Shown piece by piece: positions 1 through 64,000 of a stretch of DNA of 64,000 bases. The translations under genes were made by a program, and so were the position numbers. The stretch is taken from assembly GCF_024757985.1 (NCBI RefSeq), contig NZ_CP103289.1, positions 1,364,001 through 1,428,000 on the forward strand, in the 5' to 3' direction. The first letter of the stretch is position 1; every line of letters begins with the position of its first letter. The notes under the pieces are model-generated. The model was not told the origin of the DNA. It ran no database searches and saw nothing but the letters and a program-made list of their open reading frames with translations. Source of the DNA: Cellulomonas sp. NS3 (GTDB lineage Bacteria; Actinomycetota; Actinomycetes; Actinomycetales; Cellulomonadaceae).

Positions 1-207
1 GCCGCGGCCGGACCACCAGAGGAAGAAGCGGACGAGGTCGACCGCGGAGGGCGGCATCCCGGCGGGCTCCCACGGGCGCGCGTCGAGGTCCGCCGCGCCC
101 AGCTCGAGCAGCAGCGTGCGGGCGCTGCTCTCGTCGCCGGCCCGGACCTGGTCGGCCCGCGCGGTCCGCGCGGGGTCGTTGTGCTCCACGCCCCGACCGT
201 GCATCAT
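1..207 (-). CDS. Hypothetical protein, C-terminus cut by the window edge
   Basis: Only the first 69 codons are visible; the frame stays open to base 1. The translation is acidic and soluble-looking, with the stretches SARTLLLELGAADLDARPWE and SAVDLVRFFLWSG, and no motif I recognise. Possible starts are ATG at 207 or 204 and GTG at 189; none has a clear Shine-Dalgarno sequence. The ATG starts lie inside the inverted repeat at 203-239, so if the gene really starts there its translation start overlaps a probable operator. It is divergent from the PEP-synthase-like gene at 279. The function is unknown. Confidence 0.5.
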   Translation of the reverse strand, partial: MMHGRGVEHNDPARTARADQVRAGDESSARTLLLELGAADLDARPWEPAGMPPSAVDLVRFFLWWSGRG

Positions 208-239
208 CAACGAGACGTTGTCAACGCTCCGTTGATGAT
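203..239. promoter_or_regulatory. Nested inverted repeat between divergent genes, probable operator
   Basis: A perfect 10-bp inverted repeat, ATCATCAACG (203-212) and CGTTGATGAT (230-239), flanks an inner palindrome CGTTGTCAACG (216-226). CAACG/CGTTG units therefore occur four times in 37 bp. It lies between the divergent starts at about 207 and 279, which suggests a repressor site controlling one or both genes. The cognate regulator is not identifiable in this window. Confidence 0.5.
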
Positions 240-278
240 CGGAGCCGTCCCGCGTCGCGGGCGGGAAGCGGAGGTCGC

Positions 279-1610
279 GTGCTGGTGCCCCTCGAGGACG
301 CGACCGCCGCCGTCGCCGGTGGGAAGGCCGGGACCCTCGGGCGGCTCGTGCGCGCCGGCCTCCCCGTGCCGCCGGGCGTCGTCGTGCCGCTCGACGTCTA
401 CCGCGCGACGGCGGAGCGGCTCGCCGTCGAGGAGCTCGTGCGTCGCGGTGGACCGGGTGCCGCGCAGCGCGCCCTGGCACGGGCCGACCTGGCGCCAGGG
501 TTCCTGGCCGCGGTCGAGCGGGCGCTCGCGCGGCTGGGCGGTGGTCCGGTCGCCGTCCGCTCGTCGGCGACGGGGGAGGACGGCGCGACGCGCTCCGCCG
601 CGGGGCAGCACCTGACCCGCCTCGGGGTCCGCGGTGCGGGCGACGTCGTGGACGCCGTGCGCGCGTGCTGGGCGTCGCTCTGGTCGCCCGAGGCGGTCGC
701 GTACCGGCGGCTCGACGACGGGCACGACGCCCCGGCGACGGCGGTGCTCGTCCAGCGGCACGTCGACGCGGACGTCGCGGGGGTGCTGTTCACGGGCGAC
801 GCGCCCGGCGACCCCGTCGTCGTCGAGGCGTCCTGGGGGCTCGGGGAGTCGGTCGTCGGTGGCCTCGTGACGCCCGACCGGCACGTGGTCCACGCCTCGG
901 GAGCGGTCGGGACGCGGGTGGGCGCCAAGGCGACGCGCGTGGACCGGGACGGGGCCGGGGTCGGCACGGCGGCGGTCCCCGACGCGCTCGCGGCCGCGCG
1001 CTGCCTCGACGACGCCGCGGTGCGCGGGCTCGCGGACCTCGGACGCGAGCTCGCGACGCTGCTCGGCGGACCGCAGGACGTCGAGTGGGCGCTCGCGGGC
1101 GGCGTGGTCCACGTGCTCCAGGCGCGGCCGGTGACCGCGGGGCTGCCGAGGCTGCGCGGGTTGCCGGACGTGCCGGAGGTGCGCGCGGCGGGGGACGGGG
1201 ACCGGGCTGCGGCGGTGCCGACCTCCGACCCCTCTGTCGCGGTGACCGCCGGTGCAGCCACGACCGACGCAGCCACCTGCGCCGCCGGCCCGGTGCTCCG
1301 CGGCGTGCCCGGGAGCCGCGGCGTGCGGCGCGGGCCCGTGCGCGTCGTGACCGGACCCGAGGGCTTCGCAGCCGTCCGGTCGGGGGACGTGCTGGTGTGC
1401 CGGTTCACCGACCCGGCGTGGACGCGGCTGTTCGGCGTGGTCGCCGCGGTCGTCACGCAGACCGGCGGGGTCCTGTCCCACGCCGCCGTCGTCGCCCGCG
1501 AGCACGGCACCCCCGCCGTGCTCGCGGTCCCGGGCGTCCTCGTGGCGCTGCGCGACGGCGACGACGTCGAGGTGGACGGGACGGCGGGGACGGTCCGGCT
1601 CGTGACGTGA
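279..1610 (+). CDS. PEP-synthase-like protein: ATP-grasp plus phosphohistidine domain, no PEP-binding barrel
   Basis: This 443-aa protein resembles the first two thirds of PEP synthase/pyruvate phosphate dikinase. Residues about 1-290 form the nucleotide-binding PPDK_N domain: the N-terminus GGKAGTLGRLVRAGLPVPPG, then VAVRSSATGEDG, and DVEWALAGGVVHVLQARPV near 275. Residues about 340-440 form the swivelling phosphohistidine domain with TGGVLSHAAVVAREHGTPAV; His401 is the expected phospho-acceptor. Full PEP synthases have about 800 residues because of a C-terminal PEP-binding TIM barrel, which is absent here. It also lacks the middle domain of rifampicin phosphotransferase. The GTG start at 279 follows GGAGGT. 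The phosphate acceptor is unknown. Confidence 0.8.
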   Translation: MLVPLEDATAAVAGGKAGTLGRLVRAGLPVPPGVVVPLDVYRATAERLAVEELVRRGGPGAAQRALARADLAPGFLAAVERALARLGGGPVAVRSSATGEDGATRSAAGQHLTRLGVRGAGDVVDAVRACWASLWSPEAVAYRRLDDGHDAPATAVLVQRHVDADVAGVLFTGDAPGDPVVVEASWGLGESVVGGLVTPDRHVVHASGAVGTRVGAKATRVDRDGAGVGTAAVPDALAAARCLDDAAVRGLADLGRELATLLGGPQDVEWALAGGVVHVLQARPVTAGLPRLRGLPDVPEVRAAGDGDRAAAVPTSDPSVAVTAGAATTDAATCAAGPVLRGVPGSRGVRRGPVRVVTGPEGFAAVRSGDVLVCRFTDPAWTRLFGVVAAVVTQTGGVLSHAAVVAREHGTPAVLAVPGVLVALRDGDDVEVDGTAGTVRLVT

Positions 1611-1709
1611 GGCGCACCCGTCCGGCGGGGTCCCGCGGGGCGTGCTGCCGGCGCTCCCTGAGCAGCGCGAGGAGGGCGCGGACACGTGACGGCCCGCGGG
1701 CACGGCCGG

Positions 1710-1982
1710 TCAGTCGGCGATGCGGAAGTCCGGCAGCCCCTCAGGGTCCTCGGCGGTGACCTCGGCCGCGGTCACGTGCGCGTGCGACGGACCTCGACGC
1801 ACCCAGGCCACGAGCCGCTCGACCGCCTCCGGGTCGCCCTCCACGACCGCCTCGAGCGCGCCGTCGGGCCGGTTCCGCACCCAGCCGTGCACCCCCAGGG
1901 CCTGCGCCTCGCGGGCGCACGCCCAGCGGAAGCCGACGCCCTGGACCTCCCCGCGGACGACGACCTTCCGGCGCACCACCAT
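1710..1982 (-). CDS. acyP: Acylphosphatase
   Basis: A 90-aa protein of the usual acylphosphatase length that hydrolyses carboxyl-phosphate bonds such as acetyl phosphate in the cytoplasm. The signature GEVQGVGFRWACAREAQALG carries the phosphate-binding Arg19, and GWVRNRPDGALEAVVEG carries the catalytic Asn37. The ATG at 1982 was chosen over an upstream start at 2048 because the family begins a few residues before RKVVVRGEVQGVGFR. It is a single gene, facing the PEP-synthase-like gene and divergent from the propeller protein. Confidence 0.95.
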   Translation of the reverse strand: MVVRRKVVVRGEVQGVGFRWACAREAQALGVHGWVRNRPDGALEAVVEGDPEAVERLVAWVRRGPSHAHVTAAEVTAEDPEGLPDFRIAD

Positions 1983-2221
1983 CGCCCCAGTGTGCGCCGG
2001 GTCGTGCGGCGGGGACCGTGCGCGGACGGGATCGCCCCGGCCGTGCACCCGGTGCCGACGGCGCCGCCTGGGGCTCTGCCCTTTGGGGCCGGTGGCCTCA
2101 CCCCATCGTCTGCCCGGCGCCGGTGCGGCCGCGGGCGCGCCGCTCGGCAGAGTGGACGACGACGACGCCGCTGCTCGGTGCCCGGGCGCGGCGTCCCGGT
2201 CGACAGGACGGGCGGTCCGAC

Positions 2222-5200
2222 GTGCGGCACTCCTCCCCGGTGCTGGTCCTGGCCCTCGCGTGCGCGCTCCCCGCGGCCGTGGGCCTGTCCACCGTGCCCG
2301 CGTCCTCGGTCCGGGTGGCGCCCGTCGTGACCGCGCTGCCGGACCGGGCGGACGCGCGGCTGGGGTTCACGGCGGACCGGGACGAGCTGCGCACCGCCCG
2401 TGTGAACCGGTTCGTCGACGACGACGACGGTGAGGGCGGGGGCGTCGAGATCGAGGCGCTGGCCGACGAGCCGCCCGCCACGTACGAGGTCGGCCCGAGC
2501 TCGGCCCCGCCACCCGCCGTCGACGCCCGCGCGGCGCACACCGGCGAGGCCTCCGGCGCCGAGCAGACCCTCACGTTCGTCAGCACCTCGGGCGGCGACG
2601 CCGACGGCGAGGTGTGGGTCGACCCGCCCGACTCCGAGCCGCCGCTGCGCGTCACGTGCGCCAACGACTCCCGCGAGAGCCACCCCGTGCTGTCCCCGTC
2701 CGGCGACGCGGTCGCGTTCGCGTCCGACCGTGCGGGCGGCTGGGACGTCTGGGTCGTGCAGCTCGGCGAGGCGCCCGCGAGCTGCACCGACGACGAGCCC
2801 CTCCCGGCCGTGCGGATCACGACGGACTCCGCCGACGACACGTGGCCGGCCTGGGCGCTGGAGGGCGAGGTCCTGGTCTTCAGCAGCGACCGCGCCGACC
2901 CGGCGACGCCCCCGGGAACCGTCGCGGCGCCGGCTCTCGGCGACCTCTACGCCGTCCAGGTCGACCTGGGGTCCGGCGGCGAGGTCGGGCTCGTCCAGCT
3001 CACGACCGGCCCGAGCGCCGACACCCAGCCGGCGGTCATGCCCGGCACCGACACCCGCGGCGAGGCGCACGTCGTGTTCACGACGACGCGGTTCCGCACC
3101 GACGGTTCGCTCGCGACGGTGACGGTGCCGGACCTGTTCGCGGGCGGGTCCGACCTCCCCGTCGTCCCGCTGTGGACGGGCCCGCAGGGCGAAGCGGTCC
3201 CGCAGCAGCAGAGCAGCGAGGCCTCCTGGTCGGTCGGCGCGCGTGAGCTCCTCCTCACGACCACGCGCGACGACCCGGCCGGGGACGTGCACGTCGTGCG
3301 CGTCGCGGTCCTCGGCGGTCCCGAGACCGGCCCCGGCCCGGTGCGCGCCCAGCCGGGGGCGACGACGCCCGTCGCCGCCGAGCGCGGGGTCGCGGAGTCC
3401 CACGGCGCGTTCCTCCCGGGCTTCCCGCTCGAGGAGCCGGGGGACGACGTCGCGTCGGACGTGGCGTACACGCGCCGGAGCCACGACGCGGACGTCGAGG
3501 ACGTCGTGGGGGCCGACGGCTCCGACCGCCGCACGGTCGGGCGCACGAGCGTCACGCGCGACGGTGCCGAGGTGCCGCTCGACGACGTCGGGCCGGCCTA
3601 CTCGCCCGACGGCGCCGAGCTCGTGCACGCCGCCGGGGACCTCGATCCCTGGGCGCCGTCGGCTCCGGTCGACGGGTACCACCTCGTGCGGGCCGCGGCC
3701 GACGGCACCGGCGCCCGCCCGCTCGACTACGACCGCCTGCCCGGCGACGTCGACCTCGACCCGGCGTGGTCCCCGGACGGCACGCGCCTCGCGTTCGTGC
3801 GCCACCGTCCCGCGCCCGGCGGGTACCTGGCCGCGCGGATCTGGGTCGTGACGCTCGCGACCGGTGACACCGTCCAGGTCGGCGCGCACCCCGAGGGCGA
3901 CCCCGTCGCGGACGTGGACCCGGCGTGGTCGCCGGACGGCGCGCGCCTGGCGTACGCGAAGGTCACCCCGCGGATCGACGTCGGGGTGCGGGTCGCGCCC
4001 CCCACGAGCCTCGTGCGGGCGGGAGGCGTCGCGACGGTCGAGGTCACGGTCACGGCCGCCGGCGCGACGACGCCCGTGGAGGTCCACGTCGACTTCGGCG
4101 GGCTCGCGGACGCGCGGATCGCGACCCCGCCGGCCGAGTGCACGCCCGAGCCCGGCGGCGCGGTGTGCCGGCTGACGGGACCCGCGAACGGCCGGGTCCT
4201 CCCGTTCTACCTGACCGGCACACGCCCCGACACGTACCCCGTCACGGCCACGGTGCGCGGGCTGGGGGAGGACCCGGACCCGTCGAACGACACCGCGGCC
4301 GCGGAGGTGACGGTGGCCGGCCCACCGGCGCTGGCGATCGACATCGAGACGTCGACGATCGAGAGCGACGAGACCTCCCGGGTCGTCGCGCAGGCCACGG
4401 TCCGCACGGCCCCGACCTGGGTCGAGGTGCGCGTGCCGCTGCCCCCGACCGTGGTGTTCGTGCCGGAGCCCGGCACCACGGCGTGCAGGTTCGACGCCGC
4501 GCGCTCGGCCGTCGTCTGCGAGGTGCCGCCCGGCGGGTTCCCCGGGACGGTCCCCGTGCCGGTGTTCTCCCTGGGCATGGACAGCGAGGAGGTCGAGGAG
4601 AACGAGACCCTCACGCTCGTCATGGAGCTCGTCACGAGCGACGGGCAGCGCGTCACCGACAGCGACGACCTCACCGTGACCGCCGACCCGGACCCCGAGC
4701 CGGGCCCGGTGATCAACCTGGCCGCCGCCCGGACGGCGACGGTCCACCGGGTCGTCCCGGCCGCCGCGGTGCGTGCGCCCGTGCCCGGCGACGGCACCCG
4801 TCCGGTGGCCGTGCTCGCGAGCCGGGTGACCACGCCGCTCCCGTCCTCCCCGCGCGTGCACGTGATGGACGCGGCCGACGGCTCGGGCGACGTGGCGCTC
4901 ACCCAGCCGGCGCCCTGCCCGACCCCGGCCCCCGAACCGTGCACGGCCCCGCTGCTCGGCCAGGGCCTGGCGTGGTCGCCCGACGGTGCGCAGCTCGCGG
5001 TCGAGCACCTCGGTGCCGTGCACCTCGTGACCCTGGCCGACGCGGGCGGCGACGGACCCGACGTGCCCGAGGTCGTGACCACGGTCGCGCAGCTCACCGG
5101 CATCCGGCCGGACGGGACCGCGACCCCGTCGCGCGGGCAGCTCTCGGTCACGGAGGACCCGGCGTGGTCGCCCGACGGCGCCGAGCTCGCGGTCACCGGG

Positions 5201-6046
5201 CAGCCCGCTGGGCACCCTGACCGGCGGGGGATCTACGCGCTCGGCCTCGACGGGTCCGTGCTCCGTGCGGTCGCACAGGGGCCCGAACCCGAGACGCAGC
5301 CGGCGTACCAGCCGTTCGAGGACGTGGTCCCGCCGACCGCCGACCTGTCGGTGGACGTGACGCTCGACGCGGCGGAGAGGTGGCTGGGCGGGGAACCGGT
5401 GGTGGCGACGGTCGTCGTGCGCAACGGTGCGCCGCCGGGGGCCCCCGCGTCCGGCACGGTGGTGACGCTCGCGTACCCGCCGTTCGCGACGGTGACGCCC
5501 GACCCGGCGTGCCCGCCGCCGGGCACGACGTGCGCGCTCGGGACGCTGGGTCCGGGGGACAGCCGCGTGCTGACGGCGACGCTCGCGTTCCCGGCCCCCG
5601 AGCCGGAGGTCCCGGAGACGCTCGAGCAGCCCGAGACCCCCTCGACGCAGACCGGTCAGGTGCGTGCGAGCGTGACCTCGTCGACGCCCGACCCGGTCCC
5701 GGCGAACGACACCGACGCCGCCGACCTCGCCCTGCAGCGCCCGACGCTGCGCCTCCTGCCCGCGGTGAGCAAGCCGGGGACCGTCGTCCTCGCGTACGGC
5801 GAGAACTTCCCGCCCGGCGAGGCGGTGGAGCTCGTCTGGTCGCAGGGCATCACGGTCGACCCCGGGCCGGCCGAGGTCGACAGCGAGGGGACCGTGCGGT
5901 TCTCGGTGCTCGTGGTCCGCCGCGACCGGCTCGGTGCGCGGACCCTCGACGCGACTAGCCCGGACGGCCTGTTCGGCCTCGTGCGGGGCGACCTGCTCGT
6001 CGTCGCCCGCAGCTCCTCGCCGCCGGAGCTCATCGCACGCGGCTGA
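2222..6046 (+). CDS. Large secreted TolB-like beta-propeller protein with CARDB/DUF11-type domains
   Basis: The GTG at 2222 gives a 1274-aa product beginning with a signal peptide (RHSSPVLVLALACALPAAVG). At least five PD40/WD40-like TolB repeats of the form DPAWSPDGxxLAxxx are visible, for example SPSGDAVAFASDRAGGWDVW, DPAWSPDGTRLAFVRHR, DPAWSPDGARLAYAK and AWSPDGAQLAVEH. They fall in two groups. Ig-like CARDB/DUF11 segments (VTVTAAGATTPVEVHVDFGG; DLSVDVTLDAAERWLGGEPV) lie between and after them, and a last Ig-like domain starts near TLRLLPAVSKPGTVVLAYGE. No LPXTG or C-terminal membrane anchor is seen, so it is probably exported and soluble. TolB-like propellers usually bind proteins or glycans; the ligand is unknown. 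The upstream start at 2018 was rejected because it places the signal peptide internally. Confidence 0.8.
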   Translation: MRHSSPVLVLALACALPAAVGLSTVPASSVRVAPVVTALPDRADARLGFTADRDELRTARVNRFVDDDDGEGGGVEIEALADEPPATYEVGPSSAPPPAVDARAAHTGEASGAEQTLTFVSTSGGDADGEVWVDPPDSEPPLRVTCANDSRESHPVLSPSGDAVAFASDRAGGWDVWVVQLGEAPASCTDDEPLPAVRITTDSADDTWPAWALEGEVLVFSSDRADPATPPGTVAAPALGDLYAVQVDLGSGGEVGLVQLTTGPSADTQPAVMPGTDTRGEAHVVFTTTRFRTDGSLATVTVPDLFAGGSDLPVVPLWTGPQGEAVPQQQSSEASWSVGARELLLTTTRDDPAGDVHVVRVAVLGGPETGPGPVRAQPGATTPVAAERGVAESHGAFLPGFPLEEPGDDVASDVAYTRRSHDADVEDVVGADGSDRRTVGRTSVTRDGAEVPLDDVGPAYSPDGAELVHAAGDLDPWAPSAPVDGYHLVRAAADGTGARPLDYDRLPGDVDLDPAWSPDGTRLAFVRHRPAPGGYLAARIWVVTLATGDTVQVGAHPEGDPVADVDPAWSPDGARLAYAKVTPRIDVGVRVAPPTSLVRAGGVATVEVTVTAAGATTPVEVHVDFGGLADARIATPPAECTPEPGGAVCRLTGPANGRVLPFYLTGTRPDTYPVTATVRGLGEDPDPSNDTAAAEVTVAGPPALAIDIETSTIESDETSRVVAQATVRTAPTWVEVRVPLPPTVVFVPEPGTTACRFDAARSAVVCEVPPGGFPGTVPVPVFSLGMDSEEVEENETLTLVMELVTSDGQRVTDSDDLTVTADPDPEPGPVINLAAARTATVHRVVPAAAVRAPVPGDGTRPVAVLASRVTTPLPSSPRVHVMDAADGSGDVALTQPAPCPTPAPEPCTAPLLGQGLAWSPDGAQLAVEHLGAVHLVTLADAGGDGPDVPEVVTTVAQLTGIRPDGTATPSRGQLSVTEDPAWSPDGAELAVTGQPAGHPDRRGIYALGLDGSVLRAVAQGPEPETQPAYQPFEDVVPPTADLSVDVTLDAAERWLGGEPVVATVVVRNGAPPGAPASGTVVTLAYPPFATVTPDPACPPPGTTCALGTLGPGDSRVLTATLAFPAPEPEVPETLEQPETPSTQTGQVRASVTSSTPDPVPANDTDAADLALQRPTLRLLPAVSKPGTVVLAYGENFPPGEAVELVWSQGITVDPGPAEVDSEGTVRFSVLVVRRDRLGARTLDATSPDGLFGLVRGDLLVVARSSSPPELIARG

Positions 6047-6125
6047 GCCCGCCCACGCCGTCACGGGCGGCGCAGGGCACGACCGGGCAGGACCCCGCCC
6101 GCGAGCCGAACCGAGCCGAGGATCC

Positions 6126-6881
6126 TCAGCCCGGGGTGACCGCGACCGCGTACCGGAAGGCGTTGACGAGCCGGTAGCCGCCCTGCTCGGTGCGGAACGG
6201 GCGCGCGGCGTCCACGACGGTCCGGTGCCCCGACTCGGTGCCCTCGGCGTCCTCACCGAGCAGGACCCCGCGGACGAGGGTCGTGTCGTCCGGCACCTCC
6301 CACGGGACCTCGACGAGCCCGGCCGCGACCACGGTCAGCCCGCTCCCGGCGAGCAGCGCCTCGAAACCGCCGGCCTCGCGCAGCGGACCGTCCGGCGGGA
6401 CGTCCTCGCCGGCCGCCGCGGCGACGGCGCGCTCGACGACGTCGAGGTCGTTGAGGGCGCCCTCGGCCCAGGACGCGAGCGCGACCCGTCCGCCGGGCAC
6501 CGCGACGCGCACCGCCTCCGCGAGCGCGCCCGCGGTGCTGGCCGCGAGCTGCAGCGAGTTGACGGCGGTCACGACGTCGAAGCGGGCGTCGTCCCACGGG
6601 AGCGCCTCCGCCGCGGCGACCCGGACGTCGGCGCCGGGGACCTGTGCGCGCGCGAGGGCGACCATGCCCGGCGCGGGGTCCGCCCCGGCGGCCTGGCCGC
6701 CCAGGCTCGCGACCTGCGCGAGCAGCTCGCCGCTCCCGCACCCGACGTCGAGCACGCGCGTCCCGGGGCCGACCGCGGCCGCCGTGAGCAGCGTGCGCCG
6801 CACCGGGTCGGCGAACGGGCCCCACAGCTCCGCCCAGCCCTCGGCGACCGCCGACCAGGCGTCCTCGTCGGCTCCGTCCAC
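6126..6881 (-). CDS. Class I SAM-dependent methyltransferase
   Basis: A 251-aa cytoplasmic Rossmann methyltransferase. Motif I is VLDVGCGSGELLAQV (residues 43-57), followed by GADPAPGMVALARAQVPGA, the motif II-like FDVVTAVNSLQ and a post-motif III VAVPGGRVALASW. It belongs to the UbiE/Methyltransf_11 type, which transfers a methyl group to small molecules; the substrate cannot be told from the sequence. It lies downstream of the flavoenzyme gene on the same strand with a 160-bp gap, so co-transcription is possible but not evident. Confidence 0.85.
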   Translation of the reverse strand: MDGADEDAWSAVAEGWAELWGPFADPVRRTLLTAAAVGPGTRVLDVGCGSGELLAQVASLGGQAAGADPAPGMVALARAQVPGADVRVAAAEALPWDDARFDVVTAVNSLQLAASTAGALAEAVRVAVPGGRVALASWAEGALNDLDVVERAVAAAAGEDVPPDGPLREAGGFEALLAGSGLTVVAAGLVEVPWEVPDDTTLVRGVLLGEDAEGTESGHRTVVDAARPFRTEQGGYRLVNAFRYAVAVTPG

Positions 6882-7041
6882 GTCCCGTGCTCCTCGCCCG
6901 TCGCGCCGGACGCGACGGGCCGGCGCCCGTCCGCGGGCCCGGACGCGACCAGTGTGCCGTCGGCTCGGACCTCGCGCTCGCGACCCGCGTGTCCCGGCCG
7001 CAGCACGCGGCGGGCCGGGTGGGACACGCCGACGGCACCGC

Positions 7042-8421
7042 TCAGGAGACGGTCGCGCGGAAGGCCCCGATCGCGGAGAGGACGCCGTCCGGGTCGTACC
7101 GGCGCTTCGCCGCGAGCAGCCGGTCGGCGTTCGCGCCGAAGCCGAGGCGCGTCCGGTCGGCGTCGTCGGGTCCCAGGATGTTGGGGTAGCCGCCGGGCAG
7201 GGCGCCCGGCGCGAGCGCCGCGGAGACCTCGTCGACCCACGCCTGCTGCTCCGCCGCGGCGCCCTCCGGGTCGGTGCCCGGCGGCGCCCACGCGGCGATG
7301 ACCTCGGCGAGGAGGTGGTCGCGTCGCAGCGCGAACGCGGTCGCGTCCGGGGCGACCCGCGCGCCGGCCCCGTGGAAGTGGTGCAGCGCGAGGAGCGACG
7401 ACGGCGAGGGCGAGCTCGCGGCGGCGTCGACGAGCGTGCGGACCGCGTCGTCGGTCAGCTCCGGGAGCCAGCGGGTGCCGAGCGCGTAGGAGCGGCCCGG
7501 CGGTGAGCCCGCCTCGAACATCCGGATGAGCTCGGGGTAGGGCATCGGCCCGACGCCCCCGCCCACGGGCGTGCCCAGCCGGGTCAGCGGCGCGACGGCC
7601 GCCTCACCGGCGGCGAGGTCGCCGCTCCACGTCGGGGCGACGAACGCCGCGGGCTCCCCGGTCGGGCCCGTGAGGAGGCCCGCCATGACGGTGAGCTCGT
7701 CGGGGGCCGCGGCGACCACGTCGCGGTAGCCGCGCAGCACGTCGACCGCCTCGTGCCCGGGGAACAGCAGCATGCCGCCGAGGACGGGGCCGAGCGGGTG
7801 CAGCCGGTACCGCGCCGCGGTCACGACCCCGAAGTTCCCGCCCCCGCCGCGCAGCGCCCACAGCAGCTCGGCGTCCTCGTCGGGCGCCGCGGTGACCTGT
7901 GTGCCGTCGGGCAGCACGACGTCCGCCGAGAGCAGGTTGTCGAGCGCGAGGCCGAACCGCCCGACCAGCCCGCCGTACCCGCCGGCCATCGTCATGCCGG
8001 CCATGCCGACGCCCCGCACGACCGCGGTCGCCGTGCCGAGGCCCTGCGCCGCCGCGGGGTCGACGACGTCCGCCACGAGCGCGCCGCCCTCCGCGTGCGC
8101 GACCAGGGCGTCCGCGTCGACCCGGACGCCGCGCATCGCCGCCAGGTCGAGCACGACCCCGTCGTCGCGCACCGCGCGCCCGGCCCAGTCGTGCCCGCCG
8201 CCGCGCACCGAGAGCGGCACGCCGTGCTCGCGCGCGACGAGCAGCGCCGTGCGCACGTCGTCCGCGTCGGCGCACCGGACGACGACCGTCGGGCGCCGGT
8301 CGACCGCGCCGTTCCACACCGCGCGCGCGGCGTCGTACCCGTCGTCGTCGTGCTCCCAGACCTGCCCCCGCACGTGGGCGCGCAGCCGCGCGCCGACGCC
8401 GGACCCCGTCATCTGCGTCAT
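7042..8421 (-). CDS. FAD-binding oxidoreductase, berberine-bridge type
   Basis: A 459-aa flavoenzyme. The PCMH FAD domain (about residues 40-215) contains PLSVRGGGHDWAG, where His77 is the expected 8-alpha-histidyl FAD attachment. GMTMAGGYGGLVGRFGLALD and GGNFGVVTAARYRLHPLGP follow. The Cys of bicovalent members is not present in the second motif. The C-terminal berberine-bridge motif YPNILG...RLGFGANADRLLAAKRRYDPDG is intact. Such enzymes oxidise alcohols, sugars or amines with O2. There is no signal peptide, so it is cytoplasmic. The ATG at 8421 is the first in frame; a stem-loop separates it from the ABC genes upstream. Confidence 0.9.
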   Translation of the reverse strand: MTQMTGSGVGARLRAHVRGQVWEHDDDGYDAARAVWNGAVDRRPTVVVRCADADDVRTALLVAREHGVPLSVRGGGHDWAGRAVRDDGVVLDLAAMRGVRVDADALVAHAEGGALVADVVDPAAAQGLGTATAVVRGVGMAGMTMAGGYGGLVGRFGLALDNLLSADVVLPDGTQVTAAPDEDAELLWALRGGGGNFGVVTAARYRLHPLGPVLGGMLLFPGHEAVDVLRGYRDVVAAAPDELTVMAGLLTGPTGEPAAFVAPTWSGDLAAGEAAVAPLTRLGTPVGGGVGPMPYPELIRMFEAGSPPGRSYALGTRWLPELTDDAVRTLVDAAASSPSPSSLLALHHFHGAGARVAPDATAFALRRDHLLAEVIAAWAPPGTDPEGAAAEQQAWVDEVSAALAPGALPGGYPNILGPDDADRTRLGFGANADRLLAAKRRYDPDGVLSAIGAFRATVS

Positions 8422-8444
8422 GGGGGTGAGGAGCGTGCCGCGCG

Positions 8445-8495
8445 GCGGCTGATACCCGGTGCCGGCGCGGGTGCCGTGCGCCGAGCGTCAGCCGC
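8445..8495 (-). terminator. Stem-loop after the ABC exporter operon
   Basis: The arms GCGGCTGA (8445-8452) and TCAGCCGC (8488-8495) enclose a smaller GC hairpin. It lies between the ABC permease stop at 8519 and the flavoenzyme start at 8421. There is no T-tract, as is usual in high-GC actinobacteria. Confidence 0.4.
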
Positions 8496-8518
8496 CCGGG
8501 GTGGGGGTCAAGAGCCCG

Positions 8519-9361
8519 TCAGTGCGCGTCGCGGTACCGCCACATGGTCAGCGACCCGAACACCGCCACGAGCGCCGCGGCCCACACGAGCGTCAGCGTG
8601 AGGCTGCTGCCCGGGTCGACGCCGTCCATGAGCGAGCGGACGGCGGTCACGAGGTGCGTCACGGGGTTGACCTCGACGAACGCCTGCAGCCAGCCCGGCA
8701 TCGTCGCGGGGTCCACGAAGATGTTGCTGCCGAACGTCAGCGGCGTGATGACGAGCATGCTCGCGCCCATCACGGACTGCGACGTGCGCAGCAGGAGGCT
8801 GAGGAACGTCCAGATCCAGCCGAGCGCGAACGCGAAGACCAGGAGCAGCAGCACGCCGAGCGCGACGCCGACCACGCCGCCGGCGGGACGCCAGCCCAGG
8901 ACCAGCCCGAGGCTGATGGTCACGAGCGAGGAGATCGTGAACCGCACCGCGTCGCCGAGCAGCATCCCGACGAGCGCCGACGGCCGCCAGATCGGCAGCG
9001 ACCGGAAGCGGTCGAAGACGCCCTTCTCGATGTCGGTGCGCAGGGTCGTGCCCGTGTACATCGTGATCATGATGACGCCCTGGACGAGGATCCCGGGGAG
9101 CAGGAACTGGATGTACTCCTCGGTGCTCCCGGCGAGCGCGCCGCCGAACAGGAACGTGAACAGCAGCGTGAACATGACCGGGAAGATCGTCACGTCGATG
9201 AGCTGCTCGGGGACGTGCTTGATCTTCAGCAGCGCGCGCCAGCCGAACGTCAGGGACGTCGAGAGCGCGCTCGGCGGCGCCGGTCGCTCGGTGCTCGCGA
9301 GCGCGGACAGGATCGCGGACGTCTGCGTGCCCTGCGACGGGCGGGTGGCCTCGAGCGTCAT
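8519..9361 (-). CDS. ABC-2 type transporter permease (DrrB-like)
   Basis: A 280-aa integral membrane protein with about six hydrophobic segments (for example [40 protein letters not shown] and [17 protein letters not shown]). The ABC-2 signature region near [20 protein letters not shown] is followed by [20 protein letters not shown], typical of DrrB/daunorubicin-type exporters. The ATG at 9361 overlaps the TGA of the ATPase gene by 4 bp (ATGA), which shows translational coupling and makes a two-subunit exporter likely. The substrate is unknown; the family exports drugs, lipids or polyketides. Confidence 0.92.
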
Positions 9362-10356
9362 GCCGCGTCCTCCTCGATGGTGGTGCCGGTCGTGGTGGCG
9401 GTGCCGTCCGGCGGGCCGTCGGCGTGGTGGCCGGTGAGCGCGAGGAACACCTCGTCGAGCGTGGGCTGGCCGAGGGCGAACTGCGCGAGCCGCAGGTCCG
9501 CGGCGTCGAGCGCGGTGAGCGCCCGGGTCGCGAGCGCGGGGCTCTCGACGGTGGCGTCGAGCGCCGCGGGGTCGGCCTGGGTGCGGACCTCGACGCCGAG
9601 CTCGCGCTCGAGCACCTCGCGGGCCGCGTCCCGGTCCGCCGGGTCCATGACGCGCACGTGCAGCGACCCCGAGCCGACCGACGCCTTGAGCTCGCTCGAC
9701 GAGCCCTCCGCGATGACCTTGCCGCGGTCGATCACGCTGATCCGGTCCGCGAGCTGGTCGGCCTCGTCGAGGTACTGGGTGGTCAGCAGCACGGTCGTGC
9801 CGCACGCGACCATGGCCCGCACGATGTCCCACACCTCGTTGCGGCTGCGCGGGTCGAGGCCGGTGGTCGGCTCGTCGAGGAACAGCAGCTCGGGGGTCAC
9901 GACGATGCTCGCCGCGATGTCGATGCGCCGCCGCATGCCGCCCGAGTACTTCTTGACCTGCTGGGTCGCGGCCTCGGTGAGCCCGAACGCCGCGAGGAGC
10001 TCGTCGGCCCGCCGCGTCGCGGCCGCGCCCGTGTAGCCGAACAGCCGGCCGAGCAGGCGCAGGTTCTCCCGGCCGGTCAGGTCCTCATCGACCGACGCGA
10101 ACTGCCCCGTCAGGCTCACCCGCCGGCGCACCTCGCGCGACTCGCGGACGACGTCGTAGCCGAGCACGTGCGCCGTCCCGGCGTCGGGCGTCGAGAGCGT
10201 CGCGAGCATGTGGATCGTGGTGGTCTTGCCGGCACCGTTGGGCCCGAGGAACCCGTGCACGCCGCCGCGCGGGATCGCGAGGTCGACGCCGTCGACGGCG
10301 CGCGTCGCCCCGAACGTCTTGACGAGACCGTGGGTCTCGATGGCCAGGTCGGTCAT
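9358..10356 (-). CDS. ABC exporter ATP-binding protein (DrrA-like)
   Basis: A 332-aa ATPase that powers the adjacent permease. Walker A is GPNGAGKTT, the signature is [12 protein letters not shown], Walker B is [12 protein letters not shown], and the H-loop region is [19 protein letters not shown]. The C-terminal extension ending near [14 protein letters not shown] is typical of DrrA-type drug and lipid exporters. The ATG at 10356 has a strong Shine-Dalgarno sequence (GAGGAGGAGG). Together with the permease it forms a two-gene operon. Confidence 0.95.
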
Positions 10357-10580
10357 GCCGCCTCCTCCTCGCGCCGGGCGAGGTCGCGCCCGGTCGGTGG
10401 GCAGACCGGGGCCGGGCCCGGAACTCATCGGCCCGCGCGCAGCCCGTCCGGCACGCGGCGCACGCATGCCTCCGCGCTCGGCCCCTGCATGTCCCGGCGC
10501 TCGGCGCGCGCGTCGCCCGGTGCGGGACGAGACTGCGCAGGACGGACGTCGTCGCACGTCAGGCACCCGGGAGGCCCCGC

Positions 10581-12029
10581 ATGTCGACCGCACCCCCAGC
10601 ACCCCCCGCACCCCCCGCCTCCGGTCCCGCCGCGGGGGAGGACGCCCCGCTGGCCCGCACCGTCGGGCGCAAGGTCCTGCTGCTGTTCGTGGTCGGCGAC
10701 ATCCTCGGCGCGGGCATCTACTCGCTGACCGGCAAGGTGGCCGGAGAGGTCGGCGGCGCGATCTGGGTGCCGTTCCTCGTCGCGTTCGGGCTCGCGGCCC
10801 TGACCGCCGCGTCCTACGTCGAGCTCGTCGGCAAGTACCCCCGCGCGGCCGGCGCGGCGCTGTACGCGCACAAGGCCTTCGACAACCCGTTCGTGACGTT
10901 CATGGTCGCCTTCACGGTGATGATGTCGGGCGTCACGTCGGCGGCTGCGGCGGCCCGCGCCTTCGGGGGCGACTACCTCGCCGAGCTCGTGAGCGTGCCG
11001 ACGCTTGTCGCGGCGTACGCGTTCCTGGCGCTCGTCGCCGTGGTGAACCTCATCGGCATCTCGGAGTCGATGCGGGTGAACGTGGTGCTCACGCTCATCG
11101 AGGCGTCGGGGCTGCTCGTGGTCCTCGTCATCGGCGCGTGGGCCGTCGTGACCGGCGACGGGGAGCCGTCGCGCGCCCTCGACCTCGACCCCGGCGACGC
11201 GAGCGTGTGGACGGCGGTGCTCGGCGGGACCGCGCTGGCGTTCTACGCGCTGCTGGGTTTCGAGGACTCCGTCAACCTGGCCGAGGAGTGCCAGGAGCCG
11301 CGCCGCGACTTCGGGCGCGCGCTGTTCGGCGGGCTCGCGATCACCGGCGTCGTGTACCTCGCGGTCGCGTTCACCTCGACGCTGCTCGTCGACACCGCGA
11401 CGCTCCGGGACTCGACCGGCCCGCTGCTCGAGGTGGTCAAGGTCGCGGGGCTCGCGTTCCCGCCGACGCTGTTCGCGGTCATCGCGCTGTTCGCGGTCGG
11501 CAACACGGCCCTGATCAACATGATCATGGCCTCGCGCCTCGTCTACGGGATGGCGCGGGAGGGCATCGTGCCGCCGGTGCTCGGGCGGGTGAGCCGGCGC
11601 CGCACGCCGTCGGTCGCGATCGCGTTCACCATCGCGATCGCGCTGACGCTCGTGAGCACCGGGGACCTCGCGGGCCTCGCGGACACGACCGTGCTGCTGC
11701 TCCTGCTGGTGTTCGCGGTCGTCAACGTCGCGGTGCTCGTGCTCCGGAGGGAGCCGGCAGAGTCGACCGGCGACGCGAAGGCGGACGGTGTGGAGGGCGC
11801 TGCGGACGCCGCCGGGACCACGGCGGCGGCGGGGGGTGCGCGCGCCCTCGACCGGCGCGGGTTCCGCGCGCCGACCTGGGCGCCCGTGCTCGGGGCGGTC
11901 GTGAGCCTCGTGCTGGCGAGCCCGCTCACCGGGCGCGAGGACGCCGTCTACGTCCGGGCGGCGCTGCTGCTCGGCATCGGCGTCGCGCTGTACGGGATCA
12001 ACCGGCTGCTCGTCCGTCGCGCGGGCTGA
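10581..12029 (+). CDS. APC-superfamily amino-acid permease
   Basis: A 482-aa membrane transporter. A Pro/Ala-rich cytoplasmic N-terminus precedes [20 protein letters not shown], the conserved APC helix 1 with the GAGIY substrate-binding break. About 12 hydrophobic segments follow, including [20 protein letters not shown], the family's conserved loop. A charged cytoplasmic insert (about residues 395-430) separates the last two helix pairs. It probably imports amino acids by cation symport or exchange; the substrate is not predictable. The ATG at 10581 follows GGGAGG by 6 nt. It is divergent from the ABC exporter and convergent with the L,D-transpeptidase. Confidence 0.9.
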
Positions 12030-12083
12030 GCCTGCACGGCGGCGGCCGAGCCGGCGTGCCCGGTGCCGCCACGTGCATGCGCG

Positions 12084-12962
12084 TCACGCCGTGATGAGCA
12101 CCGGGGTCCCGAGCGGGACGCCCGCGAACGCGTCGAGCACGTCCGCCGGGATGCGCAGGCACCCGTTCGAGATCGCGCCGCTGTGGCTCGGGTAGGCGTG
12201 GATCGCGATCGGCGCGGGCCCGCCGCTGAACTGGTCGAGCGTCGGGGAGTGCGCGCCGAACGTCACGAAGACGCGCGAGTACGTCGCGTTCGGGTCCGGG
12301 TAGATCGACATCACGAAGGTGCGCGTGACGGGGGTCGGTGTCTCGGGGGTGCCGATGCCCGCGACCGTGCGCGCGAGCACCTCCTCGCCGCGCCACAGGG
12401 TGACCTCGCCGGTGCTGAGCGTCGCGGTGATGCGCAGGTCGGTCGTGCTCGTCGTCACGTCGCCCGCCCACACCCAGCCGGTCGCCTCGTTGACCCCCGA
12501 GGGCCCGACCTCGCTCGGCAGCCCGCGCCGGACGACGAGCATCACCTGGTACCAGTCGCCCTCCTGCGCGACGACGGGGTACGACGTGTCGCCCTGGTAC
12601 GCCGCGACGGGCAGCAGCGCGAACGCCTCGCCGCGCGGCGCGTCGTAGAGCGGCGCGCCCGCGGGCGTGCTCGGGGCGACGAGCAGGCCGCTCGGCGCGG
12701 CGCCGGGGTCCGGGTCCGGGACCGCGCGCGGCAGGACGGCCCACGGGTCCGCGACCGGGAGGGCGGCGAAGTCCAGGGGAGGCGGGGTCCAGGCCGGGGC
12801 CGGCGCGGTGGGCGCCGGCGGGTGCGTGCGCTCGGCGGTCACGGGGGCGCGCACGGTCTGCGTCGGCCCGGGGTCGATGGTCGGGGGCCCGGCCGTGCCG
12901 CAGCCCGCGAGCACCGTCACGAGGAGGGCGGCGGCGAGGGCCGTGCGCGGTCGGGGGCTCAT
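12084..12962 (-). CDS. L,D-transpeptidase (YkuD) lipoprotein
   Basis: A 292-aa cell-wall enzyme that makes 3-3 peptidoglycan cross-links or attaches proteins. The N-terminus ALAAALLVTVLAGC is a lipoprotein signal with lipobox LAGC, so it should be anchored outside the membrane. A Pro-rich linker follows. The C-terminal YkuD domain (about residues 165-292) ends with HAYPSHSGAISNGCLRI, where Cys268 is the catalytic nucleophile of the H-x-SxGC-R motif. The ATG at 12962 was chosen because it places the signal peptide at the N-terminus. It is convergent with the amino-acid permease. Confidence 0.92.
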   Translation of the reverse strand: MSPRPRTALAAALLVTVLAGCGTAGPPTIDPGPTQTVRAPVTAERTHPPAPTAPAPAWTPPPLDFAALPVADPWAVLPRAVPDPDPGAAPSGLLVAPSTPAGAPLYDAPRGEAFALLPVAAYQGDTSYPVVAQEGDWYQVMLVVRRGLPSEVGPSGVNEATGWVWAGDVTTSTTDLRITATLSTGEVTLWRGEEVLARTVAGIGTPETPTPVTRTFVMSIYPDPNATYSRVFVTFGAHSPTLDQFSGGPAPIAIHAYPSHSGAISNGCLRIPADVLDAFAGVPLGTPVLITA

Positions 12963-13123
12963 CCCGTCGAGTATCGCCCCGGTCCGTCGCGGGGTCACGC
13001 GGAGCCGCGACCGCGTCCTCGCGCCGCGGGACCGACCTGCCGGACGTGGCGCCCTCGCCGGCGGAACCCGGTCGCCGCTCCGTGGGCCGAAGGTCGGTGG
13101 CTCGGCAGGGCCGGACGGGCTAC

Positions 13124-13139
13124 TGTGGTCTAGACCACT
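13124..13139. promoter_or_regulatory. dre operator (DasR site) upstream of ptsH
   Basis: The 14-bp perfect palindrome GTGGTCTAGACCAC lies at 13125-13138. The 16-bp window matches the known DasR responsive element (A[C/G]TGGTCTAGACCA[C/G]T) at 15 of 16 positions. It is centred about 30 bp before the HPr start codon, next to a possible -10 TACTGT (13121-13126), where a bound repressor would block transcription. Confidence 0.88.
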
Positions 13140-13161
13140 GTCGCCGAGCCCGGAGGCCAGC

Positions 13162-13422
13162 ATGCCCGCACGTCGCGTCACCGTCGCGATCCCCGAGGGG
13201 CTGCACGCGCGCCCCGCGGCGCTCTTCGTCAAGCTCGCGGGGGAGCAGCCGTCACCGGTGACGCTGCGCCGCCCCGACGGCGAGCCGGTGCCCGCGTCGA
13301 GCATCCTCAGCATCATGACGCTCGGCGTGCACGCGGGCGAGGAGGTCGTGCTCGAGTCCGACGGCGACGCGGCCGAGGCCTCGCTCGACGCGCTCGAGAC
13401 CTACCTCGTCAGCGCGGGCTGA
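13162..13422 (+). CDS. ptsH: PTS phosphocarrier protein HPr
   Basis: An 86-aa cytoplasmic phosphocarrier that passes phosphate from EI to EIIA. The active-site segment IPEGLHARPAA puts the phospho-acceptor at His15, the canonical position. ASSILSIMTLG includes Ser46, the regulatory site in low-GC bacteria; actinobacteria usually lack the corresponding kinase. The ATG at 13162 gives the normal family length; the preceding GGAGG is about 6 nt away. It is convergent with ptsI (15-bp gap) and has its own dre operator, so control by DasR is expected. Confidence 0.97.
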   Translation: MPARRVTVAIPEGLHARPAALFVKLAGEQPSPVTLRRPDGEPVPASSILSIMTLGVHAGEEVVLESDGDAAEASLDALETYLVSAG

Positions 13423-13436
13423 CCGCACCCGCCCGC

Positions 13437-15125
13437 TCAGAGCCCCAGCTCCTCCAGCACCCCGAGGCGCGCGCGCACCGCCGCGCGCGCGTCCTCGGCG
13501 GAGTCCGACCCGAGCGCGAGCGCCCCGAGCTCGACGCACTCGGCGCGCGTGACGCTCGCGAGCACCGCGGCCACGTCGGGCAGCGCGCGCGCCGTCATCG
13601 ACAGGGTCGTGACGCCCAGGCCGACGAGCACGACGGCGAGCGCGGGGTCGGCCGCCGCCTCGCCGCACACCCCCACGGGCCGGTCGTGCCGCGCGCCGCC
13701 CCGGCACGTCGCGGCGACGAGCTCGAGCACCGCGGGCTGCCACGCCGTGGACAGCGGCGCGAGCTCGCCCAAGAGGCGGTCCGCGGCCATCGTGTACTGC
13801 GTGAGGTCGTTGGTGCCGACGCTCGCGAACGCCGCGCGCGCGAGGATCGGTCCGGCCGTGAGCGCCGCGCTCGGCACCTCGACCATGACGCCCGCGGTGG
13901 TCAGCCCGTGCGCGGCGCAGCGCTCGACGAACTCCGCCGTCTCGGCGACCGTCGAGACCATCGGCGCCATGACCCACACCTCGGCGCCCTCCGCCGCGGC
14001 GGCCTGCGCGATCGCGGCGAGCTGGTCGTCGAGGACCTGGGGGTCGCGCGTCGCGGTGCGCAGCCCGCGGACGCCGAGGGCCGGGTTCGGCTCGCCGGGG
14101 GCGGTCAGGAACGGCAGCGGCTTGTCCGCCCCGGCGTCGAGCGTCCGCACGACGACCTTCTTGCCGGGGAACGCCGACAGCACGGTCCGGTACTGCGCGA
14201 CCTGCTCCTCGATGCCCGGTGCCTCGGGCCGGTCGAGGAAGCAGAACTCGGTGCGGAACAGCCCGACGCCCTCGGCGCCCGCAGCCGCTGCGGCCGCGGC
14301 CCCGCCGGGGTGCCCGATGTTCGCGAGCAGCGGCACGTCGTGCCCGTCGCGCGTGCGCCCGTGGCCGTCGAACGTCCGGGTCCGCCGCGCCGCGGCAGCC
14401 GCGCGCTCGACCTCGTCGTCGGTCGGGTGCACGAGCACCGTGCCGGCCGCGCCGTCGACGAGCACGAGCGCGCCCTCGGGGACGGACGCGGCGTCGGCGG
14501 CGCCGACCACCGCGGGGATGCCGAGCGAGCGCGCGAGGATCGCGGTGTGCGACGTCGGGCCGCCCTCGCGCGTGACGATCGCGAGGACCTCCTCGGGGTC
14601 GAGCGTCGCGGTGTCGGCCGGGGAGAGGTCGTCCGCGAGGAGCACGATGGGGTGCCCGGGGTGCGGGACGCCCGGCGCGGGCCGGCCCGCGAGCGCGCAG
14701 ACCAGGCGGTCGCGCACGTCGGCGACGTCGCGGGCGCGCTCGCCGAGGTACCCCCCGATCGCGCGGAGCTGGTCGATCACGGTCGCCGCGGCGTCCCAGA
14801 CGGCGCGCGCGGGGTCGAGGCGCTGCGTCCGGACGAGTCCCGTCGCGGTCGTGACGAGCGTCTGGTCCGCCGCCATGAGGGCGGTCGCCTCGAGCACCTC
14901 GCGGCCCTCCCCGGTCGCGTGCTCCGCGGCCGCCTCCAGCTCGTGCTGGACCTCGGCCGAGACGCGGGAGATCCGCGCGGCGGCCTCGTCCGCGTCGACG
15001 CCCTCGGGCAGGGTCGCGACCGGCGGCTCGGGCACGCCGTCGGGCATGCGCGTGACGCGGCCGGCGACGCGGCCGGGGCTCACGCCGATGCCGGTGACGA
15101 GGTGCTGGTCCTGGACGTCGGTCAT
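13437..15125 (-). CDS. ptsI: PTS enzyme I (PEP-protein phosphotransferase)
   Basis: A 562-aa general PTS enzyme that autophosphorylates from PEP and phosphorylates HPr. In order it has an HPr-binding helical region, the phosphohistidine segment REGGPTSHTAILARSLGIPA with His193, and the PEP-binding barrel with GVGLFRTEFCFLDRPEAPG, ALGVRGLRTATRDPQV, FASVGTNDLTQYTMAADR and GVCGEAAADPALA. The ATG at 15125 was chosen; an in-frame upstream extension made of Ser-Thr-Pro repeats lies in intergenic repeat DNA. It is convergent with ptsH and lies downstream of the EIIC gene but behind a strong hairpin. Confidence 0.97.
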   Translation of the reverse strand: MTDVQDQHLVTGIGVSPGRVAGRVTRMPDGVPEPPVATLPEGVDADEAAARISRVSAEVQHELEAAAEHATGEGREVLEATALMAADQTLVTTATGLVRTQRLDPARAVWDAAATVIDQLRAIGGYLGERARDVADVRDRLVCALAGRPAPGVPHPGHPIVLLADDLSPADTATLDPEEVLAIVTREGGPTSHTAILARSLGIPAVVGAADAASVPEGALVLVDGAAGTVLVHPTDDEVERAAAAARRTRTFDGHGRTRDGHDVPLLANIGHPGGAAAAAAAGAEGVGLFRTEFCFLDRPEAPGIEEQVAQYRTVLSAFPGKKVVVRTLDAGADKPLPFLTAPGEPNPALGVRGLRTATRDPQVLDDQLAAIAQAAAAEGAEVWVMAPMVSTVAETAEFVERCAAHGLTTAGVMVEVPSAALTAGPILARAAFASVGTNDLTQYTMAADRLLGELAPLSTAWQPAVLELVAATCRGGARHDRPVGVCGEAAADPALAVVLVGLGVTTLSMTARALPDVAAVLASVTRAECVELGALALGSDSAEDARAAVRARLGVLEELGL

Positions 15126-15144
15126 GGGGGTCCTCGTGCTCGGG

Positions 15145-15171
15145 GTCGACGGTGTCGACGGGGTCGACGGG
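15145..15171. repeat. Three tandem 9-bp GTCGACGG(T/G) units
   Basis: Three direct copies of GTCGACGGN lie 20 bp upstream of the ptsI start codon. Each contains the palindrome GTCGAC at a 9-bp spacing. It may be a simple slippage repeat in the ptsI leader; no regulator is known for it. Confidence 0.5.
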
Positions 15172-15195
15172 CGGGGGCGGGGTGCCGGGGCGGCG

Positions 15196-15238
15196 GCCCG
15201 GGCCCGGTCGGCGAGCGTGCCGCCGACCGGACCCGGGC
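15196..15238 (-). terminator. Strong hairpin terminator after the EIIC gene
   Basis: Two 18-bp arms (15196-15213 and 15221-15238) pair with a single mismatch around a 7-nt loop. It begins 15 nt after the EIIC stop codon and lies upstream of ptsI. It should separate EIIC transcription from ptsI, or act as a partial terminator within one operon. Confidence 0.8.
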
Positions 15239-15252
15239 GCGTCACGTCCCGG

Positions 15253-16647
<1,395 letters not shown>

Positions 16648-16758
16648 GACGGGGGGTCACTCCTCGTGGTGGGCGGCCGTGCGGGTGGGGCGCAGGGCCG
16701 ATCGGGTGGAGGGTGGGGCGGGGGTGGGGCGACGGGACTTCGGTGGGCCGAACGCGCT

Positions 16759-16787
16759 GCACTAGATGTCTGGACCAGTTGCGGCAA
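16759..16787 (-). promoter_or_regulatory. Candidate promoter of the EIIC gene
   Basis: Read on the minus strand, TTGCCG (16787-16782) and TAGTGC (16764-16759) are separated by 17 bp. The dre-like site occupies the spacer, so repressor and polymerase would compete directly. The match to consensus is moderate. Confidence 0.45.
16764..16779. promoter_or_regulatory. dre-like DasR site between the EIIC and dasR genes
   Basis: AGATGTCTGGACCAGT matches the dre consensus at 13 of 16 positions. The right half GGACCAGT is well conserved and the left half is degenerate. It lies in the 203-bp divergent region between the EIIC gene and the GntR regulator and could control both, including autoregulation. 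Confidence 0.6.
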
Positions 16788-16850
16788 CCATGATGGAATG
16801 CCGCATAAGGTGTCAAGAGTCCGGCGATCCCGCCGCGGCCCGACGAGGGG

Positions 16851-17675
16851 ATGAGGGTGGGTCGCTCGGTTCTCAAGCACGTCCGGGTCAGGGACTACCT
16901 GCGCTCGCTCGTCACGCACGAGCTCTCCGTGGGCGACACCATCCCGTCCGAGCGCGCGCTGTGCGAGCGGTTCGGCGTCTCCCGGATGACCGTGCGCCAG
17001 GCCGTCGACGCGCTCGTCGTCGAGGGCCTGCTGGCCCGCGAGCAGGGCCGCGGCACGTTCGTCGCCCCCGGCAAGGTCGACCTCGAGGTGCGCCTCGCGT
17101 CGTTCGGCGAGGAGATGGCCCGCCGCGGCATGACGCCGTCGTCCGAGGTCCTGTCCGCCGAGGTCGTCGAGGCCACGCCCGACATCGCCGACGCGCTCGA
17201 CATCCTCCCCGGCGAGATGACGTTCTACCTGCACCGCGTGCGCTTCGCCGACGGCGAGCCCATGGCGATCGAGCAGTCCTGGCTGCCCTGCCGGCTCGTG
17301 CCCGGCCTGTTCGACGGCGACGTCCCGCAGAGCGTCTACGGCGAGCTCCGCCGCCGCGGGCTCGAGCCCGACTGGGGCGAGGACGTCGTCGCGGCGACCG
17401 AGGTGCACGCCGCGGACGCCGAGCTGCTGCGCGTCCCCGTCGGGCGCGCGGTCCTGCGGCTCTCCCGGCGCACCTTCGCCGGCGAGACCGCGTGCGTGTA
17501 CTCGCGGTCGGTCTACCGGGCCGACCGTTACGTCCTGTGGGTCCCGCTGCGCGCACCGAGGCGCGCTCTGACACCGAGGTCCGGGACCACGTCCGAGGCG
17601 CAGGCACAGCCGCCTGCGCAGGGGCAGAGCGACGGGACGCCGGCCGACCCGGCGATGAGCGGGGTCGCGACATGA
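16851..17675 (+). CDS. dasR: GntR/HutC-family regulator, DasR-like
   Basis: A 274-aa transcription factor. An N-terminal winged HTH (about residues 8-75: SVGDTIPSERALCERFGVSR, MTVRQAVDALVVEGLL, QGRGTFVAPG) is followed by a UTRA effector domain (about 90-240) with FYLHRVRFADGEPMAIEQSW and RLSRRTFAGETACVYSRSVY. DasR of Streptomyces binds dre sites and is released by glucosamine-6-phosphate. The dre sequences at ptsH and in front of this gene support the same role here. A 35-residue polar tail is not conserved. The gene precedes the EIIB-EIIB-EIIA genes by 16 bp, so the regulator and PTS subunits are probably one operon. Confidence 0.88.
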   Translation: MRVGRSVLKHVRVRDYLRSLVTHELSVGDTIPSERALCERFGVSRMTVRQAVDALVVEGLLAREQGRGTFVAPGKVDLEVRLASFGEEMARRGMTPSSEVLSAEVVEATPDIADALDILPGEMTFYLHRVRFADGEPMAIEQSWLPCRLVPGLFDGDVPQSVYGELRRRGLEPDWGEDVVAATEVHAADAELLRVPVGRAVLRLSRRTFAGETACVYSRSVYRADRYVLWVPLRAPRRALTPRSGTTSEAQAQPPAQGQSDGTPADPAMSGVAT

Positions 17676-17691
17676 ACGAAGGGTGGAACGG

Positions 17692-17925
17692 GTGACGGCT
17701 CAGGCCCAGAGCATTCTGGCGGCGCTCGGAGGGGTCGCCAACATCGTCGACATCGAGCCCTGCACCACACGGCTGCGGTCCGAGGTGCGCGACACCGCGC
17801 TCGTCGACGTCAAGGCCCTGCGCGTCGCCGGCGCGCACGGCGTGATGATCGCTGGGCGTGTCGTGCAGGTCGTGGTCGGCCCGCACGTCGACACGATCGC
17901 GGCGGACCTCGAGGAGCTCCTGTGA
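17692..17925 (+). CDS. ptsB: PTS EIIB subunit, GlcNAc/glucose family (copy 1)
   Basis: A 77-aa free-standing EIIB domain that takes phosphate from EIIA and passes it to the sugar in EIIC. The phosphocysteine motif is DIEPCTTRLRSEV with Cys24, and the C-terminal VVQVVVGPHVDTIAADLEEL matches the family. The GTG at 17692 gives the usual MxxAxxILAALGG start; a GTG three codons earlier is possible. It follows dasR by 16 bp and is followed by a second EIIB. Confidence 0.92.
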   Translation: MTAQAQSILAALGGVANIVDIEPCTTRLRSEVRDTALVDVKALRVAGAHGVMIAGRVVQVVVGPHVDTIAADLEELL

Positions 17926-17960
17926 ACCGCAGGAGCTCCGCGAGGGCCGGCGCAGACACG

Positions 17961-17980
17961 CGGGGGCCCGGCAGCCCCCG
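17961..17980 (+). other. Intergenic hairpin between the two EIIB genes
   Basis: The 7-bp arms CGGGGGC (17961-17967) and GCCCCCG (17974-17980) with a 6-nt loop lie in the 76-bp gap between the EIIB genes. It may be an attenuator or an RNA-processing element that sets the ratio of upstream to downstream products. Confidence 0.4.
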
Positions 17981-18001
17981 TCCGACATCAAGGGAGAACT
18001 C

Positions 18002-18232
18002 ATGAGCAAGGCAGAGCAGATCCTCGCGGGCCTCGGCGGCGACGCGAACGTCGTCGACCTCGAGGCGTGCATCACGCGCCTGCGCGTCGAGGTCGTCGAC
18101 CCCTCGCTCGTCGACGAGGCGGTCCTCAAGGCCACCGGCGCGTTCGGCGTCATGCGCTCGGGCACCGCGGTCCAGGTCGTCGTCGGCCCCGAGGCCGACA
18201 CGATCGCCTCCGACATCGAGGACCTCCGCTGA
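18002..18232 (+). CDS. ptsB: PTS EIIB subunit, GlcNAc/glucose family (copy 2)
   Basis: A 76-aa paralogue of the preceding EIIB, with well over half the residues identical by eye. The phosphocysteine motif is DLEACITRLRVEV with Cys23, then GTAVQVVVGPEADTIASDIE. The start is strongly supported by AAGGGAG 5 nt upstream of the ATG. Its stop overlaps the start of the EIIA gene (TGATG), so the two are translationally coupled. A single EIIA and a single visible EIIC serve two EIIB copies, suggesting a second EIIC elsewhere or a specialised role. Confidence 0.93.
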   Translation: MSKAEQILAGLGGDANVVDLEACITRLRVEVVDPSLVDEAVLKATGAFGVMRSGTAVQVVVGPEADTIASDIEDLR

Positions 18233-18690
18233 TGGGACTCACGGTGCTGGCCCCGGTCGCGGGCGTCGTGCACGCGATGGCCGACGTGCCCGACCCGGTG
18301 TTCGGCGGCGAGATCGTCGGGCCCGGCCTCGCGATCGACCCGCCGCGCGAGGGTGTCGTCAACGCGATCGCCCCGGTGAGCGGCACGATCGCCAAGCTCC
18401 ACGCGCACGCGTTCGTGGTCGTCGGGGGCGACGGGCGTGCGGCGCTCGTGCACCTCGGGCTCGACACCGTCCAGCTCCAGGGCCAGGGCTTCGAGCTGCA
18501 CGCGGCCGAGGGCGACGTCGTCGAGGCCGGCGACGTGGTCGTGAGCTGGGACCCGGGCCAGGTCGAGGCCGGCGGGCGCTCGCCCATCTGCCCGGTCGTC
18601 GCGCTCGAGGGCGTACCGGGCAGCCTCACGCCGCTCGTCGCGATCGGTGCGCAGGTCAGCCCCGGGGACGCGCTGTTCGAGTGGAGCTGA
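18232..18690 (+). CDS. crr: PTS EIIA, glucose type
   Basis: A 152-aa EIIA-Glc-type protein. It begins LTVLAPVAGVVHAMADVPDP, typical of the family, and carries LHAHAFVVV with His59 and ALVHLGLDTVQLQGQGFELH with the phospho-acceptor His74. Length and motifs match Crr of E. coli and Streptomyces. It accepts phosphate from HPr and passes it to the EIIB proteins. The ATG at 18232 overlaps the previous stop. Its end overlaps the HAD gene by 10 nt, completing a tight dasR-ptsB-ptsB-crr-HAD cluster. Confidence 0.96.
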   Translation: MGLTVLAPVAGVVHAMADVPDPVFGGEIVGPGLAIDPPREGVVNAIAPVSGTIAKLHAHAFVVVGGDGRAALVHLGLDTVQLQGQGFELHAAEGDVVEAGDVVVSWDPGQVEAGGRSPICPVVALEGVPGSLTPLVAIGAQVSPGDALFEWS

Positions 18691-19361
18691 GCCCGCGCGT
18701 GGCGGCGCGCCTGGCCGACACCGCCGGGCTGCTGATCGACCTCGACGGGACGCTCGTCGACAGCGAGCCGCTGCACCGCCAGGCGTACCGCGACTACTTC
18801 GCCGCGCGCGGCTGGGACGTGCACGACGACGTCGTGCGCGAGTTCGCGGGCCGGCGCGCGGTCGAGGTGTTCCCGGTGCTCGACGGGCCGTGGACGGGCG
18901 AGGACCCCGACGCGCTGACCCAGGGCGTGCTCGACGTGCTGGCCCGGGCGAGCGCCCCGCCCGAGGCCGTCGCCGGCGCCGCCGAGCTGCTCGCGGCCTG
19001 CGTGCGCGCCGAGGTCCCCGTGTGCGTCGTGACGTCCGCGCGGCTGTCGTGGGCGCTGCCGGCGCTCGACGGGCTCGGCGTCCCGCGCGGGGCGGTGCGG
19101 CTCGTGACCGCGGAGGACTGCACGCACGGCAAGCCGGACCCCGAGCCGTTCCGCCGCGGCGCGCAGGCCCTCGGGCTGCCGCCCGCGGCGCTCGTCGCGC
19201 TCGAGGACTCCCCGGCCGGGATCGCGTCGGCCCGCGACGCCGGGGTGGGGCTCGTGCTCGGCGTCCGCACGAGCCAGCCGGACGACGTGCTCCTCGCCGC
19301 CGGGGCCGACGCGACGTGCGGCGACCTGACGGCGCTCGCGGCGGCGGTCCGGGCGCGCTAG
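18681..19361 (+). CDS. HAD-superfamily sugar phosphatase / phosphoglucomutase-like
   Basis: A 226-aa subfamily IA HAD hydrolase. Motif I is LLIDLDGTLVDSEPLHRQAY (Asp20 nucleophile, Asp22 acid/base), motif II lies in VCVVTSARL, motif III is the Lys of CTHGKPDPEPF, and motif IV is ALEDSPAGIASARDAG. The cap resembles beta-phosphoglucomutase and GS1-type sugar phosphatases. The GTG at 18681 overlaps crr by 10 nt. Its position at the end of a PTS operon suggests it dephosphorylates a sugar phosphate, perhaps to relieve sugar-phosphate stress; that is inference. It overlaps the convergent response regulator by 4 bp. Confidence 0.85.
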   Translation: MELSPRVAARLADTAGLLIDLDGTLVDSEPLHRQAYRDYFAARGWDVHDDVVREFAGRRAVEVFPVLDGPWTGEDPDALTQGVLDVLARASAPPEAVAGAAELLAACVRAEVPVCVVTSARLSWALPALDGLGVPRGAVRLVTAEDCTHGKPDPEPFRRGAQALGLPPAALVALEDSPAGIASARDAGVGLVLGVRTSQPDDVLLAAGADATCGDLTALAAAVRAR

Positions 19362-20023
19362 ACCTCCGGCGCGGACGCCCCGTCGAGGTAGCGGATCACC
19401 GCGAGCAGCCGCCGGCTGTAGCCGTCCGAGTCGGGCAGGTCGAGCTTGCGGACGATCGCGTTGACGTGCTTCTCCACCGCCGACTGGGACAGGTGCAGCG
19501 CGGCGCCGATCCCCGCGTTGGTCCGTCCCTCGGCCATCGACGCGAGCACGTCCCGCTCCCGCGCGGTGAGCGCCGCCAGCGGGTCGGTCCGGCGCGCGTG
19601 CCCGAGCAGGCGCCGGACCACCTCGGGGTCGACGACGAACCCACCGCGGGCGACCCGGTCGAGCGCGCTCACGAGCTCGTCGACGAGCATCACGCGGTCC
19701 TTGAGCAGGTAGCCCACGCCGGCGCCCTCACGCTCCATCAGCCGCGCCGTCTGACCCGTCTCCACGTGCTGCGACAGCACGAGCACCCCCGTCCGAGGCC
19801 ACCGCTCCCGGAGCTCGAGCGCGGCCCGGATGCCCTCGTCGGTGTACGTCGGAGGCATCCGTACGTCGGTGACGACGACGTCCGGCCGCGCGCCGCCCTC
19901 GAGCAGCGCGAGCAGCCCGTCGGCGTCCGAGGTCACGCCCACGACGTCGACGCCCTCGTCGACGAGCAGGGCGCGCAGCCCCTCGCGCAGCAGGGCCGAG
20001 TCCTCGGCGATCACGACCCGCAC
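19358..20023 (-). CDS. LuxR-family (NarL-type) response regulator
   Basis: A 221-aa regulator. The receiver domain (residues 1-120) has the acidic pair in VVIAEDSALLREGL, the phospho-acceptor Asp53 in VVVTDVRMPP and the Lys of GYLLKDRV. The C-terminal LuxR HTH (about 150-212) reads LTARERDVLASMAEGRTNAG followed by LHLSQSAVEKHVNAIVRKLD. The GTG at 20023 lies inside the end of the histidine kinase gene (13-nt overlap), so kinase and regulator are coupled. The pair probably responds to an envelope signal; targets may include the divergent DedA gene. Confidence 0.93.
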   Translation of the reverse strand: MRVVIAEDSALLREGLRALLVDEGVDVVGVTSDADGLLALLEGGARPDVVVTDVRMPPTYTDEGIRAALELRERWPRTGVLVLSQHVETGQTARLMEREGAGVGYLLKDRVMLVDELVSALDRVARGGFVVDPEVVRRLLGHARRTDPLAALTARERDVLASMAEGRTNAGIGAALHLSQSAVEKHVNAIVRKLDLPDSDGYSRRLLAVIRYLDGASAPEV

Positions 20024-21168
20024 GGGATGCGCACCTCCACGACCGTCGGCCCGCCGGCCGGGCTCGACACGCCGAGCGTCCCGCCCTCGGCCTGCACCCG
20101 GGCGGCGAGGCCGGCCAGGCCGCGGCCGGCGTCGAGCCGGGCGCCACCGACGCCGTCGTCGCGCACACGCACGCGCACCGTACCGCCGTCCTGGCGGACC
20201 TCGACCCGGCAGGACGTCGCCCCGGCGTGCTTGCCGACGTTCGTCAGCGTCTCCGCGACGACGTAGTACACGCAGCGCTCGACCGCGGGCGCCGACCGCG
20301 CGGCGAGGTCGAGGGCGAGGGTCGTGGGCTGCGGGGCGCGCGCGGCGAGGTCCTCGAGCGCCGCGCGCAGCCCCAGGGCGTCGACCGCGGCCGGTCGCAC
20401 GCGCCACGCGGCGTCGCGCACCTCGGCGACGAGCTGCTCGGCGGCGGAGCGGGCCGCGACGAGGAGCTCCTCGCGCCGGGCCGGGTCGGTCGCGCGACGC
20501 CCGCGGTCGACCAGCATGCCGACCGCGACGGCGTGCTGCTGGACGCCGTCGTGCAGGTCGCGCTCGATGCGCCGCCGCTCCGCCTCGACCGCCGCCACGA
20601 TCTCGGCGCGCGCGGCCGTGAGCTCCTCGACGCGGAGCTCGAGCGCCCGTCGGCCGCGGCCCGCGAGCAGCGTGTCCGCGAGGTGCCGGTCCGCGACGGG
20701 GATCCCGACGAGTCCCGCGACGGCGAGGTAGAGCAGCAGCGCGCCGGGGAGCACGAGCGTGGCCACCTCGGTGCCCGTCGTCGGTGCGCTCTCGGGCGAG
20801 CCGAGCAGGCGGACGCCCAGCAGCCACGAGGCGAGCACGGCCACGGTCCCGACCACCCCGTAGACGAGCAGGCCGGCGACGCCCGCGCACGCGAGACCGA
20901 CGAGGACGTGCGCACCGAGGTAGCGGGTGCGCGACGCGACGGACGCGGGGGCCGGGGTCCAACCGAGCCACCGGGTCAGGCGACGTGCGTGCAGGGCGAC
21001 GGCCCGGTCCAGCAGCGTGGACCGCGCGGCACCGGCGCGCCGGGACACCCGGGAGAGAGGGCCGCAGAGGACCGCGACCACGAGCACCGCGACGTCAGCG
21101 GGGACCGCGACCGCGCCGACGACCGACCCGCCGACGGCGCGGACCGTGGCGCGCAGGGGTGTGCTCAC
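20011..21168 (-). CDS. Membrane sensor histidine kinase (HisKA_3 family)
   Basis: A 385-aa kinase. Several hydrophobic segments lie in the first 190 residues (VGAVAVPADVAVLVVAVLCG, GLLVYGVVGTVAVLASWLLG, LVLPGALLLYLAVAGLVGIP), and there is no obvious extracellular sensor domain. A coiled linker leads to the dimerisation box ERRRIERDLHDGVQQHAVAV with the phospho-accepting His. The HATPase domain has the N-box ETLTNVGKHAGA and glycine boxes VRDDGVGGARLDAGRGLAGL. The GTG at 21168 was chosen because upstream residues are not family-like. It forms an operon with the overlapping response regulator. Confidence 0.92.
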   Translation of the reverse strand: MSTPLRATVRAVGGSVVGAVAVPADVAVLVVAVLCGPLSRVSRRAGAARSTLLDRAVALHARRLTRWLGWTPAPASVASRTRYLGAHVLVGLACAGVAGLLVYGVVGTVAVLASWLLGVRLLGSPESAPTTGTEVATLVLPGALLLYLAVAGLVGIPVADRHLADTLLAGRGRRALELRVEELTAARAEIVAAVEAERRRIERDLHDGVQQHAVAVGMLVDRGRRATDPARREELLVAARSAAEQLVAEVRDAAWRVRPAAVDALGLRAALEDLAARAPQPTTLALDLAARSAPAVERCVYYVVAETLTNVGKHAGATSCRVEVRQDGGTVRVRVRDDGVGGARLDAGRGLAGLAARVQAEGGTLGVSSPAGGPTVVEVRIPCGS

Positions 21169-21299
21169 CGGGTCACCGTAGCCACGACCCGGCGTCCGCG
21201 ACCCTGCGGGTTCCCGCACGATCGCGTGCGGACGGACGCCCCCGGGTCGTGCGCCGACCCTCGGTGTGCGGCGACCGGGCGGTTCCTAGCGTCGACGGC

Positions 21300-22037
21300 A
21301 TGACCACTGCCACGACCGTCCCCGTCCCTCCCACCTCCGCGCCGGCCGCGTCGGCGTCGGCCGGAGCCGACCCGCAGCTCGCACCCCTCGACGGCGCGGG
21401 CGCTCCGGGGCTCCTGGACCGCGTGAGCGACTGGGCCGTCGGGCTCATGGACGCGCTCGGCGCGCCGGGCGCGGGCCTCGCCGTGGCGCTCGAGAACCTC
21501 GTGCCGCCGATCCCGAGCGAGGTGATCCTCCCGCTCGCCGGGTTCGCCGCCGCCCAGGGGCGGCTCGGGCTGCTCGAGGTGCTCGCGTGGACGACGGCCG
21601 GCTCGCTCGTCGGGGCCGTGCTGCTCTACGGCCTCGGCGTGGCGCTCGGGCGCGACCGCCTCCGGCGCGTGGTCGACCGCATGCCGCTCGTGCGGCTCGA
21701 GGACCTCGACACCGCGGAGGCGTGGTTCGCGCGGTACGGCGCCGTGGCCGTCCTCGTCGGGCGCGTCGTCCCGCTCGTGCGCAGCCTCGTCTCGGTCCCG
21801 GCGGGCGTCGAGCGCATGGTGCTCTGGCGCTTCGTCGTCCTCACCACGGTCGGGAGCGCCGTCTGGAACACCACGCTCGTGACGGTCGGCTACGCCCTCG
21901 GCGAGCGGTGGGCCGACGTCGAGCGGGCCGTCGAGACCTACACGACGGCGGTCGTGGTCGTCCTCGCGCTGCTCGCGGCGGCGTACCTCGCGTTCGCGGT
22001 GCGGGCGGCGGTCCGGCGGCGGTCCGCGGTCGCGTGA
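21300..22037 (+). CDS. DedA/SNARE-associated family membrane protein
   Basis: A 245-aa membrane protein. A 50-residue low-complexity N-terminus precedes ALENLVPPIPSEVILPLAGF, the DedA motif with the conserved Glu and re-entrant loop. Next come LVGAVLLYGLGVALGRD, FARYGAVAVLVGRVVPLVRS, LVSVPAGVERM and two more membrane helices. DedA proteins flip phospholipids or undecaprenyl phosphate and support membrane homeostasis. It is divergent from the two-component system with a 131-bp shared region, so regulation by that pair is plausible. It is convergent with oleD. Confidence 0.92.
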   Translation: MTTATTVPVPPTSAPAASASAGADPQLAPLDGAGAPGLLDRVSDWAVGLMDALGAPGAGLAVALENLVPPIPSEVILPLAGFAAAQGRLGLLEVLAWTTAGSLVGAVLLYGLGVALGRDRLRRVVDRMPLVRLEDLDTAEAWFARYGAVAVLVGRVVPLVRSLVSVPAGVERMVLWRFVVLTTVGSAVWNTTLVTVGYALGERWADVERAVETYTTAVVVVLALLAAAYLAFAVRAAVRRRSAVA

Positions 22038-22050
22038 GCGACTCGGACGC

Positions 22051-23040
22051 TCAGCGCCCGGTCTCCCCGGAGGCCGCACGCAGGCGGCGCAGGCCCTCGT
22101 CGAGCGTGACCGCGGGAGCCCACTGCAGGTCGGCGCGCGTGCGGCGCTGGTCGAACCAGTGCGCGGTCGAGAGCTGCTCGGCGAGGAACCGGGTCATCGG
22201 CGGCTCGTCCGCGCCGGGCCGCACGCGCCACACCGCCTCCACGAGAGACCCGGCGGAGCGGGCGAGCGCGGCGGGGACGTGCCGGCTCGGGGCCGGTGCG
22301 CCCATCGCGGTGCAGATGCCGCCCAGCATCTCGGCGATCGGCCGCGGCTCGCCGTTCGTCACCACGTACGCCCGGCCGCGCACGGTGCCGTCGGGGGCGT
22401 CGAGGCGTCCGAGCGCGGCGACCATCGCGGACGCGGCGTTGTCGACGTAGGTCGTGTCGACCAGCACGGTCCCGCGGTCGAGCACGGGGAGCCGCCCGGC
22501 GCGGGCGCGCTCGGCGAGGCGCGCGACGAGCTGGGTGTCGCCGGGGCCCCACACGAGGTGCGGACGGACGGCGACGACGCGCAGACCGGGCCGGTCCGCA
22601 GCCAGCGCGAGGACCTCGGCCTCGGCCTTCGTCCGGGCGTAGTCGCCGCGGGCGCGTGCCGGGTCCGCGGGCAGCGCGTCGTCGCCGACGATCGAGGCGC
22701 CGGTGTGCGCGACCGACGGGGACGACACGTGCACGAGGCGCTCGACCCCGTGGTGGGCCACGGCCGAGAGCACGTGGCGCGTCCCGCCGACGTTGACCTC
22801 GTGGAACTGCGCGGGGTCGCCCGCGAGCGAGACCTTCGCCGCGAGGTGCACCACCGCATCGACCCCCGCGACGGCGCGGTCGATCTCCGCCGGGACGGTG
22901 ACCGAGCCGAGCACGTCCTGCGCGTGGGCCAGACCGCTCGGGCGGCGCTGGAACGTGCGGACCTCGTGCCCCGCGGCGTGCAGCGCGTCGGCCACGGCGC
23001 GTCCGAGGAGCCCGCTCGCACCGGTGACGAGCACCTTCAC
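22051..23040 (-). CDS. oleD: OleD: NAD(P)H-dependent 2-alkyl-3-ketoacid reductase
   Basis: A 329-aa extended short-chain dehydrogenase. The Rossmann motif is VTGASGLLGRAV, the catalytic Tyr-Lys pair is in DYARTKAEAE, and the substrate segment RVVAVRPHLVWGPGDTQLVA is typical of 3-beta-HSD/OleD proteins. OleD reduces the beta-keto acid made by OleA to a beta-hydroxy acid. The GTG at 23040 overlaps the TGA of oleBC (GTGA), so it is the last gene of a coupled oleA-oleBC-oleD operon. The product is most likely a long-chain internal olefin made by head-to-head condensation. Confidence 0.93.
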   Translation of the reverse strand: MKVLVTGASGLLGRAVADALHAAGHEVRTFQRRPSGLAHAQDVLGSVTVPAEIDRAVAGVDAVVHLAAKVSLAGDPAQFHEVNVGGTRHVLSAVAHHGVERLVHVSSPSVAHTGASIVGDDALPADPARARGDYARTKAEAEVLALAADRPGLRVVAVRPHLVWGPGDTQLVARLAERARAGRLPVLDRGTVLVDTTYVDNAASAMVAALGRLDAPDGTVRGRAYVVTNGEPRPIAEMLGGICTAMGAPAPSRHVPAALARSAGSLVEAVWRVRPGADEPPMTRFLAEQLSTAHWFDQRRTRADLQWAPAVTLDEGLRRLRAASGETGR

Positions 23041-25823
23041 GGTCGACGGGCCCGTCGGCCCGCGAGCACGCCGTCCGCCCACGCGGCGAGCCGCGTCCGG
23101 TCGATCTTCGAGTTGTGCCGCACGTCGGTCGGCATGCGCGGGACGACGAGCACGGCCGCGACGGGCCGTCCCGCGGCGGCGCGCACGGCGGCGGCCAGAT
23201 CGGGTGCGGCGAGGCCCGGGTGACGGGCGGCGGGACTCGTCTCGACGACCGCCACGAGCACCGCCGCACCGCGCGGACCGACGCCGACGAGCGCCGAGCG
23301 GGAGACACCGGGGACCGCGTCGACGCGCTGCTCGACCCCCACGGGCGTCACGACGCCGTCCGCGGTGACGACGACGTGCGCGAGCCGGCCCTCGACCCAC
23401 AGGCGGCCCTCGGCGTCGAGGTGCCCGACGTCGCCGGTGCGGTGCCACCGCTCGGCACCCGTGCCGCGGGCGCTCGCGCGGTCGGTGAGGTGCAGGCGGT
23501 CGTAGCGCTCCTTGAGGTGCGGCGCCGAGACCACGATCTCACCGGTCACGCCCGGCTCGGCCGCGGGCGCACCCGTCGCGGCGCCGTCGCCGTCGAGCGC
23601 GCTGATCCGGACCTCGGCACCCGCCGCCGGACGCCCGACGCACACACCGCCCGCGTCCGACGCGGTGCGCGGGCGGGCGGCGGCGTCGCAGATCTCGTCG
23701 AGCGTGATGTCGGTGACCACGAGGCACTCGGTCATCCCGTACGGCGTGTGCGGGGTCGCGTGCGGCAGGAGCTCCGCGGCGCGCGCGAGCAGGTCGACCG
23801 GCACGGGCGCGCCCGCGGACAGGAACGTCCGCACCGACCGGAGGCCGGCGCGCTGCTCGACGGTGAGCCCGTCGGCCGTCGCGACGACGTTCGCGAGCGC
23901 CGCGGGGGACAGGAACAGCACCGTCGCGTCGACGGCGGCGGCAGCGTCGGCGACCGCGGCGGCCGTGAGCGTGCGCGGCGACGTGACGTCCATCGCGGGG
24001 ATCGCGGTCCGCGCACCGAGGCCCGGCGCGAGCAGCGCGAACGGGGCGAACCCCGCGACGAGCCCGGTCCCTGGTCCGAGGTCGTACCGGGTCGCGAGCG
24101 CCCGGCACGCTGCGGCGAGCTGCGCGTGCGTGTACACGACGCCCTTCGCCGGCCCCGTCGAGCCCGACGTGAACAGCACCGCGGCGGTGTCGTCCGGTCC
24201 GGGCGGCGCGGGCGGCTGCCGGTGGGCGCCGAGCTCCGCGACGTCGGCGAGCGCGTGCTCGACGCCGAGCGTCCGGGCCAGCGCGGGTGCGAGCGGCGTC
24301 ACCGAGATGCGGCGCCCCGGCCAGCCGAGCGCGCGGGCCGCGGACAGCCCGGGCACGGCCCCGATCACGACGTCCGGGCGTGCTCCGCGGACGGCGCGCG
24401 TGAGGCCGCGGACGCCCAGGCCCGCGTCGGCGACGACGACCACCGCGCCGATGCGCAGGCACGCGTAGAGGACGGCGGTCAGGTCCGCGCCGGGCGGGAC
24501 GACGAGCGAGACCCGGTCGCCGCGCCGCACCCCCAGGGCGTCGAGACCCGCGGCGATCTCCCGGACGCGCCGCGCGAGGAGCCGCCAGCTCACGACGCGC
24601 GGCGCGGGCCCGGCCGCGGGCGCGAGCTCGACGAGGGCGGTGTCCGGGCTGTCGGCCAGCGCCTCGAGGTGGTGCCAGAGCGGCTCCCGGTCGCCCCAGT
24701 CGCTCCCCGCGTGCCCGGCGGCGTGCGCGGGACGGCTCGGGGCCGGGTCCGCGACGGGGCCGGCTGCGGCGTGCCGCCCGTGGGTGTCCGCGACGGCGCG
24801 CGCAGCCGCGTCGGCCCGGTGCGGCGCGGCTGCGGCGCTCGCTCCCAGACGGTCGTCGAGCCAGTCGAGCACGGCCGCCGGGTGGTCGACGTCCTCGGCG
24901 ACCAGGTGCCCCGCGGCCTCGAACCGGTGCACGTCCGCGTGCGGCAGACGAGCCTGCAGGTCGTCGAGGTACCGGTCGCGGAACACGGGGTCCCGGGCGC
25001 CCCACAGCACGAGCGCCGGCACGTCGAGCGCGCTGACGCCCCCGGCGACGCGGTCGAGCTCCGCGGCGCTCTCGTGCGTCGCGTCGACGGGGATGTCCGC
25101 GACGAAGCCCTCGATCCCGCCGCGACGGTCCGCGCTGCGGTACGGCGCCCGGTACCCGGCCCGCACCTCCGGGGGGAGCGGCGGGTGCGCGAGCGCCAGC
25201 GTGGTGTCGAGGAAGGCGGTCGTGCGCCGGGTCGAGGAGGCGAGCACGCCACGGCGCAGCGCGAGCCGCAGCGGGGCCGGCACCGGCGTCCCGGCGGGCT
25301 GGTGGACCGCGGTGTTGAGGACGGCGACTCCCGCCAGCAGGTCCGGGTGGTCCACGGCCCAGCCGAGCGAGACCACACCGCCCCAGTCGTGCCCGAGCGT
25401 CACCACCGGCCCGGCGAGGCCGAGCGCGTCGGTGAGGTCGCCCAGGTCGCGGACCCGGCGGGCGAGCGGCCGGTGCTCGCCGGTCCGCTCGGAGAAGCCC
25501 ATCTCGAGCTGGTCGACCGCGACGACCCGCCACGCGGGCCGCCCGGCGTCCGCGGCCTCGGTGGCCGCCGCGACGAGCCGCCGCCAGAGGTAGGACCAGG
25601 TCGGGTTGCCGTGCACGGCGAGGACCGTCCCGACCGGCGCGACGCCGCGCTCGTCGAGCCGGGGCCCGTTGTCGAGGACGTGCCACGTGCGCACCGGACC
25701 GGCGGCGTCCGGCGTCGTCTGCACCGCGTCCACGAGCCGGGAGAACCCGGCGTCCAGCCCGGCGAGGCCGCGCGCAGGCAGGGATGCCGGGGCGGTCCAC
25801 CCCGGCGCACCCGGGGACGTCAC
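23037..25823 (-). CDS. oleBC: OleBC fusion: beta-lactone decarboxylase plus beta-lactone synthetase
   Basis: A 928-aa bifunctional protein. Residues about 30-310 form an alpha/beta hydrolase like haloalkane dehalogenase (VLAVHGNPTWSYLWRRLV, nucleophile Asp in LGHDWGGVVSLGWA, LVLWGARDPVFRDRYL, catalytic His near FEAAGHLVAEDVD); this is OleB, which decarboxylates the beta-lactone. An Ala/His/Pro-rich linker (about 315-375) leads to an AMP-ligase domain (about 380-925) with the P-loop VLFTSGSTGPAKGVVYTHAQ, YGMTECLVVTDIT and RTGDVGHLDAEGRLWVEGR; this is OleC, which forms the beta-lactone with ATP. Separate OleB and OleC are usual in proteobacteria; fused OleBC is known in actinobacteria such as Micrococcus. 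The GTG at 25823 overlaps the oleA stop. Confidence 0.93.
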   Translation of the reverse strand: MTSPGAPGWTAPASLPARGLAGLDAGFSRLVDAVQTTPDAAGPVRTWHVLDNGPRLDERGVAPVGTVLAVHGNPTWSYLWRRLVAAATEAADAGRPAWRVVAVDQLEMGFSERTGEHRPLARRVRDLGDLTDALGLAGPVVTLGHDWGGVVSLGWAVDHPDLLAGVAVLNTAVHQPAGTPVPAPLRLALRRGVLASSTRRTTAFLDTTLALAHPPLPPEVRAGYRAPYRSADRRGGIEGFVADIPVDATHESAAELDRVAGGVSALDVPALVLWGARDPVFRDRYLDDLQARLPHADVHRFEAAGHLVAEDVDHPAAVLDWLDDRLGASAAAAPHRADAAARAVADTHGRHAAAGPVADPAPSRPAHAAGHAGSDWGDREPLWHHLEALADSPDTALVELAPAAGPAPRVVSWRLLARRVREIAAGLDALGVRRGDRVSLVVPPGADLTAVLYACLRIGAVVVVADAGLGVRGLTRAVRGARPDVVIGAVPGLSAARALGWPGRRISVTPLAPALARTLGVEHALADVAELGAHRQPPAPPGPDDTAAVLFTSGSTGPAKGVVYTHAQLAAACRALATRYDLGPGTGLVAGFAPFALLAPGLGARTAIPAMDVTSPRTLTAAAVADAAAAVDATVLFLSPAALANVVATADGLTVEQRAGLRSVRTFLSAGAPVPVDLLARAAELLPHATPHTPYGMTECLVVTDITLDEICDAAARPRTASDAGGVCVGRPAAGAEVRISALDGDGAATGAPAAEPGVTGEIVVSAPHLKERYDRLHLTDRASARGTGAERWHRTGDVGHLDAEGRLWVEGRLAHVVVTADGVVTPVGVEQRVDAVPGVSRSALVGVGPRGAAVLVAVVETSPAARHPGLAAPDLAAAVRAAAGRPVAAVLVVPRMPTDVRHNSKIDRTRLAAWADGVLAGRRARRP

Positions 25824-26842
25824 CAGGCGATCTCCATCATCGCCGTGTTGAGCCCTGAGCCGACGCCCATGAGCAGCAGCCGGTCTCCCGGCTCGAGCGA
25901 GGACGCCTCGTGCGCGAGCGTGATCGGGATCGACGCCGGGCCGACGTTGCCGAAGCGGCCGTACGTCGTCGGGATCCGCGAGCGGTCGAGCCCGGCGGCC
26001 TTGACGATCGCCTTGGTGTGCACGTCGGAGACCTGGTGGAGGATGTAGCGGTCCATCGCGGCCCAGTCCCACTCGTGCCGGGCCTCGGTCCACGCGGCCA
26101 GGACGAGCTCCATGCCGCCCTCGAGCAGCGCACGGGTGTCGGTGTACATGCCCTCGACGCTGCCGACGCACACGTCGTGGAACTGCGTCGCGGCGCGCGT
26201 GACCCCGCCGAGGATCCGGTGCCCCTCGGGGTGGGCGTCCGCGGGCCCGACGACGGCGGCGGCGGCACCCGAACCGAGCGTGAGGCTCGCGAACTCCTGC
26301 ATGAAGTCCGCGCGCGTGATGTCGTCGCCGATCAGGCGCTCGATCGTGTTGTCCTGGATGTCGTCGGCGTCCTCGCCTGCGACCACGACGGCGTACTTGA
26401 TCTGACCGGCGTCGATGAGCTGCGCCGCGAGGTTCATGCCGTTGACGAAGCCGAGGCACGCGTTCGCGATGTCGAAGTTCACGGCCGACGACGGCAGCCC
26501 GAGCCCGTGGTGGATGCGGACCGCGACGGACGGCTCGAGGTGCTTGCGCGTGACGGAGGTGTTGACCAGGAGGCCGACCTCGCGCCGGTCGATCCCGGAC
26601 TCCGCGAGCGCCTTCTCCGCGGCGGCCACCGCGGCGCCGTCGAACGTCTGCCCGTCGGCCCAGTTGCGCCGCTCGTGCACGCCCGCGACGCGCTGGAGCA
26701 GGCCGCGCGGCAGCCGGAGGCGCTTGAGCGCGGGGGCCAGGCGACGGTCGATGTCCGCGGAGGTCGTCACGCGGTCGGGTGTCGTCGAGGCGAGGGCGAG
26801 GAGAGCGGCGTTGCGGTGCCGTGAGGTCGCGTTGCCGCTCAC
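25820..26842 (-). CDS. oleA: OleA: thiolase-fold acyl-CoA head-to-head condensing enzyme
   Basis: A 340-aa thiolase-superfamily enzyme related to FabH that condenses two fatty acyl-CoAs into a beta-keto acid. The nucleophile is the Cys of FDIANACLGFVNGMNLAAQL; the His is in YILHQVSDVHTKAI and the Asn in RFGNVGPASIPITLA. The segment RKHLEPSVAVRIHHGLGLPS contains the Glu that OleA uses as base across the dimer and that FabH lacks. The start is GTG at 26842. It is first in the operon, with GTGA overlaps downstream. Confidence 0.94.
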   Translation of the reverse strand: MSGNATSRHRNAALLALASTTPDRVTTSADIDRRLAPALKRLRLPRGLLQRVAGVHERRNWADGQTFDGAAVAAAEKALAESGIDRREVGLLVNTSVTRKHLEPSVAVRIHHGLGLPSSAVNFDIANACLGFVNGMNLAAQLIDAGQIKYAVVVAGEDADDIQDNTIERLIGDDITRADFMQEFASLTLGSGAAAAVVGPADAHPEGHRILGGVTRAATQFHDVCVGSVEGMYTDTRALLEGGMELVLAAWTEARHEWDWAAMDRYILHQVSDVHTKAIVKAAGLDRSRIPTTYGRFGNVGPASIPITLAHEASSLEPGDRLLLMGVGSGLNTAMMEIAW

Positions 26843-27017
26843 TGCTCACCTCGCGTTCGTCTGTTCGCCGACGGGCCGGACCTGCGCCATCGTCGCACTC
26901 CCCGTGCGAGCCCGCGCGCGCACACGACCAGGTGGACCCCTCCGGGAAGGTGACGTGCGCCTCGTCGGGGCCGTCGGCGCGCCGGGTCCACGGCCACGCG
27001 GGGGTGCTGCGCGGCCG

Positions 27018-27212
27018 TCAGGCCGAGACCGCGAGGTCCTCGGTGCGTGCCCCGCGGCTGCGCTCGTCGCGCCCGGGGGTCAGGTCGTCGTCCATGAGCG
27101 TGAGCACGAGCTCGAGCGTGTCCTCGTCGACGACGTACACGGCCTGCTGGCCGCAGCCGCAGACGAGCTCGCCGTCGTCGAAGTAGGTGCACGCGTGCGT
27201 CCGGTTGGTCAT
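27018..27212 (-). CDS. Small Cys-containing conserved-looking protein
   Basis: A 64-aa protein starting TNRTHACTYFDDGELVCGCG. Three Cys and one His in the first 22 residues could bind a metal or haem, followed by an acidic helix-like segment (VVDEDTLELVLTLMDDDL). I do not recognise a family. The ATG at 27212 is clear. It sits alone between the ole operon and the HAD gene, on the same strand, and downstream of a terminator hairpin, so it probably has its own promoter. Confidence 0.65.
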   Translation of the reverse strand: MTNRTHACTYFDDGELVCGCGQQAVYVVDEDTLELVLTLMDDDLTPGRDERSRGARTEDLAVSA

Positions 27213-27269
27213 GCTCCGACGGTAGACGCGGCCACCGACACGGCCCGCGCCGACACGCCCGGGCGGACG

Positions 27270-27299
27270 GACCCCGCGGTGATCTGCGCCCGCGGGGTC
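27270..27299 (-). terminator. Hairpin terminator after the PMM-like HAD gene
   Basis: The perfect 10-bp arms GACCCCGCGG (27270-27279) and CCGCGGGGTC (27290-27299) with a 10-nt loop start 17 nt after the HAD gene stop codon. Confidence 0.75.
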
Positions 27300-27315
27300 G
27301 CCGTGCCGCGGCCGG

Positions 27316-28164
27316 TCAGTCCTGCGGGCTCGTCGCGACGGCGGCGCGCAGCCCGGGCAGCAGCGTGTCGAGGTACGCGGCGGTGTCCTCCCACCCCTCG
27401 ACGGCGTGGCAGGGGACGCCGAGCGCCTTCACCGGGTAGTCGTTGCCGTCCTCGTCGAGGCGGTCGCCCACGAACAGCATCTCCTGCAGGTCGATCCCGG
27501 TCAGGTCCGCGAGCCGTGTCATGCCGTACGCCTTGTCGATGCCCTTGCGCGTGATGTCGACCGACGTCGAGCCGCCCGAGCGGACCTCGAGGTCGGGCAG
27601 CAGCGCCGCGACGGCCTCGCGCAACGAGGACTTCTTGGCGCCCGTGGGGTCCCACTCCGACTTCGCGGCGACGGGCGCGGCCTGGCCGAGCGCCGAGAAG
27701 GTGATCTGGCTCCCGCGGTCCTCGAGGATCGGGCCCCACGTCTCGGGCTCCCAGAGGCCCAGCTCCCTGGCCTGGCCCTCGACCGCGGCGAGCGCGCGCT
27801 GCTTCTCGTCCTCGGTGAGGTTCTGGGCGTACACCTGGTCCCACGCCGCGCCGGTGTGGCGGTAGTACTGCGTGCCGCAGGTCGGCATGAGGTGCAGGCG
27901 GGCGAGCGCCGCGGGGTCCGCGCCGGTCAGCCGGTCGACGACCTGCATCTGGAACTGGCCGAACTGGCCGCCCGAGATGATGCAGACCTCGACGACGTCG
28001 AGCAGCTCGAGGAGCAGCCCGGCCATGCGCGGGGCGAGCGGGGACTTCGAGGGGGCCAGGGTGTCGTCCAGGTCGAACGCGACGAGGCGGGGTGCGCGGG
28101 ACAGGGGACCCTCCGGGGGGCGGGAGCGGGTGGGGGAGCGCAGCGCGCTGCCACCCGGGTGCAC
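27316..28164 (-). CDS. HAD-IIB hydrolase, phosphomannomutase-like
   Basis: A cytoplasmic HAD hydrolase of about 262-282 aa resembling eukaryotic-type phosphomannomutase and sucrose-phosphatase-like enzymes. Motif I is LVAFDLDDTLAPSKSPLAPR, motif II is EVCIISGGQFGQFQ, and the C-terminal acidic motif is MLFVGDRLDEDGNDYPVKAL. Between them is the substrate cap with SGGSTSVDITRKGIDKAYG, typical of HAD-IIB. The coordinates use the nearest standard start, GTG at 28164. However, homology begins close to a CTG at 28104 that follows a strong GGAGGG by 4 nt, and the 20 residues before it look non-coding. CTG initiation is therefore possible. Confidence 0.85.
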   Translation of the reverse strand: MHPGGSALRSPTRSRPPEGPLSRAPRLVAFDLDDTLAPSKSPLAPRMAGLLLELLDVVEVCIISGGQFGQFQMQVVDRLTGADPAALARLHLMPTCGTQYYRHTGAAWDQVYAQNLTEDEKQRALAAVEGQARELGLWEPETWGPILEDRGSQITFSALGQAAPVAAKSEWDPTGAKKSSLREAVAALLPDLEVRSGGSTSVDITRKGIDKAYGMTRLADLTGIDLQEMLFVGDRLDEDGNDYPVKALGVPCHAVEGWEDTAAYLDTLLPGLRAAVATSPQD

Positions 28165-28226
28165 GTGGACGCCCCATCCTCCCAGAGTCCGGAGGTGGCG
28201 CGGTCCGCCGAGGTCCTGGCGGCCGC

Positions 28227-29117
28227 TCAGCGCGCGCGGACGAGCTCGCGCTGCGTCGGCACCACGACGGGGCGCGCGTCGGGCGTCACCGTCGACGTGC
28301 CCACGGTGACGTGCTCGCCGATCGGCACGACCGAGTGCATGACCGTCTCGTCGTACACGTGCACGAGGTTGTACGCCTGCGCGCCGTCGCGGCCGCGCGT
28401 CCCGCGGTCCGGCGTCCGCAGGTCCTGGGTGTAGCACGTGGCCGACGCGACCGAGACCGGGATGCCCGCGAACGTCGCGGACGTCGAGTAGTGCAGGTGA
28501 CCGGCGAGGATGCCGCGCACGTCGGTCCCGCGGAGCACGTCGGCGAGCGGCTCCTGGTCGCGCAGCTCGACCGCGACCGCGAGGTCCTGCAGGCACGGGA
28601 CCGGGGGGTGGTGCATGAGCAGCAGCGAGCCCTCCGGTGCCGGCGCCGCGAGGACGTCCGCGAGCCACGCGAGCTGCACGGGCGTGACCTCGCCGTGGTG
28701 GAAGCCGGGCACCGAGGAGTCGAGCACGACGACGCGCAGGCCACCGAGGTGCAGCACGTGGTCGTACGGCGCGTCGGACGGGGCCTCGTCGGTCAGCTCG
28801 CGCCGCAGCGTCGCCCGGTCGTCGTGGTTGCCCATGGCCCACACGACGCGCGCGCCCATCCGGCGGGCGGCGGGCTCGACGACCTCGCGCAGGCTCCGGT
28901 AGGCCTCCGCGTCCCCGACGTCCGCGAGGTCCCCGGTGAACAGCAGGGCCTCGGGTGCGGCGCCGGAGTGCTCGAGGCCCGCGAGGAGCTCGGCGAGGTG
29001 CGCGCGCGAGTCGGCGACCCCGTAGAGCAGCGGGTCCTGCGGCGAGACGAAGTGGGTGTCGCTGAAGTGGGCGATGACGTGCCGGGCCTGGGGGCGGCCC
29101 GCGTGGTTCGAGGTCAT
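28227..29117 (-). CDS. Calcineurin-like metallophosphoesterase, CpdA-type
   Basis: A 296-aa phosphodiesterase. The dinuclear metal motifs are all present: [39 protein letters not shown] and [10 protein letters not shown]. This set and order match the CpdA/class III cyclic nucleotide phosphodiesterase family, which hydrolyses cAMP and related molecules; other phosphodiesters cannot be excluded. There is no signal peptide. The ATG at 29117 lies 24 bp from an inverted repeat that may control it. Confidence 0.9.
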
Positions 29118-29140
29118 GACGCTTTCATCTCACCGGGGAC

Positions 29141-29172
29141 GACGGTCGGACGGTCAGCTCCATCCGACCGTC
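29141..29172. promoter_or_regulatory. Inverted repeat upstream of the metallophosphoesterase
   Basis: The perfect 10-bp arms GACGGTCGGA (29141-29150) and TCCGACCGTC (29163-29172) with a 12-bp spacer lie 24 bp upstream of the start codon. Spacing and position fit a repressor operator. A terminator for the upstream gene is less likely because a stronger hairpin at 29256-29290 already serves it. Confidence 0.45.
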
Positions 29173-29255
29173 CCAGCATGAACGATGGTCGAACGGGCGG
29201 CACCCGGGGTGAGGCGCGCCGCTGTCCATCCCGATCGGTCACCCGTCCGGCGTCC

Positions 29256-29290
29256 TGAGGCGCCGCGGCCGGGCCGGCCGCGGCGCCTCA
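29256..29290 (-). terminator. Strong hairpin terminator after the Stealth gene
   Basis: A perfect 15-bp stem (29256-29270 with 29276-29290) and a 5-nt loop lie 11 nt after the stop codon of the Stealth-family gene. Confidence 0.88.
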
Positions 29291-29300
29291 GGGCCCGGCG

Positions 29301-30881
29301 TCACGCGTCGGCGTTCTCCCACGGCGCGACGACCGGGAAGTACCGGTCGAGGAAGTCGCGCACGGCGCGGGCGCGCACGTCCTCGTCGATCTCCGGGAAG
29401 CTGCCGTCGTTGAGGCAGAACATGTCCGTCGAGCGCTTCGCGAGCAGCGACTTCATCGCCTCGAGCCCCGCCCGCGACGTCGTGTCCACATACCTCGTGC
29501 GGGCCGTCGTCTGCACCGCGCGACCGCTCATGAGCGCGTAGTAGTGGTAGAGCGAGTTGGTCACCGAGATGTCGGTCGCGGAGCGGAACCGGCTCGCGGC
29601 CGTCGCGGCGAACTGGTCGGCGAACTCGCGCTCCATCTCGTCGAGCACGCTGCGGCGCAGCGGCGCCGCCGAGTGCTCCAGGTGCCGGGTCGTGAGGCGC
29701 CCGAACCGCTCGAGCAGCAGCGCGCGGTTGACGCGGGCCGCGTTCTCGAAGCCGCTGCGGCGCGGGTCGTTGCCGCCCAGGCCGATGCGCGTCGTCGCCT
29801 CCACGAACTTCGTGACGCCGCCCGGGGAGAAGAACAGGTCCGGGCTGATCGGCCGGCCGAAGAACATGTCGTCGTTCGAGTACAGGAAGTGCTCGGCGAG
29901 CCCCGGGATGTGGTGCAGTTGGGCCTCGACCGCGTGCGAGTTGTGCGTCGGGAGCACCGAGGGGTCCGCGAAGAACTCCTCGCTGCGCACGAACGTCACG
30001 CCCGGGTGGTCCGCGAGCCACGCCGGCTTCGGGGAGTCGGTGGCGACGAAGATCCGCCGGACCCACGGCGCGAACATGTGCACCGAGCGCAGCGCGTACC
30101 GCAGCTCGTCGACGTGCCGGTAGCGCGCCGGGGCGTCGTCGCCCTCGCCGACCACGTAGCTCTTCATGCGGGCCGCGCGGGCCTTCTGGAAGGCGGTCGA
30201 CGTCCCGTCGACCCACGAGAACACCATGTCGATCTCGAACGGCAGGTCCGACGCGTGGTCGGTGAACATGTGCTCGATGGTCGACCACGTGCGTCCGTAG
30301 CGCTCGACGGTGCCGCGCGTGACCTCGTCGACGTGCACCGTGCGGCGCGTCAGCGAGTTCTCGGCGGGCAGCACGACCTCGTCGGGCCCGTGCTGCCACA
30401 GCTCGACCTGCACGGCCTGGTCGGCGCCGTAGCGCAGGCCGCCGACGGGCTCGATGCGCGGCCGGAAGAGCCGCAGCACCCGGGCCTTGGGTGTCGCGTG
30501 CAGGCCGCCGGTCGCGACGAGGCGCGCCCTCGGCTTCGTCGCGTCGGCGGCGCGCACGTAGAACGGCTCGTCGGCGCACGCCCGGGTGAGCGCGTCGCGC
30601 AGCGCGGACCGGTCCGCCCAGTCGACGGCGACCACCGGGCGGGCACCGTTGCCGCGCACCAGGAGGTGGTCGACGCCCGCGGCGTCGAGCGCCTCGCGCA
30701 CGAAGAGCAGGTCGGCGACCGTCGCCTCGTGCGGGGTGAGCGTGCGGTTCGCGAGCGTGTACCTGCCCTTGACGAGCAGGACGTCGTCGCGTTGGAGCAG
30801 GTGCGCGCCCGGCTCGGAGGCCGGGGTGAGCGTCGTGCTCGTCGTCGCGAGGGCGGCGTAGGCGGCGAGGTCCGCAGGCAA
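29301..30881 (-). CDS. Stealth-family sugar-phosphate transferase (capsule/cell-wall glycan)
   Basis: About 526 aa. An N-terminal region of about 200 residues is followed by the Stealth conserved regions. CR1 is in FEIDMVFSWVDGTSTAFQKA. CR2 is RYALRSVHMFAPWVRRIFVA, then THNSHAVEAQLHHIPGLAEH and FLYSNDDMFFGRPISPDLFF. CR3 lies around HLEHSAAPLRRSVLDEMERE, and CR4 is MFCLNDGS. Stealth proteins are hexose-1-phosphate transferases that build phosphoglycan polymers, such as meningococcal SacB (capsule) and mycobacterial homologues. No ATG or GTG exists near the start of the homologous frame; TTG at 30881 is the first usable codon and has no clear Shine-Dalgarno sequence, so the start is uncertain. 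Confidence 0.85.
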   Translation of the reverse strand: MPADLAAYAALATTSTTLTPASEPGAHLLQRDDVLLVKGRYTLANRTLTPHEATVADLLFVREALDAAGVDHLLVRGNGARPVVAVDWADRSALRDALTRACADEPFYVRAADATKPRARLVATGGLHATPKARVLRLFRPRIEPVGGLRYGADQAVQVELWQHGPDEVVLPAENSLTRRTVHVDEVTRGTVERYGRTWSTIEHMFTDHASDLPFEIDMVFSWVDGTSTAFQKARAARMKSYVVGEGDDAPARYRHVDELRYALRSVHMFAPWVRRIFVATDSPKPAWLADHPGVTFVRSEEFFADPSVLPTHNSHAVEAQLHHIPGLAEHFLYSNDDMFFGRPISPDLFFSPGGVTKFVEATTRIGLGGNDPRRSGFENAARVNRALLLERFGRLTTRHLEHSAAPLRRSVLDEMEREFADQFAATAASRFRSATDISVTNSLYHYYALMSGRAVQTTARTRYVDTTSRAGLEAMKSLLAKRSTDMFCLNDGSFPEIDEDVRARAVRDFLDRYFPVVAPWENADA

Positions 30882-31115
30882 GGTGGTGATGGCGGTTCCC
30901 AGGTGGTCGGCGGTGGGTGACGGCGCCGGTGCACCTCGCGCGGCGGACGCGCAGAACGTGCTGCAGCGTCGTCGGGGGGCAGTGGGCAGAGTGTACGCCG
31001 TCCGGGCTACCCGGGCGAGGCCTGCCCGACGTGCCGTGGACGTGCGCCGTGACGACCCGACGGGTGCGGCGCACTCGCCGGGTCGATCTCGCGCGTCGCT
31101 CGTAGAGTCGCGAGC

Positions 31116-32006
31116 ATGACCGGGTCGGGGCAGGTGCGGATCGGCATCTCCGGCTGGCGGTACGCACCGTGGCGGGGGGAGTTCTACCCGCCTGGGCTGC
31201 CGCAGCGGCGCGAGCTCGAGTGGGCCTCCCGGCGCCTCGGCTCGATCGAGATCAACGGCTCGTTCTACTCGCTGCAGCGACCCGACAGCTACCGGGCCTG
31301 GCGGGCCGACACGCCGGACGGCTTCATCTTCTCGGTCAAGGGCCCGCGCTTCGTGACGCACCTGAAGAAGCTCGCGGGCGTCGAGACGGCGGTTGCGAAC
31401 TTCTTCGCGTCCGGGGTGCTCGCGCTGGGCGACCGCACGGGGCCGGTCCTGTGGCAGCTGCCGCCGAACCTCGGGTTCGACGCCGACCGGCTCGCGCGGT
31501 TCTTCGACCTGCTCCCGCGCTCGACGGGTGCAGCGGCGGTCCTCGCCGCCGGGCACGACGACAAGGTGCCCGAGGGGAAGGCGGTCACGACGGTCGACGA
31601 GGACCGGCCCCTGCGGCACGTCCTCGAGGTGCGTCACGCGACCTACCTCGACCCGGCGTTCCCCGAGCTGCTGCGCGCGCACGACATCGGGCTCGTGGTC
31701 GCCGACACCGCGGGGACGTGGCCGCACCTCGAGGACGTCACGAGCGACGTCGTCTACGTGCGGCTGCACGGCGACAGCGAGCTCTACGTGTCGGGCTACG
31801 ACGACGCGGCCCTCGACGCGTGGGCGGCCAAGGTCCGGGCGTGGTCGGCGGGCACACCGCCCCCGGACGGCCCGCGGCTGACACCGCCGGCGCCGGAGCG
31901 TCCGCGCGACGTCTTCGTGTACTTCGACAACGACGTCAAGGTCCGCGCGCCGTTCGACGCCATGGCCCTCGCGGCCCGGCTCGGGGTCTCGCCGCCGGGC
32001 CTCTGA
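31116..32006 (+). CDS. DUF72 (YecE-like) protein
   Basis: A 296-aa TIM-barrel-like protein of the DUF72 family. Typical features are RIGISGWRYAPWRGEFYPPG at the start, GSIEINGSFYSLQRPDSYRA, FIFSVKGPRFVTHLKKL, VLWQLPPNLGF, HVLEVRHATYLDPAFPELL and the end DVFVYFDNDVKVRAPFDAMA. The biochemical function of DUF72 is not established. The ATG at 31116 gives the normal length. It is divergent from the Stealth gene with a 234-bp gap that holds GC-rich inverted stretches but no clear site. Confidence 0.93.
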   Translation: MTGSGQVRIGISGWRYAPWRGEFYPPGLPQRRELEWASRRLGSIEINGSFYSLQRPDSYRAWRADTPDGFIFSVKGPRFVTHLKKLAGVETAVANFFASGVLALGDRTGPVLWQLPPNLGFDADRLARFFDLLPRSTGAAAVLAAGHDDKVPEGKAVTTVDEDRPLRHVLEVRHATYLDPAFPELLRAHDIGLVVADTAGTWPHLEDVTSDVVYVRLHGDSELYVSGYDDAALDAWAAKVRAWSAGTPPPDGPRLTPPAPERPRDVFVYFDNDVKVRAPFDAMALAARLGVSPPGL

Positions 32007-32189
32007 GCCCGGGTGCGCCGGGCCCGGCCGACACCCGTCGCAGGCTCACCCGCCCGTGCGGCACGTCCCGCGCGCGCAGGCGCTGTGCGACAGGCGAGGA
32101 TGAGCGGCACCGGACCCGAGGGGGGCCCGGCGGTGCTCACGGTGGGCACGGCCCTGGTCGCGGCGCGACCGTCGTCGTCGAGGAGGCAC

Positions 32190-34505
32190 ATGCGGGTCGA
32201 GCGGGACGAGCTGTCACGGGCGGCCCCGGGCGGTGTCGTCGACTTCCGACGGGTCTTCGCGACCTCGCCGACCGCCTACCTGGTCCTGGACCGCGACCTC
32301 GTGATCGTCGAGGTCAACCCCGCGTACACGGCCCTCGTCGGCCGCAGCCGCGAGCAGGTCGTCGGTCGCCCGGTCTTCGAGGTGTTCCCCCCGGACCCGG
32401 GGACGGTCGACGAGGACGGCCGCCACCCGCTCCAGGTCTCGCTCGAGCGCGTCCGCGACACGGGCCGGCCGCAGGTCGTGCCGCTCGCGAAGTACGACGT
32501 CGTGGTTCCCGCCGGGGGCGGACGCGTCGAGCGGTTCTGGTCGCTCACGCTCGTCCCGCTGCCCGACCTCGACGGCGCCCCCGACCTCATCCTCGAGCGG
32601 GTCGAGGACGTGACCGCCTACGTCGCCGAGCGGCGCGCCCACGGCCGCGACGCGCCGCCGCCCGAGCTGCTGGAGCTCATGGAGGCCGACCTCTACGTGC
32701 GCCTGCAGCAGCTCGGCGCCGCGCAGGAGGCCCGCGACCTCGCCGCGCGTCGGGTCGCGGGGCTGGGCGAGGTCGCGCTGCAGCTGACGTCCGCGGAGAC
32801 GGTGCAGGACCTCGAGCGGATCGTCCTCGCGCAGGGTCCGCGCGTGCTCGGCGCCGCGGGCGGGGCGCTGTTCACGCGCGACGACGCGGGCGGCTGGCGG
32901 GTCAGCGCCGCTGCGCTCGGCGAGCACGTCCAGGCCCGGTACCAGCACCTCCCGTTCGACAGCCCGCTCGCGGGCCCCTGGGTCGCGCGCACGGGCCGCC
33001 GGCTGCTGCTGCCCACGCGGGCGTCGGGCATCGAGCTCCACCCGACCATGGCCGCGGCGTACGCCGACACGCAGCGGGACGCGTGGGCCATCCTCCCGCT
33101 CACGGTGCGCGACGCGTGCGTCGGTGCGCTCGCGGTGTCCTGGGTCGACGAGCGGGACTTCGACGCCGAGGAGCTCGAGCTGCTCGAGAGCCTCGCGGCG
33201 CAGTGCGCGCAGGCGCTCGACCGGCTCATGGCGCTGCAGGCCGAGCGCGAGGCCGCAGCGGTCGCGGCGCGCACGTCGGAGACGCTCCAGCGCTCGCTGC
33301 TGAGCCCCCCGCCGCAGGTCGACGGCCTCGAGATCGCGGTCCGCTACGTCCCGGCGGCGAAGGCCACGCAGGTCGGCGGCGACTGGTACGACGCGTTCCT
33401 GCAGCGCAGCGGCGAGCCGGTCGTCGTGATCGGCGACGTCGTCGGGCACGACATCGACGCGGCCGCGGCCATGGGTCAGCTGCGGGCGATGCTGCGCGGG
33501 ATCGCCGTCACTGCGCCGGCGTCCCCGGTCGAGCTCGTCCGGGCCGTGGACCGGGCGATCGACACGCTCGAGCTCCCGACGGTCGCGACGGGCCTCGTGG
33601 CGCGCGTCGAGCGGGCGCCCTACGACCCCGACGGCGACGACCGCGTCGTGCGGTGGTCCAACGCGGGGCACCTGCCGCCGCTCGTCGCGCACCCGGACGG
33701 CTCGGTCACGGAGCTCACGGGCGAGCGCACCAACCTCCTGCTGGGCATCAACCCGGAGGCCGAGCGCGACGAGTGGACGACGCGCGTGGGGGCCGGGTCG
33801 GTGCTGTTCCTGTACACCGACGGGCTCGTCGAGCGGCGCGGGGAGAGCGTGCCGCTCGGGATCGAGGCGCTGCGGGCGCGGCTCGCGGCGTCGGCGGGCG
33901 CGCCGCTCGAGACGTTGTGCGACGACGTGCTCGACGCGATGCTGCCGCCCCACCCCCACGACGACGTCGCGGTCGTCGCGATCCGCGTGCGACGGGCGGG
34001 CGAGCAGGCGACGGTGACCGCCGCTGTCCCCGTGACCGAGGAGCGCGTCCCCGTGGCACCGGACGCCGGCGGCGCGGCCGTCGACCGCCGCACGCTCCGG
34101 GTCCCCGCCGTCCCGCAGTCGGCGCACACCAGCCGGCACTGGGTCGTCGACGTCGCGCGCGAGCACGGCGCGAGCGAACCGGCCCTCGCCCTCGTCAAGC
34201 TGCTCACGAGCGAGGTCGTGACGAACGCGGTCAAGTACGGGCTCGTGCGGGACGTCGTCACCGTGACCGCCACGTGCGCCGAGGGCGTCGTCACGGTGGC
34301 CGTGCAGGACGACAACCCGGACCTCCCGCGCGTCCGCCACGCCCGCCGTGAGGACACCGGCGGCCGCGGGATGGAGCTCGTCGAGCGCTTCGCGGAGGAG
34401 TGGGGGACGGACGTGAGCGCCGACGGCGACGGCAAGGGCGTGTGGTTCCGCCTGCGGCTCGACCGGGCGACCGTCCACGACCCGGGACCGGCGCCCGCGA
34501 CCTGA
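32190..34505 (+). CDS. PAS-GAF-PP2C(SpoIIE)-HATPase signalling protein
   Basis: A 771-aa cytoplasmic regulator. PAS (about 15-135; FATSPTAYLVLDRDLVIVEV), GAF (about 190-345; LFTRDDAGGWRVSAAALGEH to LESLAAQCAQALDRL), SpoIIE/PP2C phosphatase (about 370-600; AKATQVGGDWYDAF, VIGDVVGHDIDAAAAMGQLR, NAGHLPPLVAHP, LFLYTDGLVERRGE, HDDVAVVAIR) and an RsbW-like HATPase (about 645-757; LLTSEVVTNAVKYG, DTGGRGMELVERFAEEWG). Such proteins control sigma factors through dephosphorylation of anti-anti-sigma factors and phosphorylation by the kinase domain. No cognate antagonist gene is adjacent. The ATG at 32190 was chosen for its GAGGAGG; an ATG at 32100 is possible. Confidence 0.93.
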   Translation: MRVERDELSRAAPGGVVDFRRVFATSPTAYLVLDRDLVIVEVNPAYTALVGRSREQVVGRPVFEVFPPDPGTVDEDGRHPLQVSLERVRDTGRPQVVPLAKYDVVVPAGGGRVERFWSLTLVPLPDLDGAPDLILERVEDVTAYVAERRAHGRDAPPPELLELMEADLYVRLQQLGAAQEARDLAARRVAGLGEVALQLTSAETVQDLERIVLAQGPRVLGAAGGALFTRDDAGGWRVSAAALGEHVQARYQHLPFDSPLAGPWVARTGRRLLLPTRASGIELHPTMAAAYADTQRDAWAILPLTVRDACVGALAVSWVDERDFDAEELELLESLAAQCAQALDRLMALQAEREAAAVAARTSETLQRSLLSPPPQVDGLEIAVRYVPAAKATQVGGDWYDAFLQRSGEPVVVIGDVVGHDIDAAAAMGQLRAMLRGIAVTAPASPVELVRAVDRAIDTLELPTVATGLVARVERAPYDPDGDDRVVRWSNAGHLPPLVAHPDGSVTELTGERTNLLLGINPEAERDEWTTRVGAGSVLFLYTDGLVERRGESVPLGIEALRARLAASAGAPLETLCDDVLDAMLPPHPHDDVAVVAIRVRRAGEQATVTAAVPVTEERVPVAPDAGGAAVDRRTLRVPAVPQSAHTSRHWVVDVAREHGASEPALALVKLLTSEVVTNAVKYGLVRDVVTVTATCAEGVVTVAVQDDNPDLPRVRHARREDTGGRGMELVERFAEEWGTDVSADGDGKGVWFRLRLDRATVHDPGPAPAT

Positions 34506-34533
34506 CCGCGTCCGCCCCGGGCGCGCGGACGGA

Positions 34534-34567
34534 CCCCGGTGCACTGCGCGGACGCGGCGCACCGGGG
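34534..34567. terminator. Bidirectional hairpin between convergent genes
   Basis: The arms CCCCGGTGC (34534-34542) and GCACCGGGG (34559-34567), extendable by two pairs past one mismatch, lie between the PP2C gene stop (34505) and the glf stop (34577). Confidence 0.6.
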
Positions 34568-34576
34568 ACCGTCGGC

Positions 34577-38717
<4,141 letters not shown>

Positions 38718-38832
38718 GGGGCTGTGTACCCAACCGTTCTGCCAGACAACCTAAGCCGGAAACGCCGGGTCGGCGCGGCGAGTGTCCTCGGGGAGACGGG
38801 CAAGTGTCCAGGTCAGGGCCCTGCCGCCCAGG

Positions 38833-40758
38833 TCAGCGCGGGTCCGGGCCGGCCTCGGCGCCCTCGATCCGGTAGCCCGGCGAGGGCTCCCGCGGGCCCC
38901 CCGGCGGGTAGTCGCCGTAGGAGAACTCGTCGACCGCGTCGCCCGGGACCGCGGCCGAGACGCGCGTGGTGATGCGCCGGATCGCCTCGACGGGCGCCTT
39001 CGGCACGCGCTCCGCGGTCAGCAGGCCGTTGCGCTCCTGCTGGGTGTCGGTGAGCTGCGTCCAGCAGAAGCCGACGACGGCGGCGCTGTCGAGCAGCGCG
39101 TGCACGAGGTCCTGGTACCCGGCGAGCAGCTGGTCGCTGCTGCGCACCGAGCCGTACCCGCTCCACCCCGCGCGCTGGTCCGGGTCGTACGAGATGCCAC
39201 CGAACTCGCTGATCAGCACGGGCCGGTCCTCGCGCGAGGCGCCCGCGAGCAGCACGACGCGGTACGCCGGCTGCGTCCGGGCGAGGGTGTGCTCGAGCCG
39301 GTCCCAGTCGGCGTACCGGTCCCGCAGGACCTGCCCGCGGGACGCGTAGTCGTGCACCGTGACGACGTCCGTCACGGGCTGCTCCCAGCCGTCGTTGCCG
39401 ATCACGAGACGGTCGCCGTCGAGGGACTTCGTCAGGTGGTACAGGGCCCGCACGAGGTTCTGCTGCTCCGCCGAGCGCTCGAGCGCGGGCACGCCCCAGC
39501 TCTCGTTCACGGGGACCCACGCGATGATGCACGGGTGGCTCGCGTCGCGGTCGAGCACCTCGAGCCACTCGCGGGTGAGCCGTTGGATGGTCGTCACGGA
39601 GAACTCGTACGCCGCGGGCATCTCGGCCCACACGAGCACGCCGAGGCGGTCGCACCAGGCGAGGAAGCGCGGGTCCTCGACCTTCTGGTGCAGCCGGACG
39701 CCGTTGAACCCGAGGTCCTTGACGAGCTGGACCTCGCGACGGAGCGCGTCGGGGTCGGGGGCGGCGAGGTGGGACTCCGGCCAGAACCCCTGGGCGAGCA
39801 CGAGCCGGAGGTAGTACGGGCGCCCGTTGAGCAGCAGGCGGTCGCGCGACGCGGAGATGCTGCGGACCGCGGTGTAGCTGCCGACGGTGTCGAGGACCTC
39901 GTCGCCGTCCAGGAGCACGAGCGTCGCGTCGATGAGGTTGGGGTGCTCGGGCGACCACAGGAGGTCGGAGTGCCCGAGGCTCATGTCGTGCTCCGCGAGC
40001 GTGATGCGGCGCTGGACCTGCCCGCGGTCGACGGAGTAGACGTCGTCCGAGAGCAGCCGCTCGCCCTGCCGCAGCACGACCCGCAGGCGCGCACCCTCCC
40101 GGCCGTCGGTCCGCACGCGCACGTCCATGTCGACCCCGCGCCCGTCCGCGTCCGGCTTCCAGCGCAGCGCGCGGATCCGGGCCGCGGGGACCTGCTCGAG
40201 CCACACCGTCTGCCAGATCCCGGACGTGCGGTCGTACCAGATGGCGTGCGACTCGGGCTGCCAGTCCTGCTTGCCGCGCGGCTGGCGCAGGTCGCCCGGC
40301 AGGTCCTCGGCCCGGACCACGACCACCTGCTCGCCCTCGGGCGCCAGTGCGGAGGTGATGTCCGCGGTGAAGGGCGTGTTCCCACCCTCGTGGTACGCGA
40401 CGGACTGGCCGTTGACCCACACGTGCGCGCGGTAGTCCACGGCGCCGAAGTGCAGGAGCAGCCGGTGGCCGTCGCGCTCCTGCGCGGTGAAGGTGCGCCG
40501 GTACCAGACGACCGGGTGGAACCCCGTGTCGTTGATCCCGCTCGCGGGCGACTCGAACGGGAACGGCACCTGGATCTGCCGGTCGAAGTGCGCGGGGTCG
40601 CCGTCGTGCCAGTCGTCGTGCATGCCGACCATGGCGTCGTCGAACGCAAACCCCCACGGGCCGCTGAGGTCCACCCAGCCGGGCCGCACGAACTGCGGGC
40701 GGGGATGGTGCACGTCGGTGGGGACGATCGGCGCGGGTCCGTGAGCCATGCGGTTCAT
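38833..40758 (-). CDS. Glycoside hydrolase family 2 (beta-galactosidase/glucuronidase-like)
   Basis: A 641-aa enzyme with the GH2 layout. An N-terminal sugar-binding jelly roll (QFVRPGWVDLSGPWGFAFDD, WYRRTFTA, GAVDYRAHVWVNGQSVAYHE) is followed by an Ig-like domain, then the TIM barrel. There the acid/base is Glu419 in IIAWVPVNESWGVP and the nucleophile is Glu518 in PVLISEFGGISYD. ATSGIWQTVWLEQV-type residues around 195 fit the family. No signal peptide is seen, so it is cytoplasmic and acts on imported oligosaccharides. The substrate class (beta-galactoside, glucuronide or mannoside) cannot be fixed. The ATG at 40758 was chosen; 40749 is equally possible. Confidence 0.93.
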   Translation of the reverse strand: MNRMAHGPAPIVPTDVHHPRPQFVRPGWVDLSGPWGFAFDDAMVGMHDDWHDGDPAHFDRQIQVPFPFESPASGINDTGFHPVVWYRRTFTAQERDGHRLLLHFGAVDYRAHVWVNGQSVAYHEGGNTPFTADITSALAPEGEQVVVVRAEDLPGDLRQPRGKQDWQPESHAIWYDRTSGIWQTVWLEQVPAARIRALRWKPDADGRGVDMDVRVRTDGREGARLRVVLRQGERLLSDDVYSVDRGQVQRRITLAEHDMSLGHSDLLWSPEHPNLIDATLVLLDGDEVLDTVGSYTAVRSISASRDRLLLNGRPYYLRLVLAQGFWPESHLAAPDPDALRREVQLVKDLGFNGVRLHQKVEDPRFLAWCDRLGVLVWAEMPAAYEFSVTTIQRLTREWLEVLDRDASHPCIIAWVPVNESWGVPALERSAEQQNLVRALYHLTKSLDGDRLVIGNDGWEQPVTDVVTVHDYASRGQVLRDRYADWDRLEHTLARTQPAYRVVLLAGASREDRPVLISEFGGISYDPDQRAGWSGYGSVRSSDQLLAGYQDLVHALLDSAAVVGFCWTQLTDTQQERNGLLTAERVPKAPVEAIRRITTRVSAAVPGDAVDEFSYGDYPPGGPREPSPGYRIEGAEAGPDPR

Positions 40759-40889
40759 CGTGTCCCAGCCGCGCGCGCTCGGCACGCGGGCGCAGGACCT
40801 CCGACCTCTCATCTGGGTGCCCGGGGCGACGAATGAGGGGGTGCCGGTCCGGGGCAGGGCCGTGACACCACACGATCGGAACAACAGCC

Positions 40890-42503
40890 ATGTCTGCAGA
40901 ACGCCGGACCTCCCTCCTCTCGCGGTTCCGGGACCTCGGGGTCAACACCCGCATCCTCGCCGCCGTCCTGACGGCGGCCCTGGTGGCCGGGATCATCGGG
41001 ACGCTCGGCATCGTCTCGCTCGCGCGCACCAACGCCGCGACGACGGCGATGTACGAGAACAACTTCACCGGCTTCGAGGCCGCCGCGGGAGTCCGCCGCG
41101 CCGTGCTGGAGATGCGTCTCGCGGTCGCCAACCACGCCATCTCCGAGGACGACGCCGAGATGGCGAAGCACGAGGAGACGGCGCTCGCGGCGGAGGCCTC
41201 CGCCCGCGAGTCGGTCGAGAGCTACCGGTCGCTCGACCTGACGACGGAGCAGCAGGACCTGCTCGACGAGGTCCTCGCCGACCTCGACTCCTACGTCGAG
41301 GTGCGCGACGGGGAGATGCTGGTGGCGAGCCGGGCGAACGACCTCGCCTCCTGGCGTGCGGCACGTGAGGACGCCAACGGCTCGATCACCGCGATGATGG
41401 ACGCGGTCCAGAGCCTCGTGGACCTCGAGAAGGCCGACGCGAAGCGCGCCGTCGACGACTCGACCGCGACCTACCAGGCGAACCGCGCCCTCGTCCTCGT
41501 CATCCTCGTGGTCGGCCTCGTGCTGGCGATCGGGCTCGGCGTCCTCATCGCGCGCTCGATCGTCACGGGTCTGGCGCGGGTGCGCCGGGTGTGCGACGCG
41601 CTCGAGCGCGGCGACCTGACGGTGACAGCGGGACTCACGTCCGCCGACGAGGTCGGCCGCATGGGCGCCGCGCTCGACAGCGCGATCGGGTCGCTGCGCA
41701 CGGTCGTCACGACGATCGACGCGTCCTCGGGCACGCTCGCGGGCGCGGCCGAGGAGATGTCGAGCACGAGCGCGCAGATCGCCGCGAACGCCGACGAGAC
41801 CGCGTCGCAGGCCGGGGTCGTCTCGGCGGCCGCCGAGCAGGTGTCCCGCAGCGTCCAGACGGTCGCGGCAGGTGCCGAGCAGATGGGCTCCTCGATCGCC
41901 GAGATCGCGTCCAACGCGAGCCAGGCCGCGCAGGTCGCGAGCCAGGCCGTGGACGCGGCGAGCGCGACGACCGAGGTCATGAACCGGCTCGGTGAGTCGA
42001 GCAAGCAGATCGGCAACGTCGTCAAGGTCATCACGAGCATCGCCGAGCAGACGAACCTCCTCGCGCTGAACGCGACCATCGAGGCCGCGCGCGCCGGGGA
42101 GGCCGGCAAGGGCTTCGCGGTCGTCGCCGGCGAGGTCAAGGAGCTCGCGCAGGAGACCGCGCGCGCGACCGAGGACATCGCGCGGCGCGTCGAGGGCATC
42201 CAGGAGGACACGGCCGGCGCGGTCACGGCCATCGACCGCATCTCCCAGGTCATCGCGTCGATCAACGACTTCCAGATGACGATCGCCTCGGCGGTCGAGG
42301 AGCAGACCGCGACGACCTCGGAGATCAGCCGCAGCGTCGCCGAGGCGGCGACGGGCTCGGGCGAGATCGCCGCGAACATTGCCGCCGTGGCCGGCGCCGC
42401 GCAGCTCACCACGCAGGGTGCGGCGGAGTCGCAGCAGGCGGTGACAGAGCTCGCGACGATGTCGACCCAGCTCAAGACCCTCGTCGGGCGCTTCACGGCC
42501 TGA
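40890..42503 (+). CDS. Methyl-accepting chemotaxis protein
   Basis: A 537-aa transmembrane receptor. The first TM ([20 protein letters not shown]) is followed by a four-helix-bundle periplasmic sensor (about 45-190; 4HB_MCP type), the second TM ([20 protein letters not shown]), a HAMP domain (about 215-270) and the signalling coiled coil with the hairpin tip [40 protein letters not shown]. It senses a small extracellular ligand and controls CheA; no che genes are in this window, and the organism is presumably motile. The ATG at 40890 was chosen. It is divergent from the GH2 gene. Confidence 0.95.
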
Positions 42504-42559
42504 GGCCGGGGGCCCGCCGCCCGGCCGCTCCGGCGGCGGCGCGTCGCTCCCGCGCAGGA

Positions 42560-42592
42560 CGGAACCCCCCGGTCGTCGACCGGGGGGTTCCG
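42560..42592. terminator. Strong bidirectional terminator
   Basis: A perfect 16-bp inverted repeat (42560-42575 with 42577-42592), rich in G/C with AA/TT near the base, lies 56 nt after the chemoreceptor stop and 27 nt after the levansucrase stop on the other strand. Confidence 0.9.
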
Positions 42593-42619
42593 TGTGCGGG
42601 TGCTGGGGTCAGGCCCGGG

Positions 42620-44005
42620 TCACCAGATCTCTCCCGCCTCCCGGAGCGCCGGGATGTAGCCGTAGGGGAGGACCCCCGTGAGCTCGGTGTGCGTGCCCTC
42701 GACCTCGAGCTGGAGCGTCGGGGCGAGCGTGCCGCCGTAGATGTCGGGGCCTCCGCCGTCGCGCGGGATCGTGTCGATGAAGCTCTCGACGAGGAAGTTC
42801 GGCATCACGAAGTGCGAGTAGTTCTGCAGCGGTGCGTCGGCCGGGTTGCCGAGCACGAGGCCGCTCTCGTTGAGCGGGCGGTAGTTGCTGCGCAGGCCGG
42901 GGCCGACGAAGCCGTAGAGTCCGTCGGGGCCGGACAGCCCCGGGGCGAACGTGAACTGGTGGCTGATCGTCCACAGGTAGTAGTCGCCGTCGTCCACGAC
43001 GAGGTGCGGACGCTCGGTCTGCTGGTTGGTGCACTCGGCCGACAGCAGCGGCGGCAGGAGCTCCCAGCTGTTCATGTCCTCTTCGTCGCCCGTGAGCCTC
43101 ATCAGCCCGATGTTGCCGGTGTAGAGGTTCGACCTGGGTGGGACGACGTGCCCGGCGGGCACCCGTCCGATCTCCTTGCGGTCGCACGTGTGGCTGCCCG
43201 CGGGTCCGGGGTTGTTGCCCTCGAACAGGATGTACACGTTGTGGTCGGTCGGGTCGCGGAACACGAACGGGTCGCGGAACGCGTAGATGATCGCGTCGGG
43301 CACCGCCTGCGACTGCTCCATGGTCTGGTACAGGTAGCCGTCGGCCTCGGCGATGATCGTGTGGTCCTCGAAGCCGGTGAACCAGACGCCCTCGTCGTCC
43401 GCGTGGATCCGGCCCTGTGCGTGCGCGAGGCGCTGCAGCGCGTCGGTCGGGTCGATCTCCGTGGGGTTGTCGCGGCCGGACGCGGTGTAGAAGGCGTCGA
43501 CCGTGCCGTCGTCGCTGACGACCGTCGAGCCCGCCCACTCACGCGAGCCGAACGACGAGCCGGCGGGGAACAGCTCGCCGCCGTACGTCCAGGTCTGCGC
43601 GTCGTCGGAGTAGAAGTACCCGATCTTCGCCTGCCAGTGGCGGTCGCCGAAGAAGATGTCCCGGGGCGCGACGAGCGAGAAGATGATGTTCCAGCCGCCG
43701 TAGGAGACGGGGTTCATGTCGAGGTCGCTCAGGGGCCAGGTGTCCCAGATCCAGACCTCGTCGGTCATGATCGGGAACTCCTGCGGTATGCGCGGGGTCG
43801 TGTTGGACGGGTCGGACGCGATCTTCAGCGCCTGCGCCCGGGTCCAGTTCGCGGTGTAGGGCGCCGCGGGGTCGTAGACGGCGTTGATCGTCACGTCCCC
43901 GCCGGAGGGTCGTGGTCGTTCGAGCGCACCTGCGGGTAGCTGTGCGGTCAGGACGAGTGCACCCGCGAGCGCCCCGTAGAGGGCGCGCCGGATCGTGCGG
44001 TTCAT
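42620..44005 (-). CDS. sacB: Levansucrase, GH68 family
   Basis: A 461-aa secreted fructosyltransferase. The signal peptide is RALYGALAGALVLTAQLPAG. The GH68 five-bladed propeller carries all three catalytic residues: the nucleophile Asp88 in EVWIWDTWPL, the transition-state stabiliser Asp245 in YAFRDPFVF, and the acid/base Glu331 in NQQTERPHLVV. It splits sucrose and transfers fructose to levan, or to water or inulin-type products; the linkage cannot be told from sequence. The ATG at 44005 has GGGAG upstream. It is a single gene with its own promoter region and no copy of the LacI operator found elsewhere in the locus. Confidence 0.95.
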   Translation of the reverse strand: MNRTIRRALYGALAGALVLTAQLPAGALERPRPSGGDVTINAVYDPAAPYTANWTRAQALKIASDPSNTTPRIPQEFPIMTDEVWIWDTWPLSDLDMNPVSYGGWNIIFSLVAPRDIFFGDRHWQAKIGYFYSDDAQTWTYGGELFPAGSSFGSREWAGSTVVSDDGTVDAFYTASGRDNPTEIDPTDALQRLAHAQGRIHADDEGVWFTGFEDHTIIAEADGYLYQTMEQSQAVPDAIIYAFRDPFVFRDPTDHNVYILFEGNNPGPAGSHTCDRKEIGRVPAGHVVPPRSNLYTGNIGLMRLTGDEEDMNSWELLPPLLSAECTNQQTERPHLVVDDGDYYLWTISHQFTFAPGLSGPDGLYGFVGPGLRSNYRPLNESGLVLGNPADAPLQNYSHFVMPNFLVESFIDTIPRDGGGPDIYGGTLAPTLQLEVEGTHTELTGVLPYGYIPALREAGEIW

Positions 44006-44380
44006 GTGGTCTCCCGTGGGATAGGACCGTGGCGGCGCGCGCAGGGACACGGGCTGCCGCCCGTGCGCGGTGCGTGTGCCGTGACGATCGCGTCCGTCGA
44101 CGACGATGTCGGCGGGCATGATGCGGATGGTCGGCGCCGGACGTCTCGGCGCGGTGGAGGCGTGGTGTCCTCGTCCCCCTGTCAGGCGGTCGCGAGCGAC
44201 CGGATGTGATCCACCTAACACCCGGCTCCGAGGTCCGACAAGGGTGTGGAGCGACTCTCATCGAGTTCTCACGCGCGGGGCGGGCCGGCTTCCGGGCGGC
44301 CTTCCGACGCTGACCTGCGCACCCGTCCTGGACCGTCGCCCAGGTGCCCTTTGGGGCATCGGCGAGGCGCTCGGGACCTC
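44006..44380. other. Long intergenic region upstream of levansucrase
   Basis: 375 bp without a credible gene. It contains a candidate levansucrase promoter at 44213-44241 and a long leader of about 200 nt. I see no GACAACGTTGTC operator in it. The part next to 44380 is the 3' flank of the aldose epimerase gene. Confidence 0.6.
44213..44241 (-). promoter_or_regulatory. Candidate levansucrase promoter
   Basis: On the minus strand TTGTCG (44241-44236) and TTAGGT (44218-44213) are separated by 17 bp. It is the best sigma-70-like match in the region and would give a leader of about 200 nt. Confidence 0.45.
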
Positions 44381-45331
44381 TTACGCCGGGATCGGCTCGA
44401 GCTCGACGGTGAAGCCGAACGAGCGCCGCTCCCCGGGCTCCAGGCGGATCACCGCGGCCTGGTCGGGCCGGTTGAACGCGTCGGTCATGACCTCGACGGG
44501 CTCGACCGCGAGCGACGCCCGCCGGTCGCGGGCGAGCGTGTCGCCCGTGAACACGTGCACGAGCCCGCGGTGCTGCCGGACGAGCAGGCGGGTGCCCGTC
44601 GCCGGGTCGTGCACGGCGGCCGGCAGAGCGGGGTCGAGCCCGCCGAAGGCCGCGTCGAGCACGACGTCGCCCAGCGGGTGCCACGACGGTGCGCTGACCT
44701 GCGCGAACGCCTCCGCACCCGGCAGCGGCAGGAGCGCGTCGTCGGTGCGCACCGCGACCGACGCGGGGAGGTCGAGGTCGAGGTTGTCGACGCGCGCCGT
44801 GCCGGGCAGCCGGAAGTAGGGGTGCCAGCCGCTCGCGTACGGTGCCGCGACGTCCCCGACGTTGTGCCCGGTGATCTCGACGGCGAGCGTGCGCGGGCCG
44901 AGCGTGTACGTCACCTCGACGACCACGGCGAACGGGTAGCCGGCGGCGGGGGAGTCGGCGAGGGCCGTGCAGCGCAGCCGCAGCGAGGCGTGCTCGCCGT
45001 CTCCTGGCGGCGGCGCGTCGGTGCGCTCGACGACCCTGAACGGCAGCGTCCGCACGAGCCCGTGGTAGACGACGCGGTCGGTGGCGCCCGGCGCGAGGTC
45101 GTGCTCGACGCCGTCGAACGTGTAGCGCGCGTCCGCGACCCGGTTGCAGAACGGCGCCATGATCCCGTTGCGGACCCCGTTCTGGTCCGCGAGCTCGGCG
45201 TCGTCCCGGTAGCCGTCGAGCAGGTCCCACGCCGCGCCGCGGTGCGGGACGAGCCACCGCAGCGGGGTCGCGCCGAGGAGCGCGACGTGCAGCTCGGCGT
45301 CGCCCGCGTGCAGGACCTCGGTCGCGCTCAT
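44381..45331 (-). CDS. galM: Aldose 1-epimerase
   Basis: A 316-aa mutarotase that interconverts alpha and beta anomers of free sugars. Family motifs are GVRNGIMAPFCNRVADARYT, DRVVYHGLVRTLPF, the His of SGWHPYFRLPG and the acidic residue near SLAVEPVEVMTDAFNRPDQA. There is no signal peptide, so it works in the cytoplasm. The ATG at 45331 overlaps the lacI-1 stop (ATGA), so regulator and epimerase are co-translated. Together with the sugar importer, this suggests processing of imported hexoses. Confidence 0.93.
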   Translation of the reverse strand: MSATEVLHAGDAELHVALLGATPLRWLVPHRGAAWDLLDGYRDDAELADQNGVRNGIMAPFCNRVADARYTFDGVEHDLAPGATDRVVYHGLVRTLPFRVVERTDAPPPGDGEHASLRLRCTALADSPAAGYPFAVVVEVTYTLGPRTLAVEITGHNVGDVAAPYASGWHPYFRLPGTARVDNLDLDLPASVAVRTDDALLPLPGAEAFAQVSAPSWHPLGDVVLDAAFGGLDPALPAAVHDPATGTRLLVRQHRGLVHVFTGDTLARDRRASLAVEPVEVMTDAFNRPDQAAVIRLEPGERRSFGFTVELEPIPA

Positions 45332-46443
45332 GCCCAGCTCCCCTTGTCGGCCGTCTCGAGCGTGCGGGTGGTGCGGTCGGCGCCCGCGGGCTCGGGCGGC
45401 GGGATCTCGCCGGAGCCGCGTGCGACGAGGCGGGTGGGCAGGACGATGCGCTCGGGGGGCAGGTCGGGGTCGGCGAGGCGGGCGAAGACGCGCTCGGCGG
45501 CGGCGCGGCCGATGTCGGCGGGGTTCTGGGCGACGACGGTGATGCCGGGGTCGACGAGGTCGGCGAGGGCGAAGTCGTCGAAGCCGACGAGGGCGACGGT
45601 GTGCTGGGCGCCGAGCTCGCGCAGGGCGCGGATGGCGCCGATGGTGACGAGGTTCTGGCTCGTGAACAGCGCGGTCGGCGGCTCGGGGGCGGTCAGCAGC
45701 GCCAGCGTCGCGGTGAGCGCGGCGTCCGCGTCGTGCAGGTCGCCGATCTCGAGCCGCGCGGCGGCCGGGACACCGGCGGCGTGGAGCGCCCGGCGGTAGC
45801 CCTCGTGCCGCTGGCGCGCCGTCGCGATCTGGCCGAGGTCCCCCAGGTACGCGATCCGGCGGTGCCCGTGCGCGAGGAGGTGGGCGGTCGCGAGCTCGGC
45901 GCCCGCGACGTTGTCGACCACGACGCTGTCGACGTCGATGCCGACCGGGGGACGGTCGACCATGACCACGGGCGTCCCGGTCTCGAGCTCGGCGCGCAGG
46001 TACGTCTGGTCGCCCGCGGTCGCGGTGATGATGAGCCCGTCGACGCGGCGGGAGGTGAACGCGGCGACGAGCGCGCGCTCGCGTCGCGGGTCCTCGTCCG
46101 TGCTCGCGGAGAAGACGGCGACGCGGCGCCCCTCCGCGACGTCCTCGACGGCCCGGTGGATCGCCGCGCAGAACGGGTTGTCGACGCTCGCGAGGAGCAG
46201 CCCGAGGCTCATGGACCGCCGGCCCGAGCGGCGCAGGTTGCCCGCGATGAGGTCCGGCTGGAAGCTCAGCGCCTCGGCGGCGCGCGCGACGCGCTCGGCC
46301 ATCGCGGCGGAGACGCCGGGCTCGCCGTTGACGACGCGCGAGACGGTCTTGATGCCCACGCCGGCCAGCGCGGCGACGTCCTTCATCGTGGCTCGTGGGC
46401 GGTGCGCGACCGGACCGCTCGCTCTCCCGGACGTCCGTGTCAT
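45328..46443 (-). CDS. LacI-family transcriptional regulator 1
   Basis: A 371-aa repressor. The N-terminal HTH is ATMKDVAALAGVGIKTVSRV with hinge-helix region FQPDLIAGNLRRSGRRSMSL. The periplasmic-binding-protein-like effector domain follows (LLASVDNPFCAAIHRAVEDV, GLIITATAGDQTY, PTALFTSQNLVTIGAIRALR, VALVGFDDFALADLVDPGIT). The recognition helix GIKTVSRVVN is close to that of lacI-2. Their C-terminal coding DNA is identical over 272 bp. It is divergent from the ABC importer; two GACAACGTTGTC sites lie in the shared region. The probable effector is a sugar from sucrose or fructan; that is inference. Confidence 0.93.
   Translation of the reverse strand: MTRTSGRASGPVAHRPRATMKDVAALAGVGIKTVSRVVNGEPGVSAAMAERVARAAEALSFQPDLIAGNLRRSGRRSMSLGLLLASVDNPFCAAIHRAVEDVAEGRRVAVFSASTDEDPRRERALVAAFTSRRVDGLIITATAGDQTYLRAELETGTPVVMVDRPPVGIDVDSVVVDNVAGAELATAHLLAHGHRRIAYLGDLGQIATARQRHEGYRRALHAAGVPAAARLEIGDLHDADAALTATLALLTAPEPPTALFTSQNLVTIGAIRALRELGAQHTVALVGFDDFALADLVDPGITVVAQNPADIGRAAAERVFARLADPDLPPERIVLPTRLVARGSGEIPPPEPAGADRTTRTLETADKGSWA
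45401..45672. repeat. 272-bp exact repeat, copy A (within lacI-1)
   Basis: These bases are identical to 53828-54099 in the same orientation relative to the reading frame. After one mismatch the identity continues for 30 more bases. The repeat covers the C-terminal effector-domain coding sequence, while flanking regions of the two genes differ clearly. Gene conversion or recent recombination between the paralogues is the simplest explanation. Confidence 0.97.
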
Positions 46444-46583
46444 GGCACGTGACCTTAGCGCTTCGGTCCCGGCAGCCCCTCGGTCCCGGCGCCGGTCGGG
46501 CGACCCCGGACTGACCTGGACGGATGCCCCGCCCGGCTCCCGCGGCGCACCGTCGGGCACGGAACGCCGAGCCGGGCACGGGA

Positions 46584-46595
46584 GACAACGTTGTC
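46584..46595. promoter_or_regulatory. LacI operator O1 (GACAACGTTGTC)
   Basis: A perfect 12-bp palindrome between lacI-1 and the ABC importer operon. On the minus strand it overlaps a TTGACA hexamer (46597-46592) that could be the -35 of lacI-1. Its centre is 79 bp from O2. Confidence 0.9.
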
Positions 46596-46626
46596 AAGTC
46601 GTGACCTCCCGAACGGGCAGATCGCC

Positions 46627-46656
46627 TTGACTCGCCTCAGAAGCGGCGGGTACAAA
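46627..46656 (+). promoter_or_regulatory. Promoter of the sugar ABC importer operon
   Basis: TTGACT (46627-46632) and TACAAA (46651-46656) are separated by 18 bp. Operator O2 begins 7 bp after the -10, covering the expected start of transcription. O1 lies upstream of the -35. Confidence 0.75.
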
Positions 46657-46662
46657 GGCCTA

Positions 46663-46674
46663 GACAACGTTGTC
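46663..46674. promoter_or_regulatory. LacI operator O2 (GACAACGTTGTC)
   Basis: A perfect 12-bp palindrome just downstream of the importer promoter, about 77 bp before the ATPase start codon. A repressor bound here would block initiation; the O1-O2 spacing would allow looping. Confidence 0.92.
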
Positions 46675-46750
46675 AGCGCCACGGCGCCGACCACAGCAGG
46701 CGAGCGGGGAGCACCCGTCGCCCTGACCGCACGGCGCCCGGGAGGCCACG

Positions 46751-48301
46751 ATGGACGACGACGCACGCGTCATCCTCGAGATGCGGCACATCACCAAGGA
46801 GTTCCCCGGCGTCCGGGCCCTCGACGACGTGACCATGCAGGTCCGCGCCGGGGACATCCACGCGATCTGCGGGGAGAACGGCGCCGGCAAGTCGACCCTC
46901 ATGAAGATCCTGTCCGGGGTGTACCCGCACGGGACCTACGGCGGCGAGGTCGTCTTCCAGGGCGAGGAGGTCGCCTTCACCGGCATCAAGTCCTCCGAGC
47001 ACGCCGGCATCGTGATCATCCACCAGGAGCTCGCGCTCATCCCCGAGCTGTCGATCGTCGAGAACATCTTCCTCGGCAACGAGATCGTCAGCCGCGGGCT
47101 CATCGACTGGGACGCGGCCCGGCGGCGCACGCTCGAGCTGCTCGCGCGGGTCGGCCTCTCGGTCGACCCGAAGACCGCGATCAAGAACCTCGGCGTCGGC
47201 CAGCAGCAGCTCGTCGAGATCGCCAAGGCGCTGTCCAAGGACGTCCGGCTGCTCATCCTCGACGAGCCCACCTCGGCGCTCAACGAGGACGACTCGGAGA
47301 ACCTGCTCGAGCTCATGCGCGGCCTCAAGGCGCGCGGCATCACGTCGATCATGATCTCCCACAAGCTCAACGAGATCGCCGCGGTCGCCGACGCCGTCAC
47401 CGTGATCCGCGACGGGCGCACCGTCGAGACCTACGAGGTCGAGGCGGGCCACGTCGACGAGGACCGCATCATCCGCGCGATGGTCGGGCGCTCGATCGAG
47501 AACCGCTACCCCGAGCACACCCCGACCATCGGGGAGACCGTGCTCGAGGTCCGCGGCTGGAACGTCGAGCACCCCGCCGTCCCCGGCCGCCTCGTCTGCA
47601 AGGACTCGGCGTTCCACGTCCGGGCCGGGGAGATCGTCGGCTTCGCCGGGCTCATGGGCGCCGGCCGCACCGAGCTCGCGCGCTCGATCTTCGGCCGCAG
47701 CTACGGCACGTACCTGTCCGGGCAGCTCCTGCTGCGCGGCACGGAGGTGCAGACGCCGACCGTCGCCGCCGCGATCCGGCAGGGCCTGGCGTACGTGCCC
47801 GAGGACCGCAAGAACCTCGGGCTCAACCTGCTCGACACGATCAAGCGCACGACGATCTCCGCGAACCTGCGGGCGATCGTCCGGCGCGGGCTGCTCGACT
47901 TCGACAAGGAGCGGGCCGTCGCCGAGCGCTACCGCAGGTCGCTGCGGATCAAGACCTCGACGGTCGACGCCGGCGTCACGACCCTGTCCGGGGGCAACCA
48001 GCAGAAGGTCGTGCTGGCCAAGTGGATGTTCCCCGACCCCGACGTCCTGATCCTCGACGAGCCCACGCGCGGCATCGACGTCGGCGCCAAGTACGAGATC
48101 TACCGGCTGGTCCAGCAGCTCGCCGACGAGGGCAAGGCCGTCGTCCTGATCTCCTCGGAGCTGCCCGAGCTCCTCGGGCTCAGCGACCGGATCTACACCA
48201 TCTGCGAGGGCCGGGTCACGGGCGTGGTCGACGCGCGCGAGGCCGACCAGGAGCAGCTCATGCGGATGATGACCACCACGTCCTCGGCGCCCGCGCGCTG
48301 A
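46751..48301 (+). CDS. mmsA: Monosaccharide ABC importer, tandem ATP-binding protein
   Basis: A 516-aa protein with two nucleotide-binding domains. The first has Walker A GENGAGKST, signature LGVGQQQLVEIAKAL and Walker B LLILDEPTSAL. The second has a degenerate Walker A region GLMGAGRTEL, signature LSGGNQQKVVLAKWM and Walker B VLILDEPTRGID. This tandem layout defines the MglA/XylG/GguA carbohydrate uptake family. The ATG at 46751 is preceded by GGAGG. It is the first gene of the importer operon, controlled by O1/O2. Confidence 0.96.
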   Translation: MDDDARVILEMRHITKEFPGVRALDDVTMQVRAGDIHAICGENGAGKSTLMKILSGVYPHGTYGGEVVFQGEEVAFTGIKSSEHAGIVIIHQELALIPELSIVENIFLGNEIVSRGLIDWDAARRRTLELLARVGLSVDPKTAIKNLGVGQQQLVEIAKALSKDVRLLILDEPTSALNEDDSENLLELMRGLKARGITSIMISHKLNEIAAVADAVTVIRDGRTVETYEVEAGHVDEDRIIRAMVGRSIENRYPEHTPTIGETVLEVRGWNVEHPAVPGRLVCKDSAFHVRAGEIVGFAGLMGAGRTELARSIFGRSYGTYLSGQLLLRGTEVQTPTVAAAIRQGLAYVPEDRKNLGLNLLDTIKRTTISANLRAIVRRGLLDFDKERAVAERYRRSLRIKTSTVDAGVTTLSGGNQQKVVLAKWMFPDPDVLILDEPTRGIDVGAKYEIYRLVQQLADEGKAVVLISSELPELLGLSDRIYTICEGRVTGVVDAREADQEQLMRMMTTTSSAPAR

Positions 48302-48323
48302 CGGCTCCAGAGACGAGAGAGCG

Positions 48324-49685
48324 ATGACGTCACTCAAGCAGGTCCTCGGCGGCGACTACCGCCAGTTCACGATGGTGTTCGCGCTGGTCGCGCTGCTCGT
48401 CGGGTTCAACATCGCGTCCGACGGGCGGATGCTCACCCCGTCCAACTTCCAGAACCTGCTCTCGGGGAACGCCTACGTGCTGATCCTCGCGATCGGGATG
48501 GTCATGGTCATCGTGATCGGCCAGATCGACCTGTCCGTCGGGTCCGTCGCGGGCGTCGTCGGGATGGTCGTCGCGCTCACGTCGCGCGACTGGGGCATCC
48601 CGTGGTGGGCCGCGACGCTGCTCGGGCTCGCCGTCGGCGTCCTGATCGGCATGTGGCACGGGTTCTGGCTCGCGAAGATCGGCATCCCCGGGTTCATCAC
48701 GACCCTCGCCGGGATGATGATCTTCCGCGGCGTCGTGATCTGGATGAGCCAGTCGATCAGCGTCCCGGTGCCCGACGAGCTGCGCGTGCTGGGCTCGGGC
48801 TACCTGCCCGAGTGGGGCCCCGCGTTCACGCAGATGAACAACTCGACCCTGCTCCTCGGCCTGCTCGGCATCGCCGCGTTCGCGTGGGGCGAGCTGCGCA
48901 AGCACCGCCGGCTCGTCGCCTCGGGCGAGGAGGAGTCGATCCCGCTGTGGCCCGTGCTGATCCGCGTCGTGCTCGTCGCCGCCGTCATCGGGTACGTCAC
49001 GTGGCTGTTCGGCAGCGGGCGCCCCGGCACGTCGTTCCCGGTGCCCGGGCTCATCCTCGTGGCGCTCGTGATCATCTACCACACCATCACGCAGCGCACG
49101 ACGTTCGGCCGCCACATCTACGCGGTCGGCGGCAACCGCGCGGCGGCGGCCCTCTCCGGGGTCAACACCAAGCGCACGTACTTCCTCGTGATGACCAACA
49201 TGTCCTTCCTCGCGGCACTCGCCGGGATCATGTTCGTCGGCCGCGCCACCTCGGCCGGCCCGTCCGACGGCACCGCGTGGGAGCTCGACGCGATCGCGGC
49301 CGTCTTCATCGGCGGCGCCGCGGTCTCGGGCGGCATCGGCACCGTGCTCGCGTCGATGGTCGGGGGCCTGGTCATGGCGGTCCTCAACAGCGGCCTCATG
49401 CTCATGGGCGTCGGGGCCGACCGCACGCAGGTCATCAAGGGTCTCGTGCTCCTCGCCGCCGTCGCGTTCGACGTCTACAACAAGGAGCAGGGCCGCCCGT
49501 CCATCACGGGCCTGCTGTTCGGGCGCAAGAGCGTGCCCGGGCCGTCGCTGCCCGAGGCGCCGAGCAGCCCGGCCGGGCCCGCCGACGTCGGGCCGGTCAT
49601 GCCGGACCTCGGCACGGTCGAGCCACCGGCCGAGACGGCCCCCGCAGCCGCCCCGGCCCGGACCCGCTCTCGCGGGCCCGCCTGA
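48324..49685 (+). CDS. mmsB: Monosaccharide ABC importer, permease
   Basis: A 453-aa integral membrane protein with about ten or more hydrophobic segments, longer than MglC and like GguB/XylH permeases. Conserved segments are VLILAIGMVMVIVIGQIDLS, VGSVAGVVGMVVALT, GFITTLAGMMIFRGVVIWMS, YAVGGNRAAAALSGVNTKRT and DAIAAVFIGGAAVSGGIGTV. A 45-residue Pro/Ala-rich cytoplasmic tail ends the protein. It starts 22 bp after the ATPase gene and forms the membrane channel of the importer. Confidence 0.95.
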   Translation: MTSLKQVLGGDYRQFTMVFALVALLVGFNIASDGRMLTPSNFQNLLSGNAYVLILAIGMVMVIVIGQIDLSVGSVAGVVGMVVALTSRDWGIPWWAATLLGLAVGVLIGMWHGFWLAKIGIPGFITTLAGMMIFRGVVIWMSQSISVPVPDELRVLGSGYLPEWGPAFTQMNNSTLLLGLLGIAAFAWGELRKHRRLVASGEEESIPLWPVLIRVVLVAAVIGYVTWLFGSGRPGTSFPVPGLILVALVIIYHTITQRTTFGRHIYAVGGNRAAAALSGVNTKRTYFLVMTNMSFLAALAGIMFVGRATSAGPSDGTAWELDAIAAVFIGGAAVSGGIGTVLASMVGGLVMAVLNSGLMLMGVGADRTQVIKGLVLLAAVAFDVYNKEQGRPSITGLLFGRKSVPGPSLPEAPSSPAGPADVGPVMPDLGTVEPPAETAPAAAPARTRSRGPA

Positions 49686-49834
49686 TCCCAGCCCGCCGGT
49701 CCCGGTGCACCCGGGTCCACCGCTCCGCACACCGCACGACCACCCAGGCCGTACCCACCCCGGCCTGCGGGCCGTCACGCCCGCAGGCACCCCCGGCACC
49801 CCGACGAGGGGCGTCTCGTAGAAGGAGCTCTCCG

Positions 49835-50923
49835 ATGAAGAAGACATCCCTGAACCTGGTGGCGCTGGCCACGGCCTCCGTGCTGGTCCTCAGCGCGTGC
49901 GGCGGCGGCCGTGAGGGCACAGCCGCCGGCGGCGAGGAGGCCGCGGGCTTCGCCGAGGACGCCGTCGTCGGCGTCTCGCTGCCGTGGCTCGGCACCCAGA
50001 ACTGGAAGGAGGCCGAGACGATGTTCACCGAGCAGCTGTCCGCGGCCGGCTTCGAGCCGCTCGTCCAGGCCGCCGACAACAAGGTCACGCAGCAGCAGCA
50101 GCAGATCGAGGCGATGATCGAGCGCGGCGCCGAGGTCATCGTCGTCGGTCCCGTGGACGGCACCCAGCTCGGCAGCGTGCTCGAGCGGGCCGCCGACGCC
50201 GGCATCGCGGTGATCGGCTACGACCGCCTCATCGAGAACACCGAGGCCGTCGACGGCGTCGTCCAGTTCGGCAGCATCCGCACCGGCGAGCTCCAGGGTC
50301 AGTCGCTGCTCGACGGGCTCGCCGCCCGCGCCGGGGAGCCCCCGTACTCGATCGAGCTGTTCGGCGGCGGCCCGGCCGACCCGAACGCCCCGAACTTCTT
50401 CGAGGGCGCGATGTCGGTGCTGCAGCCGAAGATCGACGACGGCACGCTCGTCGTCGCCTCCGGCCAGACCGACTTCACGCAGGCCGCGACGCCCGACTGG
50501 GACAACGCCAAGGCGCAGGCCCGCATGGACTCGCTGCTCTCGGGCTTCTACAGCGGCTCCGAGGTCGACGGGGTCCTCTCGCCCAACGACGGCATCGCGC
50601 GCGCGATCCTCACGTCGGCGCAGCAGGCCGGCCAGCCGCTGCCCGTCGTGACGGGGCTCGACGCCGAGAACGAGTCGATCGTCTCCATCTGGCAGGACGA
50701 GCAGTGGTCGACGGTCGCGAAGCCGACGACCGACCTGGTCGGCAAGACGGTCGAGCTCATCCAGGCGCTCCAGGCGGGCGAGGACCTGCCCGACGCCGAC
50801 GAGACGGTCGACAACGGCAAGACCGAGGTGGCCGTCTACCAGCTCGACCCGGTCGTCGTGACGAAGGAGAACGCGCAGGAGGTCTTCGCGGACGACGAGG
50901 CGCGCCTCGCGCTGCTGAAGTAA
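49835..50923 (+). CDS. chvE: Monosaccharide ABC importer, lipoprotein substrate-binding protein (ChvE-like)
   Basis: A 362-aa extracytoplasmic sugar-binding lipoprotein. The lipobox is VLVLSAC near residue 20, followed by a Gly/Glu linker. The Peripla_BP_4 domain has GVSLPWLGTQNWKEAETMFT, DNKVTQQQQQIEAMIERGAE, IAVIGYDRLIENTEAVDGVV, SIELFGGGPADPNAPNFFEG and the sugar-contacting GVLSPNDGIARAILTS. This is the ChvE/MmsE type, which binds several monosaccharides. The ATG at 49835 follows AGAAGGAG. The 149-bp gap to the permease gene is unusually long for the operon but holds no obvious terminator. Confidence 0.95.
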   Translation: MKKTSLNLVALATASVLVLSACGGGREGTAAGGEEAAGFAEDAVVGVSLPWLGTQNWKEAETMFTEQLSAAGFEPLVQAADNKVTQQQQQIEAMIERGAEVIVVGPVDGTQLGSVLERAADAGIAVIGYDRLIENTEAVDGVVQFGSIRTGELQGQSLLDGLAARAGEPPYSIELFGGGPADPNAPNFFEGAMSVLQPKIDDGTLVVASGQTDFTQAATPDWDNAKAQARMDSLLSGFYSGSEVDGVLSPNDGIARAILTSAQQAGQPLPVVTGLDAENESIVSIWQDEQWSTVAKPTTDLVGKTVELIQALQAGEDLPDADETVDNGKTEVAVYQLDPVVVTKENAQEVFADDEARLALLK

Positions 50924-50939
50924 CGCGCACCCCGGTCGA

Positions 50940-50974
50940 CGAGCCCCGCCCCCTCCCGTTGGGGGCGGGGCTCG
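50940..50974 (+). terminator. Strong terminator after the importer operon
   Basis: A perfect 14-bp stem (50940-50953 with 50961-50974) with a 7-nt loop lies 17 nt after the binding-protein stop and upstream of the levanase promoter, separating the two transcription units. Confidence 0.92.
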
Positions 50975-50995
50975 TCTGCGTGCCCGCGCGTCGCT

Positions 50996-51024
50996 TTGAC
51001 AACGTTGTCCGACCGATCGAGAAT
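50996..51024 (+). promoter_or_regulatory. Levanase promoter
   Basis: A perfect -35 TTGACA (50996-51001) and GAGAAT (51019-51024) are separated by 17 bp. Operator O3 overlaps the -35 and O4 lies 7 bp after the -10, so the promoter is bracketed by repressor sites. Confidence 0.75.
50998..51009. promoter_or_regulatory. LacI operator O3 (GACAACGTTGTC)
   Basis: A perfect 12-bp palindrome overlapping the -35 element of the levanase promoter. Its centre is 37 bp from O4. Confidence 0.93.
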
Positions 51025-51030
51025 CATCGT

Positions 51031-51050
51031 GTCTGACAACGTTGTCAGAC
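51031..51050. promoter_or_regulatory. LacI operator O4, extended 20-bp palindrome
   Basis: GTCTGACAACGTTGTCAGAC is a perfect 20-bp palindrome containing the 12-bp core. It is the longest of the five sites and probably the highest-affinity one. It lies just downstream of the levanase -10, about 68 bp before the start codon. Confidence 0.93.
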
Positions 51051-51118
51051 GGCGCTGCGTCCCCGTGGTCACCACGTCGCGCGGGAGCCGCGCCCAGCCG
51101 TCTCGACGAGGAGATCTC

Positions 51119-53698
51119 ATGGGAAGACGCACGCACGCCCTGCTCTGCGGGGTGCTCGCCCTGACGTCGTCCGTACCGCTCACCGCCGCTGCGGCCGCTC
51201 CGTCCGCACCCGCGCCGGCCCTTCCCGGTGCGGTCGGCTCGGCGCTGTACGCCGCGGAGAACGACCCCTACCGGCCGCAGCTCCACTTCGCGCCGCAGCA
51301 GAACTGGGTCAACGACCCCAACGGACCCGTCTGGTACGACGGGGAGTACCACCTGTTCTTCCAGCACAACCCCGAGGGCACCCAGTGGGGCCACATGTCC
51401 TGGGGGCACGCCGTGAGCACCGACCTCGTGCACTGGGAGGAGCGGTCCGTCGCGATCCCGTGGTCCGAGCGCGAGCACATCTTCTCGGGGTCCGTGGTCG
51501 TCGACGAGCGCGCCACGAGCGGCTGGGGCACGCCCGAGGAGCCCGCGATGGTCGCGGTCTACACGAGCTGGGACCCGGTGACCGGCGTCCAGGCGCAGTC
51601 CGTCGCGTTCAGCACCGACCGCGGGGAGACGTGGACCAAGCACCCCGGCAACCCCGTGCTCGACCTCGGGTCGCGCGAGTTCCGCGACCCCCGCGTCTTC
51701 TGGTTCGCGGAGGGCGGCTACTGGGTCATGGCCGTCGCGATGGCGGTCGACCGGACGATCGCCTTCTACCGGTCCGACGACCTGCTCGCGTGGAGCCACC
51801 TGAGCGACTTCGGCCCGGCCAACGCCGTCGGCGGCGTGTGGGAGATGCCGGACCTGTTCGAGCTCCCCGTCGAGGGGCGACCGGGGGAGTCGCGCTGGGT
51901 GCTCGTCGTCAACCTCAACCCCGGCGCGATCGCGGGCGGCTCGGGCGCGCAGTACTTCCTCGGCGACTTCGACGGGACGCGGTTCACCTCCGAGACCGTC
52001 GTGACCGGCGACGAGGAACCGCCCGGCGAGGTGCTCGCCGCCTTCGACGGCGCGTACGGGGCCGGCTGGACGACGACCGGGACGGCGTTCGGCACGGCGC
52101 CGGTCACCGGGACGCTGCCCGGCCAGCAGGCGGTGACGGGCTTCCGTGGGAACGGGCTCGTCAACAGCTTCGTCGACCACGACCGTGCGCAGGGCACGCT
52201 GACGTCGCCGCCGTTCACCCTGACCGAGGACTACGTCAACGTGCTCGTGGGCGGCGGCGACCACCCGCGCCGGCCCGGGACGGGGGACGGCTCGGCGCCG
52301 GAGGGGACCGTGCTGGCCGACTTCGAGGGCGGCGGCTTCGGGGACTGGGCGGTGACGGGCGACGCGTTCGGCACCGGCCCGACGCCCGGTGACGCGCCGT
52401 GCCAGACGGGCGTGACGGGCTTCCTCGGCGGCGCGCTCGCGAGCTCGTACCGCAGCGCGACGCCCGACGACTGCGCGGTGCCGCCCGACACCGGCACCGG
52501 CACGCTGACCTCGCCCGACTTCACGGTGACCGAGCGCTACCTCAGCTTCCTCGTGGGTGGCGGCGCGCAGCCCGGGACGGCGGTGCGGCTGCTCGTCGAC
52601 GGCGCCGTGGTGCGGACCGCGTCCGGCTCGGAGAGCGGGACGCTCGACCGGGTCAGCTGGGACCTCGCCGACCTCGAGGGCCGGCGCGCCCGCATCGAGG
52701 TCCGCGACGCGGCCACCGGCGGCTGGGGGCACATCCTGGCCGACGCGTTCGCGGCCTCCGCCGCGCCGGCCCTCCCGCGGGCTGCGGAGACGACGGTGAA
52801 CCTCGTGGTCGACGGCGAGGTCGTCCGGACCGCGACAGGGCAGGACAGCGAGGCGCTCGACTGGGTCGCGTGGGACGTGCGCGAGCTCGCCGGGCGGCGG
52901 GCGCAGCTCCGGGTCGTCGACAGCGTGAGCCGCAGCTGGGGCCACGTGCTCGCGGACCAGGTGACTCTCTCGGACGTGCCGGCCCGCAGCCTGCTCGAGC
53001 GCTACCGCTGGCTCGACCACGGCACCGACTTCTACGCCGCGCTGACCTTCGAGAACGTGCCCGACGGACGCCGCCTCGCCGTCGCGTGGATGAACAACTG
53101 GGAGTACGCCTCCGCGACGCCGACCGGTACCTGGCGCGGGTCCATGACCTTCCCGCGCGAGCTCACGCTGCGGGAGGTCGGGGGCGAGCTCCGGCTGAGC
53201 CAGGCCCTCGTCCCGGAGCTCGCGGCAGCGGCGGCGTCGTCGGGTGTCGCGCCGTACCGGCTGCGGGACCGGGTGGTCCGCCAGGGCGTCACGGCCCTCC
53301 CGCGGCAGGCGCACGGCACGGTCCTCGCGGTCGACGTCGAGCTCGAGGTCGGCAGCGCCGACCGCGTCGGCCTGCACGTCCGCACCAGGGCGGGCGAGCG
53401 GACCGTCGTCGGGTACGACGTGCACCGCGAGCGGCTCTTCGTCGACCGCACCGCGTCGGGCGACGTCGACTTCCACGAGGCCTTCGCCGGCGTGCACGCG
53501 GCGCCGCTGCCCGCCCCCGAGGGTCGCGTGCGGATCCGGGTGCTCGTCGACCGGTCGTCGGTCGAGGTGCTCGGCGGCGGCGGGGAGGTCGCCCTCACCG
53601 ACCTCGTCTACCCGGCGCCCACGAGTGACGGGGTCGCGCTGTTCGCCGAGGGCGGCGAGGCGCGTGTCCGCAGCCTGACGGTGCAGCCGCTGGGCTGA
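51119..53698 (+). CDS. sacC: Secreted exo-levanase / fructan beta-fructosidase (GH32) with nested inserted module
   Basis: An 859-aa secreted enzyme. A signal peptide covers about residues 1-27. The GH32 five-bladed propeller starts at FAPQQNWVNDPNGPVWYD (nucleophile Asp66), with REFRDPRVF (Asp190 stabiliser) and GGVWEMPDLFELP (acid/base Glu242). The propeller resumes at about 628-665 (RYRWLDHGTDFYAALTFENV, AVAWMNNWEYA), and a C-terminal beta-sandwich fills about 680-859. Between residues 304 and 619 lies an insert. An N-half module (304-383), a complete similar module (397-547) and a C-half module (558-619) look like one module inserted inside another. It releases fructose from levan, inulin or sucrose. 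The ATG at 51119 has GAGGAG. O3/O4 control it. Confidence 0.94.
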   Translation: MGRRTHALLCGVLALTSSVPLTAAAAAPSAPAPALPGAVGSALYAAENDPYRPQLHFAPQQNWVNDPNGPVWYDGEYHLFFQHNPEGTQWGHMSWGHAVSTDLVHWEERSVAIPWSEREHIFSGSVVVDERATSGWGTPEEPAMVAVYTSWDPVTGVQAQSVAFSTDRGETWTKHPGNPVLDLGSREFRDPRVFWFAEGGYWVMAVAMAVDRTIAFYRSDDLLAWSHLSDFGPANAVGGVWEMPDLFELPVEGRPGESRWVLVVNLNPGAIAGGSGAQYFLGDFDGTRFTSETVVTGDEEPPGEVLAAFDGAYGAGWTTTGTAFGTAPVTGTLPGQQAVTGFRGNGLVNSFVDHDRAQGTLTSPPFTLTEDYVNVLVGGGDHPRRPGTGDGSAPEGTVLADFEGGGFGDWAVTGDAFGTGPTPGDAPCQTGVTGFLGGALASSYRSATPDDCAVPPDTGTGTLTSPDFTVTERYLSFLVGGGAQPGTAVRLLVDGAVVRTASGSESGTLDRVSWDLADLEGRRARIEVRDAATGGWGHILADAFAASAAPALPRAAETTVNLVVDGEVVRTATGQDSEALDWVAWDVRELAGRRAQLRVVDSVSRSWGHVLADQVTLSDVPARSLLERYRWLDHGTDFYAALTFENVPDGRRLAVAWMNNWEYASATPTGTWRGSMTFPRELTLREVGGELRLSQALVPELAAAAASSGVAPYRLRDRVVRQGVTALPRQAHGTVLAVDVELEVGSADRVGLHVRTRAGERTVVGYDVHRERLFVDRTASGDVDFHEAFAGVHAAPLPAPEGRVRIRVLVDRSSVEVLGGGGEVALTDLVYPAPTSDGVALFAEGGEARVRSLTVQPLG

Positions 53699-53703
53699 CG
53701 CGT

Positions 53704-53743
53704 CGCGCCGCCGCCGGGCAGCTGGGGGCCCGGCGGCGGCGCG
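53704..53743. terminator. Bidirectional terminator between levanase and lacI-2
   Basis: A perfect 16-bp stem (53704-53719 with 53728-53743) with an 8-nt loop lies 6 nt after the levanase stop and also downstream of the convergent lacI-2 gene. Confidence 0.92.
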
Positions 53744-53811
53744 TGGGCGGGTGTGCTCGGTGAGCCGGTGTCCTCGGTGCGGGCGCACCGGTCGGCGGGC
53801 GTTCTCCCGGG

Positions 53812-54870
53812 TCAGGCGCCGGGCGGGGGGATCTCGCCGGAGCCGCGTGCGACGAGGCGGGTGGGCAGGACGATGCGCTCGGGGGGCAGGTCGGGGTCGG
53901 CGAGGCGGGCGAAGACGCGCTCGGCGGCGGCGCGGCCGATGTCGGCGGGGTTCTGGGCGACGACGGTGATGCCGGGGTCGACGAGGTCGGCGAGGGCGAA
54001 GTCGTCGAAGCCGACGAGGGCGACGGTGTGCTGGGCGCCGAGCTCGCGCAGGGCGCGGATGGCGCCGATGGTGACGAGGTTCTGGCTCGTGAACAGCGCC
54101 GTCGGCGGCTCGGGGGCGGTCAGCAGCGCCCGCGTCGCGGCGTGCGCCGCCTCGACGCCCCGCAGGCCCGGGACGACGAGCCGGTCGTCCAGCGGGATGC
54201 CCGCGGCGTGCAGGGCCCGCAGGTGGCCCTCGTGCCGCTCGCGCGCGGTGACGATGACCGAGAGGTCGCCGAGGTGGGCGACGCGCCGGTGCCCGTGCCT
54301 GACGAGGTGCCCGGTCGCGGTCGCGGCGCCCTCGACGTTGTCGACCACGACGACGTCTGCCCCGAGCCCGCCGGGCGCCCGGTCGACGAGCACGACCGGC
54401 GTCCCCGTCTCGATCGCCGCGTGGAGGTGGCGGTGGTCGCTCGCGGTCGCGGTCAGGATCAGGCCGTCGACGCGGCGCGAGGTGAAGGCGGCGACGAGCG
54501 CGCGCTCCCGGCGCGGGTCCTCGTCGGTGCTCGCGGAGAAGACCGCGACGCCGCGGCTTCCGGCCACGTCCTCGACCGCGCGGTGGATCGCGGCGCAGAA
54601 CGGGTTGTCGACGCTCGCGAGGATCAGGCCCAGGCTCATCGACCGCCCCCCGGTCCGCCGGAGGTTGCCCGCCACGAGATCCGGCTGGAACCGCAGCGCG
54701 GCGGCGGCCCGGGCGACGCGCGTCGCGGTCGCGGCGGAGACGCCGGTCTCGCCGTTGGCCCAGCGCGAGACGGTCTTGATGCCGACCCCGGCGAGCGCGG
54801 CGACGTCGCGCATCGTCGCACGGGTCCGCCGGTGCAGCGTCTCCTCGGGCGGGTCTGACATCGATGTCAT
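53812..54870 (-). CDS. LacI-family transcriptional regulator 2
   Basis: A 352-aa paralogue of lacI-1. The HTH is ATMRDVAALAGVGIKTVSRW, the hinge region is FQPDLVAGNLRRTGGRSMSL, and the effector domain has LILASVDNPFCAAIHRAVED and an end identical to lacI-1 (from about PPTALFTSQNLVTIGAIRAL to GSGEIPPP). The middle of the effector domain, which usually lines the sugar pocket, differs (for example ATASDHRHLHAAIETG and VVVVDNVEGAATATGHLVRH), so the two may sense different sugars. The ATG at 54870 was chosen; ATG at 54861 is possible. Operator O5 upstream points to autoregulation. It is convergent with levanase. Confidence 0.93.
   Translation of the reverse strand: MTSMSDPPEETLHRRTRATMRDVAALAGVGIKTVSRWANGETGVSAATATRVARAAAALRFQPDLVAGNLRRTGGRSMSLGLILASVDNPFCAAIHRAVEDVAGSRGVAVFSASTDEDPRRERALVAAFTSRRVDGLILTATASDHRHLHAAIETGTPVVLVDRAPGGLGADVVVVDNVEGAATATGHLVRHGHRRVAHLGDLSVIVTARERHEGHLRALHAAGIPLDDRLVVPGLRGVEAAHAATRALLTAPEPPTALFTSQNLVTIGAIRALRELGAQHTVALVGFDDFALADLVDPGITVVAQNPADIGRAAAERVFARLADPDLPPERIVLPTRLVARGSGEIPPPGA
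53828..54099. repeat. 272-bp exact repeat, copy B (within lacI-2)
   Basis: Identical to 45401-45672 (offset 8427 bp). The match ends at a single base change at 54100 and resumes to 54130. Beyond that the genes diverge to the level of ordinary paralogues. Confidence 0.97.
54856..54869. promoter_or_regulatory. Operator-like palindrome over the lacI-2 start
   Basis: TGACATCGATGTCA is a perfect 14-bp palindrome overlapping the start codon of lacI-2. It differs from the extended operator TGACAACGTTGTCA only at two symmetrical positions, so it may be a weaker auto-regulatory site. It is also coding (ATG ACA TCG ATG TCA), so chance is possible. Confidence 0.45.
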
Positions 54871-54901
54871 GGACTGAGCGTACTGGTCTGCGGCTCGATC
54901 A

Positions 54902-54913
54902 GACAACGTTGTC
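54902..54913. promoter_or_regulatory. LacI operator O5 (GACAACGTTGTC)
   Basis: A perfect 12-bp palindrome 31 bp upstream of the lacI-2 start codon. On the minus strand the site begins CTGACA, which could double as a -35 element as at O3. It supports autoregulation of lacI-2 or cross-regulation by lacI-1. Confidence 0.92.
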
Positions 54914-55007
54914 AGCCGCGTCCGGCACGATCGAGCGCGACAGTCCGCACCCCGCATGGCTCACCGGCTGCGGTGCCCCCGCCCGCGCCCCGCGCCGGGG
55001 ACGCGAA

Positions 55008-55046
55008 GCGCCCGGCACCAGGAGGGGGGATCCCGGTGCCGGGCGC
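55008..55046 (-). terminator. Hairpin terminator after the heptad-repeat protein gene
   Basis: The perfect 12-bp arms GCGCCCGGCACC (55008-55019) and GGTGCCGGGCGC (55035-55046) with a 15-nt loop lie 28 nt after the stop codon. Confidence 0.8.
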
Positions 55047-55074
55047 GTCGCGGACCCGGGCGCACCCGGGCGGC

Positions 55075-57498
55075 TCAGGCGGTGCGGCGTCCCAGCAGGC
55101 CGGCGACGACCGCGCCGATCGCGAAGAGCGCCACCGCCGCGATGCCCCGGCCGAGGCTCCGCGCGCCCGCACCGTCGACGCCCGCGATCTCGAGCGAGTA
55201 CGCCGTCGCGCCCGCCGCACCCTCGGGCGCACCGAACGCCATGCCCTCGGTGACGGCCCGCTCGGCGCCCGCCTCGATCACGGCGTACTTCACGCCGTAG
55301 TCGCTCGCGGTCGCCCTGCCGCGCTCGGCGAGGAGCGACGTGCCCTCGGTCGAGAGCCGCTGCGCACCGTCGACCAGCGCGGGCGCGCCGTCCGCCGCGG
55401 AGACGAGGCCGTCCGCGAGCTCGGCCGAGCCGTCCGCGGCGCGGCCGATCCCGGCGGCGAGCTCGTCGGCGCCGGACGCGAGCCGCTCGGTGCCGCCGGC
55501 CAGCTCCGCCGCACCGGCGGAGAGGCGGTCCGTGCCCTGCGCGAGGGTCGTCGCGCCGCCGCGCAGCGTCGAGGCTCCGGTCGCGAGCTCGCCGAGACCA
55601 CCGGCGAGCGTGCGCCCGCCGGTCGCGAGCCGGCCCACGCCGGCACGGGCCGCGCCCACGCCGCCCCGCAGGGTCGTCGGACCGTCGGCCGGGGAGCCGA
55701 CCGCGCCCTGGACCTTGCCGATGACGCCCGCCGCCACCAGGTCGATGCCGCCGTCGAGCTGGGCCAGGCCCGCGGTCACGCTCCGGCCGTCCGCCGGGCA
55801 CGTGCCCGGGAGCGACGCGCCGCTCAGGCCGCACTCGACACGGACGATGCCGGGGATCGCCGCCTGCAGCTCGGCCGAGAGCGTGTCGAGACCGGCGATC
55901 ACCGCGGCGTTCGTGCCCGACGCGCCCGCGAGGCGTGCGGCACGGGCCTCGATGACCCGTGCCTGGGCCTCGATCGTCTCCGCCTGGGCGGGGTGCGTGT
56001 CCTGCACCGCCGCCGCGGCCGTCCGCAGCGCCGCGGCGGCCTCCGTGAGGTCGCCGCCCGTGCCCACCAGGGTCGACACGCCCGCGGCGCCCGCCCGGGC
56101 CGTGGCGAGGCCGGCGACCGCGTCGCCCACCCCGAGGCGCACCTCGTTGACGCCGTCGACGAGCGTGTTCGGGGTGCCGACGGCGCCGACCGCCGTGCGG
56201 ATGCTCGCCACGCCGTCGTGCAGCGGCTTCATGCTCTCGGGCAGCAGCCCGATCGACCCGGACAACTGCGCGAGCCCGTCGTCGACCTTGACGAGCCCCG
56301 CGTCGAGCTGCGTGAGCCCGCCGAGCAGCTGCGGGACCGCGGCGCCCGCCGACGTCAGCCCCGCGTCGAGCCGGACCCCGCCGTCGGCGAGCTGCTCCGC
56401 TCCCGTGTCGAGCCGGCGTGCACCCGCCGCGAGCTCGGCCGCGCCGTCGTGCGCGGTGTCGAGGCCCGCCGCGAGCGTGTCGGCACCCGGCGCTGCCTCG
56501 GCCACCAGCCCCGCGGACAGCTCCGCGGCCCCGTCGCGCAGCTGCACGAGCCCGGCGAGCAGCTCGGCCGCACCGTCGTGCAGGCGCAGCAGGTTCGCGT
56601 CGATCTCGAGCGCGCCCGCCGTCAGGTCGACGCCGCTCTGCGCGCCGCTCGCGTAGCTCGCCGAGCCGCCCTTGAACGACGCGCTCGTCAGGGGCGAGAC
56701 CGGGAGCGCCGTGATCGTCGCGGGCGGGACGACACCGCGCGAGATGCGCGCGGTGTAGCCGAGCTCGAGGCTCGACGACCCGATCGGGGGGAACAGCGTC
56801 ATCTGGTAGGTCAGGCGCGTGCCGCCCCGGCCGTCGCCGGAGATGTTCGCCTGCTCGGAGGCGACCGCGGTGAACGTCGGCGGCAGCGTCGTGACGAGCT
56901 GCCCGACCAGCGGCACGACCGTCTCGGCGGTCTCGGACCCGGTGCCGCCCGCGCCGTCGGCGAACTCGACCTCGTCGTCGCGCGCCGTCAGGTTCGTCAC
57001 GGTGTAGCGGACCTCGAGGAGCCCGGAGCGCCCGAGCACCTCGCGCGGCGTGACGGTCTCGCCGTCGAGGCGGTACTCGACGTCGACGCCCAGCGGGAGG
57101 TCGCCCGCGAAGTCGCTCACGGTCCGCAACCGCTGCGCGCCGTCGACGTCCACGGACGTGCGCAGCGCGCCGTCCCGCACGCTCAGGCCGCCGAACCCGT
57201 CGAGGTTGCGCAGGCCCCGCTCGGACACCGGGTTGTCGACGCTCGTGGTGCCGGTCCCGGTGAACGTGAGCTGCTCGTAGACGCGCGCCTCGCGGACCAT
57301 GCCGGAGGCGTCGAGGCGCGCCTGCACGGTCTCGGTGTTCGTGACCTCGACGTCGCCGTCGGTCGCGGCGGGGACGCGCGCAGCGGCGAGCGAGGGCGCG
57401 GCGACGAGCAGCGCGAGCGGCACGGCGACGGCGGCCGTCGCGGCGCGCCGGGTCGTGGTGCGGGACGCGAGGGCAGGGCGGGGGAGGGAGGGACGCAC
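55075..57498 (-). CDS. YhgE/Pip-like heptad-repeat membrane-anchored protein
   Basis: An 807-aa exported protein. The N-terminal signal sequence is AATAAVAVPLALLVAAPSLA. An extracellular beta-rich domain (about 45-260) precedes two long regions (about 265-400 and 570-735) of repeats such as LADGGVRLDAGLTSAG and AGGTERLASGADELAAGIG, the L-x-x-G-A-x-x-L pattern of YhgE/Pip proteins. Between them is a region with two Cys (VECGLSGASLPGTCPADGRS). A single C-terminal TM helix (GIAAVALFAIGAVVAGLLG) ends in RRTA, so the protein is anchored at its C-terminus. The family includes the phage receptor Pip and ESX/T7SS-linked YueB. The start is GTG at 57498. It follows a small membrane-protein gene by 1 bp, so the two are coupled. 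Confidence 0.85.
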   Translation of the reverse strand: MRPSLPRPALASRTTTRRAATAAVAVPLALLVAAPSLAAARVPAATDGDVEVTNTETVQARLDASGMVREARVYEQLTFTGTGTTSVDNPVSERGLRNLDGFGGLSVRDGALRTSVDVDGAQRLRTVSDFAGDLPLGVDVEYRLDGETVTPREVLGRSGLLEVRYTVTNLTARDDEVEFADGAGGTGSETAETVVPLVGQLVTTLPPTFTAVASEQANISGDGRGGTRLTYQMTLFPPIGSSSLELGYTARISRGVVPPATITALPVSPLTSASFKGGSASYASGAQSGVDLTAGALEIDANLLRLHDGAAELLAGLVQLRDGAAELSAGLVAEAAPGADTLAAGLDTAHDGAAELAAGARRLDTGAEQLADGGVRLDAGLTSAGAAVPQLLGGLTQLDAGLVKVDDGLAQLSGSIGLLPESMKPLHDGVASIRTAVGAVGTPNTLVDGVNEVRLGVGDAVAGLATARAGAAGVSTLVGTGGDLTEAAAALRTAAAAVQDTHPAQAETIEAQARVIEARAARLAGASGTNAAVIAGLDTLSAELQAAIPGIVRVECGLSGASLPGTCPADGRSVTAGLAQLDGGIDLVAAGVIGKVQGAVGSPADGPTTLRGGVGAARAGVGRLATGGRTLAGGLGELATGASTLRGGATTLAQGTDRLSAGAAELAGGTERLASGADELAAGIGRAADGSAELADGLVSAADGAPALVDGAQRLSTEGTSLLAERGRATASDYGVKYAVIEAGAERAVTEGMAFGAPEGAAGATAYSLEIAGVDGAGARSLGRGIAAVALFAIGAVVAGLLGRRTA

Positions 57499-57499
57499 G

Positions 57500-58123
57500 T
57501 CAGGACTCCTGGGTGTGCTGGAGGGGGCGCGGGGCGGACCACTGCGGGGCGGCGTGCCCGTGCGCGACGTCGTCGTCGGCCCGGGTCGGCGCGTCCGGGT
57601 GCGGCTCCGGCGGTGCGGACGCGGCGCGCTCCCGGCCGCCGCTGAGGGCGTCGAGCAGCGCGGTCGCGACGAAGCCCGCCCCGGCGGCGAGCAGCACGGT
57701 CGTGGCGGCGGCGGGCGAGGTGGCCACGACGCCGGACGGGTCGGCGCTGTACGCCGCCTCGTACGCACCGGCCAGCGCGGCGGCGCCGAGCAGCGTCGCC
57801 CACAGCGGCAGCGCCCCGCGCGTCCCGGCGGCGAGCAGCGTGCACGCGAGGACCACGAGCAGCACCGCCACGGCCCGGCCGCTCGGCGCGTCGGGCAGCA
57901 CGGCGGCACGCAGCGCGTACCCGACCCAGGCCGCCGCGAGACCCGCGGCGAACGCGCCGGCGCGCTGTGCGGGCGGCCGGTCGGGCACGAGCCCGAGGGC
58001 GCCGCCGAGCGCGGTGCCGAGCAGGGCGACGGCCTGCGTCTCGGGGCCGAGCACCCCGCTGAGCAGGACGAGGACGGCGGCGAGAGCCGCGAGGACGGAC
58101 CCGGCGAGCAACGGACGTGTCAT
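57500..58123 (-). CDS. Small polytopic membrane protein
   Basis: A 207-aa protein with about six hydrophobic segments (LLAGSVLAALAAVLVLLSGV, VALLGTALGGALGLV, FAAGLAAAWVGYALRAAVLP, VAVLLVVLACTLLAAG, LWATLLGAAALAGAYEAAYS, AAATTVLLAAGAGFVATALL) and a polar cytoplasmic tail rich in His, Pro and Asp. I do not recognise the family. It is first in a two-gene operon with the heptad-repeat protein and is likely its membrane partner. Confidence 0.8.
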   Translation of the reverse strand: MTRPLLAGSVLAALAAVLVLLSGVLGPETQAVALLGTALGGALGLVPDRPPAQRAGAFAAGLAAAWVGYALRAAVLPDAPSGRAVAVLLVVLACTLLAAGTRGALPLWATLLGAAALAGAYEAAYSADPSGVVATSPAAATTVLLAAGAGFVATALLDALSGGRERAASAPPEPHPDAPTRADDDVAHGHAAPQWSAPRPLQHTQES

Positions 58124-58476
58124 GACCACCTCGGTGTGGTGCGTGCGCCCGGAGGCGCACGAGGGCGTGCGGGACCGTGCGACCGGCTGCTCGTGGAGCG
58201 GGGGCGGCCACGCGTGGGTGTGGTGCGCGGTGTGGTGCGCGGTGTGCTGTGCGTCGGGTCGCGGTGGTGGTCCGCGAGCGGGTGGGGGAACGCAGCCGTC
58301 CGGCGGGGCAGCCGGCGTCGTTGCCGGTCCGCCCCACCGGAGCGGAGCGACCACTGTCTAGCAGCGTCACGGATACGGCGAACAGTCGGTACCAGGTACT
58401 TGGGGGCGGAACGGGTCACATCGTTATGGCGCCGTGATCTCCGTCACTCCCCGGCCGTCCGGGTTAGCGTGCGGGC
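58124..58476. other. Divergent intergenic region
   Basis: 353 bp without a credible gene, between the membrane-protein operon and the SDR gene. It contains three 12-bp tandem repeats (58218-58253). The A/T-richer stretch at 58375-58435 is where the promoter of the SDR gene probably lies; I could not pick clear -35 and -10 boxes. Confidence 0.6.
58218..58253. repeat. Three tandem 12-bp repeats
   Basis: GTGTGGTGCGCG occurs twice (58218-58229, 58230-58241), followed by GTGTGCTGTGCG with two changes (58242-58253). It lies about 95 bp upstream of the small membrane-protein gene. It may be a direct-repeat binding site (12 bp is close to one helical turn) or a slippage repeat. Confidence 0.75.
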
Positions 58477-59469
58477 ATGAGTGCTCTCTCGGTCCTGTTC
58501 CTCGGCGGCAGCGGCATCATCAGCTCCGCCTCCACGCGCCTCGCCGTCGAGCGCGGCCTCGACCTCACGGTGCTCAACCGCGGCGAGAGCACCACGCGCC
58601 CGCTGCCCGACGGCGTCCGGACCCTCCGCGTGGACGTCCGGGACCCGGCGTCGGTCCGCGAGGCGCTCGGCGACCGGGAGTTCGACGCCGTCGTCGACTG
58701 GGTGGCCTTCACCCCCGAGCACGTGCGCACGGACGTCGAGCTGTTCACCGGACGCACCGGGCAGTACGTGTTCATCAGCTCCGCCTCCGCCTACCAGACG
58801 CCGCCCGCCCGGCTGCCGGTGACCGAGTCGACCCCGCTGCGCAACCCGCACTGGCAGTACTCGCGCGACAAGATCGCGTGCGAGGACCTGCTCGTGCGCG
58901 CGTACCGGGAGGACGGCTTCCCCGCGACGGTCGTGCGGCCCTCGCACACGTACGACCGCACGCTCGTCCCGCTCGACGGGGGCTGGACGGCCCTCGAGCG
59001 CATGCGCCAGGGCAAGGAGGTCGTGGTGCACGGGGACGGGACGTCCCTGTGGACGCTCACGCACCACACCGACTTCGCCCAGGGTTTCGTGCCGCTGCTC
59101 GGCCACCCGCGCACGCTCGGGGAGGCGTTCCACCTGACGTCGGACGACGTGCTGACGTGGGACCAGATCACGCACGCCCTCGCCGCGGCGGCCGGCGTCG
59201 AGGCGCGCATCGTGCACGTGCCCTCGGACGTCATCGCGTCCCACGACCCCGAGTGGGGCGCCGGGCTCCTCGGCGACAAGGCGCACTCGATGGTCTTCGA
59301 CAACACCAAGGTGCGCAGCGTGGTGCCCGGCTACCGCGCGACCGTGCCGTTCGAGCAGGGCGCCCGCGAGATCGTCGACTGGTTCGACGCCGACCCGGCC
59401 CGCAAGGTCGTCGACGCGGGCCTCGACGCGCTCATGGACCGGCTCGTGGAGACGTACCGCGTGCGCTGA
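58477..59469 (+). CDS. NAD-dependent epimerase/dehydratase-like extended SDR protein
   Basis: A 330-aa Rossmann protein. The nucleotide motif VLFLGGSGIISSASTRLAVE is of the atypical GGTGxI form, followed by FDAVVDWVAFTPEHVRTDVE, YVFISSASAYQ, the YSRDKIACEDLL segment with the catalytic Tyr-Lys spacing, and FPATVVRPSHTYD. It resembles bacterial and chloroplast SDR proteins such as the CSP41-like atypical subgroup. The substrate is unknown, possibly a nucleotide sugar or RNA. It is a single gene ending at a bidirectional terminator. Confidence 0.85.
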   Translation: MSALSVLFLGGSGIISSASTRLAVERGLDLTVLNRGESTTRPLPDGVRTLRVDVRDPASVREALGDREFDAVVDWVAFTPEHVRTDVELFTGRTGQYVFISSASAYQTPPARLPVTESTPLRNPHWQYSRDKIACEDLLVRAYREDGFPATVVRPSHTYDRTLVPLDGGWTALERMRQGKEVVVHGDGTSLWTLTHHTDFAQGFVPLLGHPRTLGEAFHLTSDDVLTWDQITHALAAAAGVEARIVHVPSDVIASHDPEWGAGLLGDKAHSMVFDNTKVRSVVPGYRATVPFEQGAREIVDWFDADPARKVVDAGLDALMDRLVETYRVR

Positions 59470-59489
59470 GGCCGCACGCGGTACGACGA

Positions 59490-59526
59490 CGAGAGCGCCC
59501 GGCCCCCGGAGGGGCGGGCGCTCTCG
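59490..59526. terminator. Bidirectional terminator
   Basis: A 12-bp perfect stem CGAGAGCGCCCG (59490-59501) with CGGGCGCTCTCG (59515-59526), extended inward by further GC pairs, lies between the SDR gene and the convergent NlpC/P60 gene. Confidence 0.88.
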
Positions 59527-59544
59527 TGACGTGCGGGGCTGAGG

Positions 59545-60345
59545 TCAGCCGACCCGGATGAAGACCGGGCTGGACTGCCAGATCGAGCGCAGCTGGATCG
59601 TCTTGCCCGGGCGGGGCGCGTCGAGCTGCATGCCGTCGCCGGCGTAGATCGAGATGTGACCGGGCGACCAAATGAGGTCACCGGGCTGGGCGTCCGCACG
59701 CGAGACGACGGTGCCGGCGTGGCGCTGCTCGGCCGACGTGCGGGGGAGCGTGATGCCGACCTGCGCGAACACGTAGGACGTGTAGCCGGAGCAGTCGAAG
59801 CCGTCGGGGGTCGTGCCGCCCGAGACGTACGGGACGCCGATGTAGCGGGCCGCGATCTCGACGATCGCGTTGCCGACGGCCGAGGCGGGGACCTGCGTCA
59901 CGGCGGCCTGCTCCGCGGGGGCCTCCTCGACGACGGCGGCACGCGCGGTGCTGCGCGAGGTGCTCGCGGCGCGCGTCTCGACGACGGGCTCCGGCTCGGG
60001 CTCCGGCGGGGGCGGCGGCGTCACGGCGGTGAGCGTCGGGGCGTCGAAGCCCCACACCGCGTCCGGCGCGGCCGCGACGACCGGGGAGGTCTCGAGGAGC
60101 GCGCGGGCCGAGGCGGTGAGGACGGTGCTGTCGACCGCGGCGAGCGAGGCTCCACCGGCGCTGCTGCCCTCGGCGGAGGCGGGGACCGCGACCATGCCGA
60201 TCATGAGGCCGGAGCCGGCCGCGACGACCGCCGAGCGGCGACCCGCCGTGGCGATGCCGGCGCTGGTGGCCGTGGCGAGGTCGGTGAGGGGGGTCGTCGG
60301 CCGGCCGGGCGACCGGCGACGTCCGTGAGACGTGCTCGAGGGCAT
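59545..60345 (-). CDS. NlpC/P60 peptidoglycan endopeptidase under c-di-AMP control
   Basis: A 266-aa secreted hydrolase. A long Ser/Arg-rich n-region is followed by a hydrophobic signal segment (VVAAGSGLMIGMVAVPASA). A Pro/Glu linker (PPPPPEPEPEPVVE) leads to the C-terminal NlpC/P60 domain (about 155-266). There, Cys of GFDCSGYTSYVFAQVGI and His of LIWSPGHISIYAGDGMQLD form the catalytic pair that cuts D-Glu-diaminopimelate bonds. PRTSAEQRHAGTVVSRADAQ is typical of the family. The ATG at 60345 lies just after a ydaO-type riboswitch, a frequent arrangement for actinobacterial cell-wall hydrolases. Confidence 0.95.
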   Translation of the reverse strand: MPSSTSHGRRRSPGRPTTPLTDLATATSAGIATAGRRSAVVAAGSGLMIGMVAVPASAEGSSAGGASLAAVDSTVLTASARALLETSPVVAAAPDAVWGFDAPTLTAVTPPPPPEPEPEPVVETRAASTSRSTARAAVVEEAPAEQAAVTQVPASAVGNAIVEIAARYIGVPYVSGGTTPDGFDCSGYTSYVFAQVGITLPRTSAEQRHAGTVVSRADAQPGDLIWSPGHISIYAGDGMQLDAPRPGKTIQLRSIWQSSPVFIRVG

Positions 60346-60357
60346 GCAGAACCTCTC

Positions 60358-60545
60358 CAGACGCCTACGAGGTGAGCTGTCGGGTTCGGGCTGGAGAACG
60401 CCCGGCCGGTCAGGTTCGACCGGCTTCACCCCAAGGACACCGCACGGATGCCCACAAGTGGGTCCCCCGCTCCTGCCAGCGAGACTCGAACTGACCGCGG
60501 GTGGTGGCAGGACTCGGCGATCCACCTCAGGCCGCCCCAGGAGGG
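60358..60545 (-). ncRNA. c-di-AMP riboswitch (ydaO/yuaA class)
   Basis: The 5' leader of the NlpC/P60 gene, read on the minus strand, carries hallmark conserved blocks of the ydaO class in order: GATCGCCGAGTCCTGCC near 60525, GGGGGACCCACTTGTGGG near 60460, CCTTGGGGTGAAGCCGG near 60432, and CCGACAGCTCACCTCGTAGG ending near 60363. The short distance to the start codon suggests control of translation or of a hidden terminator. In actinobacteria c-di-AMP binding typically turns off expression of cell-wall hydrolase and rpf genes. Confidence 0.93.
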
Positions 60546-60557
60546 TGGGGCGCGACG

Positions 60558-60587
60558 ATGTTAGGCATGGCGTCCGCGATATGTCAC
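60558..60587 (-). promoter_or_regulatory. Promoter of the riboswitch-NlpC/P60 transcript
   Basis: On the minus strand GTGACA (60587-60582) and TAACAT (60563-60558) are 18 bp apart, placing the start of transcription near 60550, right before the riboswitch. Confidence 0.6.
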
Positions 60588-60792
60588 GGCAAGGTCACGG
60601 GTGAACACGTGTCCAGGTCGCACGATCACCCGATGGGATGACGTGCGTCACCCCTGGAACGGGAGGAGCACGCGTAAATCCGGCGCAGGCACCCGATCGG
60701 CGGGCCGCCGGGTGTGACGAGCGCCTCACTCGGCCAGCGCGGGCGTACGCTCGCGGCTCGGGGCCGTCGCGGCCCCTCCGAGGGGGCACGTG

Positions 60793-61944
60793 ATGGGTCC
60801 GCTGAGCCTGGGCATCGTCTCGACGTCGCGCAAGGAGGACGAGCGGAGGCTCGCGGTCCACCCCGCGCACCTCGAGCGCATCGACCCCGGCCTCCGTGCG
60901 CGGATCACGCTCGAGGAGGGCTACGGCGAGCGGCTCGGGGTGCCCGACGCGGAGCTCGCGCAGCTGGTCGGCGGCCTCGCGCCCCGTGCGCAGGTGGTCG
61001 CCGGGTCCGACGTCGTGCTCCTGCCCAAGCCGCAGGTCGAGGACCTCGAGGCGATGCGCGCCGGCCAGGTGCTGTGGGGCTGGCCGCACTGCGTGCAGGA
61101 CGTCGCGCTCACCCAGGTCGCGATCGACCACGGGCTGACGCTCCTCGCGTTCGAGGCGATGAACCACTGGGCCGACGACGGCGGGTTCGGCCTGCACGTC
61201 TTCCACAAGAACAACGAGATCGCCGGCTACTGCTCCGTGGTGCACGCGCTCCAGCTGGTCGGCCTGACGGGCGACTACGGGCGCCGGCTGTCCGCGGTGG
61301 TCCTGGGCTTCGGGGCGACGGCGCGCGGCGCGGTGACCGCCCTCCTGGCGCACGGCGTGCACGACGTCGAGGTCGTGACGCACCGGGGCGTCGCCGCGGT
61401 CGGGGCGCCGATCCACCAGACGCGGATCGTGCACCTCGAGCCGGACGGCCAGGTGGACACGGGGGAGGGGCGCGTGGCGGTGGCGGACTTCCTCGCCGGG
61501 CACGACGTCGTCGTCAACTGCACGTTGCAGGACCCCCAGCGTCCGGTGGTGTACCTGCGCACCGAGGACCTCGCGGCGTTCCGGCGCGGGAGCCTCGTGG
61601 TCGACGTCTCGTGCGACGCGGGGATGGGCTTCGAGTGGGCCAGGCCCACGTCGTTCCGCGACCCGGTGTTCGAGGTCGGCGACCACATCACCTACTACGG
61701 CGTCGACCACAGCCCGTCCTACCTGTGGAGCTCGGCGTCCTGGGAGATCAGCGAGGCGGTGCTGCCGTTCCTCGCAGGGGTCATGGGCGGTCCGGACGCG
61801 TGGGCGCGCGACGAGACCCTGCGGCGCGCGATCGAGGTGCGCGACGGCCACGTCCTGAACCCGGCGATCCTCGCGTTCCAGGGCCGCGCCGCCGAGCACC
61901 CGCACGAGCGCTCGGTGACGGGACAGGGTCCCGTCACGGCCTGA
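60793..61944 (+). CDS. N5-(carboxyethyl)ornithine synthase / alanine-dehydrogenase-family enzyme
   Basis: A 383-aa NAD(P)-dependent enzyme of the alanine dehydrogenase/PNT superfamily. LGIVSTSRKEDERRLAVHPA at the start and GQVLWGWPHCVQDVALTQVA are close to carboxyethylornithine synthase, which reductively condenses pyruvate with ornithine or lysine. The nucleotide-binding motif is AVVLGFGATARGAVTALLAH, followed by VVVNCTLQDP and LVVDVSCDAGMGFEWARPTS. The exact substrate is uncertain. The ATG at 60793 has AGGGGG 6 nt upstream; the GTG at 60790 is an alternative. Confidence 0.85.
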   Translation: MGPLSLGIVSTSRKEDERRLAVHPAHLERIDPGLRARITLEEGYGERLGVPDAELAQLVGGLAPRAQVVAGSDVVLLPKPQVEDLEAMRAGQVLWGWPHCVQDVALTQVAIDHGLTLLAFEAMNHWADDGGFGLHVFHKNNEIAGYCSVVHALQLVGLTGDYGRRLSAVVLGFGATARGAVTALLAHGVHDVEVVTHRGVAAVGAPIHQTRIVHLEPDGQVDTGEGRVAVADFLAGHDVVVNCTLQDPQRPVVYLRTEDLAAFRRGSLVVDVSCDAGMGFEWARPTSFRDPVFEVGDHITYYGVDHSPSYLWSSASWEISEAVLPFLAGVMGGPDAWARDETLRRAIEVRDGHVLNPAILAFQGRAAEHPHERSVTGQGPVTA

Positions 61945-62008
61945 GCACGGTGCGCTGGCGCGCGCCGACCCGGCGTCGGGGAGCGCTCGTGCGGGGCGTG
62001 CGCGGGGC

Positions 62009-62251
62009 TCAGAGCCTGGCGTGCAGGCAGTGCGTGCTCACGTTCTCCGTCGCCTCGTCGAGCAGCGCGCGCAGCGCGGCGTAGCGCGCCCGACGGGCGT
62101 CGTCCCCGGGCTCGCGTGGACCGTGGCGCTCGACCGCGTGGTGCGCCTCGGACGTCGCACGGGCGAGCTCGAACCACGTCGCCCCGGCGTACGCCGCACG
62201 GACCTCGCGCGTGACGTCGTCGGCCCTGAGGTCGTCCTCGGCTCCGGCCAT
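62009..62251 (-). CDS. Small hypothetical protein
   Basis: An 80-aa mostly helical protein (AGAEDDLRADDVTREVRAAY; SEAHHAVERHGPREPGDDAR). I recognise no family. The ATG at 62251 was chosen because of the strong GGAGGGGTGGGAG upstream; longer forms include low-complexity Arg/Pro residues. It is convergent with the preceding enzyme and divergent from the GH113-like gene. Confidence 0.6.
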   Translation of the reverse strand: MAGAEDDLRADDVTREVRAAYAGATWFELARATSEAHHAVERHGPREPGDDARRARYAALRALLDEATENVSTHCLHARL

Positions 62252-62398
62252 CTCCCACCCCTCCTCGTGAGCTCCCAGCGTCTCCCCGACCTCCGACACG
62301 GCCGCGGCGCCACGCCGGGTGGCGGCTGTGGGGCGGGGGGCTCCTGGAGAGGAGGAGTCGACGGCGTGCCGCGTGATGCACCCCGGCGGGAGCCCCGG

Positions 62399-62410
62399 CG
62401 AATCGATTCG
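62399..62410. promoter_or_regulatory. Palindrome CGAATCGATTCG, candidate operator
   Basis: A perfect 12-bp palindrome, A/T-rich for this genome, 80 bp upstream of the GH113-like gene. Its size and CG-centred symmetry resemble LacI-family sites, but no local regulator is assigned. Confidence 0.45.
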
Positions 62411-62490
62411 ACGTAGCCTGTGCTCGCGCGCGAGGGGCGGAGGCCCGCCCCGTCGGGCGCGGCGACGACGACTCGACGGGGAGTGCACGG

Positions 62491-63444
62491 ATGAAGCAGC
62501 TCGACGGCTGGATCGCGGGGATGACGTGGGGCTGGGGCTCCCGGCGCGGGGAGTGGACCGGGCCCGAGGCGGAGCGCTCGATGTCCCTGATGGTCGAGCG
62601 GCTCGGAGTGACCTGGACGGCGATCACGTTCTTCACGCTGCAGGACACCCCGCAGTCGACCGAGATCCGCTTCCGCGACGAGCCCACCGTGAGCGACGAC
62701 GAGGTGCGTGCGGCGATCCGCGGCGCGCACGAGCGCGGGCTCCAGGTCGTGCTCAAGCCGGTCGTGAACTGCGCCGACGGCACGTGGCGCGCGCACATCA
62801 ACTTCTTCGACCACGACGTGCCGTGCGAGCCGAAGTGGAGCGAGTGGTTCGCGAGCTACACCGCGTTCGTGGTGCACCACGCCCGCATCGCCCAGGAGGA
62901 GGGCGCGGAGATGCTCTGCATCGGCTGCGAGATGGTGCAGACGGACCGGCGCGAGCGGGAGTGGCGCGAGCTCGTGCGCCAGGTGCGCGCCGTGTACTCC
63001 GGGCTCGTCACGTACAACTGCGACAAGTACCAGGAGGACCGCGTCACGTGGTGGGACGCGGTCGACGTGATCTCGTCGAGCGGCTACTACCCGGAGGACG
63101 ACTGGGAGAACCAGCTGGACCGCATCGAGCCCGTCGTGCGTGCGCACGGCAAGCCGTTCTTCTTCATGGAGGCCGGCTGCCCGAGCCGCACGGGGTCACC
63201 GGCGCTGCCCAACGACTGGGCGCTCCCCGGGGAGCCGAGCGAGGCCGCGCAGCGCGCGTGGTACGAGGCCGCGTTCGCCGCGACCGGACCCCGCGACTGG
63301 GTCGAGGGCTTCATGCTGTGGGACTGGCCCGCGCGCCTGTACGACGAGGCGGACGCGGCCGGCAACGACGACTACTGCATGTTCGGCAAGCAGGCCGAGC
63401 GCACGGTCCGGGAGCACTACGCGGCCCAGGTCCGCCGGGGCTGA
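62491..63444 (+). CDS. Glycoside hydrolase, GH113-like TIM barrel
   Basis: A 317-aa (beta/alpha)8 enzyme. GWIAGMTWGWGSRRGEW opens the barrel, LQVVLKPVVNC is a core strand, and AEMLCIGCEMVQTDRRER contains the likely acid/base Glu147. PFFFMEAGCPSRTGS carries the likely nucleophile Glu227, and EGFMLWDWPARLYDE follows. Order and spacing fit GH113 (beta-mannanases) and related clan GH-A enzymes. There is no signal peptide, so it would act inside the cell on imported oligosaccharides. The ATG at 62491 is preceded by GGGGAG. Confidence 0.85.
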   Translation: MKQLDGWIAGMTWGWGSRRGEWTGPEAERSMSLMVERLGVTWTAITFFTLQDTPQSTEIRFRDEPTVSDDEVRAAIRGAHERGLQVVLKPVVNCADGTWRAHINFFDHDVPCEPKWSEWFASYTAFVVHHARIAQEEGAEMLCIGCEMVQTDRREREWRELVRQVRAVYSGLVTYNCDKYQEDRVTWWDAVDVISSSGYYPEDDWENQLDRIEPVVRAHGKPFFFMEAGCPSRTGSPALPNDWALPGEPSEAAQRAWYEAAFAATGPRDWVEGFMLWDWPARLYDEADAAGNDDYCMFGKQAERTVREHYAAQVRRG

Positions 63445-63449
63445 CGGCG

Positions 63450-64000
63450 TCAGAGCGCGTGCGCTGCGACGAGCGCCTCGGCCGCCCGCTCGACGTCCGC
63501 CTCCGAGCACCACACGTGGAACGCGAGGCGCACCCCGCCCCCACGGCCCGCCGCGCGCACCCCGTGCTCGGCGAGGCGGGCGCGCAGCGACCCGGTCGCG
63601 TCGGGCAGCACGACGATCGCGCTCCCGGTGGGCCGCAGGCCGAGCCGCGCGCGCAGGGTGTCGGCGAGCCGGGCGTCGTGCGCGCGGACCTCGCGGGGGT
63701 CGACGGCGGCGAGCAGCTCCAGCGCGGGCGCGAGGCCGACCCAGCACAGCCACGCGGGGGAGACGTCGAACCGTCGGGCGTCGGGGGCCAGCGTCATGTC
63801 CGGGCCGTACACCGAGGCCCACACGTCGGCGCCCGCGTACCAGCCGGCGTGCAGCGGGCGGAGCGTCGCGGCGACGTCGGGCCGGACGGTCAGGAACGCG
63901 GCGCCGCGCGGGCCGCACAGCCACTTGTAGGCCGAGCACACCGTCACGTCGAACCGGGACGCGTCGACCGGGAACCAGCCCGCCGCCTGCGTCGTGTCGC
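63450..64000 (-). CDS. Class V (cysteine-desulfurase-like) aminotransferase, N-terminus outside window
   Basis: The last 183 or so codons of a PLP enzyme. The PLP-binding Lys is in VTVCSAYKWLCGPRGAAFLT, preceded by DTTQAAGWFPVD. The C-terminal small domain contains GSAIVVLPDATGSLRARLAE and VRLAFHVWCSEADVERAAEA. It is a member of the aminotransferase V/isopenicillin-epimerase-like group, and the reaction is undetermined. The frame remains open to base 64000. It is convergent with the GH113-like gene (5-bp gap). Confidence 0.9.
   Translation of the reverse strand, partial: DTTQAAGWFPVDASRFDVTVCSAYKWLCGPRGAAFLTVRPDVAATLRPLHAGWYAGADVWASVYGPDMTLAPDARRFDVSPAWLCWVGLAPALELLAAVDPREVRAHDARLADTLRARLGLRPTGSAIVVLPDATGSLRARLAEHGVRAAGRGGGVRLAFHVWCSEADVERAAEALVAAHAL

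Follow-up and report, generated by a model that had tools for sequence, protein, structure and literature searches.

Conserved spacing of a predicted operator pair in a LacI-type fructan regulon of Cellulomonas and its relatives suggests probable loop repression, with proposed autoregulation at the lacI start codon

In the fructan locus of the soil bacterium Cellulomonas sp. NS3, no feature is better conserved or more informative than the 79-bp spacing between two predicted operators, O1 and O2, on either side of the likely sugar importer promoter, a distance that an earlier sequence-only reading of this DNA had given as a detail. Its recurrence at 77-80 bp in many related species does not look like chance. 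We consider it fairly probable that a LacI-family protein represses this promoter through a DNA loop of fixed length and, from an operator placed on the lacI start codon, restrains its own synthesis.

The window analysed comprises 64,000 nt of the 4.78-Mb genome (NZ_CP103289.1, positions 1,364,001-1,428,000, forward strand). Judged by its gene content, the locus (Table 1) is an ordinary LacI-type fructan regulon, with a predicted levansucrase, ChvE/GguAB-like importer, GH32 levanase and two LacI paralogues. Sucrose or levanbiose has no support over a monosaccharide as the inducer, and the importer ATPase passes a multiple-monosaccharide-type model. No plasmid record spans most of the locus: 169 have a match, and the five listed cover 17%. 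Among those five, the match is to the importer ATPase gene wherever a gene is named.

Table 1. Genes, promoters and predicted operators of the fructan locus (window coordinates)
Feature	Position	Strand	Remarks
GH68 levansucrase	42620..44005	-	PF02435 406.9 bits
Doubtful weak match GACGACGATGTC	44099..44110		two mismatches; 93 bp ahead of levansucrase start
Aldose 1-epimerase, downstream of lacI-1	44381..45316	-	PF01263 111.7 bits; start uncertain
lacI-1, LacI-family repressor	45328..46443	-	371 aa from ATG; PF00356 55.7 bits, cut-off 27
Tract of lacI-1 identical to lacI-2	45401..45672	-	272 bp
O1, upstream operator of importer promoter	46584..46595		perfect palindrome; exact 12-mer
Likely importer promoter	46627..46656	+	TTGACT, 18 bp, TACAAA; between O1 and O2; read from sequence
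O2, downstream operator of importer promoter	46663..46674		6 bp past importer -10
Importer ATPase, GguA type	46751..48301	+	NF040905 827 bits, above cut-off 810
Importer permease, GguB-like	48324..49685	+	NF040906 436 bits, slightly below cut-off 450
Sugar-binding protein, ChvE-like	49835..50923	+	PF13407 175.7 bits; ChvE 311 bits, cut-off 460
Levanase promoter	50996..51024	+	TTGACA, 17 bp, GAGAAT; 10/12 in sigma-70 scan
O3	50998..51009		fused to levanase -35 TTGACA (50996-51001)
O4	51031..51050		20-bp perfect palindrome, core 51035-51046; directly downstream of levanase -10
GH32 levanase/fructanase	51119..53698	+	PF00251, PF08244
lacI-2, paralogue of lacI-1	53812..54870	-	352 aa; PF00356 46 bits
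Tract of lacI-2 identical to lacI-1	53828..54099	-	272 bp
O6, TGACATCGATGTCA	54856..54869		degenerate site, 45 bp from O5; spans lacI-2 start codon
Possible lacI-2 -10, TACGCT	54877..54882	-	6 nt ahead of ATG; by eye, inferred
O5	54902..54913		upstream of lacI-2; second half overlaps possible -35 (by eye, inferred)

The five perfect GACAACGTTGTC sites reported in the sequence-only reading (O1 to O5) are all present, as are its centre distances for O1-O2 and O3-O4 (37 bp for the latter), but the five-site network was incomplete, as there are at least six sites including O6, which it had missed. Ten matches with two mismatches or fewer lie in the window, where 100 shuffles average 1.8 and never exceed 6. 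A whole-genome scan found five exact copies of the 12-mer, all in the locus, and nine one-mismatch copies outside it; a reversed control pattern gave no copies in the same 4.78-Mb genome. Scattering of the exact core at unrelated genes is thereby ruled out, in agreement with the compact local regulon of importer, levanase and lacI-2 that had been proposed. The sequence GACANCGNTGTC has 15 genome copies, six of them within the fructan locus, and GACATCGATGTC, at O6, has a single one; O6 occupies the same position in the sister species Cellulomonas cellasea. The levansucrase start has no exact operator copy. The identical 12 bases of GACGACGATGTC occur at the levansucrase gene of C. cellasea, which is not strong evidence because the surrounding DNA is similar throughout, and this match may or may not be a regulatory site.

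A strict sigma-70 scan, whose rule demands a final T in the -10, did not list the importer promoter; importer-type hexamers stand at the equivalent place in relatives. The claim that O3 is fused to a -35 is borne out by TTGACA, a -35-like hexamer with GAGAAT 17 bp further on, and the same fusion is seen at other GH32 promoters. In relatives the levanase-type pair is 34-38 bp apart. The minus-strand (T/C)TGACA hexamers noted earlier at O1 and O5 do exist, but no good -10 follows the one at O1. TGACA is also the half-site of the operator itself.

The predicted operator also lies next to LacI relatives from numerous further genera, most of them actinobacterial. Among the LacI relatives chosen by protein similarity alone (best 80 of 565, with seven of the 80 loci from genomes previously picked via the site itself), 58 carry neighbouring sites at a distance of 77-79 bp ahead of lacI and represent 23 genus or group labels, while 528 control segments from these loci yielded 37 sites and only two pairs, at 66 and 99 bp. 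The remaining 22 of these best 80 comprise eight without a pair and 14 with other spacings (16, 16, 34, 67, 67, 87, 94, 101, 101, four times 102, and 114 bp). When 68-98 bp was allowed in a family scan of 221 genomes, 26 of 28 pairs fell at 77-80 bp and the reversed control gave none; in a class sample of 384 genomes, among which the window's own genome and also G139 recur, eight of ten pairs fell at 76-79 bp with 62-92 bp allowed. The O1-O2-type pair of C. cellasea is likewise 79 bp apart. Not every half-site copy marks a member of the regulon: of 41 family stretches (L001-L041), 20 contain a LacI relative at 53% identity or more, two of the other 21 look related (L003, with a 78-bp pair and ABC genes, and L010, with GH32 and GH68), and 19 have a distant LacI (at most 43%) or none of the seven window proteins searched.

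In 64 of the best 80 relatives, and in 56 of the 58 with a 77-79-bp pair, the lacI-proximal site falls across an in-frame lacI start codon, where starts in unannotated DNA are predicted ones. In the window this holds for lacI-2, through O6, and not for lacI-1. Codon 2 is ACA in 62 of the 64 start-overlap loci, compared with 6.7% of Thr codons (88/1306) in the rest of the genes, an excess that is partly circular because the loci were selected by operator match, and we set it aside as proof of selection at the DNA level. In window lacI-2 and a few relatives a possible -10 stands some six nt ahead of the start, which suggests that the mRNA may be leaderless there. Leaderless lacI as a general rule is rejected, as 48 of the 64 start-site relatives have a Shine-Dalgarno-like GGAG, AGGA or GAGG a short way ahead of the start.

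From the sites, their conserved spacing and the likely start-codon overlap we infer how binding, looping, repression and response to the effector would fit together. The repressor, a conserved LacI-family protein that controls the uptake of fructan and fructose, would bind TGACAnCGnTGTCA palindromes. At the importer promoter it would occupy two sites 77-80 bp apart, one some 30 bp ahead of the -35 and the other beginning directly after the -10, and the two dimers, one per site, would form a short DNA loop round the promoter that excludes RNA polymerase. A sugar, probably free fructose, would loosen the repressor. At the levanase the predicted layout is different, with one site fused to the -35 and the second just past the -10. 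Since the lacI-side site of the importer pair lies on the lacI start codon in most relatives examined, the same loop would make the repressor limit its own synthesis. In the lineage of the window, which has lacI twice, O1 would stay as the loop partner of O2 and O6 would serve lacI-2.

The two operators might instead act independently and form no loop, the importer site blocking the importer at its transcription start and the lacI-side site blocking lacI at its start codon, so that 77-80 bp simply reflects a pair of compact divergent promoters of common descent. We regard this as possible but rather unlikely. The position of the inner site on the lacI start codon does give each site an obvious separate use, and common ancestry would fit the inter-site sequences, 47 of 59 of which chain into a single cluster at 70% identity. 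Yet the importer promoter lies within the pair also where the importer belongs to another type or where the upstream site has no lacI start. Six pairs of the latter kind (in the window, C. cellasea, L009, L015, and the second pairs of L011 and L017) keep a spacing of 78-80 bp, and in L009 and L015 the divergent gene is a GH32; in L017 the promoter of the opposite-strand lacI has the same layout and uses the middle site in common. Of 56 parsed pairs, 55 have 28-30 bp between the upstream site and the -35, whereas the 27-nt arm between them has a median identity of 30% between loci against 26% for shuffled arms, so that the length of the arm has been kept and its sequence has not. The lengths of arm, spacer and -10-to-site stretch vary less when added together than when taken separately (0.50 compared with 0.96), with 0.06% of permutations as low, a test that overstates the case because the clustering means that the loci are not independent. 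As a length control, the leader from the downstream site to the importer start varies more, with a standard deviation of 5.2 in the 53 leaders under 60 nt (16.8 in all 56) against 0.7, a value narrowed by the selection of 77-79-bp pairs.

Helical phase is one point against the loop reading. At 10.5 bp per turn, 78.5 bp would make 7.5 turns, an unfavourable phase for a planar loop of the simple kind; it would come to roughly seven whole turns only at the in-vivo repeat, about 11.0-11.6, that has been fitted to lac loops in E. coli (PMC1762422, PMC8501960). The spacings 67, 78, 101.5 and 114 bp agree in phase with R 0.90-0.96 at 11.3-11.5 bp per turn, a period chosen post hoc, with R 0.76 at 11.0 and 0.40 at 10.5; adding 87 and 94 lowers R to 0.38-0.53 for 11.0-11.5, and the calculation leaves out spacings of 16, 34, 71 and 117. 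With so few independent lengths and a period picked afterwards, we do not claim periodicity as proof of looping. A bolder version, in which LacI orthologues in this clade hold the loop around the promoter at one length throughout actinobacterial families and alter it, when they do, in whole turns of some 11.3-11.5 bp (67, 78, 101-102, 114) while the operator doubles as start codon, is speculative and we think it doubtful. If true, these genomes would record the helical repeat felt by loops in living cells, and loop closure would silence lacI at its start.

It is highly improbable that the upstream site is an activator site from which LacI, about 75 bp upstream of the transcription start, aids RNA polymerase while the downstream site represses: class I activators do keep such a near-constant distance from the -35, but that distance is changed by the arm of Aeromicrobium, 11 bp shorter, and by the 101-102-bp spacings of Streptomyces, and LacI-family activators are rare.

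LacI-1 and LacI-2 are 79-81% identical, both score beyond cut-off for PF00356 and for PF13377/PF00532, as LacI/GalR family members do, and a LacI-2 search of the genome gave 32 matches, of which the best after LacI-1 (81%) reached 38%. The nearly identical recognition helix that had been ascribed to them is seen at the common K-T-V-S-R; the two residues after it differ, VV compared with WA, and heterodimers or a division of labour would fit two such paralogues as well as the competition first suggested. Hardly credible is a specialisation for different sites or sugars that would make the six sites two look-alike regulons; the VV/WA difference and the 63-88% identity of 100-bp DNA windows before the shared tract would allow it, but the five exact sites are identical, K-T-V-S-R is common to both, and the 272-bp 3' tract, likely a product of gene conversion, keeps the C-terminal parts alike. 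Among named models, RbsR ones scored best, far below their cut-offs (185.2 against 531, and 178.2 against 382 bits). E. coli LacI carries a C-terminal tetramer helix. Inspection of the alignment showed no such extension at either C-terminus, so LacI dimers would need another way to join.

The arrangement resembles the lac and gal loops of E. coli (LacI, GalR), in which a LacI-family repressor acts at promoter-flanking palindromes, and here too two predicted operators flank a promoter, itself inferred from its hexamers, at a constrained distance; a short loop is what we propose. The gal operator distance is about 113 bp, with HU. In E. coli, lac loops of 65-86 bp repress (PMC5081198). Here, by contrast, the 77-80-bp spacing recurs across many genera, the inner site usually lies on the start codon of the repressor itself, and a tetramer helix is not visible. 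Tandem-site sugar regulons of the LacI family (Ravcheev et al. 2014, PMC4052901) are similar in their even palindrome with central CG, here near the regulator and its sugar genes as section 9 of that survey defines LacI/GalR operators, and in their local extent. In the survey, some 20% of regulated operons have more than one site, the distances peak at 13, 22 and 32 bp and fewer than 1% of sites fall in coding regions; its section 9 mentions neither 78 bp nor a start-codon site. ScrR, FruR, CscR, SuxR and BfrR (its Table 1) share the sugars and pathway logic, but the NCBIfam fructose/sucrose model TIGR02417 gives LacI-1 136.7 and LacI-2 127.4 bits against a cut-off of 389.55. Among the open-licence papers listed in our searches, no title or abstract opening contains a description of this operator or of the 78-bp spacing in this group. 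The 12-mer itself turned up in two open-licence papers, within a CRISPR spacer and a primer, both unrelated.

Most of what is known about how the length and phase of a loop affect repression comes from engineered lac constructs in E. coli. If a natural clade does hold to a single loop length while sequences turn over, importers are replaced and the divergent gene changes, with rare shifts that look like whole turns, evolution could be used to study loop geometry. The operator-in-start-codon layout is a simple and testable form of autoregulation. Finally, two sites 77-80 bp apart make a searchable motif that should point to the fructan regulon in plant and soil fructan users such as Cellulomonas, Agromyces, Arthrobacter and others.

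The perfect palindrome GACAACGTTGTC had been claimed at five places in the sugar importer, levanase and lacI-2 promoters, and all five copies are present as described (table), with the predicted centre-to-centre distances of 79 bp (O1-O2) and 37 bp (O3-O4). A scan of the whole genome (4,776,279 bp) found no further exact copy and nine one-mismatch copies outside the locus, against none for the reversed control. A sixth site, O6, absent from the sequence-only reading, contains the only genome copy of GACATCGATGTC found in a whole-genome search, and its position is kept in the sister species Cellulomonas cellasea. A two-mismatch match upstream of the levansucrase gene is a possible weak seventh site; it is also present in C. 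cellasea, where the surrounding DNA is similar as well, so its conservation does not decide its status.

Sites, genes and repeated tracts of the fructan locus
Feature	Position	Sequence or profile score	Remark
O1	46584	GACAACGTTGTC	importer promoter
O2	46663	GACAACGTTGTC	importer promoter
O3	50998	GACAACGTTGTC	levanase promoter
O4	51035	GACAACGTTGTC	inside 20-bp palindrome, 51031-51050
O5	54902	GACAACGTTGTC	lacI-2
O6	54856-54869	TGACATCGATGTCA	over lacI-2 start codon, 45 bp from O5
Candidate weak site	44099-44110	GACGACGATGTC	93 bp upstream of levansucrase start
GH68 levansucrase (levan-making)	42620-44005		
GH32 levanase (levan-cutting)	51119-53698		
Importer ATPase		827 bits (cut-off 810)	GguA-type
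Importer permease		436 bits (cut-off 450)	GguB-like
Importer binding protein		311 bits (cut-off 460)	ChvE-like
Identical tract, lacI-1	45401-45672		272 bp, 3' part
Identical tract, lacI-2	53828-54099		272 bp, 3' part

By profile the locus encodes GH68 levansucrase, aldose epimerase, LacI-1, the importer, GH32 levanase and LacI-2, an arrangement common to the window and C. cellasea NBRC 3753, whose locus is also similar in DNA sequence. Enzymes that make and cut levan stand together, and of the two only GH32 has exact operators; four relatives (L005, L007, L008, L010) have one exact site between the two genes. As claimed, O3 is fused to the -35 of the levanase promoter (TTGACA-17-GAGAAT), with O4 downstream, and this fusion recurs at the GH32 promoters of L001 (C. 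cellasea), L005 and L007-L010. O1 and O2 enclose a putative importer promoter, TTGACT-18-TACAAA, with 6 bp between the -10 and O2; it was not among the matches of a strict sigma-70 scan, and the call rests on similar hexamers at the same position in relatives.

In family genomes fetched for the extended half-site, second sites cluster 78-80 bp away. To avoid selection by site we used a sample picked by protein similarity only, the best 80 of 565 LacI matches, seven of which come from genomes already fetched by site. An adjacent pair (two mismatches allowed) occurs in 72 of these 80 relatives, and a pair at 77-79 bp in 58, spread over 23 genus or group labels; of all 76 pair distances, adjacent or otherwise, 59 fall at 77-79 bp. 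In 528 control segments of equal size from these loci there were 37 sites and two pairs. The family and class samples were taken with no filter for such a LacI. Across 221 family genomes, GACANCGNTGTC pairs allowed at 68-98 bp numbered 28, from 26 genomes that belong to 9 of the 25 genera, with distances, taken from match coordinates, of 77 (once), 78 (12 times), 79 (12 times), 80, 87 and 88 bp (once each). In the class sample (384 genomes), ten genomes have a pair at 62-92 bp (71, 76, 78, 78, 78, 79, 79, 79, 79 and 87, two of the 79s being the window's genome and G139, shared with the family scan) and three at 93-123 bp (101, 101, 117). A search of 396 order genomes for exact-core pairs found them only in G000 and G065. 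In two MAGs (L096, L099; Chloroflexi, Dormibacteraeota) two perfect sites 16 bp apart, about 120-137 bp upstream of lacI, replace the 78-bp pair.

What is kept is length and not sequence. For the 27-nt arm that separates the upstream site from the -35, the median identity over pairs is 30%, compared to 26% for shuffled arms. Arm, spacer and -10-to-operator lengths partly compensate one another (variance of the sum 0.50 against summed variances of 0.96; 56 of 59 pairs parsed), as strongly as in 0.06% of permutations, although chaining at 70% identity puts 47 of the 59 inter-site sequences into a single cluster and the test is therefore not on independent samples. The spacing appears to be not just copied sequence.

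One could say that each site serves its own gene, the spacing being that of two compact divergent promoters, and since the lacI-side site overlaps the in-frame lacI start codon in 64 of the 80 relatives, separate roles could be argued. However, the spacing is kept where no lacI start lies at O1, in C. cellasea and in the window (141 bp separate O1 from the lacI-1 start), with GH32 as the divergent gene (L009, L015), and in the second pair of L011, beside which no lacI was found. L017 has three sites, 78 and 79 bp apart, for lacI and importer promoters on opposite strands, both of the same layout with the middle site in common. Moreover, the six relatives for which the importer-side gene was scanned have an unlike importer under this layout (binding-protein gene first, RbsB-like). 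Comparing L009, L015 and L017 with L004, L011 and L019-L024, a GguA-first importer (67-97% to the window's) or another ABC importer (30-38%) stands under one and the same layout of the LacI promoter, as though importers had been exchanged beneath a retained promoter.

LacI-1 and LacI-2 are 79-81% identical. In 100-bp windows before the identical tract their genes are 63-88% alike; in C. cellasea the zone of the tract itself is 93-98% alike. Comparing the four lacI genes of the two species, 109 sites group by gene and two by genome before column 720, indicating that the duplication predates the species split; in columns 720-1060 six group by gene and nine by genome. The 3' part looks converted after the split, and conversion seems to recur there, which would keep the C-terminal cores alike; heterodimers may form. 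The extended site TGACAACGTTGTC occurs in only two of seven genomes of the window's genus, its own included. In another genus (g21), three of four genomes (G198-G201) have it at five or six places and the fourth at one; the best LacI match in seven g21 stretches (L032-L038) reaches only 43%, and the palindrome may serve a different regulator there.

The simplest account of the paired sites is a repression loop with start-codon autoregulation: the repressor would close a DNA loop around the importer promoter, and the site over the lacI start codon would add autoregulation. In E. coli, loops of 65-86 bp are reported to repress (PMC5081198). A helix of 10.5 bp per turn makes 7.5 turns over 78.5 bp; with the apparent repeat given for lac loops in cells, about 11 (PMC8501960) or 10.95-11.6 (Table 1 of PMC1762422), the same distance is about 7 turns. 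Rarer spacings are 67 bp (Aeromicrobium, with an arm shorter by 11 bp), 101-102 bp (Streptomyces, Streptacidiphilus, an alphaproteobacterial MAG) and 114 bp (Kouleothrix). For a repeat near 11.3-11.5 these are in phase with 78 while 87 and 94 are out of phase, in a comparison that took in neither 71 nor 117, both from the class sample; that rare spacings differ from 78 by whole turns is suggestive only.

In outline the sequence-only reading of a regulon was correct; the LacI fructan regulon at this locus is an ordinary one. Its layout differs from the figures that Ravcheev et al. (PMC4052901) give for LacI-family sites, distance peaks at 13, 22 and 32 bp and less than 1% of sites in coding regions, lying outside both. 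The points of interest are the 77-80 bp spacing and the operator at the start codon.
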